From Monosiga brevicollis MX1 (Eukaryota > Opisthokonta > Choanoflagellata > Craspedida > Salpingoecidae), in the NCBI RefSeq assembly GCF_000002865.3, contig NW_001865041.1:392421-456420 (forward strand): a stretch of DNA of 64,000 nt, written 5' to 3'. Under the pieces are notes generated by a model. The model saw only the letters and a program-made list of their open reading frames with translations, searched no databases and was not told where the DNA came from. This document shows, one piece after another, positions 1-64,000 of the stretch (within the stretch, counting starts at the first letter, position 1; each line of letters opens with the position of its first letter). The position numbers and the translations under genes are program-made.

Positions 1-459
1 AGCAGGCTTGCCTGTTCGCAAACCCTCGAGTGGTGTCTAGAAGCTGTTGTCGCCTGGGACCAAAAACTTGAAATTTCTAGCATTGAATTATCACAAGCGC
101 AGTGTGCCCTGCCGTCCTGGACTTGATTGTCGAGAACAGGGGACAGAAGGGAGACAAAGGAAGGAGATGAGAGCCCAAGGACACAAATACAGGAAAGAAG
201 GTGGCAAGCGCAGCTAATTGGGCTCCAATCGGATCTCGAGGTCACGACGGTGACGCTGTCACGCCTACGAGGCCATGTATGTCTGGCTTTGACACGTGGG
301 AGCTGTTCACACGACGCGGGGCGCACATTTGAGCGTGGACTGGCGTCACCGGGCCGATGGCTATAGCTGGAACCAACAACTATAGCAGATGGGAAACTAT
401 AGCAGATGGAAAAGACAGAGGAAAAGGGGCAGGCGCTTTGATGGGAACTGGGGGACAGA
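1..459. other. left edge, 3' flank of LSM8
   Basis: No gene is called. Frame 1 on the plus strand is open from base 1 to a TGA at 122-124, so the window could begin inside the last exon of a plus-strand gene, but I recognise no homology. The rest reads as non-coding flank downstream of the minus-strand LSM8 stop. Confidence 0.3.
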
Positions 460-1008
460 CTAGTACACGACAGGATTCAAGGGAGCGGCCTTGACATTCT
501 CCAGATCCAGTGTCGCATCTGTCTCCTCATCTGTTTCGCCAACCACGGCACTGTCCCCATGATCAGAGTGAGCAGCCCAGTGCATGTGAGTGCGATACGG
601 CGAGAAGAGCCAGCCAAAAAAACGAAATATCGAGCACAGACCAGCCGCGCAGGCCAGGTGGGGACAAGCCAGAAACAGAACGGGGTAACAGGATCGCAGG
701 ACCTACACGTTGTCGCCGCGCACAATGTAGAGGCCCATGGGCACGATTTCGACGCCCGAGTGTAGGGAGAAAACACGCTCGTAGCACTGATTCAAAATGA
801 GGTTGGTTGATTGGTCAAACCCTTTCAAGATGCCCTGAGCGCAAGAACCCGATAGAGCACCCGAGTCAGCACGAGGCCACCTTCAAGACCCCAAGGCACA
901 CCACAATCAGTGACGATCAGATTCGAGTTACATTGGGGCATAGCCTACCGTCAAGAGGCGTCCATCTTGAGTTGCGATGGTCACTGCCTTGTTCATATAG
1001 CCCTCCAT
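460..1008 (-). CDS. LSM8: U6 snRNA-associated Sm-like protein LSM8
   Basis: LSM8 is the subunit that makes the nuclear LSM2-8 ring, which binds the 3' oligo-U of U6 snRNA. Three exons join in phase: 1008-949, 834-707 and 550-460, giving 92 residues (human has 96). The Sm1 motif is visible as GILKGFDQSTNLIL and the Sm2 motif as GLYIVRGDNVAVVGE. The tail DEETDATLDLENVKAAPLN closely follows animal LSM8, which separates it from LSM1. The start is the only in-frame ATG before an upstream stop, and gives MEGYMNKAV where human LSM8 has a slightly longer N-terminus. The gene is divergent from the SDR gene at 1484. Splice phases were checked by length (60, 128 and 91 nt). Confidence 0.93.
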
Positions 1009-1483
1009 CACGTCGGCCGATATAGAGTTGACGGATCAATGGTGCTGAGGGAGGTTGTGGTTCTCGGCCGTGAGCGCGCTGCGATGACTGACGTCCGTTC
1101 GCGCCAGAAGCCCGCACAGACAAAGGTCAAGCTCAAGACTTCTCCCACGGGAAATTATGGAAACGCGGGTGCAAAAGAAAAAAATGGACCCAATGTATTC
1201 TATCGTTGCGCACGCCTGCGTAAGTGACATGACGGTCGAGAGCAAGTGCCACCGCGCCCAGCATCCAAGCACAAACCCATACACACACTGCCTCGCCCCA
1301 AAAAAAAAAAAAAAAAAAAAACCTCGTTGAAAAAAAAAAAAAATAGCGAGGGAGAAGCTGATGAGAGAAAGAGTGTCGATGTTTACACTTCTACTCACAC
1401 ATCAAAATTTCAGATTTCTCTCTCTCTGTATTTCTTCACTTTGGAGCTCTTTCGTGTTGTGCTCGCGCTGGAAACTCGACGCG
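1009..1483. promoter_or_regulatory. divergent promoter region LSM8 / SDR
   Basis: A 475-bp gap separates the start codons of two head-to-head genes and must hold both promoters and 5'UTRs. It contains poly-A tracts at about 1301-1341 and a short TC-rich tract near 1415-1425. I see no TATA box I would trust. Confidence 0.45.
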
Positions 1484-3138
1484 ATGGCAGCTGAAATTGT
1501 AGTGGTCACAGGCGCGACAGGCTTTGTGGGCTCATATGTGGTCAAGGAGCTGCTGGAGACAACCAGCTATGCAGTGCGGGCGGTGGTGCGCGATGCCCAG
1601 AATGCAGACAAGACGCAATTCCTTCGAGGTGTGTCCTGGCCTGTGGTTTGGAGGGGTTCTGCGGAACGGGGCTGGCTCACAGCACTTTGATCCTTGGCCT
1701 CTGATGCACGACCGGATAGACTTGGTACCTGAAGGCGATGATGGACGCTTAAGCTTTTGGTCTGCAGACCTGACCTCGGACGGCAGCTTTGATGCAGCCG
1801 TCATGGGCTCCCACTACGTGGTGCACACTGCAGCCACGGTGTCACTCACGGCACGCCATCCACAGCGGGACATTGTTGACGTCAATGTCAATGGCGTGCG
1901 CAATGTTTTGCGGGCGTGTCAGCAAGCCACTCGGGCTGGTACTTTTCGCCGCATGGTCATGACAGCCTCGGTATCGACCATTGAAGACCTCGCGCTTCCC
2001 GCCGGCCACGTCTTCACAGAAGCCGACTTCAACAACAGCGCCACCGTCCAGAATGACCCTTACCCTTACTCCAAGCGCATGTCTGAACAAGCTGCCATGG
2101 ATTTTGTACAAGCGCTTTCCTCAGAGGATAAGTTTGAGGTTGTCTTTGTGAATCCAGGAGCCATCTACGGACCCCACCTAGCCGCACATCATTTGAATGG
2201 ATCTTCGGCCATTATTCGCGATCTCATGGTACGGCAGATTCTGGGAAGGATGCCACTAACAGGCCGTGGCAAATGCGATATCTTGCTGGGCATTGTTCAG
2301 CTCTTGAGCCTTGGTCACGCCCGCACGCCTCCTTATCGTGTGCATTTGCGGCCGTAGACGGGCAAAGTGCCAATGTGCCCGCAACTGGCCTTTGGTTACG
2401 TCGATGTCCGGGATGTGGCCAAGGTGCATGTGGCACTGCTGACGCAAGGCACTGCCGGTGGTGAGTTGTGGGCACCTTTGCTCCGTTTGCCAGCCAGTAG
2501 CCATTGGTCGAGCTCCACCTTGCTCACGTGCATGAGCAACCCCATGCCACAGAGCGCCATTTGCTGGTGGAGGGTACATATGGTATGAAGGACATCTCGC
2601 TGGCGTGCCAAAGCATCTATCCCCAGTACAACTTTCCCACGCGGACGCTTCCCAACTGCTTGATGTACATCGGCGCTCTATTTGAGAAACGCTTGACCAT
2701 GTAAGCGCTTTGCCTCGAACGTCCGTGGCCCGTGCACCAGGTCCCTGCTTCCCTAAGCTCATAGATTGAAAGTTCTAACCAGCGGTGCTCTCGCCTCCTG
2801 CAATGTTCTCGGCGTGTGCTGCAGGCGTTTCTGCTGGCGATACCTTTCTCGGGTGAGAACATTGAGAGGCTCGATGTGAAGAGCGGCGTGCCTGCTCAAA
2901 GTTGCCTGAACAAACAGGGGTGGCAGGCGCTACACCCCACTGTGATTACTCACTACGATCAGCTCACCCATGACCTGGTGTGTGTCTTATGTTTCGGCAG
3001 CAACCGCTGTTTGACAGCAGCAAGATTCGGCAATTATTGGGGTTTGAGTTCACGGCCAAGGAGAAGACGCTGAAAGACAGCATGGATGCGCTGATTGCAC
3101 ACGGCGAGGTCGAATCGCCAGCCGAAGCAAACTCGTAG
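1484..3138 (+). CDS. NAD(P)-dependent epimerase / dihydroflavonol-4-reductase-like SDR
   Basis: This is an extended short-chain dehydrogenase/reductase, closest in pattern to the dihydroflavonol reductase, cinnamoyl-CoA reductase and yeast Gre2 group, which reduce aldehydes and ketones with NADPH. The N-terminus MAAEIVVVTGATGFVGSYVV carries the GxxGxxG Rossmann motif. The catalytic YxxxK is present as YPYSK near 2065, after a TASVSTIED strand, and VNPGAIYGP follows. Later exons carry FGYVDVRDVAKVHVALL (near 2391) and a C-terminal stretch ending at TAG 3136-3138. The first intron starts at 1629; further introns lie near 2270-2355, 2460-2565, 2700-2850 and 2870-3000, with approximate borders. 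The substrate cannot be read from the sequence. The ATG is the first in frame with the Rossmann fold. Confidence 0.85.
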
Positions 3139-3437
3139 AACCATGTGAAAGGACTTTTTTTTTGTGGAGTGCACAGGCGCTGAGTGGTGTAATATAAATG
3201 AGAGTCTTGACGCTCTCTAACCGATGCGCGTACATGCGCGAGTTGAAACGTTGTGCTGAGCACCAACCCTAATTCAAATCGACCAGACAAGCATGAGCGT
3301 CATGTGTTTGGAAAAAAAAGACCCTGTGTGAGTTTTGAATGAAATTTGGCTTTATGAGCATAAAAAGCATTTTGTTTGATGAAGACGTCACCTCCGTCGC
3401 TGCCTCCTCCTTCTCCAGCACCGTCGCGGACACCGCT

Positions 3438-5211
3438 ATGATGGAGCGATGGTTGCGGCCAGCAGGTATTGGGTTGCTGCTGACTGTGCTTGCCGTGCAG
3501 CTGCAAGCACAAGACACGACGACGGCGGTGGCCGACAACGACGCAGAACTGGACAGTCTCGATGAGGTTTGGCCATCACTTGTGTTGTGCCGATCCGCCC
3601 AAAACTTTGACGGCTCTCATTCGACTTGCTCGTTGCGCAAATGCCTTCGATCTGCTGCCCTTCGCATCGCCTAGTACCTTGCTCTAAAGTCTGCTTGCGA
3701 CTGTGATCTCAACGCTGGCGCCTGTGATCCAGGCTGCTGCTGCGACGATGCTTGTGCTACAGCCGATCATCTGTTCCAGTCGTGCCCAGCGCCAGAGGTG
3801 TGTGCGACAGTTGGGTTGGGGATCAACGTCCAACAATAGCAGTGTGCTTGTTGAGCACCTCGGCCTGACGCATGTGTCTACAGGGTACACAACATGCCGA
3901 CCTATTTGAAGATACTGGCCCGTGGTACCAGCTACGCCGAGCCCTGCGCATTGTGCATGACAACAGCCCGTTCCTGGGCCACTTCTTTCCTGAGGTTGGT
4001 GCCTTCTTGATGCCCGGCCTCATGACTGACAAGAAGGTGGAGGAAGATTCTAGCATACTTCTTCTGTTGCTCATGTGAGAATCACTTGACAGCCTGATGC
4101 GGCAGCGCTGCTTGCTCTTGATACCGTGGAGAGTACACACCGCGTGGTGCCGGAGCAGCCCGAACGTACGTCTTGGATATTTTTGCCAAACTTGGGTTAA
4201 CCTCAGCCGGCTGTCTAATGCCGGTCAAATCCTGTGTACAGAGCCCAATCTCGTGGATGCTGCACGTTATTACCAGGGCGAGCACCTCTTGACTGGAACT
4301 GGCTCTCTGTTGACGTATGTGCTCTTCTGCCCTGTGAGGCCCAGAACCCCACCGGTCAGCATGGATCTGTGATTTTTGCGCTTGGGCTGCATCTCATGTT
4401 GATGTTTGTGCCGCCCAGTCTTTGGGCTCTTGACTGTGAATCAGAGCATCCCGTTCTATATGGCCGTCGCACAACGGCAAGCTGCTCTCGACAACTTGAT
4501 ACGGGAGCAACATGTAACGTCTTTGAGGGCAATATGACCGTGCTGTCACCTACAACAGTCTTGACAGCACAGGTGCGTATATGCGTGTATGTACGAGAAT
4601 AGCTGGCATGCCATCCATGGAGGCATGTCCTCAATCAAATGCACTTGCGAGACTTTCCTAGCTTGACCTGCAAGTGATGGATGCCTCGGGCAATTGTACC
4701 CCCGCAACCTGCTCATGTCGTGCCGACCTGACTTACACCTTGACCACGGACAACGGCGTATGCACTTGCTCTCCTTCTCTCTCTTTCCCCTCCTCTCTCT
4801 CCTTCTCTCTATCTCGACCTGCGTTGCGTCAGCTCTGCTTTGTTCCTTGTTCGCTACCACAAGCAAACTGCACACGACACTGGTATTGGGAGACACTCAA
4901 CCATGATGCATATCGCTCGGCTGGTGCCGTCTAGACGATTGTTAGCATTAATGCAGTTGGACAGCTTTCCTTGTTACCCCTACACGGACTTGTATCGCAC
5001 CGAAATTTGCGAGTCAGCTCGACCATTGCGTTTGTTGATGGTGCGTGTGCCTGTGAGACAAATATCCACAAGCATGAAGCCTCGCTGGGCTTACGGGTTG
5101 GTGCGTCTGTTGTTAGTTAATGCCCGCCCTACATCCGGACAAGACGGTTATTTGCCGGGTCGCATTTTGCGCATGTTGGTATGTGAATCTTGGCGCATCG
5201 CCAAACGTTGA

Positions 5212-5284
<73 letters not shown>

Positions 5285-6672
5285 TTGTGTCTTTGCCGAG
5301 CTCTCTGTAATGTCGATCCGCGACAACTTCTCCCCATCACTCCTAGAATGCCAGTGGTGCGACCGTGCCGGTGCATTGGCCTCGTGCAGCGTCAAGCCCG
5401 GCTTGTGATGGGCAAGGTGCTCGTTTTGGACACGATGTGACAACTAGTTGTAGCATTGACTTGGGGGAGGCACCAGACTTGTCAGCGTAGGTTCACACGG
5501 GCCGTGAGGACGAAGATTTCTCGCCTGTTGTTTGGAGCACATACAGTAACCCAGTTTGGCTTGGCGGGCCTTGGTGCATGCAGAAATCTTGATACTCTGA
5601 TGTCTTCAGGCTACTCGTCCTCGGGCTCCACCTACCGATGCCGTGATGTCCTGCCCCAGGCGTTGACGGGTGTCTTGGTCGCTCCGGCCGGCTCACTGCC
5701 GAGTACCGCCATTGACTTGTGCATCAATTCGGCGCAGACGCTACATACAGCTCAGTTGAATCGCCAATCTCCAGAAGTTCAATATTGCAATGCGGCGTTG
5801 ACCAGAGTGTCGAGCCAGGTGAGCAGATGCGCGCGTACGCAATTTTGTTCTAATCTTCTCAATCCGAGCAAATATGTGAATATGGAACTGTGCCTCTAGG
5901 TTAGCAACTGGACCAATGTGCTGTCGGCACAGGGATTGCTTCTGTATGGCGATGGCCTGCCATCCGAGACTGGGCCCGTTGATGTAATAGAGCGATATAC
6001 CGCCGATCTGGAGGTTAGCATAATGGGCATGGATGTTTGCCTGTCTCTGCCTCACTTCGGGTGCCTCCCTCCCTCTCTTTCTGACTCCCTTTGCCACTGT
6101 GTCTTGATTGCTCGTTGTCTTTCTGACACTCTTTCTCGTTATAGTTGGTCAGGGACCAGGCAACCCACTTGGATGCCTCTGTGCGCGGTGCTTGTATGTT
6201 GCCCCTTGGCTACACACTTGAGGTGAGCGTGCATAGATTGCAGGGGTCGTCATGCGGATGGTATACTGGACATTGACAGCAAGCGTGCATTCGTGACCAC
6301 TATTCCCGCGGCTAGGTCCTGACAACGCAGGTACGACCTGAAAGTGCACTTCAGGTTGTAGTGGGGGCGCGCCTTGTTCGGACATGGGTGGCTGTGCCGC
6401 GCGATCAGAGTCGGGCTTGGCTTTCCTTTGCGACACGGTTCGTTGAGCTGGCTCCGGCCGTGAGTCGTGGACGGGTCTGGCGTGATAGCGGGACTGCCCG
6501 TAATTGCAAGGGCAATATGTGCTGGCGTGAGTGGCTTTTCCCGGTCATAAATCAGCCATTCCCAGGCCCGGCCAGTAAGAATCTACTGGTATTTCTCTTG
6601 CTATTTGTCTTTGCTCCTGGAGCTGCGCTCCTCGCCGACCTTGCAATCATGCAGGGCATTGTGCCTCGATGA
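3438..6672 (+). CDS. TCTN: Tectonic family protein (ciliary transition zone)
   Basis: Tectonics are secreted or membrane-anchored proteins of the ciliary transition zone (MKS/B9 complex). Starting at MMERWLRPAG, the N-terminus is a signal peptide ending near LQAQD. An exon near 3691-3800 encodes the family hallmark CDCDLNAGACDPGCCCDDAC, the cysteine-rich start of the tectonic domain. Later exons encode beta-rich segments such as CSCRADLTYTLTTDNG (near 4720). The last exon ends with a hydrophobic segment (LLVFLLLFVFAPGAALLADL), probably a C-terminal membrane anchor, and a TGA at 6670-6672. Many short introns interrupt the gene; one holds a long TGTC microsatellite. I cannot assign TCTN1, 2 or 3, and several middle exons are not individually resolved. 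Upstream in-frame ATGs at 3339 and 3357 would bury the signal peptide, so 3438 is preferred. Confidence 0.8.
5216..5284. repeat. (TGTC)n microsatellite
   Basis: About 17 nearly perfect copies of a TGTC tetranucleotide lie in a presumed intron of the tectonic gene. Tetranucleotide copy changes would not affect coding if the intron is spliced. Confidence 0.95.
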
Positions 6673-7763
6673 TGTTCCATGCCACGGCTGTGCTGTTTGT
6701 GTCATAATTTACATGGAATAATTGTGTAATTTTCACGTAATTTTGTCGCAATTTAACTTGGTACGCTTCGTTGTTTCTTACGTACGTCTACCACGGTGTT
6801 CGTGCCGTCAACTGGCATGGCATGCTTTCTTGCCTGGGCGCCGAACGCGTAACCAGCCCTTGTTGGTCAGGTATTCATGATGAGCTGCCGTATCTGTGAT
6901 TCTTTGATTCTTTAAAGTTCGCATCTTGAATTGAATCGATGATCATGACGAATTTGCATCGTTCATACAAACGACACCCATCTCGTGAAAAAAAAAAACG
7001 TGTGAGAAGGTAATGATGCTCTACGCTACAATGTCGGCGACACACCGTGATCAGAGGCCAGGATTGAGTCGACACGGAGCCAAACTCGAGTCCCTTATGC
7101 ACCGGCACACTCGCATCATCGCCCGGTTGCCATTCCAACCCTTTTCTCACCAATTGCAGGCGGCTGTCGAGCGACGCTTATGAAGCAAACTGCTGCATAA
7201 AGTATCATCGGTATAAGGCACATCGGCATTTACATTCAACTCAAAGTAGAAATTCATCTGCAATAACTTGGAAGGCAACAACACCTTGTCAATAACATCC
7301 ACACAACCTGATCCATGTCTTTCATTCACTAAAAAGTCCCAACACGAAAACACACACACACACGCACACACACACATACAAGAGAAGAAAGAAAACAATT
7401 GTTGCTGCATGACGTGCTTCTTCTTGTCTTTTGTTGGGTTCTTCTTCCTTCACAAGGTAACGTCGAGTGCGTCAGATTTTCAAAACGGCAGCCTCCTCGG
7501 AACTTGAACTGCGCTCATCTCACTTTCCCCCTCCAACGGAAAATACCGTTTACCGTTTTTTTTCTTCTCTCTCTCTCTCTCTCGTTCTCTCTCGTTCTCT
7601 CTCGGTAAACGCGTCCGCAGTTACTTCATCGTCGGCGTCGCTGAATCTGAATCTGGGTCACGAGACTGCGCCGAACCAGCAGTGGCTTGGGTCGGCTGCC
7701 CTTTTTTTTTTGTTTTTTTTTCTTCTGGATCAAGGTGCAGCAATCAAAGAGTGACAAGGCAAG
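6673..7763. other. intergenic, upstream of pogo-like gene
   Basis: No gene is seen in this 1.1-kb gap. It contains AT-rich sequence just after the tectonic stop (6700-6780), a CA-type repeat at about 7350-7376, and strongly pyrimidine-rich tracts at 7556-7605 and 7700-7725 next to the start of the following gene. The tracts probably belong to its promoter and 5'UTR. Confidence 0.4.
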
Positions 7764-10117
7764 ATGGATGACGGTGCGGCAACGGCACCCTCAGTGCCTC
7801 AGGTGTCCGTGGCTCCGCCTCAAGAAACCTCAGCACCTGGCGTAGGCTCAGTTGAGCCCGCCGTTCCTTCCAGTCCCGTGAATCGCGCACCCATTCCCGC
7901 AGTCCCGCCCATCCCCGAGGCGCCTGCCGCCGCATCGCACGCGCCCGCCACCCCACAAACCCCTCGCAACGCCCCCAGCACCGATAGCGATGCCCGTTCC
8001 TCCGCCAAGCGTTCAGCCAAGAACCGAAGCTCCCTCAAAGCTGATCGCGTCAAGGTATGATGACGTATCCTGACAGGCATCCTTTCCCCCCCCCCCCCCC
8101 CCGATATTCTCCGCTTTTCGTCCCTCACGCTCCTTCCTGGCCTGGAGGTACGCAGGTCTGCAAGATGATCGACCCACAACGGAATGGCAGCCGCGTGTGC
8201 AAAGTGTCCGATGCGTTGAACGCGTGCGGCATCACTGCCAGTCCCGCCGCTGTGAGCCACTGGCTTCGCGGCTGGCGCCATGGTGACCTCGTCGAGGCCA
8301 ACGGCTCCCTGCACCGCTCCAACCCGCTGCAGTTCCCAGAGCTCGACGAGCACATGCGCAAGTACGTCGAGGACCACATGATTGCGGCCAGCTTGGGGTT
8401 TGGCCAGAACTGGCGGTCCCTCAAGGAGGAGGCAGCGGCATTTGCCAAGGCTCGTTGCGAGCGTGGGGACGAGAAATACGCCAACTTTCAAAACTCCCAT
8501 GGCTGGCTTGCACGCTTCTGCAAGCGGTACGGTGTCAAGGCTCGCCTGCTTCGGGGTGTGAGCGGCCCCGCGCTGCCGGACAACGATGAAGTCCGCCCAG
8601 CCATGGAGACCTATCGCAGCAGCATCGACGAACTCGCACAGCAGCACAACGTCGATGCCGAGCGCATCTACTGTATGGACGAGTTTACGCTCTTTTACAA
8701 CCAGCCCCCGCAGGGGCTATACAGCCCACTGGAATTCCAGGAGCCCAGCGGTTCCAATCATATGATCGACGATGCCCGGTTGACCGGTCTCGCCTGCGTC
8801 AACGCCACCGGCAGCCATGCCATTCCGTGCGCTGCCGTGTCCAACCTCGAGAAACCGTACAGCTTCGTCTCGCTCCCCAAACTACCGGGGCTGCCTGTGC
8901 CCTACATGCCGCAAAGCCGGGGCTGGGTGGACGAACACGTGCTGCTGTGGTGGTTCACCGACGTTTTCCAGCCGGCCATCAAGGCCCGCCACGGTGAGCG
9001 GGACGTCATTCTCATCCTTGACAGTGCCCCTGTTCACGTCAAGACTGAGCTCCCGCTGCAAAAGCCTTCCTTCCCCAATGTGCACCTCTCCTTCCTGCCC
9101 GCCTGCTCTGTCAGCAACTTCCAGCCCCTGACCCGGGGCATCACGGCAGTCTTCAAGACGTTCTATAAGGCCATGCTACTGCAGCGCACCGTCACCTGCA
9201 TTCCCAACGGCGCGACCCTGCACCAATTGCGCTTCACGGCCGATCCCAGTGGTCACCCCCCTCCAGACAGCGGGCTCATCCATGGCGCCCGCGCCAGCAT
9301 GCTGGAGGCGCTCGAGCTGATGAACGAAGCCTGGTCTCGGCTCAGCCCAGACACCATCACTATCAGCTGGCGACAGGCCGATTGCCTCTCGCAGCGCCTG
9401 ATCGACACCATTCCCATCGCTACGGATGCGTTTACTTATCCAGCCAACAGCGTCGTGGCCCCGAACCAACTGGAAAGTGCTCGAGCCGAATTGACGGATG
9501 CCTTCGATCGTGTTCTTGCCGTTGCGCGGGAAGCCATGCAAGGCGTCGAGGCCTCAAACCAGGACCAGAATATCCTTACAACAGTCATGGTCCGCGAGGT
9601 GCTGGGTGCGCTGGCCTTGCGCGTAGGCCCAGATACCAGCAGCGTACAGATCCGTGAAGCTTTGCATTGTTATGCAACCATCGAAGATGATCCCCGACTG
9701 CTGCCCACCATTGCGGTCTCCATGATGCAGAGCCAGCCCGTGCCCACCCCCGCGCCCCCATATCCTCTCATGTCCAACGCGGTCGGATCGCAACGCGACC
9801 TCTCTCCCGCCGAAATTTTGGAGCGCGGTGCTGCCGACCTTTTGCGTATCGACCCCATTCGTGTCCTAGGCTGGCCCGAGGATGCTGTGGACGAATGGGA
9901 GGCGGCCAAGGCCTCTTTGCGAAAGCTGCAAGCCTTGGCTCAAGCCAAACTGGCACGTGGTGTCAACATGGTTGACCCCGTTGGTCCAGCCCAGGTTGAG
10001 CCCTCGGCCGTCCCCGTTACAGCTGCCTCTGCCACGACGACGGCGCCCCCTGCGGCAGCCGAATCCACTACAGCTGCCCCAACTCAGCAAGGGCCACCAG
10101 TAGTGCAAGCCCCGTAA
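7764..10117 (+). CDS. pogo/Tigger (CENP-B type) transposase-derived gene
   Basis: The protein, about 750 residues, derives from a pogo-family DNA transposase. Exon 1 (7764-8054) encodes a Pro/Ala/Ser-rich leader; exon 2 (8156-10117) encodes the rest, and the phases agree. An N-terminal helix-turn-helix of psq type (VSDALNACGITASPAAVSHW) is followed by a CENP-B-type DNA-binding half (YANFQNSHGWLARFCKRYGV). The DDE fold follows: first Asp in IYCMDEFTLFYN (residue 272), second in LILDSAPVHV (386). The third Asp, normally in QPLDQG, is Thr in QPLTRGI (423). The element is therefore expected to bind DNA but not transpose. The reading frame is intact, it has an intron, and the C-terminal tail is Ala/Pro/Thr-rich. 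I saw no terminal inverted repeats by eye. A domesticated host gene is the likeliest reading; CENP-B-like function is only a possibility. Confidence 0.85.
8086..8102. repeat. poly-C tract in intron
   Basis: A run of 17 C lies in the single intron (8055-8155) of the pogo-derived gene. It may serve as part of an extended pyrimidine tract, and it is prone to length error in sequencing. Confidence 0.9.
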
Positions 10118-10517
10118 TTGTCGAGTGTCCCATGGACTCTAGCCAGTCCCATCAGGGCCAGGCCACAGGCACATTGTCAACACCCCCTGCCCCCTTCCTC
10201 CTCTCTTTTCATTTTACCGTCCACAAGTTTTTCATCGACTTGTGCACCCCGCACCCATGCGTGAGTGTGTGGCTATAACAATCGTAGGTTGACGAGCGTG
10301 CCCATTCGAGTGTCCGTGCAATTGATATGTCTCAGCTTACGATGGCTGTCGAGAAAAACACTTGGCAGCAGCAGCAGCACCACCACCACCATCCTTGCCT
10401 TCGCTACAAACACCTTGACATGGCGGCACATCCATTCAGACTATGGGACAGACCATGTCCAACCACCATGTCAAACCAACAAAAAAAAAAAACAAAAACA
10501 GAAAACCAACACAACAA

Positions 10518-10562
<45 letters not shown>

Positions 10563-10848
10563 AAAAACAACAACACCACGATTGACACTGCGCAAGGAGC
10601 TGTTTGTTTGAAGGGCTGAGTTTGTGTGCTGACCTGCACTTCCCACGTCCGTCACCGCACTCGACATCATGGTGTGAGCATGGTGACGGTCTTTGAATGC
10701 TTTGGACGAGTGAATGCTCATAAAAAACATTAGTTTTTTTGGCAAGCGATACGTTGCCGCGACATGGCGCCGTGAGAACACACGCTGTCACTGCTTCAAG
10801 ATCGTCTCTTGAAGCCAGCTAGCTGGTCGCTCCCTCACCAACGCCACC
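10118..10848. other. intergenic, pogo-like gene to TBC1D gene
   Basis: No gene is seen. A (CA)n microsatellite occupies about 10519-10560 and an A-rich tract precedes it. The ATG at 10849 follows a strong GCCACC context, so the last part is promoter and 5'UTR of the RabGAP gene. Confidence 0.4.
10519..10560. repeat. (CA)n microsatellite
   Basis: About 20 CA dinucleotides with one CG interruption, in the intergenic region upstream of the TBC1D1/4-like gene. Confidence 0.95.
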
Positions 10849-13800
10849 ATGAGCGCGTCGAGTGCTGGAAGGCTGCTGGCACCCAACGGTCGACCCCGAA
10901 GTGCTAGTGCTCCTGGGCTGGACCCATGTAGCTCCCCAAGCTCACCCTCGGCTCCTGTACCTGCCGACACGAATGCCAGCACCCACCCGCCTCCGTTGAA
11001 CCATTGTATGAGCCCTTGCTCCCCCATCGTGCAGCGCGCGCACTCTGGCTCCCCAACCGAGGCCAAAACCGGGTTAAACGATCAGCCGTTCTTTGTGCTC
11101 GCCACCTACGAGGGTGAGGTCATGAGCTCTGACATACACATAAAAGATCTGGAGCAGGCGCAACGCGACGAACTTGTGGAGGCAGCCATCGAAACCTGTC
11201 TCAGGGCAAGCTCAGCGATTCGAGTCAACGCGCGTGCCATCATCACAAGCCACGGCGACAAGATGCAGCTTGAAACACTGGAGGGAGACGCCAAAATCCT
11301 CATGACTTGGCGCAAACTCAACACAGCCTATTGTGGACGAACAACCCACTATCCCACTTGCTTCGTCCTGGTGCGCAGCGTGAGTCAGGGCACGCTGTGT
11401 GAGATCTTCTCCACAGCCTCAACCTTGGAGGTGAGTTAACCCAAACGTGAGCTCCTAATCTTCTCAATCCTCGCATAATTACACTCACATCCCCTTTGTG
11501 GCAGGCGAGTCGGTGCATCAGCGTGCTTGGCCGCTCTTTTCAGCGCTCAGCATTGGTTGAGCCAGTGGTTCCACTCGTGTCGCTGGGTTCGAGTCACACT
11601 TCACCATACGCGGCGCCACACTGCACCTACGAATGTGCGGCCACGCACGCTATGGTGGTTGAACTGTCTCACTCGCACCCAGATCTTCGAGCGCATGTGG
11701 TGGACTTTTACTTGGGAAGTCAACCCACTCTAACCGTCAACACTCAGATCTCGCGCCTGCGGCTGACCAGTGACACGCTCTCACTTCAGAAGAATGGGGG
11801 TAGCGAGCCGCACTGGCTCTCGTTGTCCCTGTCAGAGGTGGGCGAGCTGGGGCATCATTCCAACAGCCGATCCACTGTGTGGTTTGAGCTGGAGGACAGT
11901 GCGCTCGATACGTCATTCTTTGGCATGGTGGAGCTCCGCGACGCCATCGCGGTACGGACCCACATGCTTCACAACTTTCAACCAGCTGCAGGAGAGATGT
12001 ACTTCTGCACCTAGCCATCGGGGCTGTTCAAATCTGTGCCTCGCTCATGACACTCGTATGTCTTGGTTGACAGGCCGGTGTGCTGTTGCTGCACTTGTAC
12101 CGCGCACGAAACATGGATCGTGACGCTTCCAGCGGAGCCGTCTCAAGTGCCAGAGCCCATCAGGGACGGATTACAGAGCTTCAAGTCCTGCTTGACTGTG
12201 CGTTGTCGCTTGCATCGCCGGAGTCAAGCTTGCTTGCTCCTTTCGGTTCAATTTCGTTGCATTCCGACCGTCTTACACGCCATGGGTACCGTTGCAACAG
12301 GGCTGACTCCGACTGAACTCATCACTACCTTTGACGAGTTTTATGACACCGAGCCCGAGCACATGCAGGCAGAAGTTCGAAAACAGTTTTTGGCCACCAA
12401 GGCCTCACAGCAGAGCGACGAGCAGCAGGTTGCCGTGCTTATGGATGTGTTTGCACACCACGTCGTCGCAGCGTCTCGCGCTCGCTCGCGTTCTTCCAGC
12501 AAGGTCGGTAGCACAGTTGGATAGCCGGGATAGAGTCAGGCAGTGCACGTCGCGAGGCGTCGCTGCTTCTTGGGGGGGGGGGGGGGGCTCTGCAACACTA
12601 GGGGTTTGACTCATTCACATTCAACCGGTGACACATGGCGTAGAGTTCGCGCCTGGGCGTGCGAGGCCTGCGCACCGCCTTAGCCGCCTCATGGGAGAGC
12701 CTAGTGGGGCCGCGCAAGGTGAACCTCTTTGCCTTTGCTAGTAGATTTGCGTAGTCTTGTAGTGTTGCTGTCAAGTGCTAGCCGTGGCTGAAGCAACTCA
12801 ACCTGCACTTTCCATCCCTTTAGGAGCGTCAGGGCCGGCGCGATCAGGCCTGCTCTCCAACACCGATGCAGTCTGCAGAAATGGCCACTGGGTGGACAGG
12901 TGGCGAAGCGGCCTCGCCGAAGGAGCCGTCACCTTTGACTTCGCCCCTCGTGGATCGACGGCAGTCAGCCCCTCTCCCGCGGCTTCGACTTTCACAAGAT
13001 ACAGCCACTACAACGACGCCGGACGCGATGCCCACACCGCACCACAGCAATGTGGTGATCGAGGATGACGATGATGACCAAGATCAACTCTTTGTCTTGC
13101 CACTCACCCCCTTTCCCTCACGAAGCAGCGACGTGCCCGGGACACCAGATATGAACAGTGCAATGTGGCGCGAAAACTTGTTCGAGCGCGTATCGGGGCG
13201 TAGTCCTCGCATCCTCACGCCGGGTCGCCATTCTGAAAGCGTGAAGCGCCAACGGCGGCTCTCACGTGCTCCCGAGACCCGCAGTGAGTTGGTAAGTCTG
13301 TTATCTTACCTCTGATGGTGAGTGTTCATGCTCGGGGTTGTGGACAGTACGACTAATCGGCACATTTTTTTTTCATTAGGTTCGGAGCCGGTGGCGCAAG
13401 GCAGTACAGCAACAATTGCTGCTCATCCGCATGTCCAAGGAGAATGAGCGTCTGGAGCAGGAGTCAGAGGCCACGGTGCACCGCCTTGCGAGTCGGGCAT
13501 CTCTGGACCGCGAAGACCATCAATTGGAGCTCTGGAACCCGCTGCTGGCGGAGCCTCACTGGCTCTGGAGCACAACCGAGCTCGAGCGCGCCGCGGCTGT
13601 AGGTGTGTTTGTGCGTGCTGTACTCACGTACTTGGCTCGCTGCATTGTCTAGTATCCGTTCTGCGGGTGTGTTCGGTTTGCTGACTTATCGTTTCTATTG
13701 TGTTGCATCTGACCTGCAGGCATACCAAATCACCTTCGTTCCAAGGTCTGGCCCTTGCTGGCAGCGCGACTGCCTCCTTTACCTGAGGACTGGTCCATCC

Positions 13801-15242
13801 CCTATCTGGAGCTGCTGGTCAAGCCTTGTATCTATCTGCACGCGGTCAAGATTGATGTTGGTGGGTTTCGTACAAGCCACAATCCAATCAAGATGGTTGC
13901 ATGCCGCTCAAACCGTCCAGTTCATGGCCCCACTTGTTGTGTGATGGTCACAACCGTTGCATGTGTAGACCGAGCTTTCCCAGAGCACTCGCTGTTTAGA
14001 GACTCAATGGGTACAGGACAATCGGCATTATTCAACTGTATGCGCGCCTATGCTGTGCTGGACGACGAGTGTGGCTACTGTCAGGGCATGTCTTTCATCG
14101 GGGGTCTCTTGCTGATGCATGTGAGTCATGCTGGGATGGAGAGGTGCAGAGCACCGTCATTGCTTGTTCTCTGTGGTTCTCCCATTGATGTATCCGCACA
14201 TATCGGATATATGTATGTATGTATGTATGTGTGTATGTATGTGTGTATGTATACTTTACTTCCTCGCCATCGACATCTTCATTTCCTTCATGTCATTGCC
14301 GTGATGTAGCTCCCCGAGGCCGAGGCATTTGAGGTCTTAAAAGCCCTCATGTTCACCCAGAATCTCCGTGCGCGGTACATGCCGGACATGCAGGCGCTAC
14401 AGCTGCAACTCTATCAACTGAGTCGCTTGCTTCATGACCATGTTCCTGAAGTGTACGGGCATTTTGACCAGCATGACATTGAGCCTTTTCTGTACGCCAC
14501 ACCATGGTTCCTAACCTTCTTTTCAACCAGCTTTTCGGTCGAGTTTGCCAAGCGCGTCATGGATGCGGTGCTTGTGGGTGGAGACTCGATTATTTTTGCT
14601 GTCAGTCTGAGCCTGATCCGAATGGCTGCGTCGGAGATTGCAGCGTGTGACAGCTTTGAGCGAACGCTCAACTTTTTGCAAGTGGCGTTGCCGCGCCTTG
14701 CGGATGAGCACATGGACAAGGTCATGCAGGACGCGACGGACATGCGCATGGATGCCGCACAGCTTGAGATGTACAGCGACGAGTTTGAATCGATGCAGCA
14801 GCGCAAAAACCGACCCCCATCGGTTCATGCACGCGGCACCAAGCCTCAGTTGCGCCAGCGCTTGACTGAGGCCCTTGTTCGAGCATCAACCTTTGAGCGC
14901 GAGCTAGGCATTACCAAACAGCAGGTCAGTGTGCTCACTTCTTTGCCGGTCTTGGTGAGCAAGCCCATGCCGTTCAGCCTCGCTCTTCACCTCCATCATG
15001 CAAGCACCTGCTCACGTTTCAAACCTACCCCACAGGTGAACCATGCAAAATCGGCATTGCAATCCATGCGCGGCGAGTTGGAGGAGCAGCGGGATCGCGG
15101 GGACCGACTTGCTGCAGAACTGCAGCGGCTCCTAGCGTGGGTCGAGACACAGCATGACGGCAATGCCCCCAATATCGTCGACCACGCACGTCTTGTTTTG
15201 GAAGCCGCAATGCCGACACCGCCTGGTTCATCCGCCTGCTGA
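10849..15242 (+). CDS. TBC1D1: TBC1D1/TBC1D4-like Rab GTPase-activating protein
   Basis: This is a RabGAP of the TBC1D1/AS160 type, which in animals controls vesicle traffic downstream of kinases. A Ser/Pro-rich leader precedes a PTB-like domain (from QPFFVLATYEGEV near 11090 through 12000). A Ser-rich linker and a basic segment (KRQRRLSRAPETRSEL) follow, then the TBC domain. That domain starts at GIPNHLRSKVWPLLA (about 13720) and has the arginine finger in KIDVDRAFPEH across an intron near 13865-13967. The glutamine finger is GYCQGMSF (about 14075). The signature MYQLSRLLHDY/LYAAPWFLTMF of TBC1D1 is matched by LYQLSRLLHDH and LYATPWFLTFF. The C-terminus is coiled coil (LQSMRGELEEQRDRGDRLAA). 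Both fingers are present, so GAP activity is expected. Stop TGA at 15240-15242. Exon borders in the middle are approximate. Confidence 0.85.
12572..12587. repeat. poly-G tract in intron
   Basis: A run of 16 G inside an intron of the RabGAP gene. It is G-quadruplex prone in RNA and a likely spot for sequencing length error. Confidence 0.9.
14210..14252. repeat. (GTAT)n microsatellite
   Basis: A GTAT/GTGT tetranucleotide tract in an intron of the TBC domain region. Confidence 0.9.
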
Positions 15243-15461
15243 GCAAGCGAATGATTTGGTGAAAACCAGGCATAGAGGCCACACGCACCCCGCTTGCTCG
15301 TCCCACCCTTTCTTGGGTGGATGCTCCCAAGTTTCTTCTCATGCTGCTGAATACCTCTGTCTGTTTTTTTTTTCTCCATCAATTAATTGAGTTAAGACCT
15401 GGCCCAGTCTGGAGGAAGGTCTTTGAGCGCACAGTATCGAGAGTGGCAGGGTTGTGTGCAT

Positions 15462-17419
15462 TTACTTTTGGCGCTTGTAAATCTTGGCAGCAAAGTCCGT
15501 GAAGATGGCCTTGGGCAGTTGACCAGCCTTCTCGTCAATCATGCCCATGAGTTTGTGGTAGTGCTGCTCTTCATAGTCCTTGTAAACCTTCTCGAGGTTG
15601 AGCTCCTTGTACAGCTCCTTGACACGTGCTTCACATGCCGCATCCTTGCGAGCATAATTGTCCTGTTGATGGTCCGGCACGGTTCGGGGCGTGAAATTGA
15701 ATGACAGACGCCAAGCTTAATGGGTGAAAGTGAGGATCGGAACGGGACCTACCTCCAGAATTTTGCGCTGCTCGGGGGTGGCGCGCTGCAGGGCTTGAAT
15801 GACTAGCCAGCCGCACTTATTGTCTTGAATGTCGGTGCCAATCTTGCCAATGACCTTCGGGTCGCCATAGCAGTCCAGGTAGTCGTCTTGAACCTGACAT
15901 GGGAATGGCACAGCAAATCATGGAGCGCGCGAGGAGCAAACAACCATATAGGCACGCACACAAACGCCATCAAACGAAGCAGCATACTGGGTTGAGGTAC
16001 AGTGAGTCTAGGCTTTGAATGCTTTGCTTGACTGACCTGGAAAAAGATGCCCATTTCAAGGAGAATGTCCTTTGCGTTGGCAAAGGCTTGCTCGTCCTTG
16101 ACACCGGCCAGCAACATGGCCATGGCCACCGGAAGATAGAAGGAGTAAAATGCCGTCTTGTATTTCACAATGTTGGTGTGCCTGAATGCACAGGGAATGC
16201 GTGAGGCCAGTGGGGTTCAACCCAGTGGAGCTCAATCCAATCGAGAAAACGGGCATGGCAGCAAAGGAAGAAGAAAAACGGACTCACTTTTCAATGGTGA
16301 AGCGGTCCAGGACGACTTGGTCTTCAGGAGCGGTAATCAGATCCAGCAGCTGGCCCAGTTCCGTCTGGTAGGTGGTCTAGGTCGGGGGCCCAGCGAGGTT
16401 TGGTCAAAGTGAGGCAAAAAAGGGCCGTGGATTGCCGCGAAGAATTCAAAAACGGTTTGGCCTGGCACACATACCTCGAGCATCAGCTCGAGGAGGTCGA
16501 CATAGACGGGCGTCGACTTGAAATGCTTCTTGAGAAGCTTGTAGATGGCTGCTTCGATCAGAAAGCTGTCGTTGATCGCAACCGTGCCCACATTTTCCTG
16601 CATTGAGTGGGGTGGGGGAGGTGAGCATATGGTAGCATGTCAAGGCCGACCACGTCGGGTCCAGGAAGCAAGAAGATAGGAGGCAGGAAAGAGGAGAACA
16701 ACGCACCTGTTTGTACCAGCAAGGCTGACCGCGGCGGGTGACGGAGCCGTCCATGATGTCATCGGCCACCAGGAAAAAGGCTTGGAGCTGAGAGTCAGCA
16801 GTTGGGTTTCAGAGGGTGAGCTGTTGTGGGGTGCTCAAAGGAGGACGGTGATTTGTGAACACCAAGTTTAGGCTCGCATACCCATTCAATGCACCAGCCG
16901 AGAATGTTGCACTGCTCGATTTCCTGGTCCGTGGGCTCGCGAGGGGCGACCAGGTGGCGGAAAGTGGTGAGCACACTGAGGCCACGGTTCATCTTGCCTA
17001 GCAAGGGTGCGAATTGAATTGGGATGAGGGTCATCATGGTTGAAAGGAAGAATGAGCGGCAAGCAGCGGCAGAGCACGCTCGGGCATGGATCAGAGCCAG
17101 CCAAGGGCACGCGGATCAAAGTGCGCAGCGCTTCATTTCTACGCACCACCGGGGCAGTTGTACTCGAGGACACGGCGAAACCAGGCAATGGCACCCTTGT
17201 CATAGTCAGGGTACTCTTGTTCCACACCATGAATAATCTCGTCCACGAGACGAGGAAAGAGGTCGACAAAGGCTTCCTTGTCAGCGGCCATCTTGGCCTG
17301 TCCCACGCGCGACGAGCCACGAGGCATGACGTGAGCCCGCGTCCAAGTATTCAAGCTGTCGATGTGAGGGGTCGAGCGCGAGTGGGGAGCCTTACCTTCT
17401 TGGCGTCTTGCTCAGACAT
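15462..17419 (-). CDS. FDPS: farnesyl pyrophosphate synthase
   Basis: The enzyme condenses IPP with DMAPP and GPP to make FPP, the precursor of sterols and of protein farnesyl groups. Exons run from MSEQDAKK (ATG at 17417-17419) down to TAA at 15462-15464. The first aspartate-rich motif is [20 protein letters not shown] (about 16725-16785) and the second is [13 protein letters not shown] (about 15855-15895). Conserved lid and helix segments such as [16 protein letters not shown] and [12 protein letters not shown] are also visible. At least six introns are present. Both DDxxD motifs are intact, so an active enzyme is expected. It is head-to-head with the PNGase F-like gene and tail-to-tail with the RabGAP (219-bp gap). 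Confidence 0.95.
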
Positions 17420-17770
17420 GATGCTCGTGGGCGTGTGTGCGTCTTCGGATGCAACCAGACGGAACTGTCGTACAGAGCCCAGGAACAGAAAGTAGTAGTC
17501 AGTGAGTGAAAGCGCGCGAGAGACCACGAGTGTGTGTGTGTGTGTGGCGCTGACAATTCATTTCACACCGTTGTGTGTGTGTGTGTGTGTGTGTGTGTGC
17601 TTGTGTGTATGTGTGTGTGTTGGTCAGCTGATTTTGGTTTAAAATATCTGACAATAAAACCGCAGGCGCGAGTCTCCTCGTCTCGACAGAGACTACAGGA
17701 GAGCGATGTCAGCTTTTTTATGGCAAATTTTGCGTGACAGTTGGAAGGCAAACATTTTTGAACGCTGATC
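17420..17770. promoter_or_regulatory. divergent promoter FDPS / PNGase F-like gene, with (GT)n
   Basis: A 351-bp gap lies between two start codons. It contains GT repeats at about 17530-17546 and 17572-17622. An AT-rich TTTAAAATATC element near 17638, about 130 bp before the plus-strand ATG, could be a TATA-like site, but this is weak. Confidence 0.4.
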
Positions 17771-20235
17771 ATGGCAGGGCGTCACGTCTGGCGGTTGCGG
17801 CGGACGGCGGTGGCTCTCTGGGCTCTCTTGGCCCTTGCTGCCTTGGGTGTGAGTCCAGTTGTGGGTACGGTGCCCGGCGATGTAGCGCTCTCTTTTATGG
17901 TCCCTACACTTGATGGGGCCAACTTTAGCTTCAATGCCGAGCAGCCGTTCAACTTTGCCACGCTATTTTTGACGGCCGAAGCCAGCGATCCGTTTACCCA
18001 CTACATGTGGGCTGATCCCGACTCCCTGGCCATGTTCCTGGTGCAAGCCCCGCCAGACACGCATTATGTGTTTTTGCCCAGCTTGGATACCCCACTTACG
18101 GCAATGATGGCTCACTGGAGCCAGGCCCTCGCCGACGCACCCATCTCTGAGGCACGCCGTGCTCGGTGGCAGCAGCAGGTTCAATGGGCCACGGCCCCGC
18201 CAGCCACCGTACCTGTGCTGGCCACGGCCCTGTCTGCCTTTTCCTCGCCCCGCACTACTCTCTCTGTGGGTACCGATTTGACCATATCTCGCCTCGACTG
18301 CCTCTACGCCTGGTGTAGCTGGCCAGTTGATGGTCAACAAGTCAACCTCAGCTACAACGCCGATCCCTGCAACACCAGTGCCCTTGCCAACTGGACTAGC
18401 CGCGGCATGCTCGTGCTCCTTGATGATCTCCTCAGGTGTGCGTGCAGCCAACCGCTCACCTCACTGCTTGTCCCATTCCCACGCTTGCTGGACCCGTCCC
18501 TCCACCTCTTGGCCCGTCATACACTCTTGGCTCATCAATCCCATGCCTGGTCTCTTGTCCTGGCGCCCCTAGCTGTTCACTGGATGCCTTGTTGATCAGC
18601 AGTGGCCAAGCCAACGTGGCTGCACTTGTGGTGGGCGAAGCATCCAATAGCAGCTACATTCGAGCCATCGGCGCACAAGTGGCCGCCCAAGCCTCACCGG
18701 GCGACATGATGGTCACTTCAGTGGCTTACGCCGATGCTCAACGCCTGCAGGCGCTGCTCGCTTCGGCCGGTGCATCGGGTATCCTCAACGCTACTTTCAA
18801 TACATCGCAGGAAGCAGGTCTTATGGTGGGCCTCGACGCACAGGGTCGATGGATTGAGCTGGGCTGGGAGAAATACCCCTATCTGATGATGCTGGGATGG
18901 CAGGCCCAGTACCAGCTTTACTTGCAAGACTTGGCTGCAAACTTATCCAAGCCTTCTTTCATCGTCCCCATCATGGACCGACAGACCATGCATCAAACAC
19001 CCGGGGCCGTGGCGACACTAACCATGCCCGATTATCGCGTGCTGCAGGCCACTTATGATACCCTCGAGCTAGATATGGCCCTCTCCTGCCCCGGCTCAAC
19101 AGATGCCGACTGTCCCGTCTGGGATCACACCGTGCAACTGTTTGTGTGCTGCAGCATTAACGGTACCAACACCTCTACTTGCGGAGCAGAGCTGGGTCGT
19201 TGGATCAGCCCGTTCCGGCGCCGCATCGGGCGCTGGCTGACACCCATCACCGAACTCTGGCCGCTGCTGGCCGCAGAGCGCTGCACGTTTACCATGCAAA
19301 CCGTAGCCTGGGCCTTGCCCTGGGTTGTGAGTGCCAACCTACGCTTCTCCAGCACCACGATTGGGCCCCCCACCAGCTCGTGGCCGACGACAGCCATCGC
19401 CCTGTTTCAAGGTGGTACCTTCAACCAGTCTTACAATGACCGTTCTTCGCTCACGGTGTCCATCCCGGGCAACTACCGTCGGGTCTTCCTGGAGGCGGTC
19501 ATCACCGGGCACGGCAGTGATGAGAATGGTTGGTGAATCAAGCCGGTCCCCGCCAACAGCACCCGACCAGTCGCATGATTGTATGTATTGCATGATCTTA
19601 TTGAAATTCGCTTTGTCTACGGATAGGCTGTGGTGAATTTTGTCCCACCAGCCACCACTTTATCATCAACGGCGACGAACATTATGTCAACTTCAGTGCG
19701 GCCGGCACGCCCTTTGGCTGTGCCGATCAAGCACGTTACGGCGCCGAGCCCAACGAGGTAAGCGTGTGTATGCAATCGTTTATCCGTTCATTGGCCTTGA
19801 TTTGAGGTGGTTATGCGCGTGGTCGCGTGCAGACTCATGTACGCGTGCCATGCCGGATACAACCAACACCCGATCCGGCCCGACAGCATGGGACTTGGTA
19901 TTACGGGCGGGATGGCTGGTGTGATGGCCAAAATGTTCGCCCTTGGGTTGTGGATGTCACCGATAGTATTGCCAAGGTTTGCATCGTCTTCTCGGCTTGA
20001 TTCGTGCACAGAGCCGTCCTCACCCCGCGCCTTCAAGAGCTCTTCCCTCTTCGCTTCCCTCATGTCGCGTTTTTCGGGCCGTTACCAACAGAATGCATCA
20101 TCGAACGTGACTGTCCAGTACTATGGCTGGTATCACGGACACACTCCGAATCCGCAACAGTCGCCAGGTCAGATTCTCATGGAAAGCCACCTCATTGTCT
20201 ACGCGACCCCGAGCGCACCTGCCCCTGACATGTGA
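17771..20235 (+). CDS. secreted PNGase F-like peptide-N-glycanase
   Basis: Bacterial PNGase F removes N-glycans from glycoproteins by cleaving the Asn side-chain amide. The predicted protein starts with a signal peptide (AVALWALLALAALGVSPVVG). The C-terminal half carries the PNGase F core: LEAVITGHGSDENGCGEFC (across an intron near 19530-19627), HHFIINGDEHYVNF, then HGTWYYGRDGWCDGQNVRPW (from 19887) followed by VVDVTD. A final beta strand ILMESHLIVYAT precedes TGA at 20233-20235. Many N-glycosylation sequons in the N-terminal half fit a secretory protein. Introns are near 18435-18585, 19528-19626, 19757-19886, 19977-20090. Family assignment rests on the GHG, GCGEFC and YGRDGWC motifs from memory. 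The N-terminal region of about 350 residues is not recognised. Confidence 0.75.
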
Positions 20236-20732
20236 GTTTAAAGTGACGGCGCCAGCGCCAGCGCATTGTGCTCAGCGCCAAAAAGTAAAGCAAACTGCAA
20301 GCCAAAATCAAAAGGGCGTTTTTATGGTTATCATTTATGCCTGCTTTTCAGCATCAAATTAATTCAAATTATCACAACGAATGACCGTTACGATGTTCGT
20401 TTCAAAAAAATTCGGCGCCATTTTTTCTCTCTTGAAAGGAGAGATTTTGTTTCGGGCTTTCCCGATTGACAGGAGCGATCGTCGATTAAAAAAGTGCGTG
20501 CGCGTGGTGCTCGGTGGTTCGAGAGAACGCACGGCTGGCTGTTCCACATACACGCACCGCTTGCAGGGGGCTTCTCATGCTTTTATCCCGTGTTTGCCTC
20601 ACGGGCTTGCGTGCAACCTGGCAACGACCAAGGCGGCCACACACAACAAGCAGCGGAGTTTGTACTTCGCGTTGCCCACCAGCATGGGCCGCCGCCTCTT
20701 TCGCAAAGATCCTGGACGGTTCGTGGTCGCAT
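20236..20732. other. intergenic, upstream of POLE
   Basis: Nothing gene-like is seen. The gap is AT-rich at 20280-20480 and then GC-rich toward the POLE start, so it probably holds the PNGase-like 3'UTR and the POLE promoter and 5'UTR. Confidence 0.4.
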
Positions 20733-34689
<13,957 letters not shown>

Positions 34690-35443
34690 TTTTACCACTA
34701 ACTTTTGTTGATTCCTGTGCCGGGCTTGGCCCGGCCATAAATGTTCTGATTAGTCGTTGGGCTTTCCCGTTGACCCGATTGGTTTTCGATCGATTCCCTT
34801 TTTTGTTTTTTTTTTGTTTTAAGTTTTGTGTCTTGTTGATTAGCACTGTCGTGAACGGTGCGGCATCCGTGGTTCTCTTTGTTCCCTCATGTCTATGTGC
34901 GTCTCCAGTGCACTTTTTCGATGACCGTCTTTTAGTCAGATGTGCGTCGAGGCTACTCAAACCGCTGCGCGGTTTGAGAATCGAACTTTGCAATATCATT
35001 TCTACCATCTGAAGTCGAATTTTTGGTAGTAGACATTTAAAAGCACTGAAGCACACGAATAGCAGAAGAGCGGGTTCGCTTGGTCATGAATGATGTTTGC
35101 ATCGATGTCGACAGGTGCTGGGTCAATTACACTCACGATTAGCCACACATACACACGCGTCGTCACATGATTTCACGCACAAACTCCCGCTCGCCTCTGC
35201 ACCAGGAGGGAGGAAACGCAGCTGCCGTCAAGCGGCGCAGACAACAAAAGAATGGATGGGACTGAAAACACAGAATGCACAATTCACAGCCATGGAAGGC
35301 ACGCGGGTGCAAGCCTCAAGATAAGTACAACCCAAGCTGCTTCAAACCAACAAGGAACATACAAGGCGGGCCCGACAACACCCAAAGGGCTGCGTCAAAC
35401 AAGTCGGGTTGAGCATGACACAAGCTTCGGAAAGCGGTGCTAC
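34690..35443. other. intergenic between convergent POLE and UBF-like gene
   Basis: No gene is seen. The gap is T-rich at 34795-34830 and contains a short perfect hairpin at 34956-34978. It holds the 3'UTRs of both convergent genes. Confidence 0.4.
34956..34978 (+). other. perfect 10-bp stem, 3-nt loop hairpin
   Basis: CTCAAACCGC, then TGC, then GCGGTTTGAG form a perfect inverted repeat about 270 bp after the POLE stop. It could be an RNA 3'-end structure or a protein-binding palindrome. Its role is unknown. Confidence 0.6.
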
Positions 35444-38187
35444 CTATGCAACTGGTGGCTCATCATGGTCGTGCTCATCCGCAGGTGCCGGTGCCGGCGC
35501 CGGAATCTCCGGCGCCTGGGGTGCCTGAGGATGATCAGGCGCCGGCACGGTGACTACGGCCGGTTGGTGGTGCTGAACGTGGTCCACATCGTCCTGCTCT
35601 TGGGCCAGGTGATGCTGAGCCAGCTGGGCATGCTCCAAATGTTGATGTTCCAGTTGCTGTTGCTGTTGCTGCATCATTAATTGCTGCTGCATCTGCAGGT
35701 GCTGCTGGTGATACTGTTGAGTTTGCAATTGAATCTGTTGTTGGTGGTAAGCTTGCTGGTGATCCATAAGCTGATGTTGTTGCTGCAACGCGTGCGGGTC
35801 GCCATCCTGGGCCGCCTGGGCCTGGACTTGCTGCTCTTGCGCGGCAAGGATCGGCCCATAGACACGATGGTACTCTGCCATCTCGACAATGTACTCGTCG
35901 TCTGCCAGGCGGGCCTTCTTTTTGTACGGCTTGCGGTCCTTGTTGGACATGTGCTTCCAAAGCTCGCGCAGCTTGGCCTGTACTGACTTCTTCTCGTGAG
36001 GGGCCAGTGACTCGGCCACAGAGTCGCGATGTTCTTCGACAAAAATTTTGTAGGCCGTGGGCTTGGTTGGTGGCTTGGGCGGTGCTTGTTGCAATTGCTA
36101 TGGGTCAGGAATAGGAATGCACGCGAAGAGATGAGAACGGACAATCATGACAACGCACAAGAGCAGGCCAATTTTTTTTCTTTCCCTGTGCTGAGGGCGA
36201 CAGCATCTGTAACCTTCCCCGCACGCATGTATTGCGTATGCGAACGTACGCGCTGCTGCTCTTCCATAAGCATTTGTGGATGCAAAAACGGTTGCATGGG
36301 CTGGCCTTGCTGCATCTGCAGTTGTTGCGGGTGCAATTGCTGAGGATGCAGCTGTTGTTGCATGGGTGGGTGCATGAGGTACTGGCTCTCGGGCTCCTCG
36401 CGGCGCAAGCGTTGAGATTCGTACTATACACAAGGGAACACCACGACACGTATCACGGGCCAAGTGAGCGCGGCTTCAAGCTTTAACCTTGGATGGGTTT
36501 ACCCCGGAAACCAATATTCGAGAGGCAGATCAGCCATCAATGGGGCGACATACCTCCTTCCACATTTCCTCGACGCGACGGTGGTATTCGGCTTGTTTCT
36601 CAGGCACGAGCGAATGCCATTCCTGGGAGGCTTGTTGGTGAATCATATTCTCATCAATGGGCTCGTGGGGGTTGTTGGCTTGACGAGCACGCTTCAAATC
36701 CTCGGTGTAGAGTTCGATACCCGAACGCGGGGGCGGCACAGCCTGTGGCATGGCTGCCTCCTGCATGGGGCTATCTTTGAGAGGCACGCCCTTGAGCTTG
36801 CGGTCACGTTTGGCTTGCGGGTTGCTCTCGTAAAACTGAGCCATCTCAGCGTAGTATTTGGTCATGTTTTCCGTGGCTGCGCTTTGGTATGGTTGCTGCA
36901 CGAAGGAGCAGAGAGAAACAAAGACAAAGCGGCAAATCAAGATGAGAAGGCACATACAACGTGACTTAAGAGCAAGGAAGCCAAGCACCAACCTTCTCCT
37001 CTGCCGAGAGTTCTTTCCACCGATCACTGAGCGCTTTCTGGATGTGCTTGGCTTGGCGGCTGTCAATTTGAGCGGCAATGGTTTCACGGGCGTCCTGAGC
37101 CCACAACAAGAAGGCTGACATTGGCTTTTTGGGAATATTCGGGTAGAGCTACGTGGACAGACGGACAGACGGACAGACCAGCATACGCACGCACGCGCGG
37201 AGCACGCACACACATGATTGAGGGGTTGAGAGCTGCAACACTGCAAAAGACAGGCGGATGAAGCACGCGCCGATGGAATGAGCAGAGAGCGAACATACAT
37301 CCTTGGCTTTGAGTTTACCGGGCTGCCGACGCATATGTGAAATGCGGGCAAACTGGTCAGTGGTCAGGACCTTGCCGCGAATGAGGGCATGGTAGTAGTT
37401 TTTCATGGCAATGTGGGCAATTTCCAGATTGGTTCGACGACGCGGGATGTCCTCCGACAGCTGGCGATATCGAACGCGCGCTTGGTGGGTCGTCATGCCC
37501 TCAGGGGCGATTGCGTCCCAGTCATACGGCGGTTCACGCTCATACTACAGGGTAGTCGAGGGGTCCGAGGAAAGAGTATGATTGAGCGGTGGCGTTTGCT
37601 CCAACAGGATAGCAAAGAGGGGTGAGAAATGAAGAATTTAGTGAAACGTGTCTTACGCGTTGTTGGATAGGCAAGCGCTGTTCTTGTGCAATGACGGCAG
37701 CAACGATCATTTTGTCCTGTTCACTCCACCAAGCTGAGGTTTGATTTTACGGGGCAGGTGGGCATCAGTAATGAACGTGGGCAACGTGAAAGGCACGGTT
37801 ACGTGGCGCTGGACACGTACTGGGGCCAGCTTCGGTGTCTAGCACGGTGCCGTTCTTGCGTTTTTTGCGACGATCCCGATGGGGCTGTTGTGGGGCCTGA
37901 AGCTGCGGCTCAGGAGGCGCAAGAGGGCCGCTTGTGCCCCAGGAGGCTGGGATGGACATGGGCATCATGTGTGGTGGCATAGGATAGGGCTGAAGCATGC
38001 TTGGATGCGAGGGCACGGGCACGGCAGCTGAATGGGGGAGGCTTGAAGGAATGGAAGAGGGAGGAGCCATGCTGCCCGGGACGGGGTGGCCAAAGTTGAG
38101 CAAGGCACCGGCACCATGGCCGTGGGCAGGCTGGGCAGCAGGCTCATAGACGCCTGGGTCCGCTTCGGCATCCATCATGCCCGACAT
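35444..38187 (-). CDS. UBTF: UBF-like multi-HMG-box protein
   Basis: The order of parts resembles the RNA polymerase I factor UBF: an N-terminal SANT/dimerisation-like region (TWWSEQDKMIVAAVIAQEQR, then YDWDAIAPEGMTTHQARVRY), directly followed by HMG box 1 (PNIPKKPMSAFLLWAQDAR ... SDRWKELSAEEK, about 36990-37145). A more divergent HMG-like box follows (GIELYTEDLKRARQANNPHE ... AEYHRRVEEMWKE, about 36555-36710), then a Q/M-rich linker. A third box lies at about 35865-36080 (PTKPTAYKIFVEEHRDS ... RELWKHMSNKDRKPYKKKA). The C-terminal tail is Gln/His-rich and ends with acidic and proline stretches; UBF itself has an acidic tail. The leader is Pro/Ser/Met-rich with an RRKKRK basic patch. Stop TAG at 35444-35446. 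HMG identity is firm; UBF orthology is inferred from domain order. An alternative is a generic HMGB-type protein. Confidence 0.72.
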
Positions 38188-39431
38188 GATGTGGATCGAG
38201 CTGCACGGCTACTGGAAGCGAGATTCAGAGGGATGTAGAGGAAGGAGATCAGCCGAAATAACGGACAATTGTGATGTGATCTTCCGTTTAGCCGGACAAA
38301 GCGGGAGGTGTATGGGTATGTGTGTGCAGATGCAGGCATGGTGGCTGCCAGGTTGTCATCAACCCGGGTCACGATGGACGTACCGAAGAGTGCACGAAGG
38401 CAGGGGTTGGCAGTCGTGCCGTGGGGTGGGCCAGCCACCGACGAGCACGTCCAGCAAGGAGGGGCGAGTTGTAATTGGCAGCGGCACGGCAGCTTGGTGC
38501 GAGAGCCAAGACGGCTCACGGCTCCAAACACCGATCAAAGTGCAGGGTCGTCTTGCGAACCCGAGAATAGAGACGGTCTCGTATTGCACAAAGAGGCCAG
38601 AGGGCGAGCGAGCGAGTAACAAAGGACAGGAAAAAAAAAAAAAAAACGTCGACAATTCAGGAGGAAGAAAAACGGCAGTCTACAAGCGATGGTGTCTTGA
38701 GCGACCGTAGAAAATGAGGCCAGCAGGGCAACCTTGGGCCAATCGCACCAGCACGCGGGCAGAGCGACGATGGCTGGCAGCTCGCGGTGTGTGACGGCAG
38801 CCCGAGGCCTGATCAGCTTGAGGCAACGGCCGTTTTGTCGAATCTGTCGACAATTCCGGCGCAAGTGGAGGCGCCTGGGGGTGCTGGTGGACGTAGGTGG
38901 TGGCAGAGGGGAGAGGAGGCGAGAGAGAGAGAGAGAGACGTCGGTGGGGAACAAAAGGGAATGTAACGGTGGATAGCGGAAAGCAGTTGACAGGGAAAAA
39001 CGCGAATAAATGGTGCCAGCGTTTTCCCTGCTTGAACCTTTGCCGTCTTTTTCCCGCCTTTTGTTGTTGAAAGGGCAGGGCAGGATTAATCCGGCTTGAA
39101 CTTCAAGGAAATCCTGTGAGTTGAGCTTGGATTTGTCGACGCTCTGCTGGTCTTGAGTTTTGGCGGTCGCACAAAATCGTATCGTTGCAGAACGGAAAAT
39201 GGGGTGTACAAGGGTTCAAATCTACAAGCCTGTTTTTCAGGCTAAAATAATACACGTTCACAGGGCGCTTTACTTATTGTTTCACCGACTTTTTTGCCCC
39301 GGAAAGTTTTGCCGAAATGCACTGGCCGAACAACACCTGTTGTAAACAGAGTTACAATATGTCAGCAAAACGGTGTTCCGAGCGAGCCTTTTTTCTTTGT
39401 CTGCCTTTTCCGTTCTTTGTGACCGTGCAGC
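38188..39431. promoter_or_regulatory. divergent region UBF-like / SPT4
   Basis: A 1.24-kb gap lies between two head-to-head start codons, with no convincing gene. It contains an A-run near 38632-38647 and a short GA repeat near 38919-38938. Its length suggests non-coding 5' exons on at least one side. Confidence 0.35.
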
Positions 39432-40133
39432 ATGGAGCCAAAGCTGGACGTGTGTCCGAGTAGCAACAAGCATCTGCGCGCTTGCTTGAGCTGTGGGCTG
39501 GTCAAGGTATGTCAGGGTCGCTCGCGTAGGGTGCGCTCCAAGGCAGGGTATTGTACTGGGCCCACCAATCCGTTGTCGCGGGTTTGACCTCATTCGCTGT
39601 GGTCATGTAGACCTCGGATCAGTTTTTCGAGACGGGCTGTGAGAACTGCGCCTACCTCGACTTGAACGACAACAACGACGCCATCGACTCGTGTACAACC
39701 GCACGCTTTTACGGGTAAGCTTGTGCTTGAAGCTGCATTGTGATCCTTGCTCTTTGTCGCGACGGGTTTTCTGAGTGATTCTTCCGCTGGATTTGATGTT
39801 GGCGCAGGATTGTTTCGGTGATCGATCCGAGTGATAGCTGGGTAGCCAAATGGCAGGGTAACGGTGAGTTTCGTCGTGTGATGTCGTTGGCTTGAGTATG
39901 ATCATGCTGGCGCACATACATGCTGAAGCGGAACACGGACTTGGTTTTTTGGCTAAAAACATTGAAGCCAGACTCGTCTCTCACGCTCAAGCCTTGGGCG
40001 TTTTGTAGATGCCTGTGTGCCTGGCTGCTATGCGCTGCGCCTGCAGGGCCATCTTCCCAGTGATAAACTGGACGAGATGCCACCCAATCTTCGCCTGCGC
40101 TATGATCGGGAGCTCAAAATGAGCAATAGCTGA
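39432..40133 (+). CDS. SUPT4H1: transcription elongation factor SPT4
   Basis: SPT4 is the small zinc-binding partner of SPT5 in the DSIF complex, which clamps elongating RNA polymerase II. Exon 1 (39432-39506) encodes MEPKLDVCPSSNKHLRACLS and continues with CGLVK. Exon 2 (39611-39714) encodes TSDQFFETGCENCAYLDLND. The zinc ligands are CLSC and CENC. Later exons carry IVSVIDPSDSWVAKWQGN and DACVPGCYALRLQGHLPSDK, matching the human DSWVSKWQR and PGVYAVSVTGRLP segments. Stop TGA at 40131-40133. The length is close to human SPT4 (117 residues). Confidence 0.95.
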
Positions 40134-40671
40134 GGCATTGCCCGTTGGCCCCATCAAGACTCATGCGGTCGCTCTATCCGTGTACTGTAACCTTTCCACC
40201 GTGTAGGGAAGGCTGTTTTCCGTCTTCCATCTGCGGGCTGCGCCCCTCTTCTTTCCATTCCATCCGTCTTCAGGTTTTGAGTGTTTTTCTTTTTACAATT
40301 CACATGAAAATCGAGATATTATGATCGTTCGTTGATACCAGCAGCACCGAGCATGTTGAGCAAATGTTTTCCTCATGGTCAACTGGCGGCCAAAGTAGCG
40401 TCATTGCGACTTTGCCCGACATGACCACTCGCGATCTAGGGAAGAGCAACTTGAGGGAAGCTTGTTCATGTGCCATGCTTGTCAAAAGGGTCGCGCAGCC
40501 CTTTCCACATTCCATTTGAATCATAACAGGCTACGATGCTTACAAATAAAAATGACACAACTAGGGTTGGGATCATCGATTGCCAGTGATTTAAAAACGA
40601 GGTACGATGATGACCCGTGGCTGAGCCAACAAACCACGAGTCTCGACACCAAGCCCTAGAGCTCAAGCAGC
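40134..40671. other. intergenic between convergent SPT4 and RPL5
   Basis: No gene is seen; it holds the 3' flanks of both genes. An AATAAA lies on the plus strand near 40546, some 410 bp after the SPT4 stop, and may or may not be its polyadenylation signal. Confidence 0.35.
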
Positions 40672-41828
40672 TTAGGCATCGGCCTCAGCAGCCAGCTTCT
40701 TGCGGAAGGACTCCTTCTTCTGCTTGATGCGATCCTTGCGCTGAGCGTATGAGAGGGGAATCTTCTTGTACGACTTGTGTTCCTTGCCCTCCTGGCTCTT
40801 CTTGGGGATGATGGGGTTCTCACGGATCTTCTCGTGAGCCTCGGTGATCATGTCCTCAATGTCATCAGCACCAACGCCGAGCTTGATGTACTTGGCGAAC
40901 TGCTTGCGGAAAGCCTCGTCATCCTCATCCTGGAGCTCACGCATGTAGTTGGCGACGTGCTCACCAAAGATGTAGTCACGGACGACCTCAGCATCCATCT
41001 CCTTGGCCTCGGCATCGTAACCGGGGAAGCGCTTGTGGTTGTGGGGGATGGCGAGGCCACCGTCAACGGCACCCTTCATCACACCGAAAACACGAGAGCC
41101 GGTGGTGGTGGGGGCAAGACCGACATCGAGGTAGCAGCGGAAAGGACGGGGCTTGTCCTCGGCCTCCTCGACGAAGTAATCCTCGCCGTTGGGCTCCTCA
41201 ACACCCTTGTAGGTGTCAGCCAGGTTGAGCTTGGTCAACAGGCGGCGAGCGACCAGCAGGCCGGTGGCGTAGCAAGCCGACCAGTTGGTAAGTCCGACCT
41301 TGAAGCCGAACTGGGGCAGCTCGTGCGAGTAGGCGGCAGCCATGATGTAGTCACCCTCGAGGCGCGAGTAAGCAATCTGGGCAACAACATCGCTGGTGGT
41401 GCGGCGCACAATCAGGCGGTACTTGGGAGTGTTGTACTTGTTCTTCTCCTGGCGCACGAGGCGAGTGCGGGCATAGTAGTCGGTCTTGCCCTCGCGACGG
41501 CGACGGTACTTGACCTGGAAGCGCTTGTAGTACGCCTTGTCCATCTGGTTGGGCTACACACACATGCAGCAGATGATCGCGCAGAGTGAGTCACCGCCCG
41601 CCAAACACAACCCTCACAGCGTTGGCGCGCCGGCCTGCCCGTCCCCCAACGCATGGAAATCGTGTCATGTGGCACGTCAGGAGCGTGACATTCCCTCGCT
41701 GACGCCTGATCCCATGAGGCTAGATGGCGGCGCAGGTCTGTAGAACCTCCCTGCCCGTTTGTCCAGGACCCGGCAGCTCGGCCCGTCCCCGGACGGAGCT
41801 GGTTGAGTCGCGTGCATTCACATACCAT
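40672..41828 (-). CDS. RPL5: 60S ribosomal protein L5 (uL18)
   Basis: RPL5 binds 5S rRNA and delivers it with RPL11 to the large subunit. Almost the entire protein is in one exon (41553-40672): MDKAYYKRFQVKYRRRREGK, then TDYYARTRLVRQEKNKYNTP, GDYIMAAAYSHELPQFGFKV, and AVDGGLAIPHNHKRFPGY, all near-identical to animal RPL5. The exon has no ATG at its natural N-terminus. The initiator appears to be an ATG-only coding exon (41828-41826) directly followed by GTATGT; the intron runs 41825-41554 and splices in phase 0 to give M-PNQMDKAYYKR. If translation began at the internal ATG instead, only four residues would be lost. Strong preference for C/G-ending codons fits high expression. Confidence 0.96.
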
Positions 41829-42200
41829 GATGGCGTTGTGGGTTGGCTCGGAAAAGTGCTGTTGAACGCCGCAACGTGAGGTGATGAGGTTCAAGGTGAC
41901 CGCCCTGCCCGCGCTCCCTCGCTATCATGGACACTATCGTTTTGACCTGATTTTCTTCCACGTTTTGATTCACATTATTATGCCTTTAGGCCGAATGTCT
42001 GACAACTTTCATCTGACAAAATCCTCGACAGTAAACTTTAGAAGAGTCCTTGGAAATGAAGTTTGATCATTTGGGGTGTTGAGTAGCAGCACAGCAGGAC
42101 GAAGGCGCATCCAAAGGGAATCCGTCTCGCGCCGGCAGCTTGGACTGCATGCACACGGGAAGCTAGGCGACGAGGTGGAGGCCTGCCACCAGCCGTCATC
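41829..42200. promoter_or_regulatory. divergent promoter RPL5 / BAH-domain gene
   Basis: A 372-bp gap lies between two head-to-head start codons, so the promoter of a highly expressed ribosomal protein gene is close to a chromatin-type gene. No specific element is recognised with confidence. Confidence 0.4.
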
Positions 42201-43043
42201 ATGTTGGACGCTGATGAGGCTCTGATATGCCTGCATGAGCCGACCACGGAACGCCACGGCGCGATGCACTTTCGCAGCTGCACCATTGACACGGTCGAGT
42301 ACAAGTGCGGCGAATTTGTGCGCTGTGCCAACCTGGTGCGTGCCGGAGACCGCCGTTATTTTGTCAAGCGCTGACTGCGCACAACGCCTGCCTTCAATGT
42401 CTGTCCAGTTCCATCTTTTCGTGTCTCTCCTGACGTGCTTGGCTGTGGGTCCTGGTCATATCGACGGCAGGCTGGCTACCCAGAGTGCATTGGAGAAATC
42501 AAGGCGCTGTACGAGTTGGACAAGGCCAAGCTGTGTGATTTGACCATCTACGTTGAGCCAGAACACCTCAAGGATGGGCGCGAGCCAAGTCATGGCCGGG
42601 ATGAAGTCTTTGCCCGTCCCTCAGAAGTGACTATCAACTGCTATGAACTGCCTCAGTACGCGCGATGGCCCGACTCTCTTGAGCCTTTCTGAAACCTTTC
42701 GTGCCTCTTTCGTGGGTCTTACTTCGACATGTCGTTGGTACATGGCCGATTCCACATCCATGTGCTGCGTGCGCGATCAGGCGACAACCCGAGCAGCCCA
42801 AGCCCATGGTGGTGTCCTATCGCCAATACTGTCGTATCCAAGCGGAAAGGGTAGGCTCTTGGCCCAATCCTCTGTTCCGTTTTACGAGCCGCAAGCCAGA
42901 CTCTCACCTTTTTTGACATCCCTCTGTTTGAATTTGGTTAGAAATTCGATGTTGGCCGTGTTCAAATTCCTCTCACAGAGCAAGACCCAGAATCGCGCGA
43001 CAAGTATCGGGTGTTCTTTGTGCGCGATTGCATCCACTTTTGA
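42201..43043 (+). CDS. BAH-domain protein resembling the ARID5 N-terminus
   Basis: Four exons fit in phase: 42201-42335, 42471-42655, 42781-42850, 42942-43043, giving 163 residues. The core GEFVRCANL, GYPECIGEIKALYEL, LTIYVEPEHLKDGREPSHGR and DEVFARPSEVTINCYEL follows a BAH fold. It resembles the N-terminal region of animal ARID5B, including a downstream PMVVSYRQYCRIQAER that mirrors ARID5B VLSYPQYCRYRSM, and a final RVFFVRDCIHF that mirrors ILYCRDTFDHP. The protein stops exactly there, so no ARID DNA-binding domain follows. The similarity is from memory and moderate. A chromatin role is inferred from the BAH fold. Confidence 0.6.
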
Positions 43044-43536
43044 TTTTTATGTACAATAATAATTAGCCCCCATTTCTCGGTCATGGCACCGACAGAGTGG
43101 CAGTGTGGCAAAAGGGTCGTGCATCCGCGATGCCACCCTCTGACTTCCTTTCCTCTGGTTCAGCATTCTCCAGCATTGTTCAGCCCACCCCGCCTTTTCT
43201 TGAGCCCCAGAACCCCAAAGCCCGCAATCTTGGTGTGGTCTGCTGGCCTGTAGCCCTCGTCTTCTAAATGGCGTATAGCGCTCAGATCTATTCATCAACT
43301 TCCTGACACGTCAGTCGTGAGACATTCAGTTCACCCTCAACCTTTGGATGAGATTAAAGGAAGGAGCAGCGAGAAAAAAAAACACAGATGTTGGATTACA
43401 CAAGACAGAGGTGGTGAAAGAGAAGAGATCAGAGAGAAAGTGCGGGGAAAAATCTTTCAGCAAACTGCCAGTCGGCGGATGATAGCAAAGCGACACGAGC
43501 TTAGCTGCTGTTTAAGTTATACTGCGCTCAGCGTGC
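43044..43536. other. intergenic between convergent genes
   Basis: Nothing gene-like is seen. This is the 3' flank of the BAH gene and of the phosphoesterase gene; an A-run lies near 43373-43382. Confidence 0.35.
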
Positions 43537-45542
43537 TCATTGTAATACTGATGCGGTGGGCTCGAGCACGCCAGCATCCTCGATGCTTCCATCCTCCATG
43601 CGCACATATGTGTAAGTAGCACCGGGCTTGCCCGCCTGCAGCTCGTACACGCGTGCACCGCGCGCCCATGTTCCATAACCGCCATAGCCACTACAAGCAC
43701 ACCGCCCATTGTCCAATCCATCATGTCCCAGCGCGTTCCGAAAGAAGCATTCAAGCATGAGCCGCGTTCTGCTCAAGAGCCCAGGCATGGGTGCACTTTG
43801 TCTATGGTGAAGCATTGGCCTGACCCCAGTGGCATTGTCTTACCTGTGACGGCCAAAGCCCAGCCACATGCCATTAGAGTGGCGACAGAGCCAGTCGTTT
43901 CCATGATTGTGTCCTGCAAATGGTTGATCAGCGCGAAACGTAAAGTCTCAACAAATAATCAAGATGTTTCCTCGACTTAAAAAAAAAAAAAAAGAGGAAA
44001 GAAAGAAAGAAAGAAAGCAAAACGTGATGGCGGTGGCGTTTACCAGTAATAGCAGCATGGACACTGCCAGCACTGGCCATGGCATCAAGGAGACCGGTGC
44101 TGTTGTCTGTATAGGGTGAAATGCCGTCCTGGGCCATGCCAAAGCAGGGGGCCGTCGCCGAGCCACGTCGTGCCCGCAAGGCGGCCGCTGACGAGGGCTG
44201 CACGCTTGCAAACTCGGGCATGGGAATGTGCAAAAAGGCCATGCCTGTTCAAGAAGAGAACAAGAGTTGACTCTTTGACAGAGCTTTGCAGCCAGCATGC
44301 GGGTGGTCTCGGGAATGCAGAGCAAAGGTGTGCGTACCAGGCAGAGTCTTGTTTCCATTTCGAGCGGCCACCCGGGCCGACTCGTTGCGAAACCAGTCGA
44401 CATGCGCTTGGGTGATGACCTCGGGCAAAGTGCCTCCTCCCGTATCGAACATGAACAACGGTGTCACGGTGCCTACAATACCATTCAGACATGGGTTGAG
44501 CATCGATCGTACCGGGGGCTCGCCGAAAAAAAGTGAGCACGCTGAACAACACTTGGCGCACCATGCGAGCCTTCGATCTCTAGCACGTAATTGGATACAC
44601 CGGGCACGTTGGCAGGGCCGTGTTGGCTAAGTGAGCCTGGGAGGGTGGATTCAAAGGCCAGCAATTCGCTGCGAGATGTCGTCGACTGGCTTGTGCTGTC
44701 TATCAGCCGGCAAGCCAGTCCCACCACGGTGCGACGTGTCGGTGAGGTGGACACGGCTGCATCGTCTAGAAAGCCGCGCCTCTAGCACCCGGCCGAAGCA
44801 TGAAGCCAATTTACTCACTCTCAAAGGGGTTGTCATCATGGTTGCCAAAGAGCGTGGCGAAACTGTTACCAGTACGGAACATTCGCACAGGGATACAAAC
44901 AGATTTTGCGATACAAAGCCGCAGCGTGAGTGTTTTCGGTGTGCTATGGGCAGCGACAAGGAGGGTTCAGCTTGGTCGAGAGCCAGCGTACCTCAGGTTG
45001 CGAAGGTAGGTGGGCTGAAGCAGCTCGTCCCAGTAGGCTGTGGCATTATTCACAACATTGTTGCCCGTGATCTGGTCTCCTGTAAAGAGCACCAAATCCA
45101 CGTCCTCAAAACTCAAGATCTGCGCCGTGATCAGGACAACGTGTCGTGAAAAGGTGCGTTATGGGACAGGCAGACGAACGAGCGTGCCACGTTTGGTTTG
45201 CGTGCGGCGGCGGGGCGCTGAAAACAGGCCATACGTTGTTCATTACATGGGTCGAGTTGTGGTCAGCCACGATACCCCAGGGACCAGCTTCATCTTCACC
45301 TACGATACAGTTGTTACCGGCAACACGATGTGAGAGTCGGCAAGCACCCAAGTCGATGAGGGGCGGCACGCACGACCAGCCTTACCGTAGTGCAGGTCAG
45401 TAAACTGCACGATACGGAAAGAGCCATTGGGACGAAACTTGAGTGCAGTTGTGCAGGGCAGGACCAAGGCCAAGATGACACAGAGTCCCAGTCCCCGGTT
45501 AACCGCCATCAGTGGGCCTGACATGCAGCGTGACGAGCCCAT
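43537..45542 (-). CDS. secreted Dcr2/PAP28-like metallophosphoesterase
   Basis: This is a calcineurin-like phosphoesterase of the group containing yeast Dcr2 and plant purple acid phosphatase 28/29. A signal peptide or anchor (GLGLCVILALVLPCTTA) precedes LKFRPNGSFRIVQFTDLHYG. Metal-binding motifs in order are FTDLHYG (about 45400), VLFTGDQITGNN (about 45070), FATLFGNHDDNPFE (about 44860), AFLHIPMPEF (about 44220) and ITGHNHGNDWLC, which is assembled across an intron (43904-44043). The C-terminal GYGGYGTWARGARVYEL matches the family's end (GYGxxxWPRRARV). All metal ligands expected for the family are visible, so activity is likely; the substrate is unknown. Stop TGA at 43537-43539. The start could be 45542 or an in-frame ATG at 45527. 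At least seven introns are present. Confidence 0.83.
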
Positions 45543-45567
45543 TCCGACCCAATGCTGTGCTGACAAT

Positions 45568-45623
<56 letters not shown>

Positions 45624-45661
45624 TTGGTTTGGTCGGTTTGAGAAAGAGAGAAATAAAGAGC

Positions 45662-45695
<34 letters not shown>

Positions 45696-45736
45696 GAGAA
45701 AGGGAGAGTTTTTGAGAACTGTGGCTCACGGCGACT
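45543..45736. promoter_or_regulatory. 194-bp divergent promoter packed with GA repeats
   Basis: Start codons of the phosphoesterase (-) and the Ubl protein (+) are only 194 bp apart. GA repeats at about 45579-45619 and 45664-45711 fill much of the gap. On one strand this is a GAGA-type element, on the other a polypyrimidine tract. Confidence 0.5.
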
Positions 45737-46926
45737 ATGGCGCGATGGCGGTTGCGTATTCGTATGGATGGGACATCCAAGCAGGTGGGTGCTGATGTTG
45801 TGGGGCCTGCATAGATGTTATTGCTGGTTGCCACAGACACACACACACACACACACACTCATCCACACATCGCTTGCAGTTGGCTGAGGTAGATCCCGAG
45901 GCATCGGTGGAACAGCTCTTTCGGCGGATCGCAGAGGTAGTGGGGCATCCGGCCCCACATCAACTCACCGTGCTGGCTGGTGTTCCACCTCGTCCACTGA
46001 CCACCTCAGCCATGCCGTTGAAGGCGACGCATGTCGTCAACTGCGATACCCTCATTATCCGTCGAGCCACACCCCATGCTCCCTCGGCGCACCCCAGCCA
46101 CAGCCTCAGCAGCTCGCGCGGCCCAGCCGCCGGTGCGACGAGGGCTGCTCAGGCCGCAACGCACGCGTCCAATAACTTGCACACAGGCTTGACACTAGAC
46201 ACGGCCTGCGCTGTGCTGGAGCAAGGTGACGGTGATCCTGCCTCCAATCCCGAGGATCGCCTTGCTCGCTTGCTGGCAATGGCCGCCGAGACCAACGACA
46301 CACATGACGTACAGGGTGCCCTGCGTGACTTGCGCCGCGCCATGGCCAACGAATTGCAACGTCGACAAGAGGAACGTCTCGCACAACAGCGCCTAGAAGC
46401 CGCCGTGGGTAATACGTTTGAGATGCGTGCAGCCACCGCTCAGACACTCGGGGCAGCACGGCCGCAAATGGAGGTGTCTTTCAAAACCAGTGCCCGCTTG
46501 CGGCATCGCGAGCATTTCACGCCTTTACCACCCACCCTGTTGCGTATGCTCGTGCGGCAGCTACTTGCTGACCCGGATGCGAGGGAGAACCTGCGCTCTT
46601 TCAACATGGCCCTCATGTCTCCTCGCGTGTTCTGGAACCTGGTACGATGGTCCGGCGGTGGCGACCCGGATGACAGCCTCCGGCAGCTTTTGCCCGACGC
46701 TGACTGGTCCTACTTGGATGCCCGACAACGTTCGTTGTCCGATAAGGCACTGGAGAATGCTCGTCAAGAGGAAGCCTTGCTGGCAGCTCGGCGCGAAGCT
46801 GCGGCATTGCGCGAGCAACAGCGGGCAGCCCGAGAAGCGCGCCGGCGCGCCCGCACCAACGCAAACCAAGCCGAGTCTCAGACTGGGCCAGCTGCCAAGC
46901 GAGAAAAGGCAGCCGCTGCTGACTGA
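45737..46926 (+). CDS. YOD1/OTU1-type ubiquitin-like domain protein, no OTU
   Basis: Exon 1 (45737-45784) encodes MARWRLRIRMDGTSKQ. Exon 2 (45880-46926) continues in phase 0 with LAEVDPEASVEQLFRRIAEV and HQLTVLAGVPPRPL, ending the domain at CDTLIIRR. This is the UBX-like N-terminal domain that in YOD1/OTU1 binds the ATPase p97. No OTU catalytic domain follows. Instead come a Ser/Ala linker, a helical segment with EDRLARLLAMAAETNDTHDV and LRDLRRAMANELQRRQEERL, then FTPLPPTLLRMLVRQLLADP and NMALMSPRVFWNLVRWSGG, and a highly charged Ala/Arg/Glu coil ending in KREKAAAAD. I do not recognise the C-terminal region. A p97 adaptor role is only a guess from the first domain. The intron (45785-45879) contains a CA repeat. 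Confidence 0.7.
45838..45858. repeat. (CA)n in intron of Ubl gene
   Basis: About ten CA dinucleotides directly upstream of the acceptor at 45879. Confidence 0.9.
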
Positions 46927-47259
46927 TGCTGGCGTTACAGCAGCGCGGGTTGTACACGCCGTGTCCACGGCTCAAGACGTTATTACGAAATTGATCGACT
47001 TATCAACATGGATGGATTTGAATTGCATAGCTGGGAAAGGCTCACTCTGAATGAAAACTGGGTTTAGATTGCTGGTGTACACAGGCATGTGGGCCGTAAA
47101 AAGCCAACCCATGGATGTCACATGCTGGCCGGGCGAACCCAAGCTTGAAGGTGAACGAGAAAAGATCAATTTTCCGGATGGACAAGCAACGTCTCCGCCT
47201 GTCACGGATCCATGGTTTCAGAAGCTTGAACCATCTGCGCCGTTTAAGCACAGGCAGAG
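46927..47259. other. intergenic between convergent genes
   Basis: No gene is seen; it holds the 3' flanks of the Ubl gene and the GH99-like gene. Confidence 0.35.
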
Positions 47260-49241
47260 CTATCGCACGTAGCCAAGTACAGGACCATCGGGTGTATCAC
47301 AGGGAAGGTCCAAGCTGTGTGCATAGCCACCTTGAGGTGTCTTACACCGATAAAGGCCACGCAGCGTTTCGCCACCGCGCTGCTGGGCAATAAAGCCGAG
47401 AGTAGATTCGACCGCGCCGTCGCCATCACAGTTTGGATCCGTCGAGATGTGGTGGTGCGTTTGTTGTGGCTCATTGCAACGGTATAGGGGGATGGTATTG
47501 GGCAGTTGCTGGTTGTACAGAATGAAAGGGCCGTTGCGGCCGTCCGTCAGACTTGTGTCCACGCAAAAGACGGACGGGCCAGAGATGGGCGAGCAGTTCT
47601 CGGCCCAGCCATCTGTCTCGAGCGCGCTGACCTCAGCTGCGTTTGTGGTCAGCACCGTGTCGTACACGTTGCCTGATGCGTGGCTCAGAGACCAGACGTT
47701 GGCGAACACCTCCTTGTCCGCACGCGTGCAGCACAAGTCGGTCGGGGCAGCAGTGCAGTTGAGGCCTGCCTTGTAGAGGGCCACGCAGGCACTGGCCACG
47801 CGATACACGGTATCGCCACCCTCCACAGTGGGTTCCATGTCGCGGGAGAACTCACTTGCATAAGTGTCCACCCACACCACATCGCGTTGCGAGTCGTTGG
47901 GCAAGCCCATGTTAAAGGCAATCTTGGACGACGAAACGGGCTGCTGTCGCCCGCCAATGTGCTCATTGAAAGAGCTGAGAAAGAGGTGGGGTGGGCGAAG
48001 GTCCAGCACTCGCTCAAAGAGGCGGGCCACGGTCAGGCCACGTAGGTGACCTGGGTTGGCAAAGGGCAAGGCTGATTGAGAGACCATGTAAGCGCCCGAT
48101 GCCGAAATCTCAGTGATGCCACCCGTTGCAGGATCGAGGGTGGGGCGTTGGTTGCACGCGGGCTCGCCGACGATGGATGTCGTGTACGATGTTCCATCTG
48201 TGCTGGAGACGCAAGGCGAGAAAAAACCCCACGTGCCGGCCTCGTAATCAGCGGGTCCAAACAAGGCCCAGAGATTGATGGTGGTGACGTCGTTGCGCCC
48301 ACCATTGGCAGCGATGGCTGCCGCCACGCCCTCATCATAGCAGTTGGGGTTCTTGGGAATAGCCACTACCTTCTTGCCGTTCTGTGCAAGGGGCCGTACA
48401 GATCATGTCGGGCCATGCCAATGAGGGGTCAAACGGCCGTTGTCACGGGGCGCAGATGGGCGAACACAGGCCCCGGCAGCGTTGATGCCTCCGTGATGAC
48501 CAGGGATGAACTGACCTGCTGATACACGAGGGATGCATAGGAGGCGTTGTTGTAGAGCTTGTCCAGCAAGACTTGCCACGTATTACTGCCGGCTGGGGAG
48601 CAGGGCCAGACAGCAATGGCAGGAGTGGAGATGTTTTGCTGACGCAGCTTGTACCACTCCTCAAAGAGCACCTGTGCCAGCAAGGCCAATCAGTGTGCCG
48701 GTGCGAGTGACTGAGACCAGAGCCAGACATGGTGTGGTAACAGCAACACATTTGTTCGCAAAGAAGGCGGGGGGTTGGTAGCACTGACTTCGGTGGGGCG
48801 GATCACGCTAATGTCGGTACTGGTTGTGTTGGTGGGCCAATTCGTAACATCGACCATGACATAGTCGATGCCCATGTCCACGAGAAGCTTGGCATGGGCG
48901 GTTGCCGTTTGAGTGATGTTCGGGCAGTCAGGGACAAGGCCCGGTTCTCCAGCGCGGGCGCGGTAGAGGCAGTAAAAGCCCAGCGCAGGTTCAACGTTGT
49001 AAATGTCTGAGGAAATGTTGTATGGGCCGTACACGTCGTTCAGGTCTTGCGCTCCATTGGAACGAATCACCCGTTCAGTGGTCAGTTGGGTACCATGCAT
49101 GGCTGCAACCTGCTGCATGGCCTGCGCTGCCGTCGTGTGCCAGACTTCATAGAGGATGCCAACATCGGCAGCAACCAAAGCCGGGACCAAGGCCAGGGCC
49201 ACAAACACGGCCAAGCGGGCACCAAAGGCGTTTACAGACAT
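47260..49241 (-). CDS. secreted GH99-like (TIM-barrel) protein
   Basis: A signal peptide (MSVNAFGARLAVFVALALVP, ending at LVAA) leads into DVGILYEVWHTT. The body has GFYCLYRARAGEPG, HAKLLVDMGIDYVMVDVTNW, IRPTEV then VLFEEWYKLRQQNISTPAIA, and INLWALFGPADYEAGTWGFF. This layout (VD.TN, then RPTEVLFEEW) resembles GH71/GH99-like barrel proteins; I could not place catalytic residues. The C-terminus has two copies of a short Cys-containing repeat (PLYRCNEPQQTHHHISTDPN and LYRCKTPQGGYAHSLDLPC), each ending in a LGF or LGY turn. Cys-rich, with several sequons. Stop TAG at 47260-47262. The first ATG (49239-49241) lies within the last codons of the upstream ABITRAM gene. Introns are near 48690-48790 and 48390-48525. 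Function is uncertain. Confidence 0.65.
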
Positions 49242-50073
49242 GCTGGCGGGACTTGCTCGTAGGCGGCGGGAAAGGCGTCAAGCTCAGTGGAGGCACGTCG
49301 CAGCTCCTTGGGATTTAGAACAAGAACAGCGACAAAGCCCCGTTCAAAAGGCTGCGATACCAACATCGGCACGGGACACAGGACGAGATTTTATTACGTG
49401 AGGCAGCTGGTCCGAGCACAGAGGAGGCACTTGCGCGCGCAAGGTCAAGCAAAGCATACGTGCGATTTGAGCAATTGAGGGTTTTCAACGAGGATGGTAT
49501 TGATGTCGACTAGTTTGCCCGGACACGGGGAGGCAACGGTGACCTCTTCCCCGGAGGCGAGGCGGATGAGACCGAGGGGATCGCCGCGCTTGATTTGTTG
49601 TGCGCCGCGCTTGTTCTTGCCCGAGACGCTGTTGCTGGCGCGATCAGGAAACCCGGGGCACTTGTAGCTAAAGCTAACAATGGTCTCACTTTGCACGCGA
49701 TGATCTGGGGTGATGCCAATCAATGCGATGCTACGCGGGGGAGGTACACAGTCGTCAGTTCCCGCACCGCTATACTACTGCCAGCAGCAACTCACGCCGC
49801 AACCGAGGCGAAGCAGCACTAACTCGTTGAATTGAAGCAACAGATATTCCTGGCACCCGGTGCGACCGTCGTAGTCTTCAAGCCCAAAACCAATACCAGG
49901 CAGCGATGTTGTGAGTGAGGGTGAAACGCCAGCCCAGGGCATGAGCGGCAAACACAATCGACGACAAGCAGCAAACCTTTCTGAAGATAACGCTGCTTGG
50001 AAGAGCGCAGGTAAAGCGGAGTGGGTTTCTCCAAGGGCACATCAACCGGGGCAACATCCATAGGAGGGGGCAT
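49232..50073 (-). CDS. ABITRAM: ABITRAM / Simiate (FAM206) homolog
   Basis: ABITRAM is a small conserved eukaryotic protein linked in neurons to actin branching and nuclear speckles; its biochemical role is poorly known. Exons on the minus strand: MPPPMDVAPVDVPLEKPTPL (ATG 50071-50073); QEYLLLQFNELVLLRL; then VSFSYKCPGFP and VSGKNKRGAQQIKRGDPLGL, LASGEEVTVASPCPGKLVDI, ENPQLLKSH; and a last exon 49351-49232 (120 nt, phase 0) encoding PFERGFVAVLVLNPKEL ... VPPACL. The segments match human VSGKFKRGAQ, DGEEYTVSSCVRGRLMEV and EGYIAVVLPK in order. The stop TAA is at 49232-49234, so the coding end overlaps the ATG and next codons of the GH99-like gene by 10 nt in another frame. Divergent from the kinesin gene. 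Confidence 0.88.
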
Positions 50074-50257
50074 GCTTTGATCCCTTGATCAGCTCACCAC
50101 GAGCCGACCAGATCACAAACCCGACCCGACCAGAGACCGTACGATTGAAAAAACAGAAAAAAATTGGCCTCCCCACGCTCATGATAACGCGATATTCTCA
50201 CTGCCTTCGCCATTTAGACTTTCTGACATTTACGTAATGAAGATGATGATGATGATG

Positions 50258-50304
<47 letters not shown>

Positions 50305-50620
50305 GTGAGGAACGTGCTTGGCAACGCATTTGACTCGCAAAGTCTTCCTTCCCCTCCACCTCCGCCCCCATCTTCCCTACTCTCCCTCTTCCCAACTTGC
50401 CGACGGCATTGATTCGGTCAGGGGCTACCCTGCCATTCTGAAGGCAAGCTCGCCAACTTCTTCATTTCTCTAACTGAGGTACAAAGTAGTCGTGATATCT
50501 TCAAGAGGGGCCGATACCTGACGACCAGAGCTTTCTTGAGCAGCTTCTCATGTGTTGGTTGTGACCCCCGCTCTTCATCTGCTTCCTCTCCCCCTCCCAT
50601 TCAGAAACAGCACCAGTGCC
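50074..50620. promoter_or_regulatory. divergent region ABITRAM / kinesin with (GAT)n(GT)n
   Basis: A 547-bp gap between head-to-head starts. A compound microsatellite of GAT repeats followed by about 22 GT dinucleotides spans roughly 50237-50303. The part next to the kinesin ATG is pyrimidine-rich. Confidence 0.45.
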
Positions 50621-53600
50621 ATGAGTGACAATGTCAAAGTTGCCGTGCGGGTGCGGCCCTTCAACCGGCGTGAAAAGGACCGCAATGCTCAGCTCTGCAT
50701 TGAAATGAAGGGTGCACAAACCATCATCCGTGGTGACGCAGGCGAGAAGAAGTTTACTTTCGACTACAGGTATGAGCACCATTCCTACGCTCCAGCTTTT
50801 CTTTGTCGCGAGATTGCACACAACCTGTCACAATCTCACACCGTGACCGTTTCGACGGAGTAGCTACTGGTCTCACGATGGGTTTGAGGAACGAGAGGAT
50901 GGCCTCTTGGTTCCAACTTCACCAAAATATGCCGATCAACAGCGTGTGTTCGAGGATTTGGGTCAGCTCGTTTTGGAGAATGCCTGGGAAGGTTACAACT
51001 GCAGCCTTTTCGCCTATGGCCAGACCGGCTCTGGCAAATCCTACTCCATGGTGGGCTATGGTACGTCCTACCACGGCCCTCTTTTAAGGAAGGTGAAGGG
51101 CCCGTCTTGTGACACCTTGTGCTCTCACGCTGTGCGCAAAACAACATTAGGCGTCAATCGAGGCATTGTGCCCATTTCGTGTGAGGACTTGTTTCGTCGC
51201 ATGCAAGAACAGGCCGACAACCCAATGATGCGCTTCAAGGTTTGGGTTGCTCAACACGCACCGCGTCCAAACTGTCAGAGAATGGCGCGCTTTACCAACC
51301 ATCCCAAGGCTCGCTCACATGTCCATGACCAACGTCTCTTAGGTGTCTTTCTCCATGCTCGAGATTTACAATGAGCAGGTTCGCGACTTGCTCACTACCA
51401 AGAACAAGCAAGGTGGCCTATCCGTGCGTGAGGACCCCTCTCAAGGCCGCTTCGTCGTGCGTGATCTCAAGAACGCAAAGGTCAGCCAATGTCTTGCTTA
51501 CCCCAACGTGCATTCTCCACCCCTCGCTCCCGCCTCTTCTTTGTTTCTGCTTTCGGGTGCAAACAGAGAAGAGGCTTTCTTGACACATGACATCCTCACC
51601 TGTTGGTCGAACCTTTCGTGCTCTGATTGTCAACGCCTCAGGTCGAGTCCTACCGCGACATCGAGCATCAGATTGAGATTGGCACCCGCAACCGAACGGT
51701 GGCCTCAACCAACATGAATAGCACCAGCTCGCGCGCCCACACCATCATCTGCATCACCTTTGAAAAGATCACCAAGGATCCTGATAGCGGCCAGGAAATG
51801 TCCAAGCGCTCCGAGATCAACCTTGTGGATTTGGCAGGTTCCGAACGTGCCGACTCGACTGGTGCCACCGGCGAGCGTCTCAAGGAGGGCAGCAATATCA
51901 ACAAGTCCCTCAGTACTCTGGGCAACGTCATTGCCGCCTTGGCAGAGAATCGCAAGGGCGCTCACATCCCTTATCGTGACTCAGTCTTGACCAAGTTGCT
52001 AAAAAATGCTCTCGGTGGCAACTCCAAAACCATCATGATCGCTGCCCTCTCCCCGGCCAGCATCAACTACGACGAAACGCTGAGGTAAAACAGCTCGTGT
52101 CAGCGTCACTCAGGCTTATTTAGAAAGAGAACAAGGAAAAGCGAAAGGAATCGTTCTTTGCTCGGTTGAATCTGTTGTCTTATCCCGCGTCTGTTCATTT
52201 GCCTCATGCATCTTTGTGAACATCTCGAAATCTTTGAACCAGTACGCTGCGTTATGCCGATCGCGCCAAGCAGATCAAGAATAAGGCCGTTGTCAACGAA
52301 AGCCCGACCGAAAAACTCATTCGTGAGCTCAAGGAGCAGGTCGAGGCGCTGAAGGCTCAGCTGGGTGGCAACATTCCAGCGGCCCCGGGTGGTGATGGAG
52401 CTGCCTCAGTGGACGTTGAGGCTCTGCGTCGTCAGATGGAGGAGGAAATTCGGTATGTGCTTTCAGCTTGTTCTGTGTGTCACTGCTTGTGCCCAATACT
52501 TCCGGTCAGATAACTCATGCATTGGCTTACTCTTTCCTTGGAAACGGGGTGGCTTGGGTGGCAATGACTTAGGCTGGAGATGGAGGCTCTTTCCAAGGAG
52601 ATGGCGTTTCAAGAGGATCGAGAGACAGGCTCTCGCGAAGAGGCTGATGCCCAGCACGCAGAGCTGGAGGCAGCCAAGCGCAAGCAAGCAACCGTGTGCC
52701 ATTTTATTAACCTCAACGAGGATCCAGCTCTGGACCGAGTTATTCGACATTTTGTGGAGGGGGACACTGTGATGGTGGGCAAGTGGTCTGAGAATCAAAA
52801 CGAGGCTGAAAAGCCCGATGTGGTTCTCAGCGGCCTGAGCATCCGCAAGCACCATGCCAAAGTTTTGCAGGCTGATGGAAAGATCACCATCGAACCGGGA
52901 TCGGCCGTGGCCGAGACCAAAGTGAATGGTGTCAAGATTGACAAGCCCACTGACCTACGCCACAACGATCGCGTGCTTTTTGGCACCAACAACCTCTTCC
53001 TCTTTATCAACCCGCAGCATCCTGAACCGAGCGAGGGAACACCGGAAACGGTTGATTACGATTTTGCTCAATCGGAGCTTGCTCGGGCCTCAGGCTTTGA
53101 CATGGACGGCAAGGATCCGGATGAGCAGCAACGCATCGAGGCCTTGCTCGAGATGTTGCCCATGATTGCTGAGGTGAACGCCATCAGCGATGAGATGCAA
53201 AAGGCCATCAACTTTGAAGTCGCGCTGGTCAGCTCACAGCTGCTGGACACTACCGGTCTGAGCCGCACACACACCACATCCACTCAAGTGATGATCAAGG
53301 GCAAGGAGCGAGAGACGGGTAACGAGTGGCTTCTGGACCGCGGCGAGTTTGTGGAGCGTCGCTTCCGAATGCAAGAAATCTATCAAGAATGGTCCTATGA
53401 CCCCGATCAGGAGGCCCCTCAGTTTGGTCCAGCCGTGGATGCCACGGATCCCTTTTATCTAGAGCATGCCACCTTTGTGGTGGGCGTGTCGGCTGTCTTT
53501 GTCAAGCATCTGGCGCACGCTCTTGACTTTGACGGCGAGTACGACATTATCGATTATCAGGCACAACCCCAGGGCAAGGTGGAGGTCTCCTTCACCCCGT

Positions 53601-54829
53601 GCATGGCGGACGGTGCCCCCTTGGCGGATGACTTTGATCTAGAGGACCCCTCGGATCTGATTGGCCAGGCCTATTACATCAAGGTGGGTATGGGGTGGGG
53701 CTGTGGCTGCGCGGTAAACGAATCGTTTTTTGACTCTTCGCCTGGGTTCCCTTGCTCATCCTTGGCTCGGCCAATCATGTATAGGTGGATGTCCGGTCGG
53801 CCTCGGTCATGCAGGCCAAATTCTCAAACGCATTAGCGGTGCGCGTTCTCTTTGGCACGTACGATCAATTCGAAACGAGCTGGGTCACCAACAGCGCCAA
53901 TCCCTCCTTCAACTTTAGCCACGTTGTCCGCATTCCCGAGGTGACAGCCGAAACCATCGAATGGATGGAGAATGGCTTTGTCAAGATGCAGATTTTGAGC
54001 AAGCATCGGCCCAAGCAGGTCAAATCTCTGGGCTCCAAATCTGGGCGCGCACCCTCCAAGAGCGACCTTCTCAACAACGTCAAGGCCCTGGAGCAACAGG
54101 CGCAAGAGAAGCAGGAGGCTGAACAACGCCTGCGGGACCAACTCAAGGCGGCCGATGACGAGCGGCAGAAGCTGCATGCACAACTGGACGAGCTGGGCCG
54201 CACCGATGACAAGGTCAAAGTGGTGAACGAAGCCCTCTTATCGGCTGAATCTCGCTCAAAGCAGCTCCAAATCGAGGTGCGGAATATTGTTCTTGCCACT
54301 GCACAGGCATGCCTCACCTCGCTGACAAACAGCTGAGCATTGCATCACTTACTTGTGGCATGGCATGTTGCTCTTTGTGTGTGGGCTCTGATATGCAGTG
54401 TGATGAGATGCGCGAGCGCCTCTCAGCCGAGGAAGCCAAGACAGCCAAGCAGAACATTCTTCTCGCGCGCTTGCAAACTCAAGTGTCTGATCTCAAACGA
54501 CTCTGCACGGTGAGGCGCGCCTGCCAGTTCCCAGCATGGCTTTAACTCAAGACGTCCTTTTTTTCACTCTTTTGGAAATCATGTACTCTTGCATGTAGAA
54601 ATGGTCGCAAATGGATGATTTAAGCTTTCAGCGATTCTGGAACGAGGTGACGGAAGCTGTCTTCCAGGATGAAGAAGCGCCACGCCTCAAAGCGGGGGCC
54701 TTGGCCACTGCTGGGGTGGCCGCTGCCAGTTCTGGCAACGGATCTGCAAGTGGGGCTGTTGCGGAAAGCAACCCCCCGCCCGCAGCGTCGGGCGCAGCGG
54801 ACAAGAGTGGCGTGTGTGCGGTGATGTAA
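50621..54829 (+). CDS. KIF28: kinesin-3 motor, KIF28/KLP6-like, with C-terminal CAAX
   Basis: The motor domain begins [20 protein letters not shown]. It has [13 protein letters not shown] across the first intron, the P-loop [12 protein letters not shown] (about 51025), switch I as [12 protein letters not shown] (about 51715) and switch II as [11 protein letters not shown] (about 51825). The kinesin-3 neck [20 protein letters not shown] follows, then a forkhead-associated domain ([34 protein letters not shown], about 52690-53010). A DUF3694/C2-like membrane module lies at about 53400-54000 and a coiled coil after it. No PH domain is seen. SSRAH in place of SSRSH and the layout motor-FHA-C2-like recall KIF28/C. 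elegans KLP-6, a ciliary kinesin. The protein ends DKSGVCAVM before TAA 54827-54829; CAVM is a farnesylation-type CAAX box. The short last exons are set by splice consensus. Confidence 0.9.
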
Positions 54830-55453
54830 AAAAGCGATTCGACGTGGTATATTGCCCAACCTTTTGTTTCAATCCCCTTTAACTGTCTGATCCTTGTCGA
54901 GTCGACGTCTTGTACTGAGTTACAATCTTGTCTGGATGAGAATGACATTGTATTCAAGTGGTCAAGCCTGTGCTTGCTCTCACGTCATCTTCATTCGGGG
55001 AGGGTAACGCGTGTTCCTTCCTTTGTGCCAACAAGCGAAGCAGCCGCGTTGCTCAATAATCGATTTCAATTTTGACAAGACGTGGGCATTTCATTTCTAC
55101 AACCAGCCACTGACCATGGTTTTCAGCTTTCTTGACTCAACTAAGAGACGACAGAATGGGCTGGCACAGAATTTAAGACAATTCAACCCCAGCGACCAGC
55201 CTTGTCGGAGCAGATTCGTTCACGCATAAGGCTAGTCTCCGTGCTGGAGTGGGTGAACTCAGGGCCAAGGCTGTTGCAGGATCCAAGTCCAACTGGTGCA
55301 GATACCCACACGGAGGACAGGGCACATGCGGAAAAGGCACGGCAATGGAGTTGACTGCACAGACAAGGACGTCGAATGGGTCGAGGCATGCCAGTCTTGG
55401 GCTTGCGACAACAATGGCTGTGATAGTGTGGGCCGCGCAGCGGCGGCATGCAA
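54830..55453. other. intergenic between convergent kinesin and mS38
   Basis: No gene is seen in this 624-bp gap; it holds both 3' flanks. Confidence 0.4.
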
Positions 55454-56445
55454 CTACTTGTATTTCTTCAAGACGCTGCGCATTTTCTTGCGCCACTTCT
55501 TGTATTTGTGACGCTTCATCTTTCGCCTCCGCTTCTTCAGCACCGAGCTGGCTTGGATGGTTCGATCATCCAGATCAGCCGTTTCGGGCTCGACCATGGT
55601 TGACGGAGCAGGTGCAGCAAGGCGATGCTCAGCGTCCAAGCTGGCTTCTTCGGCTTGAAGAACCACCTGGTGTTGCAGCTGAAACGAGGGCATGAGGTGC
55701 TCTGCCTCCTGGTTCCACGCTTGTTCATAGCGGCGACGGTCCAAGTCGCAAGCCAGGCGCAAGGGCTGATCAGTCTTGCTCAGGAGGTAGGGGGGCAATT
55801 CCGTCGGTGCGCCTTCAGGCTCGACCGCGTCGAAGAAATCATACGAGCGAGGTGCTGTTTGCATGTTGATAACAGCAGCCAGGCGAGAGACGGGCTGCAG
55901 GTTGCTTCGAGTCACCTCGGGTACTTGGTGATGCCAGCTACGATGCAAAGCTGCAAATCGCGTGGCCAAGGTCGCGGGGCCAGTCGCTAAGGGACATCAT
56001 GGTTCACAGGATGAGTGCGCCGCATGGTCGTGCCGAAAAAGATAAACGAAGGATGAGGCAGAAAAAAAAAAAAAAAAAGCAAAAGCAACCAGTGTTGTAA
56101 AGTGTGCATGCCACCGCAGCCGACAGAGCCTTTCCCCCCACGAAGCGTAAAGAAGTGGAATAAAGATGAAGTTGGGAGCCAAGGCTTCAAAACAAACGGG
56201 GATGCGACCCGAGCGGAGCAAACTGATGTGCAAAAGGCGCCACCCCCGAATGGCGGGCAAACGGGTGTAGCAGTTGATCCGAAAACGCGTTGAAAAATCA
56301 AAACACTCTTGCTGACAGAAGAAAAACAAAATACTATATGAAATCAATTCACCAAAGACCTACCCTGATTACCAAGACCAAGACCACGACGGGCGGCGGC
56401 GCGGCCGGCGGCTGCCAGTCCCGCACTCAACGCCGTCATCGCCAT
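55454..56445 (-). CDS. AURKAIP1: mitochondrial ribosomal protein mS38 (AURKAIP1)
   Basis: mS38 is a small-subunit mitoribosomal protein whose basic C-terminal helix threads into the rRNA (DUF1713/COX24 family). The hallmark is the end of the protein: SSVLKKRRRKMKRHKYKKWR, then KKMRSVLKKYK and TAG at 55454-55456. The main exon (55986-55454) lacks an in-frame ATG. An upstream exon (56445-56364) supplies MAMTALSAGLAAAGRAAARR and GLGLGNQ, an Ala/Arg-rich leader without acidic residues that looks like a mitochondrial targeting sequence. It joins with phase 1 to give a 204-residue protein, an exact fit (82 + 533 nt). Family membership is firm from the C-terminus; the first exon is an inference from phase and targeting character. 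Confidence 0.85.
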
Positions 56446-56749
56446 CTCCTCTGGTGGAAAAAAGGAGAGAGAACAAAACAAAAAGGTGCCACGTTCTGGT
56501 CCCGATAGTGTGTTGTTATTCACACTTTGACATACCCAAGTCTTCCTTTCTTTTTTTTTCTTTTTCTTCACACAAGGGGATAGAGAGAGAAAATTTATGA
56601 TGAGGAGCTCATGAAAGCTTTACATCCGGTGTCGGTCTACGAGAGGAAGTTTGAGTTATGGGGACATGTGACAAGAGGCAGCTGGACGGGTTCAATTTAA
56701 TTCAATGGACAAGGCAGACAAGAGGTGGCATCGTGTTGTGGCGGCTTGT
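56446..56749. other. intergenic, mS38 promoter side
   Basis: A 304-bp gap between two minus-strand genes, with no gene seen. It should contain the mS38 promoter and the 3' flank of the downstream SDR; a T-rich tract lies near 56548-56570. Confidence 0.4.
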
Positions 56750-58317
56750 TTAGACGAGGTAGCCCGTGGGGAAGTTTTTGAGTTCAATCTCGGCTTCAAC
56801 GGCGTCACGGAGGAGGTCCAGGGTGGGGGCAGGATGCTTGTATTCAAAACCAAGGGCCTCAATCTTGCTGCCGTCGACCGCGAGGCTGTTGTTGTAGAGA
56901 AGCTCTTTGTCCAAATACGGGGTCAAAGGCGTGTTGCCGATGTCGGCGTCGACACACATGCGTGACCAAGGCTCCATGTGCTTCTCGTTGGAGGTTTCAA
57001 CGACGGCAGACATGTTGAGGCGGGCCATGTTGGACAGGGTGCTGCCGACAAAGCCGACCTCGATGCCAAAGAGCTGGGCCAAGAGATCGGCCACGCTACC
57101 CTGTGTAGAGTTGGCTTTGTCTGCCAGATTGTAAACCTCGCCCTTGACACCACGCTCCGCGATGGTCCAGAGGGCCGCGGCCACGTCGCTGACGTGGACG
57201 GTGTTAATGCAAAGCTTATCCGACCAGAGAAACTTCATCGTCTCGCCCAGCTTTTTGTAGACGGCAGCCGTGATGAGGCGAGGCATGAGTCCTTGGCGAT
57301 CACTGACGCCGTAGACGTTGGCCGGCCGTACAATACAGTAGTCCAGGCTGCAGGCAGAGTTCGGATTGTCAGGACAGGCTTGGTGTGAGTCATAATGCTC
57401 AAAAAGACTTTGTGCCGTGCGGCGGCGCTGGGTCAGCAGAAGGGTTATAAGCGCGAGCTTGACCATGAAAACTCACCCATCAATGGCCTTGAGCTCGTTC
57501 TCAACTGCCAGCTTCTTTTCGGCCAAAGCGGTCCACGGTTTGACCTTACCGTCTTCCGCCGATGCTTTCTGTGTGGGAGCAAGATTGAAGTGCGGGAGCA
57601 GGCAGCACACGGGCATCAGCAAGTGGCACAACTAAAAAGATCGCGTTTACTGGCCAAAGCGCACCCCACCTTGTCAGCGGCGTAGACCTGCGCGGTAGAG
57701 AGCTCGATGAAGCGACGGCAGCCGCTCTGGGCAGCGGCACGAGCACATTTGACCGAGAGATCGAAGACTGATTCTTGATAGACCTCGGGGGCCTGGCCGT
57801 ACGTCGTGAGGCCCGCGCAATTGAAAACAAAATCAAAAGCACCACCGTCACGCGCAAAGGCCTTTTGAATGGTGGCATCGCGGGTCAAATTGCCTTGCTG
57901 AAAGTCGACCTTTTCAAAGGCGGCTTGTTGGCGAGCCGTCAGATACCTAGACGAGCGCATCGTTCAAGCCAGGCGTGAGTCGTCATGGCGCAACAGCACA
58001 CGGTCATATGAGCAGGACAGGGGAGCAAGCCAGCTCACGCCGTCTGCAGGATGGCTTTGTCGACAACGCGGATGACATCAGCTAGGTTATTCTCCACCAG
58101 ATAAACCACGAGGTTGCGTCCGATAAAACCGGCACCTGTTCTCCGCCCGCCAGATCGAAAGCAAGCTTCGGTGAGGGAAAACAAAAATGGGCAAGGCAAG
58201 ATTGCCTGGGTTTGGGTCCAGGACGGGAGGGCTTGGGCGTGGAAGGAGAGAGAGAGGGAGAGAGAGAGCAAGAAGAGATCAATGCGACTGACCGCCGAGA
58301 ACAAGGGCACTGGGCAT
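56750..58317 (-). CDS. extended SDR (NAD-dependent epimerase-like), catalytic Tyr missing
   Basis: An extended short-chain dehydrogenase of the epimerase / 3-beta-HSD type. Exon 1 starts MPSALVLGG at 58317. The next exon gives GTGAGFIGRNLVVYLVENNL, the Rossmann glycine motif, then YLTARQQAAFEKVDFQQGNL, FDFVFNCAGLTTYG and FIELSTAQVYAADK. In the following exon the usual YxxxK position reads KPWTALAEKKLAVENELK: the segment aligns with family sequences that have KYKLQAE there, but the Tyr is Lys. After an intron come LDYCIVRPANVYGVSDRQGL and INTVHVSDVAAALWTIAERG. The end NFPTGYLV precedes TAA 56750-56752. The fold is intact; oxidoreductase activity by the standard mechanism is doubtful. Substrate unknown. 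Confidence 0.82.
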
Positions 58318-58827
58318 CTTGGTGATCTGTGTGTGTGTGTGTGCTTCGAAAGGTCAAGTGGGGGACTGATGGGTGCTGACGCCAAAGGACCAACCCTACT
58401 TGGCAGTACAGCCAGGTAGTCGCATGAGCTGGTGATTGGAACTGCCATGCGCTCGCGTGGGCATGGAAAAACACAGGTCGAGAGATTGGGCAGAGCAAGC
58501 CTCCCCAGGCTCACTCAGCCTTCTCCGCGGGGCAAGCGGAGCCCGGTTCGGGAAGCACATAGCATAGCGTATTGAACCAACCCAAGTGTTGTATTGTTGG
58601 CAAGCTCGAGTCCTAGGATGGTTCTGGGCGAGGTATGTGAGGGCCAAAAAAAAAAAAAAGAAAAAAAAAATGAGCGCCACCGTCTCATCATCACAGAGCA
58701 AGAAGCCAATCCAAGCCCAAGCTCGATTTCACGAGTCACAGTGCGTCTCACTCATTCAAGGCAAGGCAAAAGACAAGCATCTACCCAGCAGGGGCAGGCG
58801 GTACCAAAAAGGAGGAGGATCCACACA

Positions 58828-58882
<55 letters not shown>

Positions 58883-59374
58883 AACGCTTTGGATTGGCAT
58901 TTGCAACCACACTCAGTTCGTGTCCGCCCTTTTGGTTTGGCATTTTGGCTGACAGTTTGTAAGCACCATGGTCACTGCATTCGAGATTTGTTGGGATTTT
59001 TAGTGTCCGCAGTTTGAGTGGTATGTTGACTGCGTTCGTTCGTCGGCGTTGGCCTGTGCTTGCTTGTTGGCATGCCCGACGGTGTTATTTCAACATCAAC
59101 ACCGAGCCAGCTTGTGGGAGGTAGCAGCAGGCGCGTTCACTCCCCTCTTGGTTTGCCTTTTTGCCTGTGCGCCCGCAGAGATAAAGACGGTTTATTCAAT
59201 TGGTCAAGCGCTTGGCCGGCGGCAAGTTGCAGCCCGTCCTTTGCAGAACAGGTGCGATCAAGCCGAGCTCGCTCCGACACCTCTTTCGTCTTCAGTGTCA
59301 GGGCACCCGTTCCCACGTATGAGCTCGGCTACTTCCACCCCTTGAGCGCGGTCCTGCATACGACCAAGTCCACC
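58318..59374. promoter_or_regulatory. divergent region SDR / MFS transporter, GA-rich
   Basis: A 1.06-kb gap between head-to-head starts. It contains A-rich tracts near 58647-58671 and a (GA)n microsatellite at about 58829-58879. The MFS frame is open upstream to 59060 with another ATG, but the context at 59375 is better. Confidence 0.4.
58829..58879. repeat. (GA)n microsatellite
   Basis: About 25 GA dinucleotides in the divergent intergenic region. Confidence 0.95.
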
Positions 59375-60733
59375 ATGGGAGACACGGGCGTTTCAGCCGC
59401 TTCAGGCAAACCGTCAGCGACCATGAGTCAGAGGTCCCTCATCATCTTGCTCTGGGCCTCGCAAATGTTCTCCATGATGGCGGACGACATTCAAAAGTTT
59501 GCCCTCAAAATTCACAGTCACGACGAGAGCATGCTCAACATGACGGGCTTCATAATTGCCGTGGAGGTACCGGCCCTCCTCATTTCCCCACTGGCTGGAG
59601 CCTTTGTTGATCGCAGCAATAAGTACCAGGCCATCTTCGTGGCCGATATCATTGCCGTGCTGTCTACCGCCATCTTGGCCGCGACCGTACTCCACGACGA
59701 TGCCGATACCACCAGTTGGCCCATCATCTTCTGTGCCTCGGCGCTCTCTTCCATAGCCAACGTGATGCAATTTCCCGCCTTTCAGGCCCTCATGCGGACC
59801 CACGTCTCTCCAGACGACATGGCCATGTTCACCCAGTCTGCCCCTGCGCTCTCCATGCTCATTGCCCCGCTCTTGGGCGCGCAGCTTCTCGAACACTTTG
59901 GGCTCAAGTTTGTCTTCTCTCTTGGGGGCATCTCCTGGGCCTTGGCCACTGGCGTCCTTCTTTTCTGCAAGCAGCGCGAAGGCATCACTGCGCCATCTGC
60001 CATGCCACCCATTCAAAAAGAGGCGCAAGCGTCAGTAGCAGACACGCCAGCCGCCACAGATGGCGTGGTTGCTACCTTTTGGAGCCTCGTGGCCGATGCC
60101 CGGGAGGCCGTGCAGCTGGTGGCTAACCACCGAATCCTCCAAGCGGCTGGTGCGCTGATGCTGGCAGGCTTTTTGGCCGTTGGTGTCACCCAAACCATGA
60201 TGATGCCTCTTGTTCTGGCTCTGGCCGACCGCGCCACCCTGGGCTACGTCATGACCTTCTCCGGCGCGGGGGCCATCCTTGGCCTTGGCTTTCCCAAATT
60301 GCTCAAGGTGGGCCAGTGGCCGGGCCGCCTCTACGTTTGGCTCAGCTTGGGCCAGGCTGGACTGCTTGCTGCCTGCGCCATCGTGCCCTCCGCCTGGCTC
60401 CTGTTGGCCATTGCCGCCGTCTACATGATGCTGATTCCCACCACCCGCTCGTGCCGCTTGGCCCTCATCCATGGCCACGTGCCTGCCCGCATGACTGGTC
60501 GCATTCTCTCCATGCAAAAAGGTATCATGCAAGCCTGCGTGCCCCTTGCCGCGGCGGTGGGTGGGCCCATTTATGTGCTCCTGGCCCCCCTCCTTGAGGA
60601 TTATCGCCACCTCCACCCCGAGCCTGCAGCAGCCACCCAGTTTCTTTGGGCAGCCGGCCTACTCTTTGCCACTGCTATTGTCATGCGCCCGGATCTCACA
60701 GCAGCTGACCCTCCGCGAAAAAAACAAGATTGA
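59375..60733 (+). CDS. intronless MFS transporter (MFS_3/EntS-like)
   Basis: About 452 residues with around twelve hydrophobic segments in one uninterrupted exon. After a short Ser/Thr-rich leader come RSLIILLWASQMFSMMADDI, VPALLISPLAGAFVDRSNKY (with the PLAGAFVDR loop between TM2 and TM3 that is typical of bacterial MFS_3 and enterobactin-exporter-like proteins), and ASALSSIANVMQFPAFQALM. A cytoplasmic linker near residue 215-240 separates the two halves. The second half has FSGAGAILGLGFPKLL and RMTGRILSMQKGIMQACVPL. The substrate is unknown; family members export small molecules. In this window nearly every other gene has introns, so the lack of introns and the bacterial-type pattern fit acquisition from bacteria or a retro-copy. 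The start at 59375 has a CACCATGG context. Confidence 0.8.
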   Translation: MGDTGVSAASGKPSATMSQRSLIILLWASQMFSMMADDIQKFALKIHSHDESMLNMTGFIIAVEVPALLISPLAGAFVDRSNKYQAIFVADIIAVLSTAILAATVLHDDADTTSWPIIFCASALSSIANVMQFPAFQALMRTHVSPDDMAMFTQSAPALSMLIAPLLGAQLLEHFGLKFVFSLGGISWALATGVLLFCKQREGITAPSAMPPIQKEAQASVADTPAATDGVVATFWSLVADAREAVQLVANHRILQAAGALMLAGFLAVGVTQTMMMPLVLALADRATLGYVMTFSGAGAILGLGFPKLLKVGQWPGRLYVWLSLGQAGLLAACAIVPSAWLLLAIAAVYMMLIPTTRSCRLALIHGHVPARMTGRILSMQKGIMQACVPLAAAVGGPIYVLLAPLLEDYRHLHPEPAAATQFLWAAGLLFATAIVMRPDLTAADPPRKKQD

Positions 60734-61249
60734 GCTGACTTTCAAGGAGGCTGCCACGAGAACCTGGCTCAAGGCTCGTTTTTGACGACGGTCGGGTGAT
60801 GGCAAAGGGGTCGGCAATACACTGCCTCGAGGTGATATTTGAAGAAGCCGCCATCAATTGCACCTGCGCGAGCTGTTCAAGCCATTACCGTCAAGTCAAA
60901 ATAATACGGTTCCCGTGCAAAGGAGAGTCGCTCCAAACAAGAAAAACAAAAAAAAAAAAAAAGAAGAAGAAAAAACGACAACAACGTTCGAGCCGGCCAA
61001 TCAGCCAACCAACCAATCAATCAACCATCCAACTCTTTAAGCAAACTCAACAGTGTAAAAGTCACCGGCAGAGGTCTGAAATAGTACAAGCACAACACTG
61101 CGAGGTGCACACAGTCACAACCCAAGCGCCCAAGAGCCTTGGGGCAGAGGGGCAACACCACGGCATGACCACACTGAAACACACAAATGAGGCTCCCAAT
61201 TCATGAGCCAACAGGCTTTATCTGCCATCCTGACAGTTGAGTCGGGCTC
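60734..61249. other. intergenic between convergent MFS and DLG genes
   Basis: No gene is seen. An A-rich tract at 60940-60975 and short AACC/AATC repeats near 61000-61025 lie in this 3'-flank region. Confidence 0.4.
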
Positions 61250-64000
61250 TCACGGCAGCTGGGCCTTCCCAAGAGGGGCCCAAAATGGTTCACGAGATTG
61301 CATGCTGAGCGTATCCAGAACGCGGCGGTAAGTGCTATCCAGGTCCAGATTGGAAATCACCTTTGTAAACAGGTGACGGTAATCCCGTTCCACCTGCTGT
61401 GAAAGTGCAAAGACCTCGCGTGCCGTTTCCTCGGAAAAGTGAGGGTTCTGTTGGCGCAGCGACGACACAGAGTCGGGCTTGAGGTAAATGACGATGGGGA
61501 ACAGCTTGTGGGCATGCAACTTCGGGATGGCCGACACGGACACGTCGAGGATGCAGCTCAACTGCTGCTGCACGACTTGCTGCACTGAGGCAATAGAGGT
61601 GCCGTACAAATGCGCGCGATACTGGCCCGCTTCGATAAACTCGCCGTCTTCAATGGCCTTGGTCATAGCAGCCATACTCACAAAGTGATAATCCTCGCCC
61701 TCGCGCTCTCCTGGGCGCGGGTCGCGCGTCGTGTGTGGCACACATGAACCAAAAACCGTGGGATACTCGTCAATGAGTTTATCAGTGATGTGGTCCTTGG
61801 AGGGTCCCAACACGAGGAGGGGCCGCGGCTCCTGCGTTGTGGCCTGATGCAGCTGTACTGCCTCGTACACACCCCGGCGACGGCCGGAGAAGCCATTGGA
61901 CACGTTGGATGACGACTTGCGGCGACCAAAGCTCAAGCGCCTGCGTTGAAGGCATTCAAGGAGCAGAACAACAGTAGCAGCACGCTAGTATCGTCAGGGC
62001 GCAAGGAAGGTGCGTAGGAAGTGGGGCTGGCGGGTCAAGTCGGAACGGAGATCAACATACCGAGCAAAGCGGAATGAAAAGGATCGCTTGCGTTTGCCTT
62101 GAGAGCCCTACAACAGTAGCATCGACAAGAGCACATGGCGACCATGGCGCACAGCGTGGGTGAGCAAACAAAAGAGGCAAACTTTGGTATTTCCCCCGTC
62201 GGAAGCACTGCCCCTCTCGGGTTTGCTTCACCGAGCCCTTGTGCAAACACAAACCAAGACAGCTTCATGCTCTGCCTCGTTGCTGTTCGAGCCATCATGG
62301 GCAATGTCGCCGAGCATGCGCTCAGCCCTAGAAAATATCGAGTTTCAAAGGCAAGGGGTAATCAGAGGACGCCGCCACAGGCAGGACAGAGCAACGTCAA
62401 AAGTATGCTGCGTGCTTTTTCTTCTTTCTTCTCCCTTGCCGTTAGCCCGACGCCGAACATTGCGTGACTGTCGTACCGAGCACGGGAAGGGATGAGGCCC
62501 TTGACGTTGGTGCGGACATCTTGCACTTCCCACCAATCAGCATGAATGTCCTTAATGAGCACAAACACGTCGTGTAGGGTAACGCTGGACAAGCATGGCA
62601 AAAGTGGTGTCAGCGACGGGGCTCAATGCAGGATAGCAAGCACCGGTTGGCGGCATATGGGCCAAGGAGCCCTGGCACGGTCAGCACGGACGCACCGGAA
62701 AAGGTGTTTCTTGCGAAACTTGGAGGCGACGCTCGAGTCTTGCGCAGGGTCATAATCAAACAGGGCACGCAAGCAAAGGCTGTCTTGGGGAATTTGATTG
62801 AGCTCCTTGCTCGTTTCAATCGTGTTGGCTTGGACGGCGGCCATACGCTGCTTGTACAAGTCGTACATGCCGGGGTTGGCGGTTAGGTTGAGGGTCATGA
62901 CACCATCAGTAATGTGTTTGACCAGGTTGGCGGCTTGGCGATAGCTGGCCAAGGCGAGGTCCTGGCCGTTCATGGAAAGAATCTGATCACCCTCAAATAC
63001 TTGTCCACTCTCAATCGCAGCACCCTCGGGCAAAATGCGCGAGATAAAAATGCCCACGGGCTCACCCTCCTCTGCAGGCCCGGCCTTGGCAGGGCCAAGC
63101 AGGCTAAAGCCAAAGCCAGCCTTGCCCTTATAGAGAGTGACGGTGCGCAGATCTGACATCTTATCGGCCGCGTCAAAGGGCGAGGCCTCAAGCTGCAGGC
63201 TTGCGTTGACTTGCCCAAACGACTTGAGCGTGCCAGTGCGGGTGATGGGCACGGCAGCCGGCTTTTTGAGGCCGAGCGAGCGACTCAGCTCAGCTGTGGC
63301 CTTGTGAAAGGCGTTGTGCTCCACAACGAGCACAATCGGACTGGCAGGGTTGCGCAGCATCTCAACCGCGCGCTAACAAATTGCGCAAGAGAACGAGAGG
63401 CGGCACAACGAGGGAGAGAGAGAGAGGAAAAAAATAGTAACACGTCAAAATCGGGTGAGCAAGCCAAGCGAGCTGTGAGTTACTGAACGGTTCTTGCCTG
63501 CACATGCGAGGCACGGTGCGTGTGTTTCTCAAAGCCACCTCCATTTTCGAGTCATGTGTGCAGGTGGAACAACTCACCTCATGGGTAATTTTCTCGCAGG
63601 ATTCCCCTTGCACAGAGAGGACCCGATCGCCGACGGCGAGGCGACCGTCTTCCTTGGCGGCGGAATCGGGAATGATCTTGCTGATAAAAATGCCATCATC
63701 GCCGGCGATATGGGGGCTGCCTTGGCCCCCGGCAATGGTAAAGCCCAGTCCGCGGCCATGCTGGCGGTGTAGACTGATGGTTTCGGTGTGCGTCATCATG
63801 ATCGAGGCACTCGACTCCTGGCGCGCACGTGGCTTGGTCGCGTTGAGCGCCCCGTGAAGCACCACCATCTAAGTTCAAGTTGGCAGTGCATAATGTTGGC
63901 GGCAAGAATAAGAGCAAATGAGGCCAAGCGGAGAGGCTGTCATTGCCATGGGCGCAAAGTGAAAGGGGCTTGAGTGGGGGGACGAAAACGGATGGGAGCC
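61250..64000 (-). CDS. DLG1: DLG-type MAGUK (PDZ-PDZ-SH3-GK), 5' end unresolved
   Basis: A discs-large/PSD-95-type scaffold. Reading on the minus strand from the right edge: an exon (to 63868) with a PDZ domain, TETISLHRQHGRGLGFTIAG and DGIFISKIIPDSAAKEDGRL, continuing into EMLRNPASPIVLVVEH; a second PDZ (RTVTLYKGKAGFGFSLLG, VGIFISRILPEGAAIESGQV, about 62880-63150); an SH3 domain (LCLRALFDYDPAQDSS, then VFVLIKDIHADWWEVQDV); a basic hinge; and a guanylate-kinase-like domain (61250-61936) with LLVLGPSKDHITDKLIDEYP, GSCVPHTTRDPRPGEREGED and EFIEAGQYRAHLYGTSIASV. The GK P-loop lacks the Walker lysine pattern, as in animal DLG, so it should bind ligands rather than act as a kinase. Stop TGA 61250-61252. 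A first PDZ or L27 domain, if present, lies beyond the window. Confidence 0.92.

Follow-up and report, generated by a model that had tools for sequence, protein, structure and literature searches.

A 10-nt same-strand coding overlap between an ABITRAM-like gene and a gene for a predicted secreted protein in Monosiga brevicollis

Two gene models with ten coding nucleotides in common

The window analysed in this study is a 64,000-nt stretch of the Monosiga brevicollis MX1 contig NW_001865041.1 (positions 392,421 to 456,420 of the forward strand), and the coordinates below are window positions unless stated otherwise. Two spliced gene models were assembled by hand from GT-AG sites on its minus strand. 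The first, an ABITRAM-like gene with four exons and a 540-nt ORF encoding 179 aa, consists of exon 1 at 49977..50073 (start codon 50073-50071, context ATCAAAGC-ATG-CC), exon 2 at 49824..49875, exon 3 at 49460..49730, and the last exon at 49232..49351. Its minus-strand 3' end reads GCA TGT CTG TAA in the ABITRAM frame and finishes at 49232, the TAA occupying 49234-49232. The second, a gene for a predicted secreted protein with three exons and a 1731-nt ORF encoding 576 aa, consists of exon 1 at 48789..49241 (start codon 49241-49239), exon 2 at 48516..48671, and exon 3 at 47260..48381 (stop codon 47262-47260). All introns are GT-AG introns of 101, 93, and 108 nt in the ABITRAM-like gene and of 117 and 134 nt in the secreted-protein gene, which are usual lengths (median of the predicted introns, 117 nt). 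In these spliced models, 10 nt of the minus strand (49232..49241, sequence ATGTCTGTAA) are common to both coding sequences and are read in different frames. Judged by the spliced models and the frame ends, the initial annotation had placed both reading frames and their same-strand overlap correctly, with the right coordinates, and the overlap of two coding sequences is confirmed.

The models were compared with the output of a purpose-built gene finder, which combines a three-periodic Markov coding model with splice and start matrices, is blind to proteins, and used 264 kb for training (the window and 20 tiles of the same contig). Both genes were returned with identical coordinates for every exon at six of eight settings. 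At a gene cost of 14, the two genes were fused through a 95-nt intron; at a gene cost of 3, the overlap was kept and ABITRAM was split.

The 10-nt overlap taken alone is weak evidence, because ATGs near predicted stops are unremarkable: 11 ATGs opening at least 60 codons fall within 40 nt of the 74 predicted stops, the ATG of the present pair among them. This pair is lifted above the others by its signal peptide, coding content, and start context, which are described below, and by the 576-aa, three-exon gene that follows. A sequencing error merging both genes into one was judged unlikely, since the second frame opens with a predicted signal peptide and the first stops soon after its domain match.

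The first protein matched PF01597 (GCV_H) at residues 89-153 (E 2.1e-6; 28.1 bits against a gathering score of 22.2). We take this family to include ABITRAM/Simiate; the ABITRAM label is likely rather than proved. The 13 PDB sequences listed as matches were all GcvH, with E from 0.0038 to 0.57. A true GcvH identity was rejected with the NCBIfam gcvH model, which scored 19.8 bits against a cut-off of 115.85. The last exon had originally been placed by homology. The PF01597 match does cross the exon 3/4 junction, and the weak PDB matches extend to residue 166, but the final 13 or so residues before the stop codon have no homology support.

For the second protein, the earlier impression of a "GH99-like" enzyme is unproved and gained no support from Pfam, NCBIfam, or PDB: no glycoside hydrolase family matched at E up to 10 in the Pfam and NCBIfam scan, which drops most matches above about E 0.1, and no PDB match was obtained. 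A stretch in exon 3, near the C-terminus, resembled PF18885 (DUF5648) at E 0.017, under the cut-off, and two further Pfam/NCBIfam matches were weaker and at chance level. Exon 3, folded alone with a view to a TIM-barrel fold, gave a pLDDT of 32.7. Several N-glycosylation sequons can be read in the protein sequence. No relatives were detected in GTDB or viral contigs by single-protein scans, which reach close relatives only, or in plasmids at E up to 1, and no second copy of this gene was found in the genome of M. brevicollis itself (39.47 Mb, 57 contigs). A gene with a match to the GxGYxYP putative glycoside hydrolase family (E 1.7e-60) was observed elsewhere, in tile L014 (6610-8049, plus strand); it is preceded on the same strand by a gap of 10,780 nt in which N occurs. 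Another observation within the window was a match to the peptide-N-glycosidase F N-terminal domain at 18601-19527 on the plus strand (E 3.2e-15). This domain is known mainly from bacteria.

Start codons and AUG content of the pair

The initial annotation placed a signal peptide at the second ATG. The predicted signal peptide is a good one of 25 residues (49167..49241, minus strand), and its simple signal-peptide score was equalled by 19 of the 3618 other ATGs with 35 open codons (0.5%). Of 20000 residue shuffles, 57 scored as high, as did 3 of the 57 predicted starts, a count that includes the second gene's own start. In the second frame, the 97 nt that begin the secreted-protein gene had a coding log-odds of +10.2. 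Furthermore, the context of this start (CCGCCAGC-ATG) is near consensus and ranks at the 60th percentile in a set of 43 predicted starts from which both genes of the pair were excluded.

Counted from the start of the ABITRAM-like gene, the ATGs of the spliced mRNA lie at nt 0, 12, 16, and 31 (AUG1 to AUG4), followed only at nt 530 by the start of the second gene. AUG1 stands at the 16th percentile of the same 43 start contexts and AUG2-4 stand below all of them, a comparison that is partly circular because the predicted starts were chosen in part by the same model. AUG1 bears A at -3, so that most ribosomes should initiate there. AUG3 (50057) and AUG4 (50042) open a short +1-frame ORF of 47 and 42 codons, respectively (49720..50057, minus strand, spliced), which stops at nt 160, 370 nt before the AUG of the second gene.

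The AUG-free stretch between AUG4 and the second gene (49242..50039, minus strand) amounts to 496 nt after removal of the three introns. We compared it with 73 other predicted coding sequences (127.7 kb), of which 65 are at least 540 nt long. Their longest AUG-free run was 408 nt, so that none of the 73 reaches 496 nt, and none of 397 windows of 496 nt was AUG-free (mean, 8.7 AUGs per window). This measure was picked after the pattern had been noticed. The number of AUGs between the two starts is independent of having seen the gap: it was 3, whereas 537 windows of coding sequence averaged 9.3 and 8 of these windows had 3 or fewer. Likewise, 2 of the 65 stretches formed by the first 530 nt were as AUG-poor as that of ABITRAM. 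At the rate of 1.77 ATGs per 100 nt found in the coding sequences, 3 or 4 ATGs in 530 nt correspond to an observed/expected ratio of 0.32 or 0.43.

Much of this depletion reflects a scarcity of methionine in the ABITRAM-like protein. Windows of 165 codons free of methionine were found in 22 of 798 cases, and Met-free runs of at least 174 residues in 17 of the 73 other predicted proteins. The Met-free windows of other genes still hold 2 to 11 ATGs, and out-of-frame ATGs were missing in 4 of the 798 windows. Given the protein, the probability of the AUG-free run was 0.031 by synonymous shuffling and 0.038 by resampling of codon usage, and that of the part in exons 1-3 was 0.11. The total number of ATGs in ABITRAM is ordinary (5, against a shuffle mean of 5.7); only their position is unusual. 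The three ABITRAM introns, 302 nt in all and not encountered by scanning ribosomes, contain 3 ATGs, two of them in intron 3.

Sequences around predicted starts and stops were also surveyed. Upstream of predicted starts, CCGCCA ranked first among the hexamers over-represented within 150 nt; it occurred there in 13 of 74 genes against 3.1 expected, a weak enrichment. In the 150 nt downstream of the 74 predicted stops, ATCGAT and TCGATT were weakly enriched (each in 10 genes, where 1.6 and 2.5, respectively, were expected), and AATAAA was not among the 28 hexamers listed. Scans of the window for tRNAs and Rfam families found nothing.

Strand arrangement of neighbouring genes

The strand pattern was taken from the gene finder and varies with its costs. 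At the neutral cost (8/8, maximum intron 700), adjacent predicted genes formed 15 same-strand, 32 convergent, and 33 divergent pairs; with equal costs and a maximum intron of 400, the counts were 19, 33, and 34, and at a gene cost of 14 they were 3, 30, and 31, respectively. Same-strand pairs climbed to 71 of 152 at a gene cost of 5 and to 192 of 284 at a gene cost of 3, with many short predictions. Strand runs based on long ORFs alone (33 runs for 93 ORFs) neither prove nor disprove alternation, because one long gene can contribute several ORFs.

The Pfam scan covered 69 of the 73 longest listed exons and one extra kinesin exon; two of the four exons outside this exon-wise run belong to the ABITRAM pair, which was scanned whole. 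Families were assigned to 36 of those genes and to ABITRAM. In a hand count from which the ABITRAM pair was excluded, both members had a Pfam family in 17 adjacent pairs, and 14 of these lay on opposite strands. The three same-strand pairs were 3-beta-HSD with a Tc5-like transposase, a PNGase-like gene with DNA polymerase B, and an epimerase with COX24_C. A transposase with Tc5-like HTH and DDE regions occupies a single long open frame of the window (8156-10114, plus strand). The COX24_C gene, which we take to be mS38-like, follows the epimerase-like gene on the same strand (55183-56750, minus strand); its predicted 12-nt first exon is probably wrong, and its start is likely at 56445. The distance from the epimerase stop to the mS38-like gene start is about 304 nt, which leaves room for a gene end and a promoter.

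Predicted neighbour gaps are short, with medians of 161-191 nt at gene costs of 14 and 8 (contig positions 192421-456420). Of the 17 same-strand pairs listed, no other than the ABITRAM pair overlaps, though small gaps of 3 to 71 nt occur in seven cases. Those between predicted genes of at least 120 aa include 18, 35, 54, and 71 nt, the 18-nt gap probably reflecting a wrong start. The ABITRAM pair is flanked by two plus-strand genes. Because neighbours mostly alternate strands, the pair resembles a single unit; it has to be counted as one to fit the alternation, which is suggestive and not proof. Monosiga brevicollis is named among a few species with less random gene orientation in a published survey (PMC2871058), and the mostly alternating strands seen here are in keeping with it.

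Possible modes of expression of the pair

We tentatively favour, at not quite even confidence, the reading that the two genes are genuine and are carried at least partly on one bicistronic mRNA, running from the ABITRAM promoter to beyond the secreted-protein gene. A dicistronic mRNA was one of the three mechanisms named by the initial annotation, which left out leaky scanning and a splice-made fusion; it gains support from the AUG depletion, the weak ORF1 start context, and the strand pattern. With so few start signals before the second gene, one mRNA may yield both proteins. Both models, their 10-nt overlap, the start contexts, and the AUG desert are read from the sequence, and from them we infer the following scanning steps. 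A single mRNA would have its 5' end at the ABITRAM promoter and its 3' end after the secreted-protein gene. Part of the scanning 40S subunits would bypass the poor-context AUGs at nt 0, 12, 16, and 31. Initiation at the +1-frame AUGs would give a peptide of 42-47 codons ending at the nt 160 stop, after which 40S subunits could resume scanning across 370 AUG-free nt. By both routes the next AUG would be that at nt 530, where the near-consensus context would allow the secreted protein to be initiated. Since leaky scanning needs no spacer, the overlap itself could be a by-product of compaction. Points against the bicistronic reading are the A at -3 of AUG1, the probabilities of 0.031 and 0.038 given the protein, and the lack of an evident functional link between the two proteins.

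The strongest alternative, possible though less probable, is an internal promoter in exon 3, intron 3, or exon 4 of ABITRAM, with the ABITRAM mRNA ending within or after the second gene and the overlap arising as a side effect of compaction. Predicted divergent gaps are short (medians of 161-300 nt over the eight settings, and of 161-172 nt at three of them), so that a promoter may fit into intron 3 and exon 4 (218 nt), and the part of exon 4 upstream of 49241 is free of ATG. However, the AUG desert spans the spliced exons 1-4, far more than a leader in exon 4 would need, whereas intron 3 has 2 ATGs. This objection is softened by the probability, already given, that exons 1-3 alone are AUG-free. 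The second gene would also be a same-strand neighbour with no spacer at all, whereas the other same-strand gaps between genes of at least 120 aa measure at least 18 nt.

A fusion made by splicing is improbable. Here a candidate 95-nt intron (49145..49239, minus strand; donor score 4.56, acceptor score 2.67) would join ABITRAM to the second protein without its signal peptide, as the sole product or as an alternative isoform. The GT-AG pair is frame-compatible. Its donor equals the median of 725 predicted donors, and the acceptor lies between the 10th and 25th percentile of a set of predicted acceptors that includes it. The gene finder chose this intron at a gene cost of 14, whereas two-gene models win at the neutral cost. 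A pair equally good or better occurs at 8.6% of 3000 random positions, while the signal peptide that would be lost is equalled at 0.5% of open ATGs. As read from the sequence, the mature protein would also lose DVGILYEV at its start, and a protein bearing several N-glycosylation sequons would stay in the cytosol. The fusion is thus a possible isoform and not the favoured main product. It would resemble MOCS1 (MOCS1A/B), for which alternative splicing giving one protein or a fusion is described (PMC9607355).

Coupled termination-reinitiation, in which ribosomes finishing at the ABITRAM TAA would move 7 nt backwards onto the overlapping AUG, was also proposed in the initial annotation and has lost ground. 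On the putative single mRNA, the overlap of stop and start spans 10 nt. The stop and start codons of calicivirus and influenza B also overlap; unlike in these TURBS-type systems, no UGGGA motif occurs in the final 200 nt of the ABITRAM CDS. Coupling without the motif is reported for some human mRNAs, but the downstream product was about 82-fold lower in the one human case that was quantified (PMC5972666). Furthermore, this mechanism leaves the AUG depletion unexplained, and we regard it as very unlikely. A spliced leader or a 5' UTR intron, by which the second-gene mRNA would be spliced onto the CAG before C-ATG, is the least credible of all: the AG directly preceding C-ATG, the one covered by the acceptor test, scored 0.94, whereas the 1st percentile of predicted acceptors is 0.97, and no report of trans-splicing in choanoflagellates was found among the literature titles listed.

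A close parallel to the favoured bicistronic reading is found in green algae (Chlamydomonas and Auxenochlorella), whose bicistronic genes are described as having an ORF1 shorter than ORF2, a weak ORF1 Kozak context, and AUG depletion, with median observed/expected ATG ratios of 0.49 and 0.43 over all sequence before ORF2, and with overlapping stop and start codons at some loci of A. protothecoides (PMC11291117). The present pair likewise has two complete same-strand ORFs with negative spacing, an ORF1 of 540 nt ahead of an ORF2 of 1731 nt, an ORF1 start context that is weak by the partly circular percentile above, and an AUG pattern before ORF2 that corresponds to the leaky-scanning signature as published there. 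The comparison of ATG ratios is rough, because the published values are derived from base composition and take in the 5' UTR as well. The pair differs from the algal genes in its lineage, in the four AUGs near the ORF1 start, and in being known from sequence alone.

In humans, MOCS2A and MOCS2B are reported to overlap by 77 bp out of frame on the same strand and to be translated from one mRNA by leaky scanning (PMC9607355); these two are subunits of one enzyme, whereas the products of the ABITRAM pair look unrelated and the overlap is 10 nt. The initial annotation considered same-strand coding overlaps rare in eukaryotic nuclear genomes. Under-representation reported for five metazoan genomes (PMC2330155) agrees with this, but such overlaps are not unheard of: FlyBase is described as holding 18 Drosophila gene pairs with out-of-frame (multiphasic) coding overlap, most of them below 40 nt, and polycistronic transcripts carry 26 of the 36 genes (PMC4528330). 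The Drosophila pairs, in contrast to ours, are backed by transcripts. Titles and openings of abstracts listed in literature searches yielded no report of a bicistronic or overlapping choanoflagellate gene, and a mention inside the texts is possible. Same-strand overlap on one mRNA is accordingly of a known kind, and the novelty would lie in its occurrence in a close relative of animals, with the scanning signature within ORF1.

If one mRNA serves both genes, the overlap would be explained without new machinery, and leaky scanning on bicistronic mRNAs would reach into a lineage closely related to animals. We further suggest, with more doubt than for the shared mRNA itself, that leaky scanning in this choanoflagellate may allow one nuclear mRNA, whose ORF1 is kept nearly AUG-free, to encode both a cytosolic regulator and a secreted protein, and that in this genome of mostly strand-alternating transcription units the few abutting same-strand pairs may be hidden bicistronic units that could be listed by AUG depletion alone.
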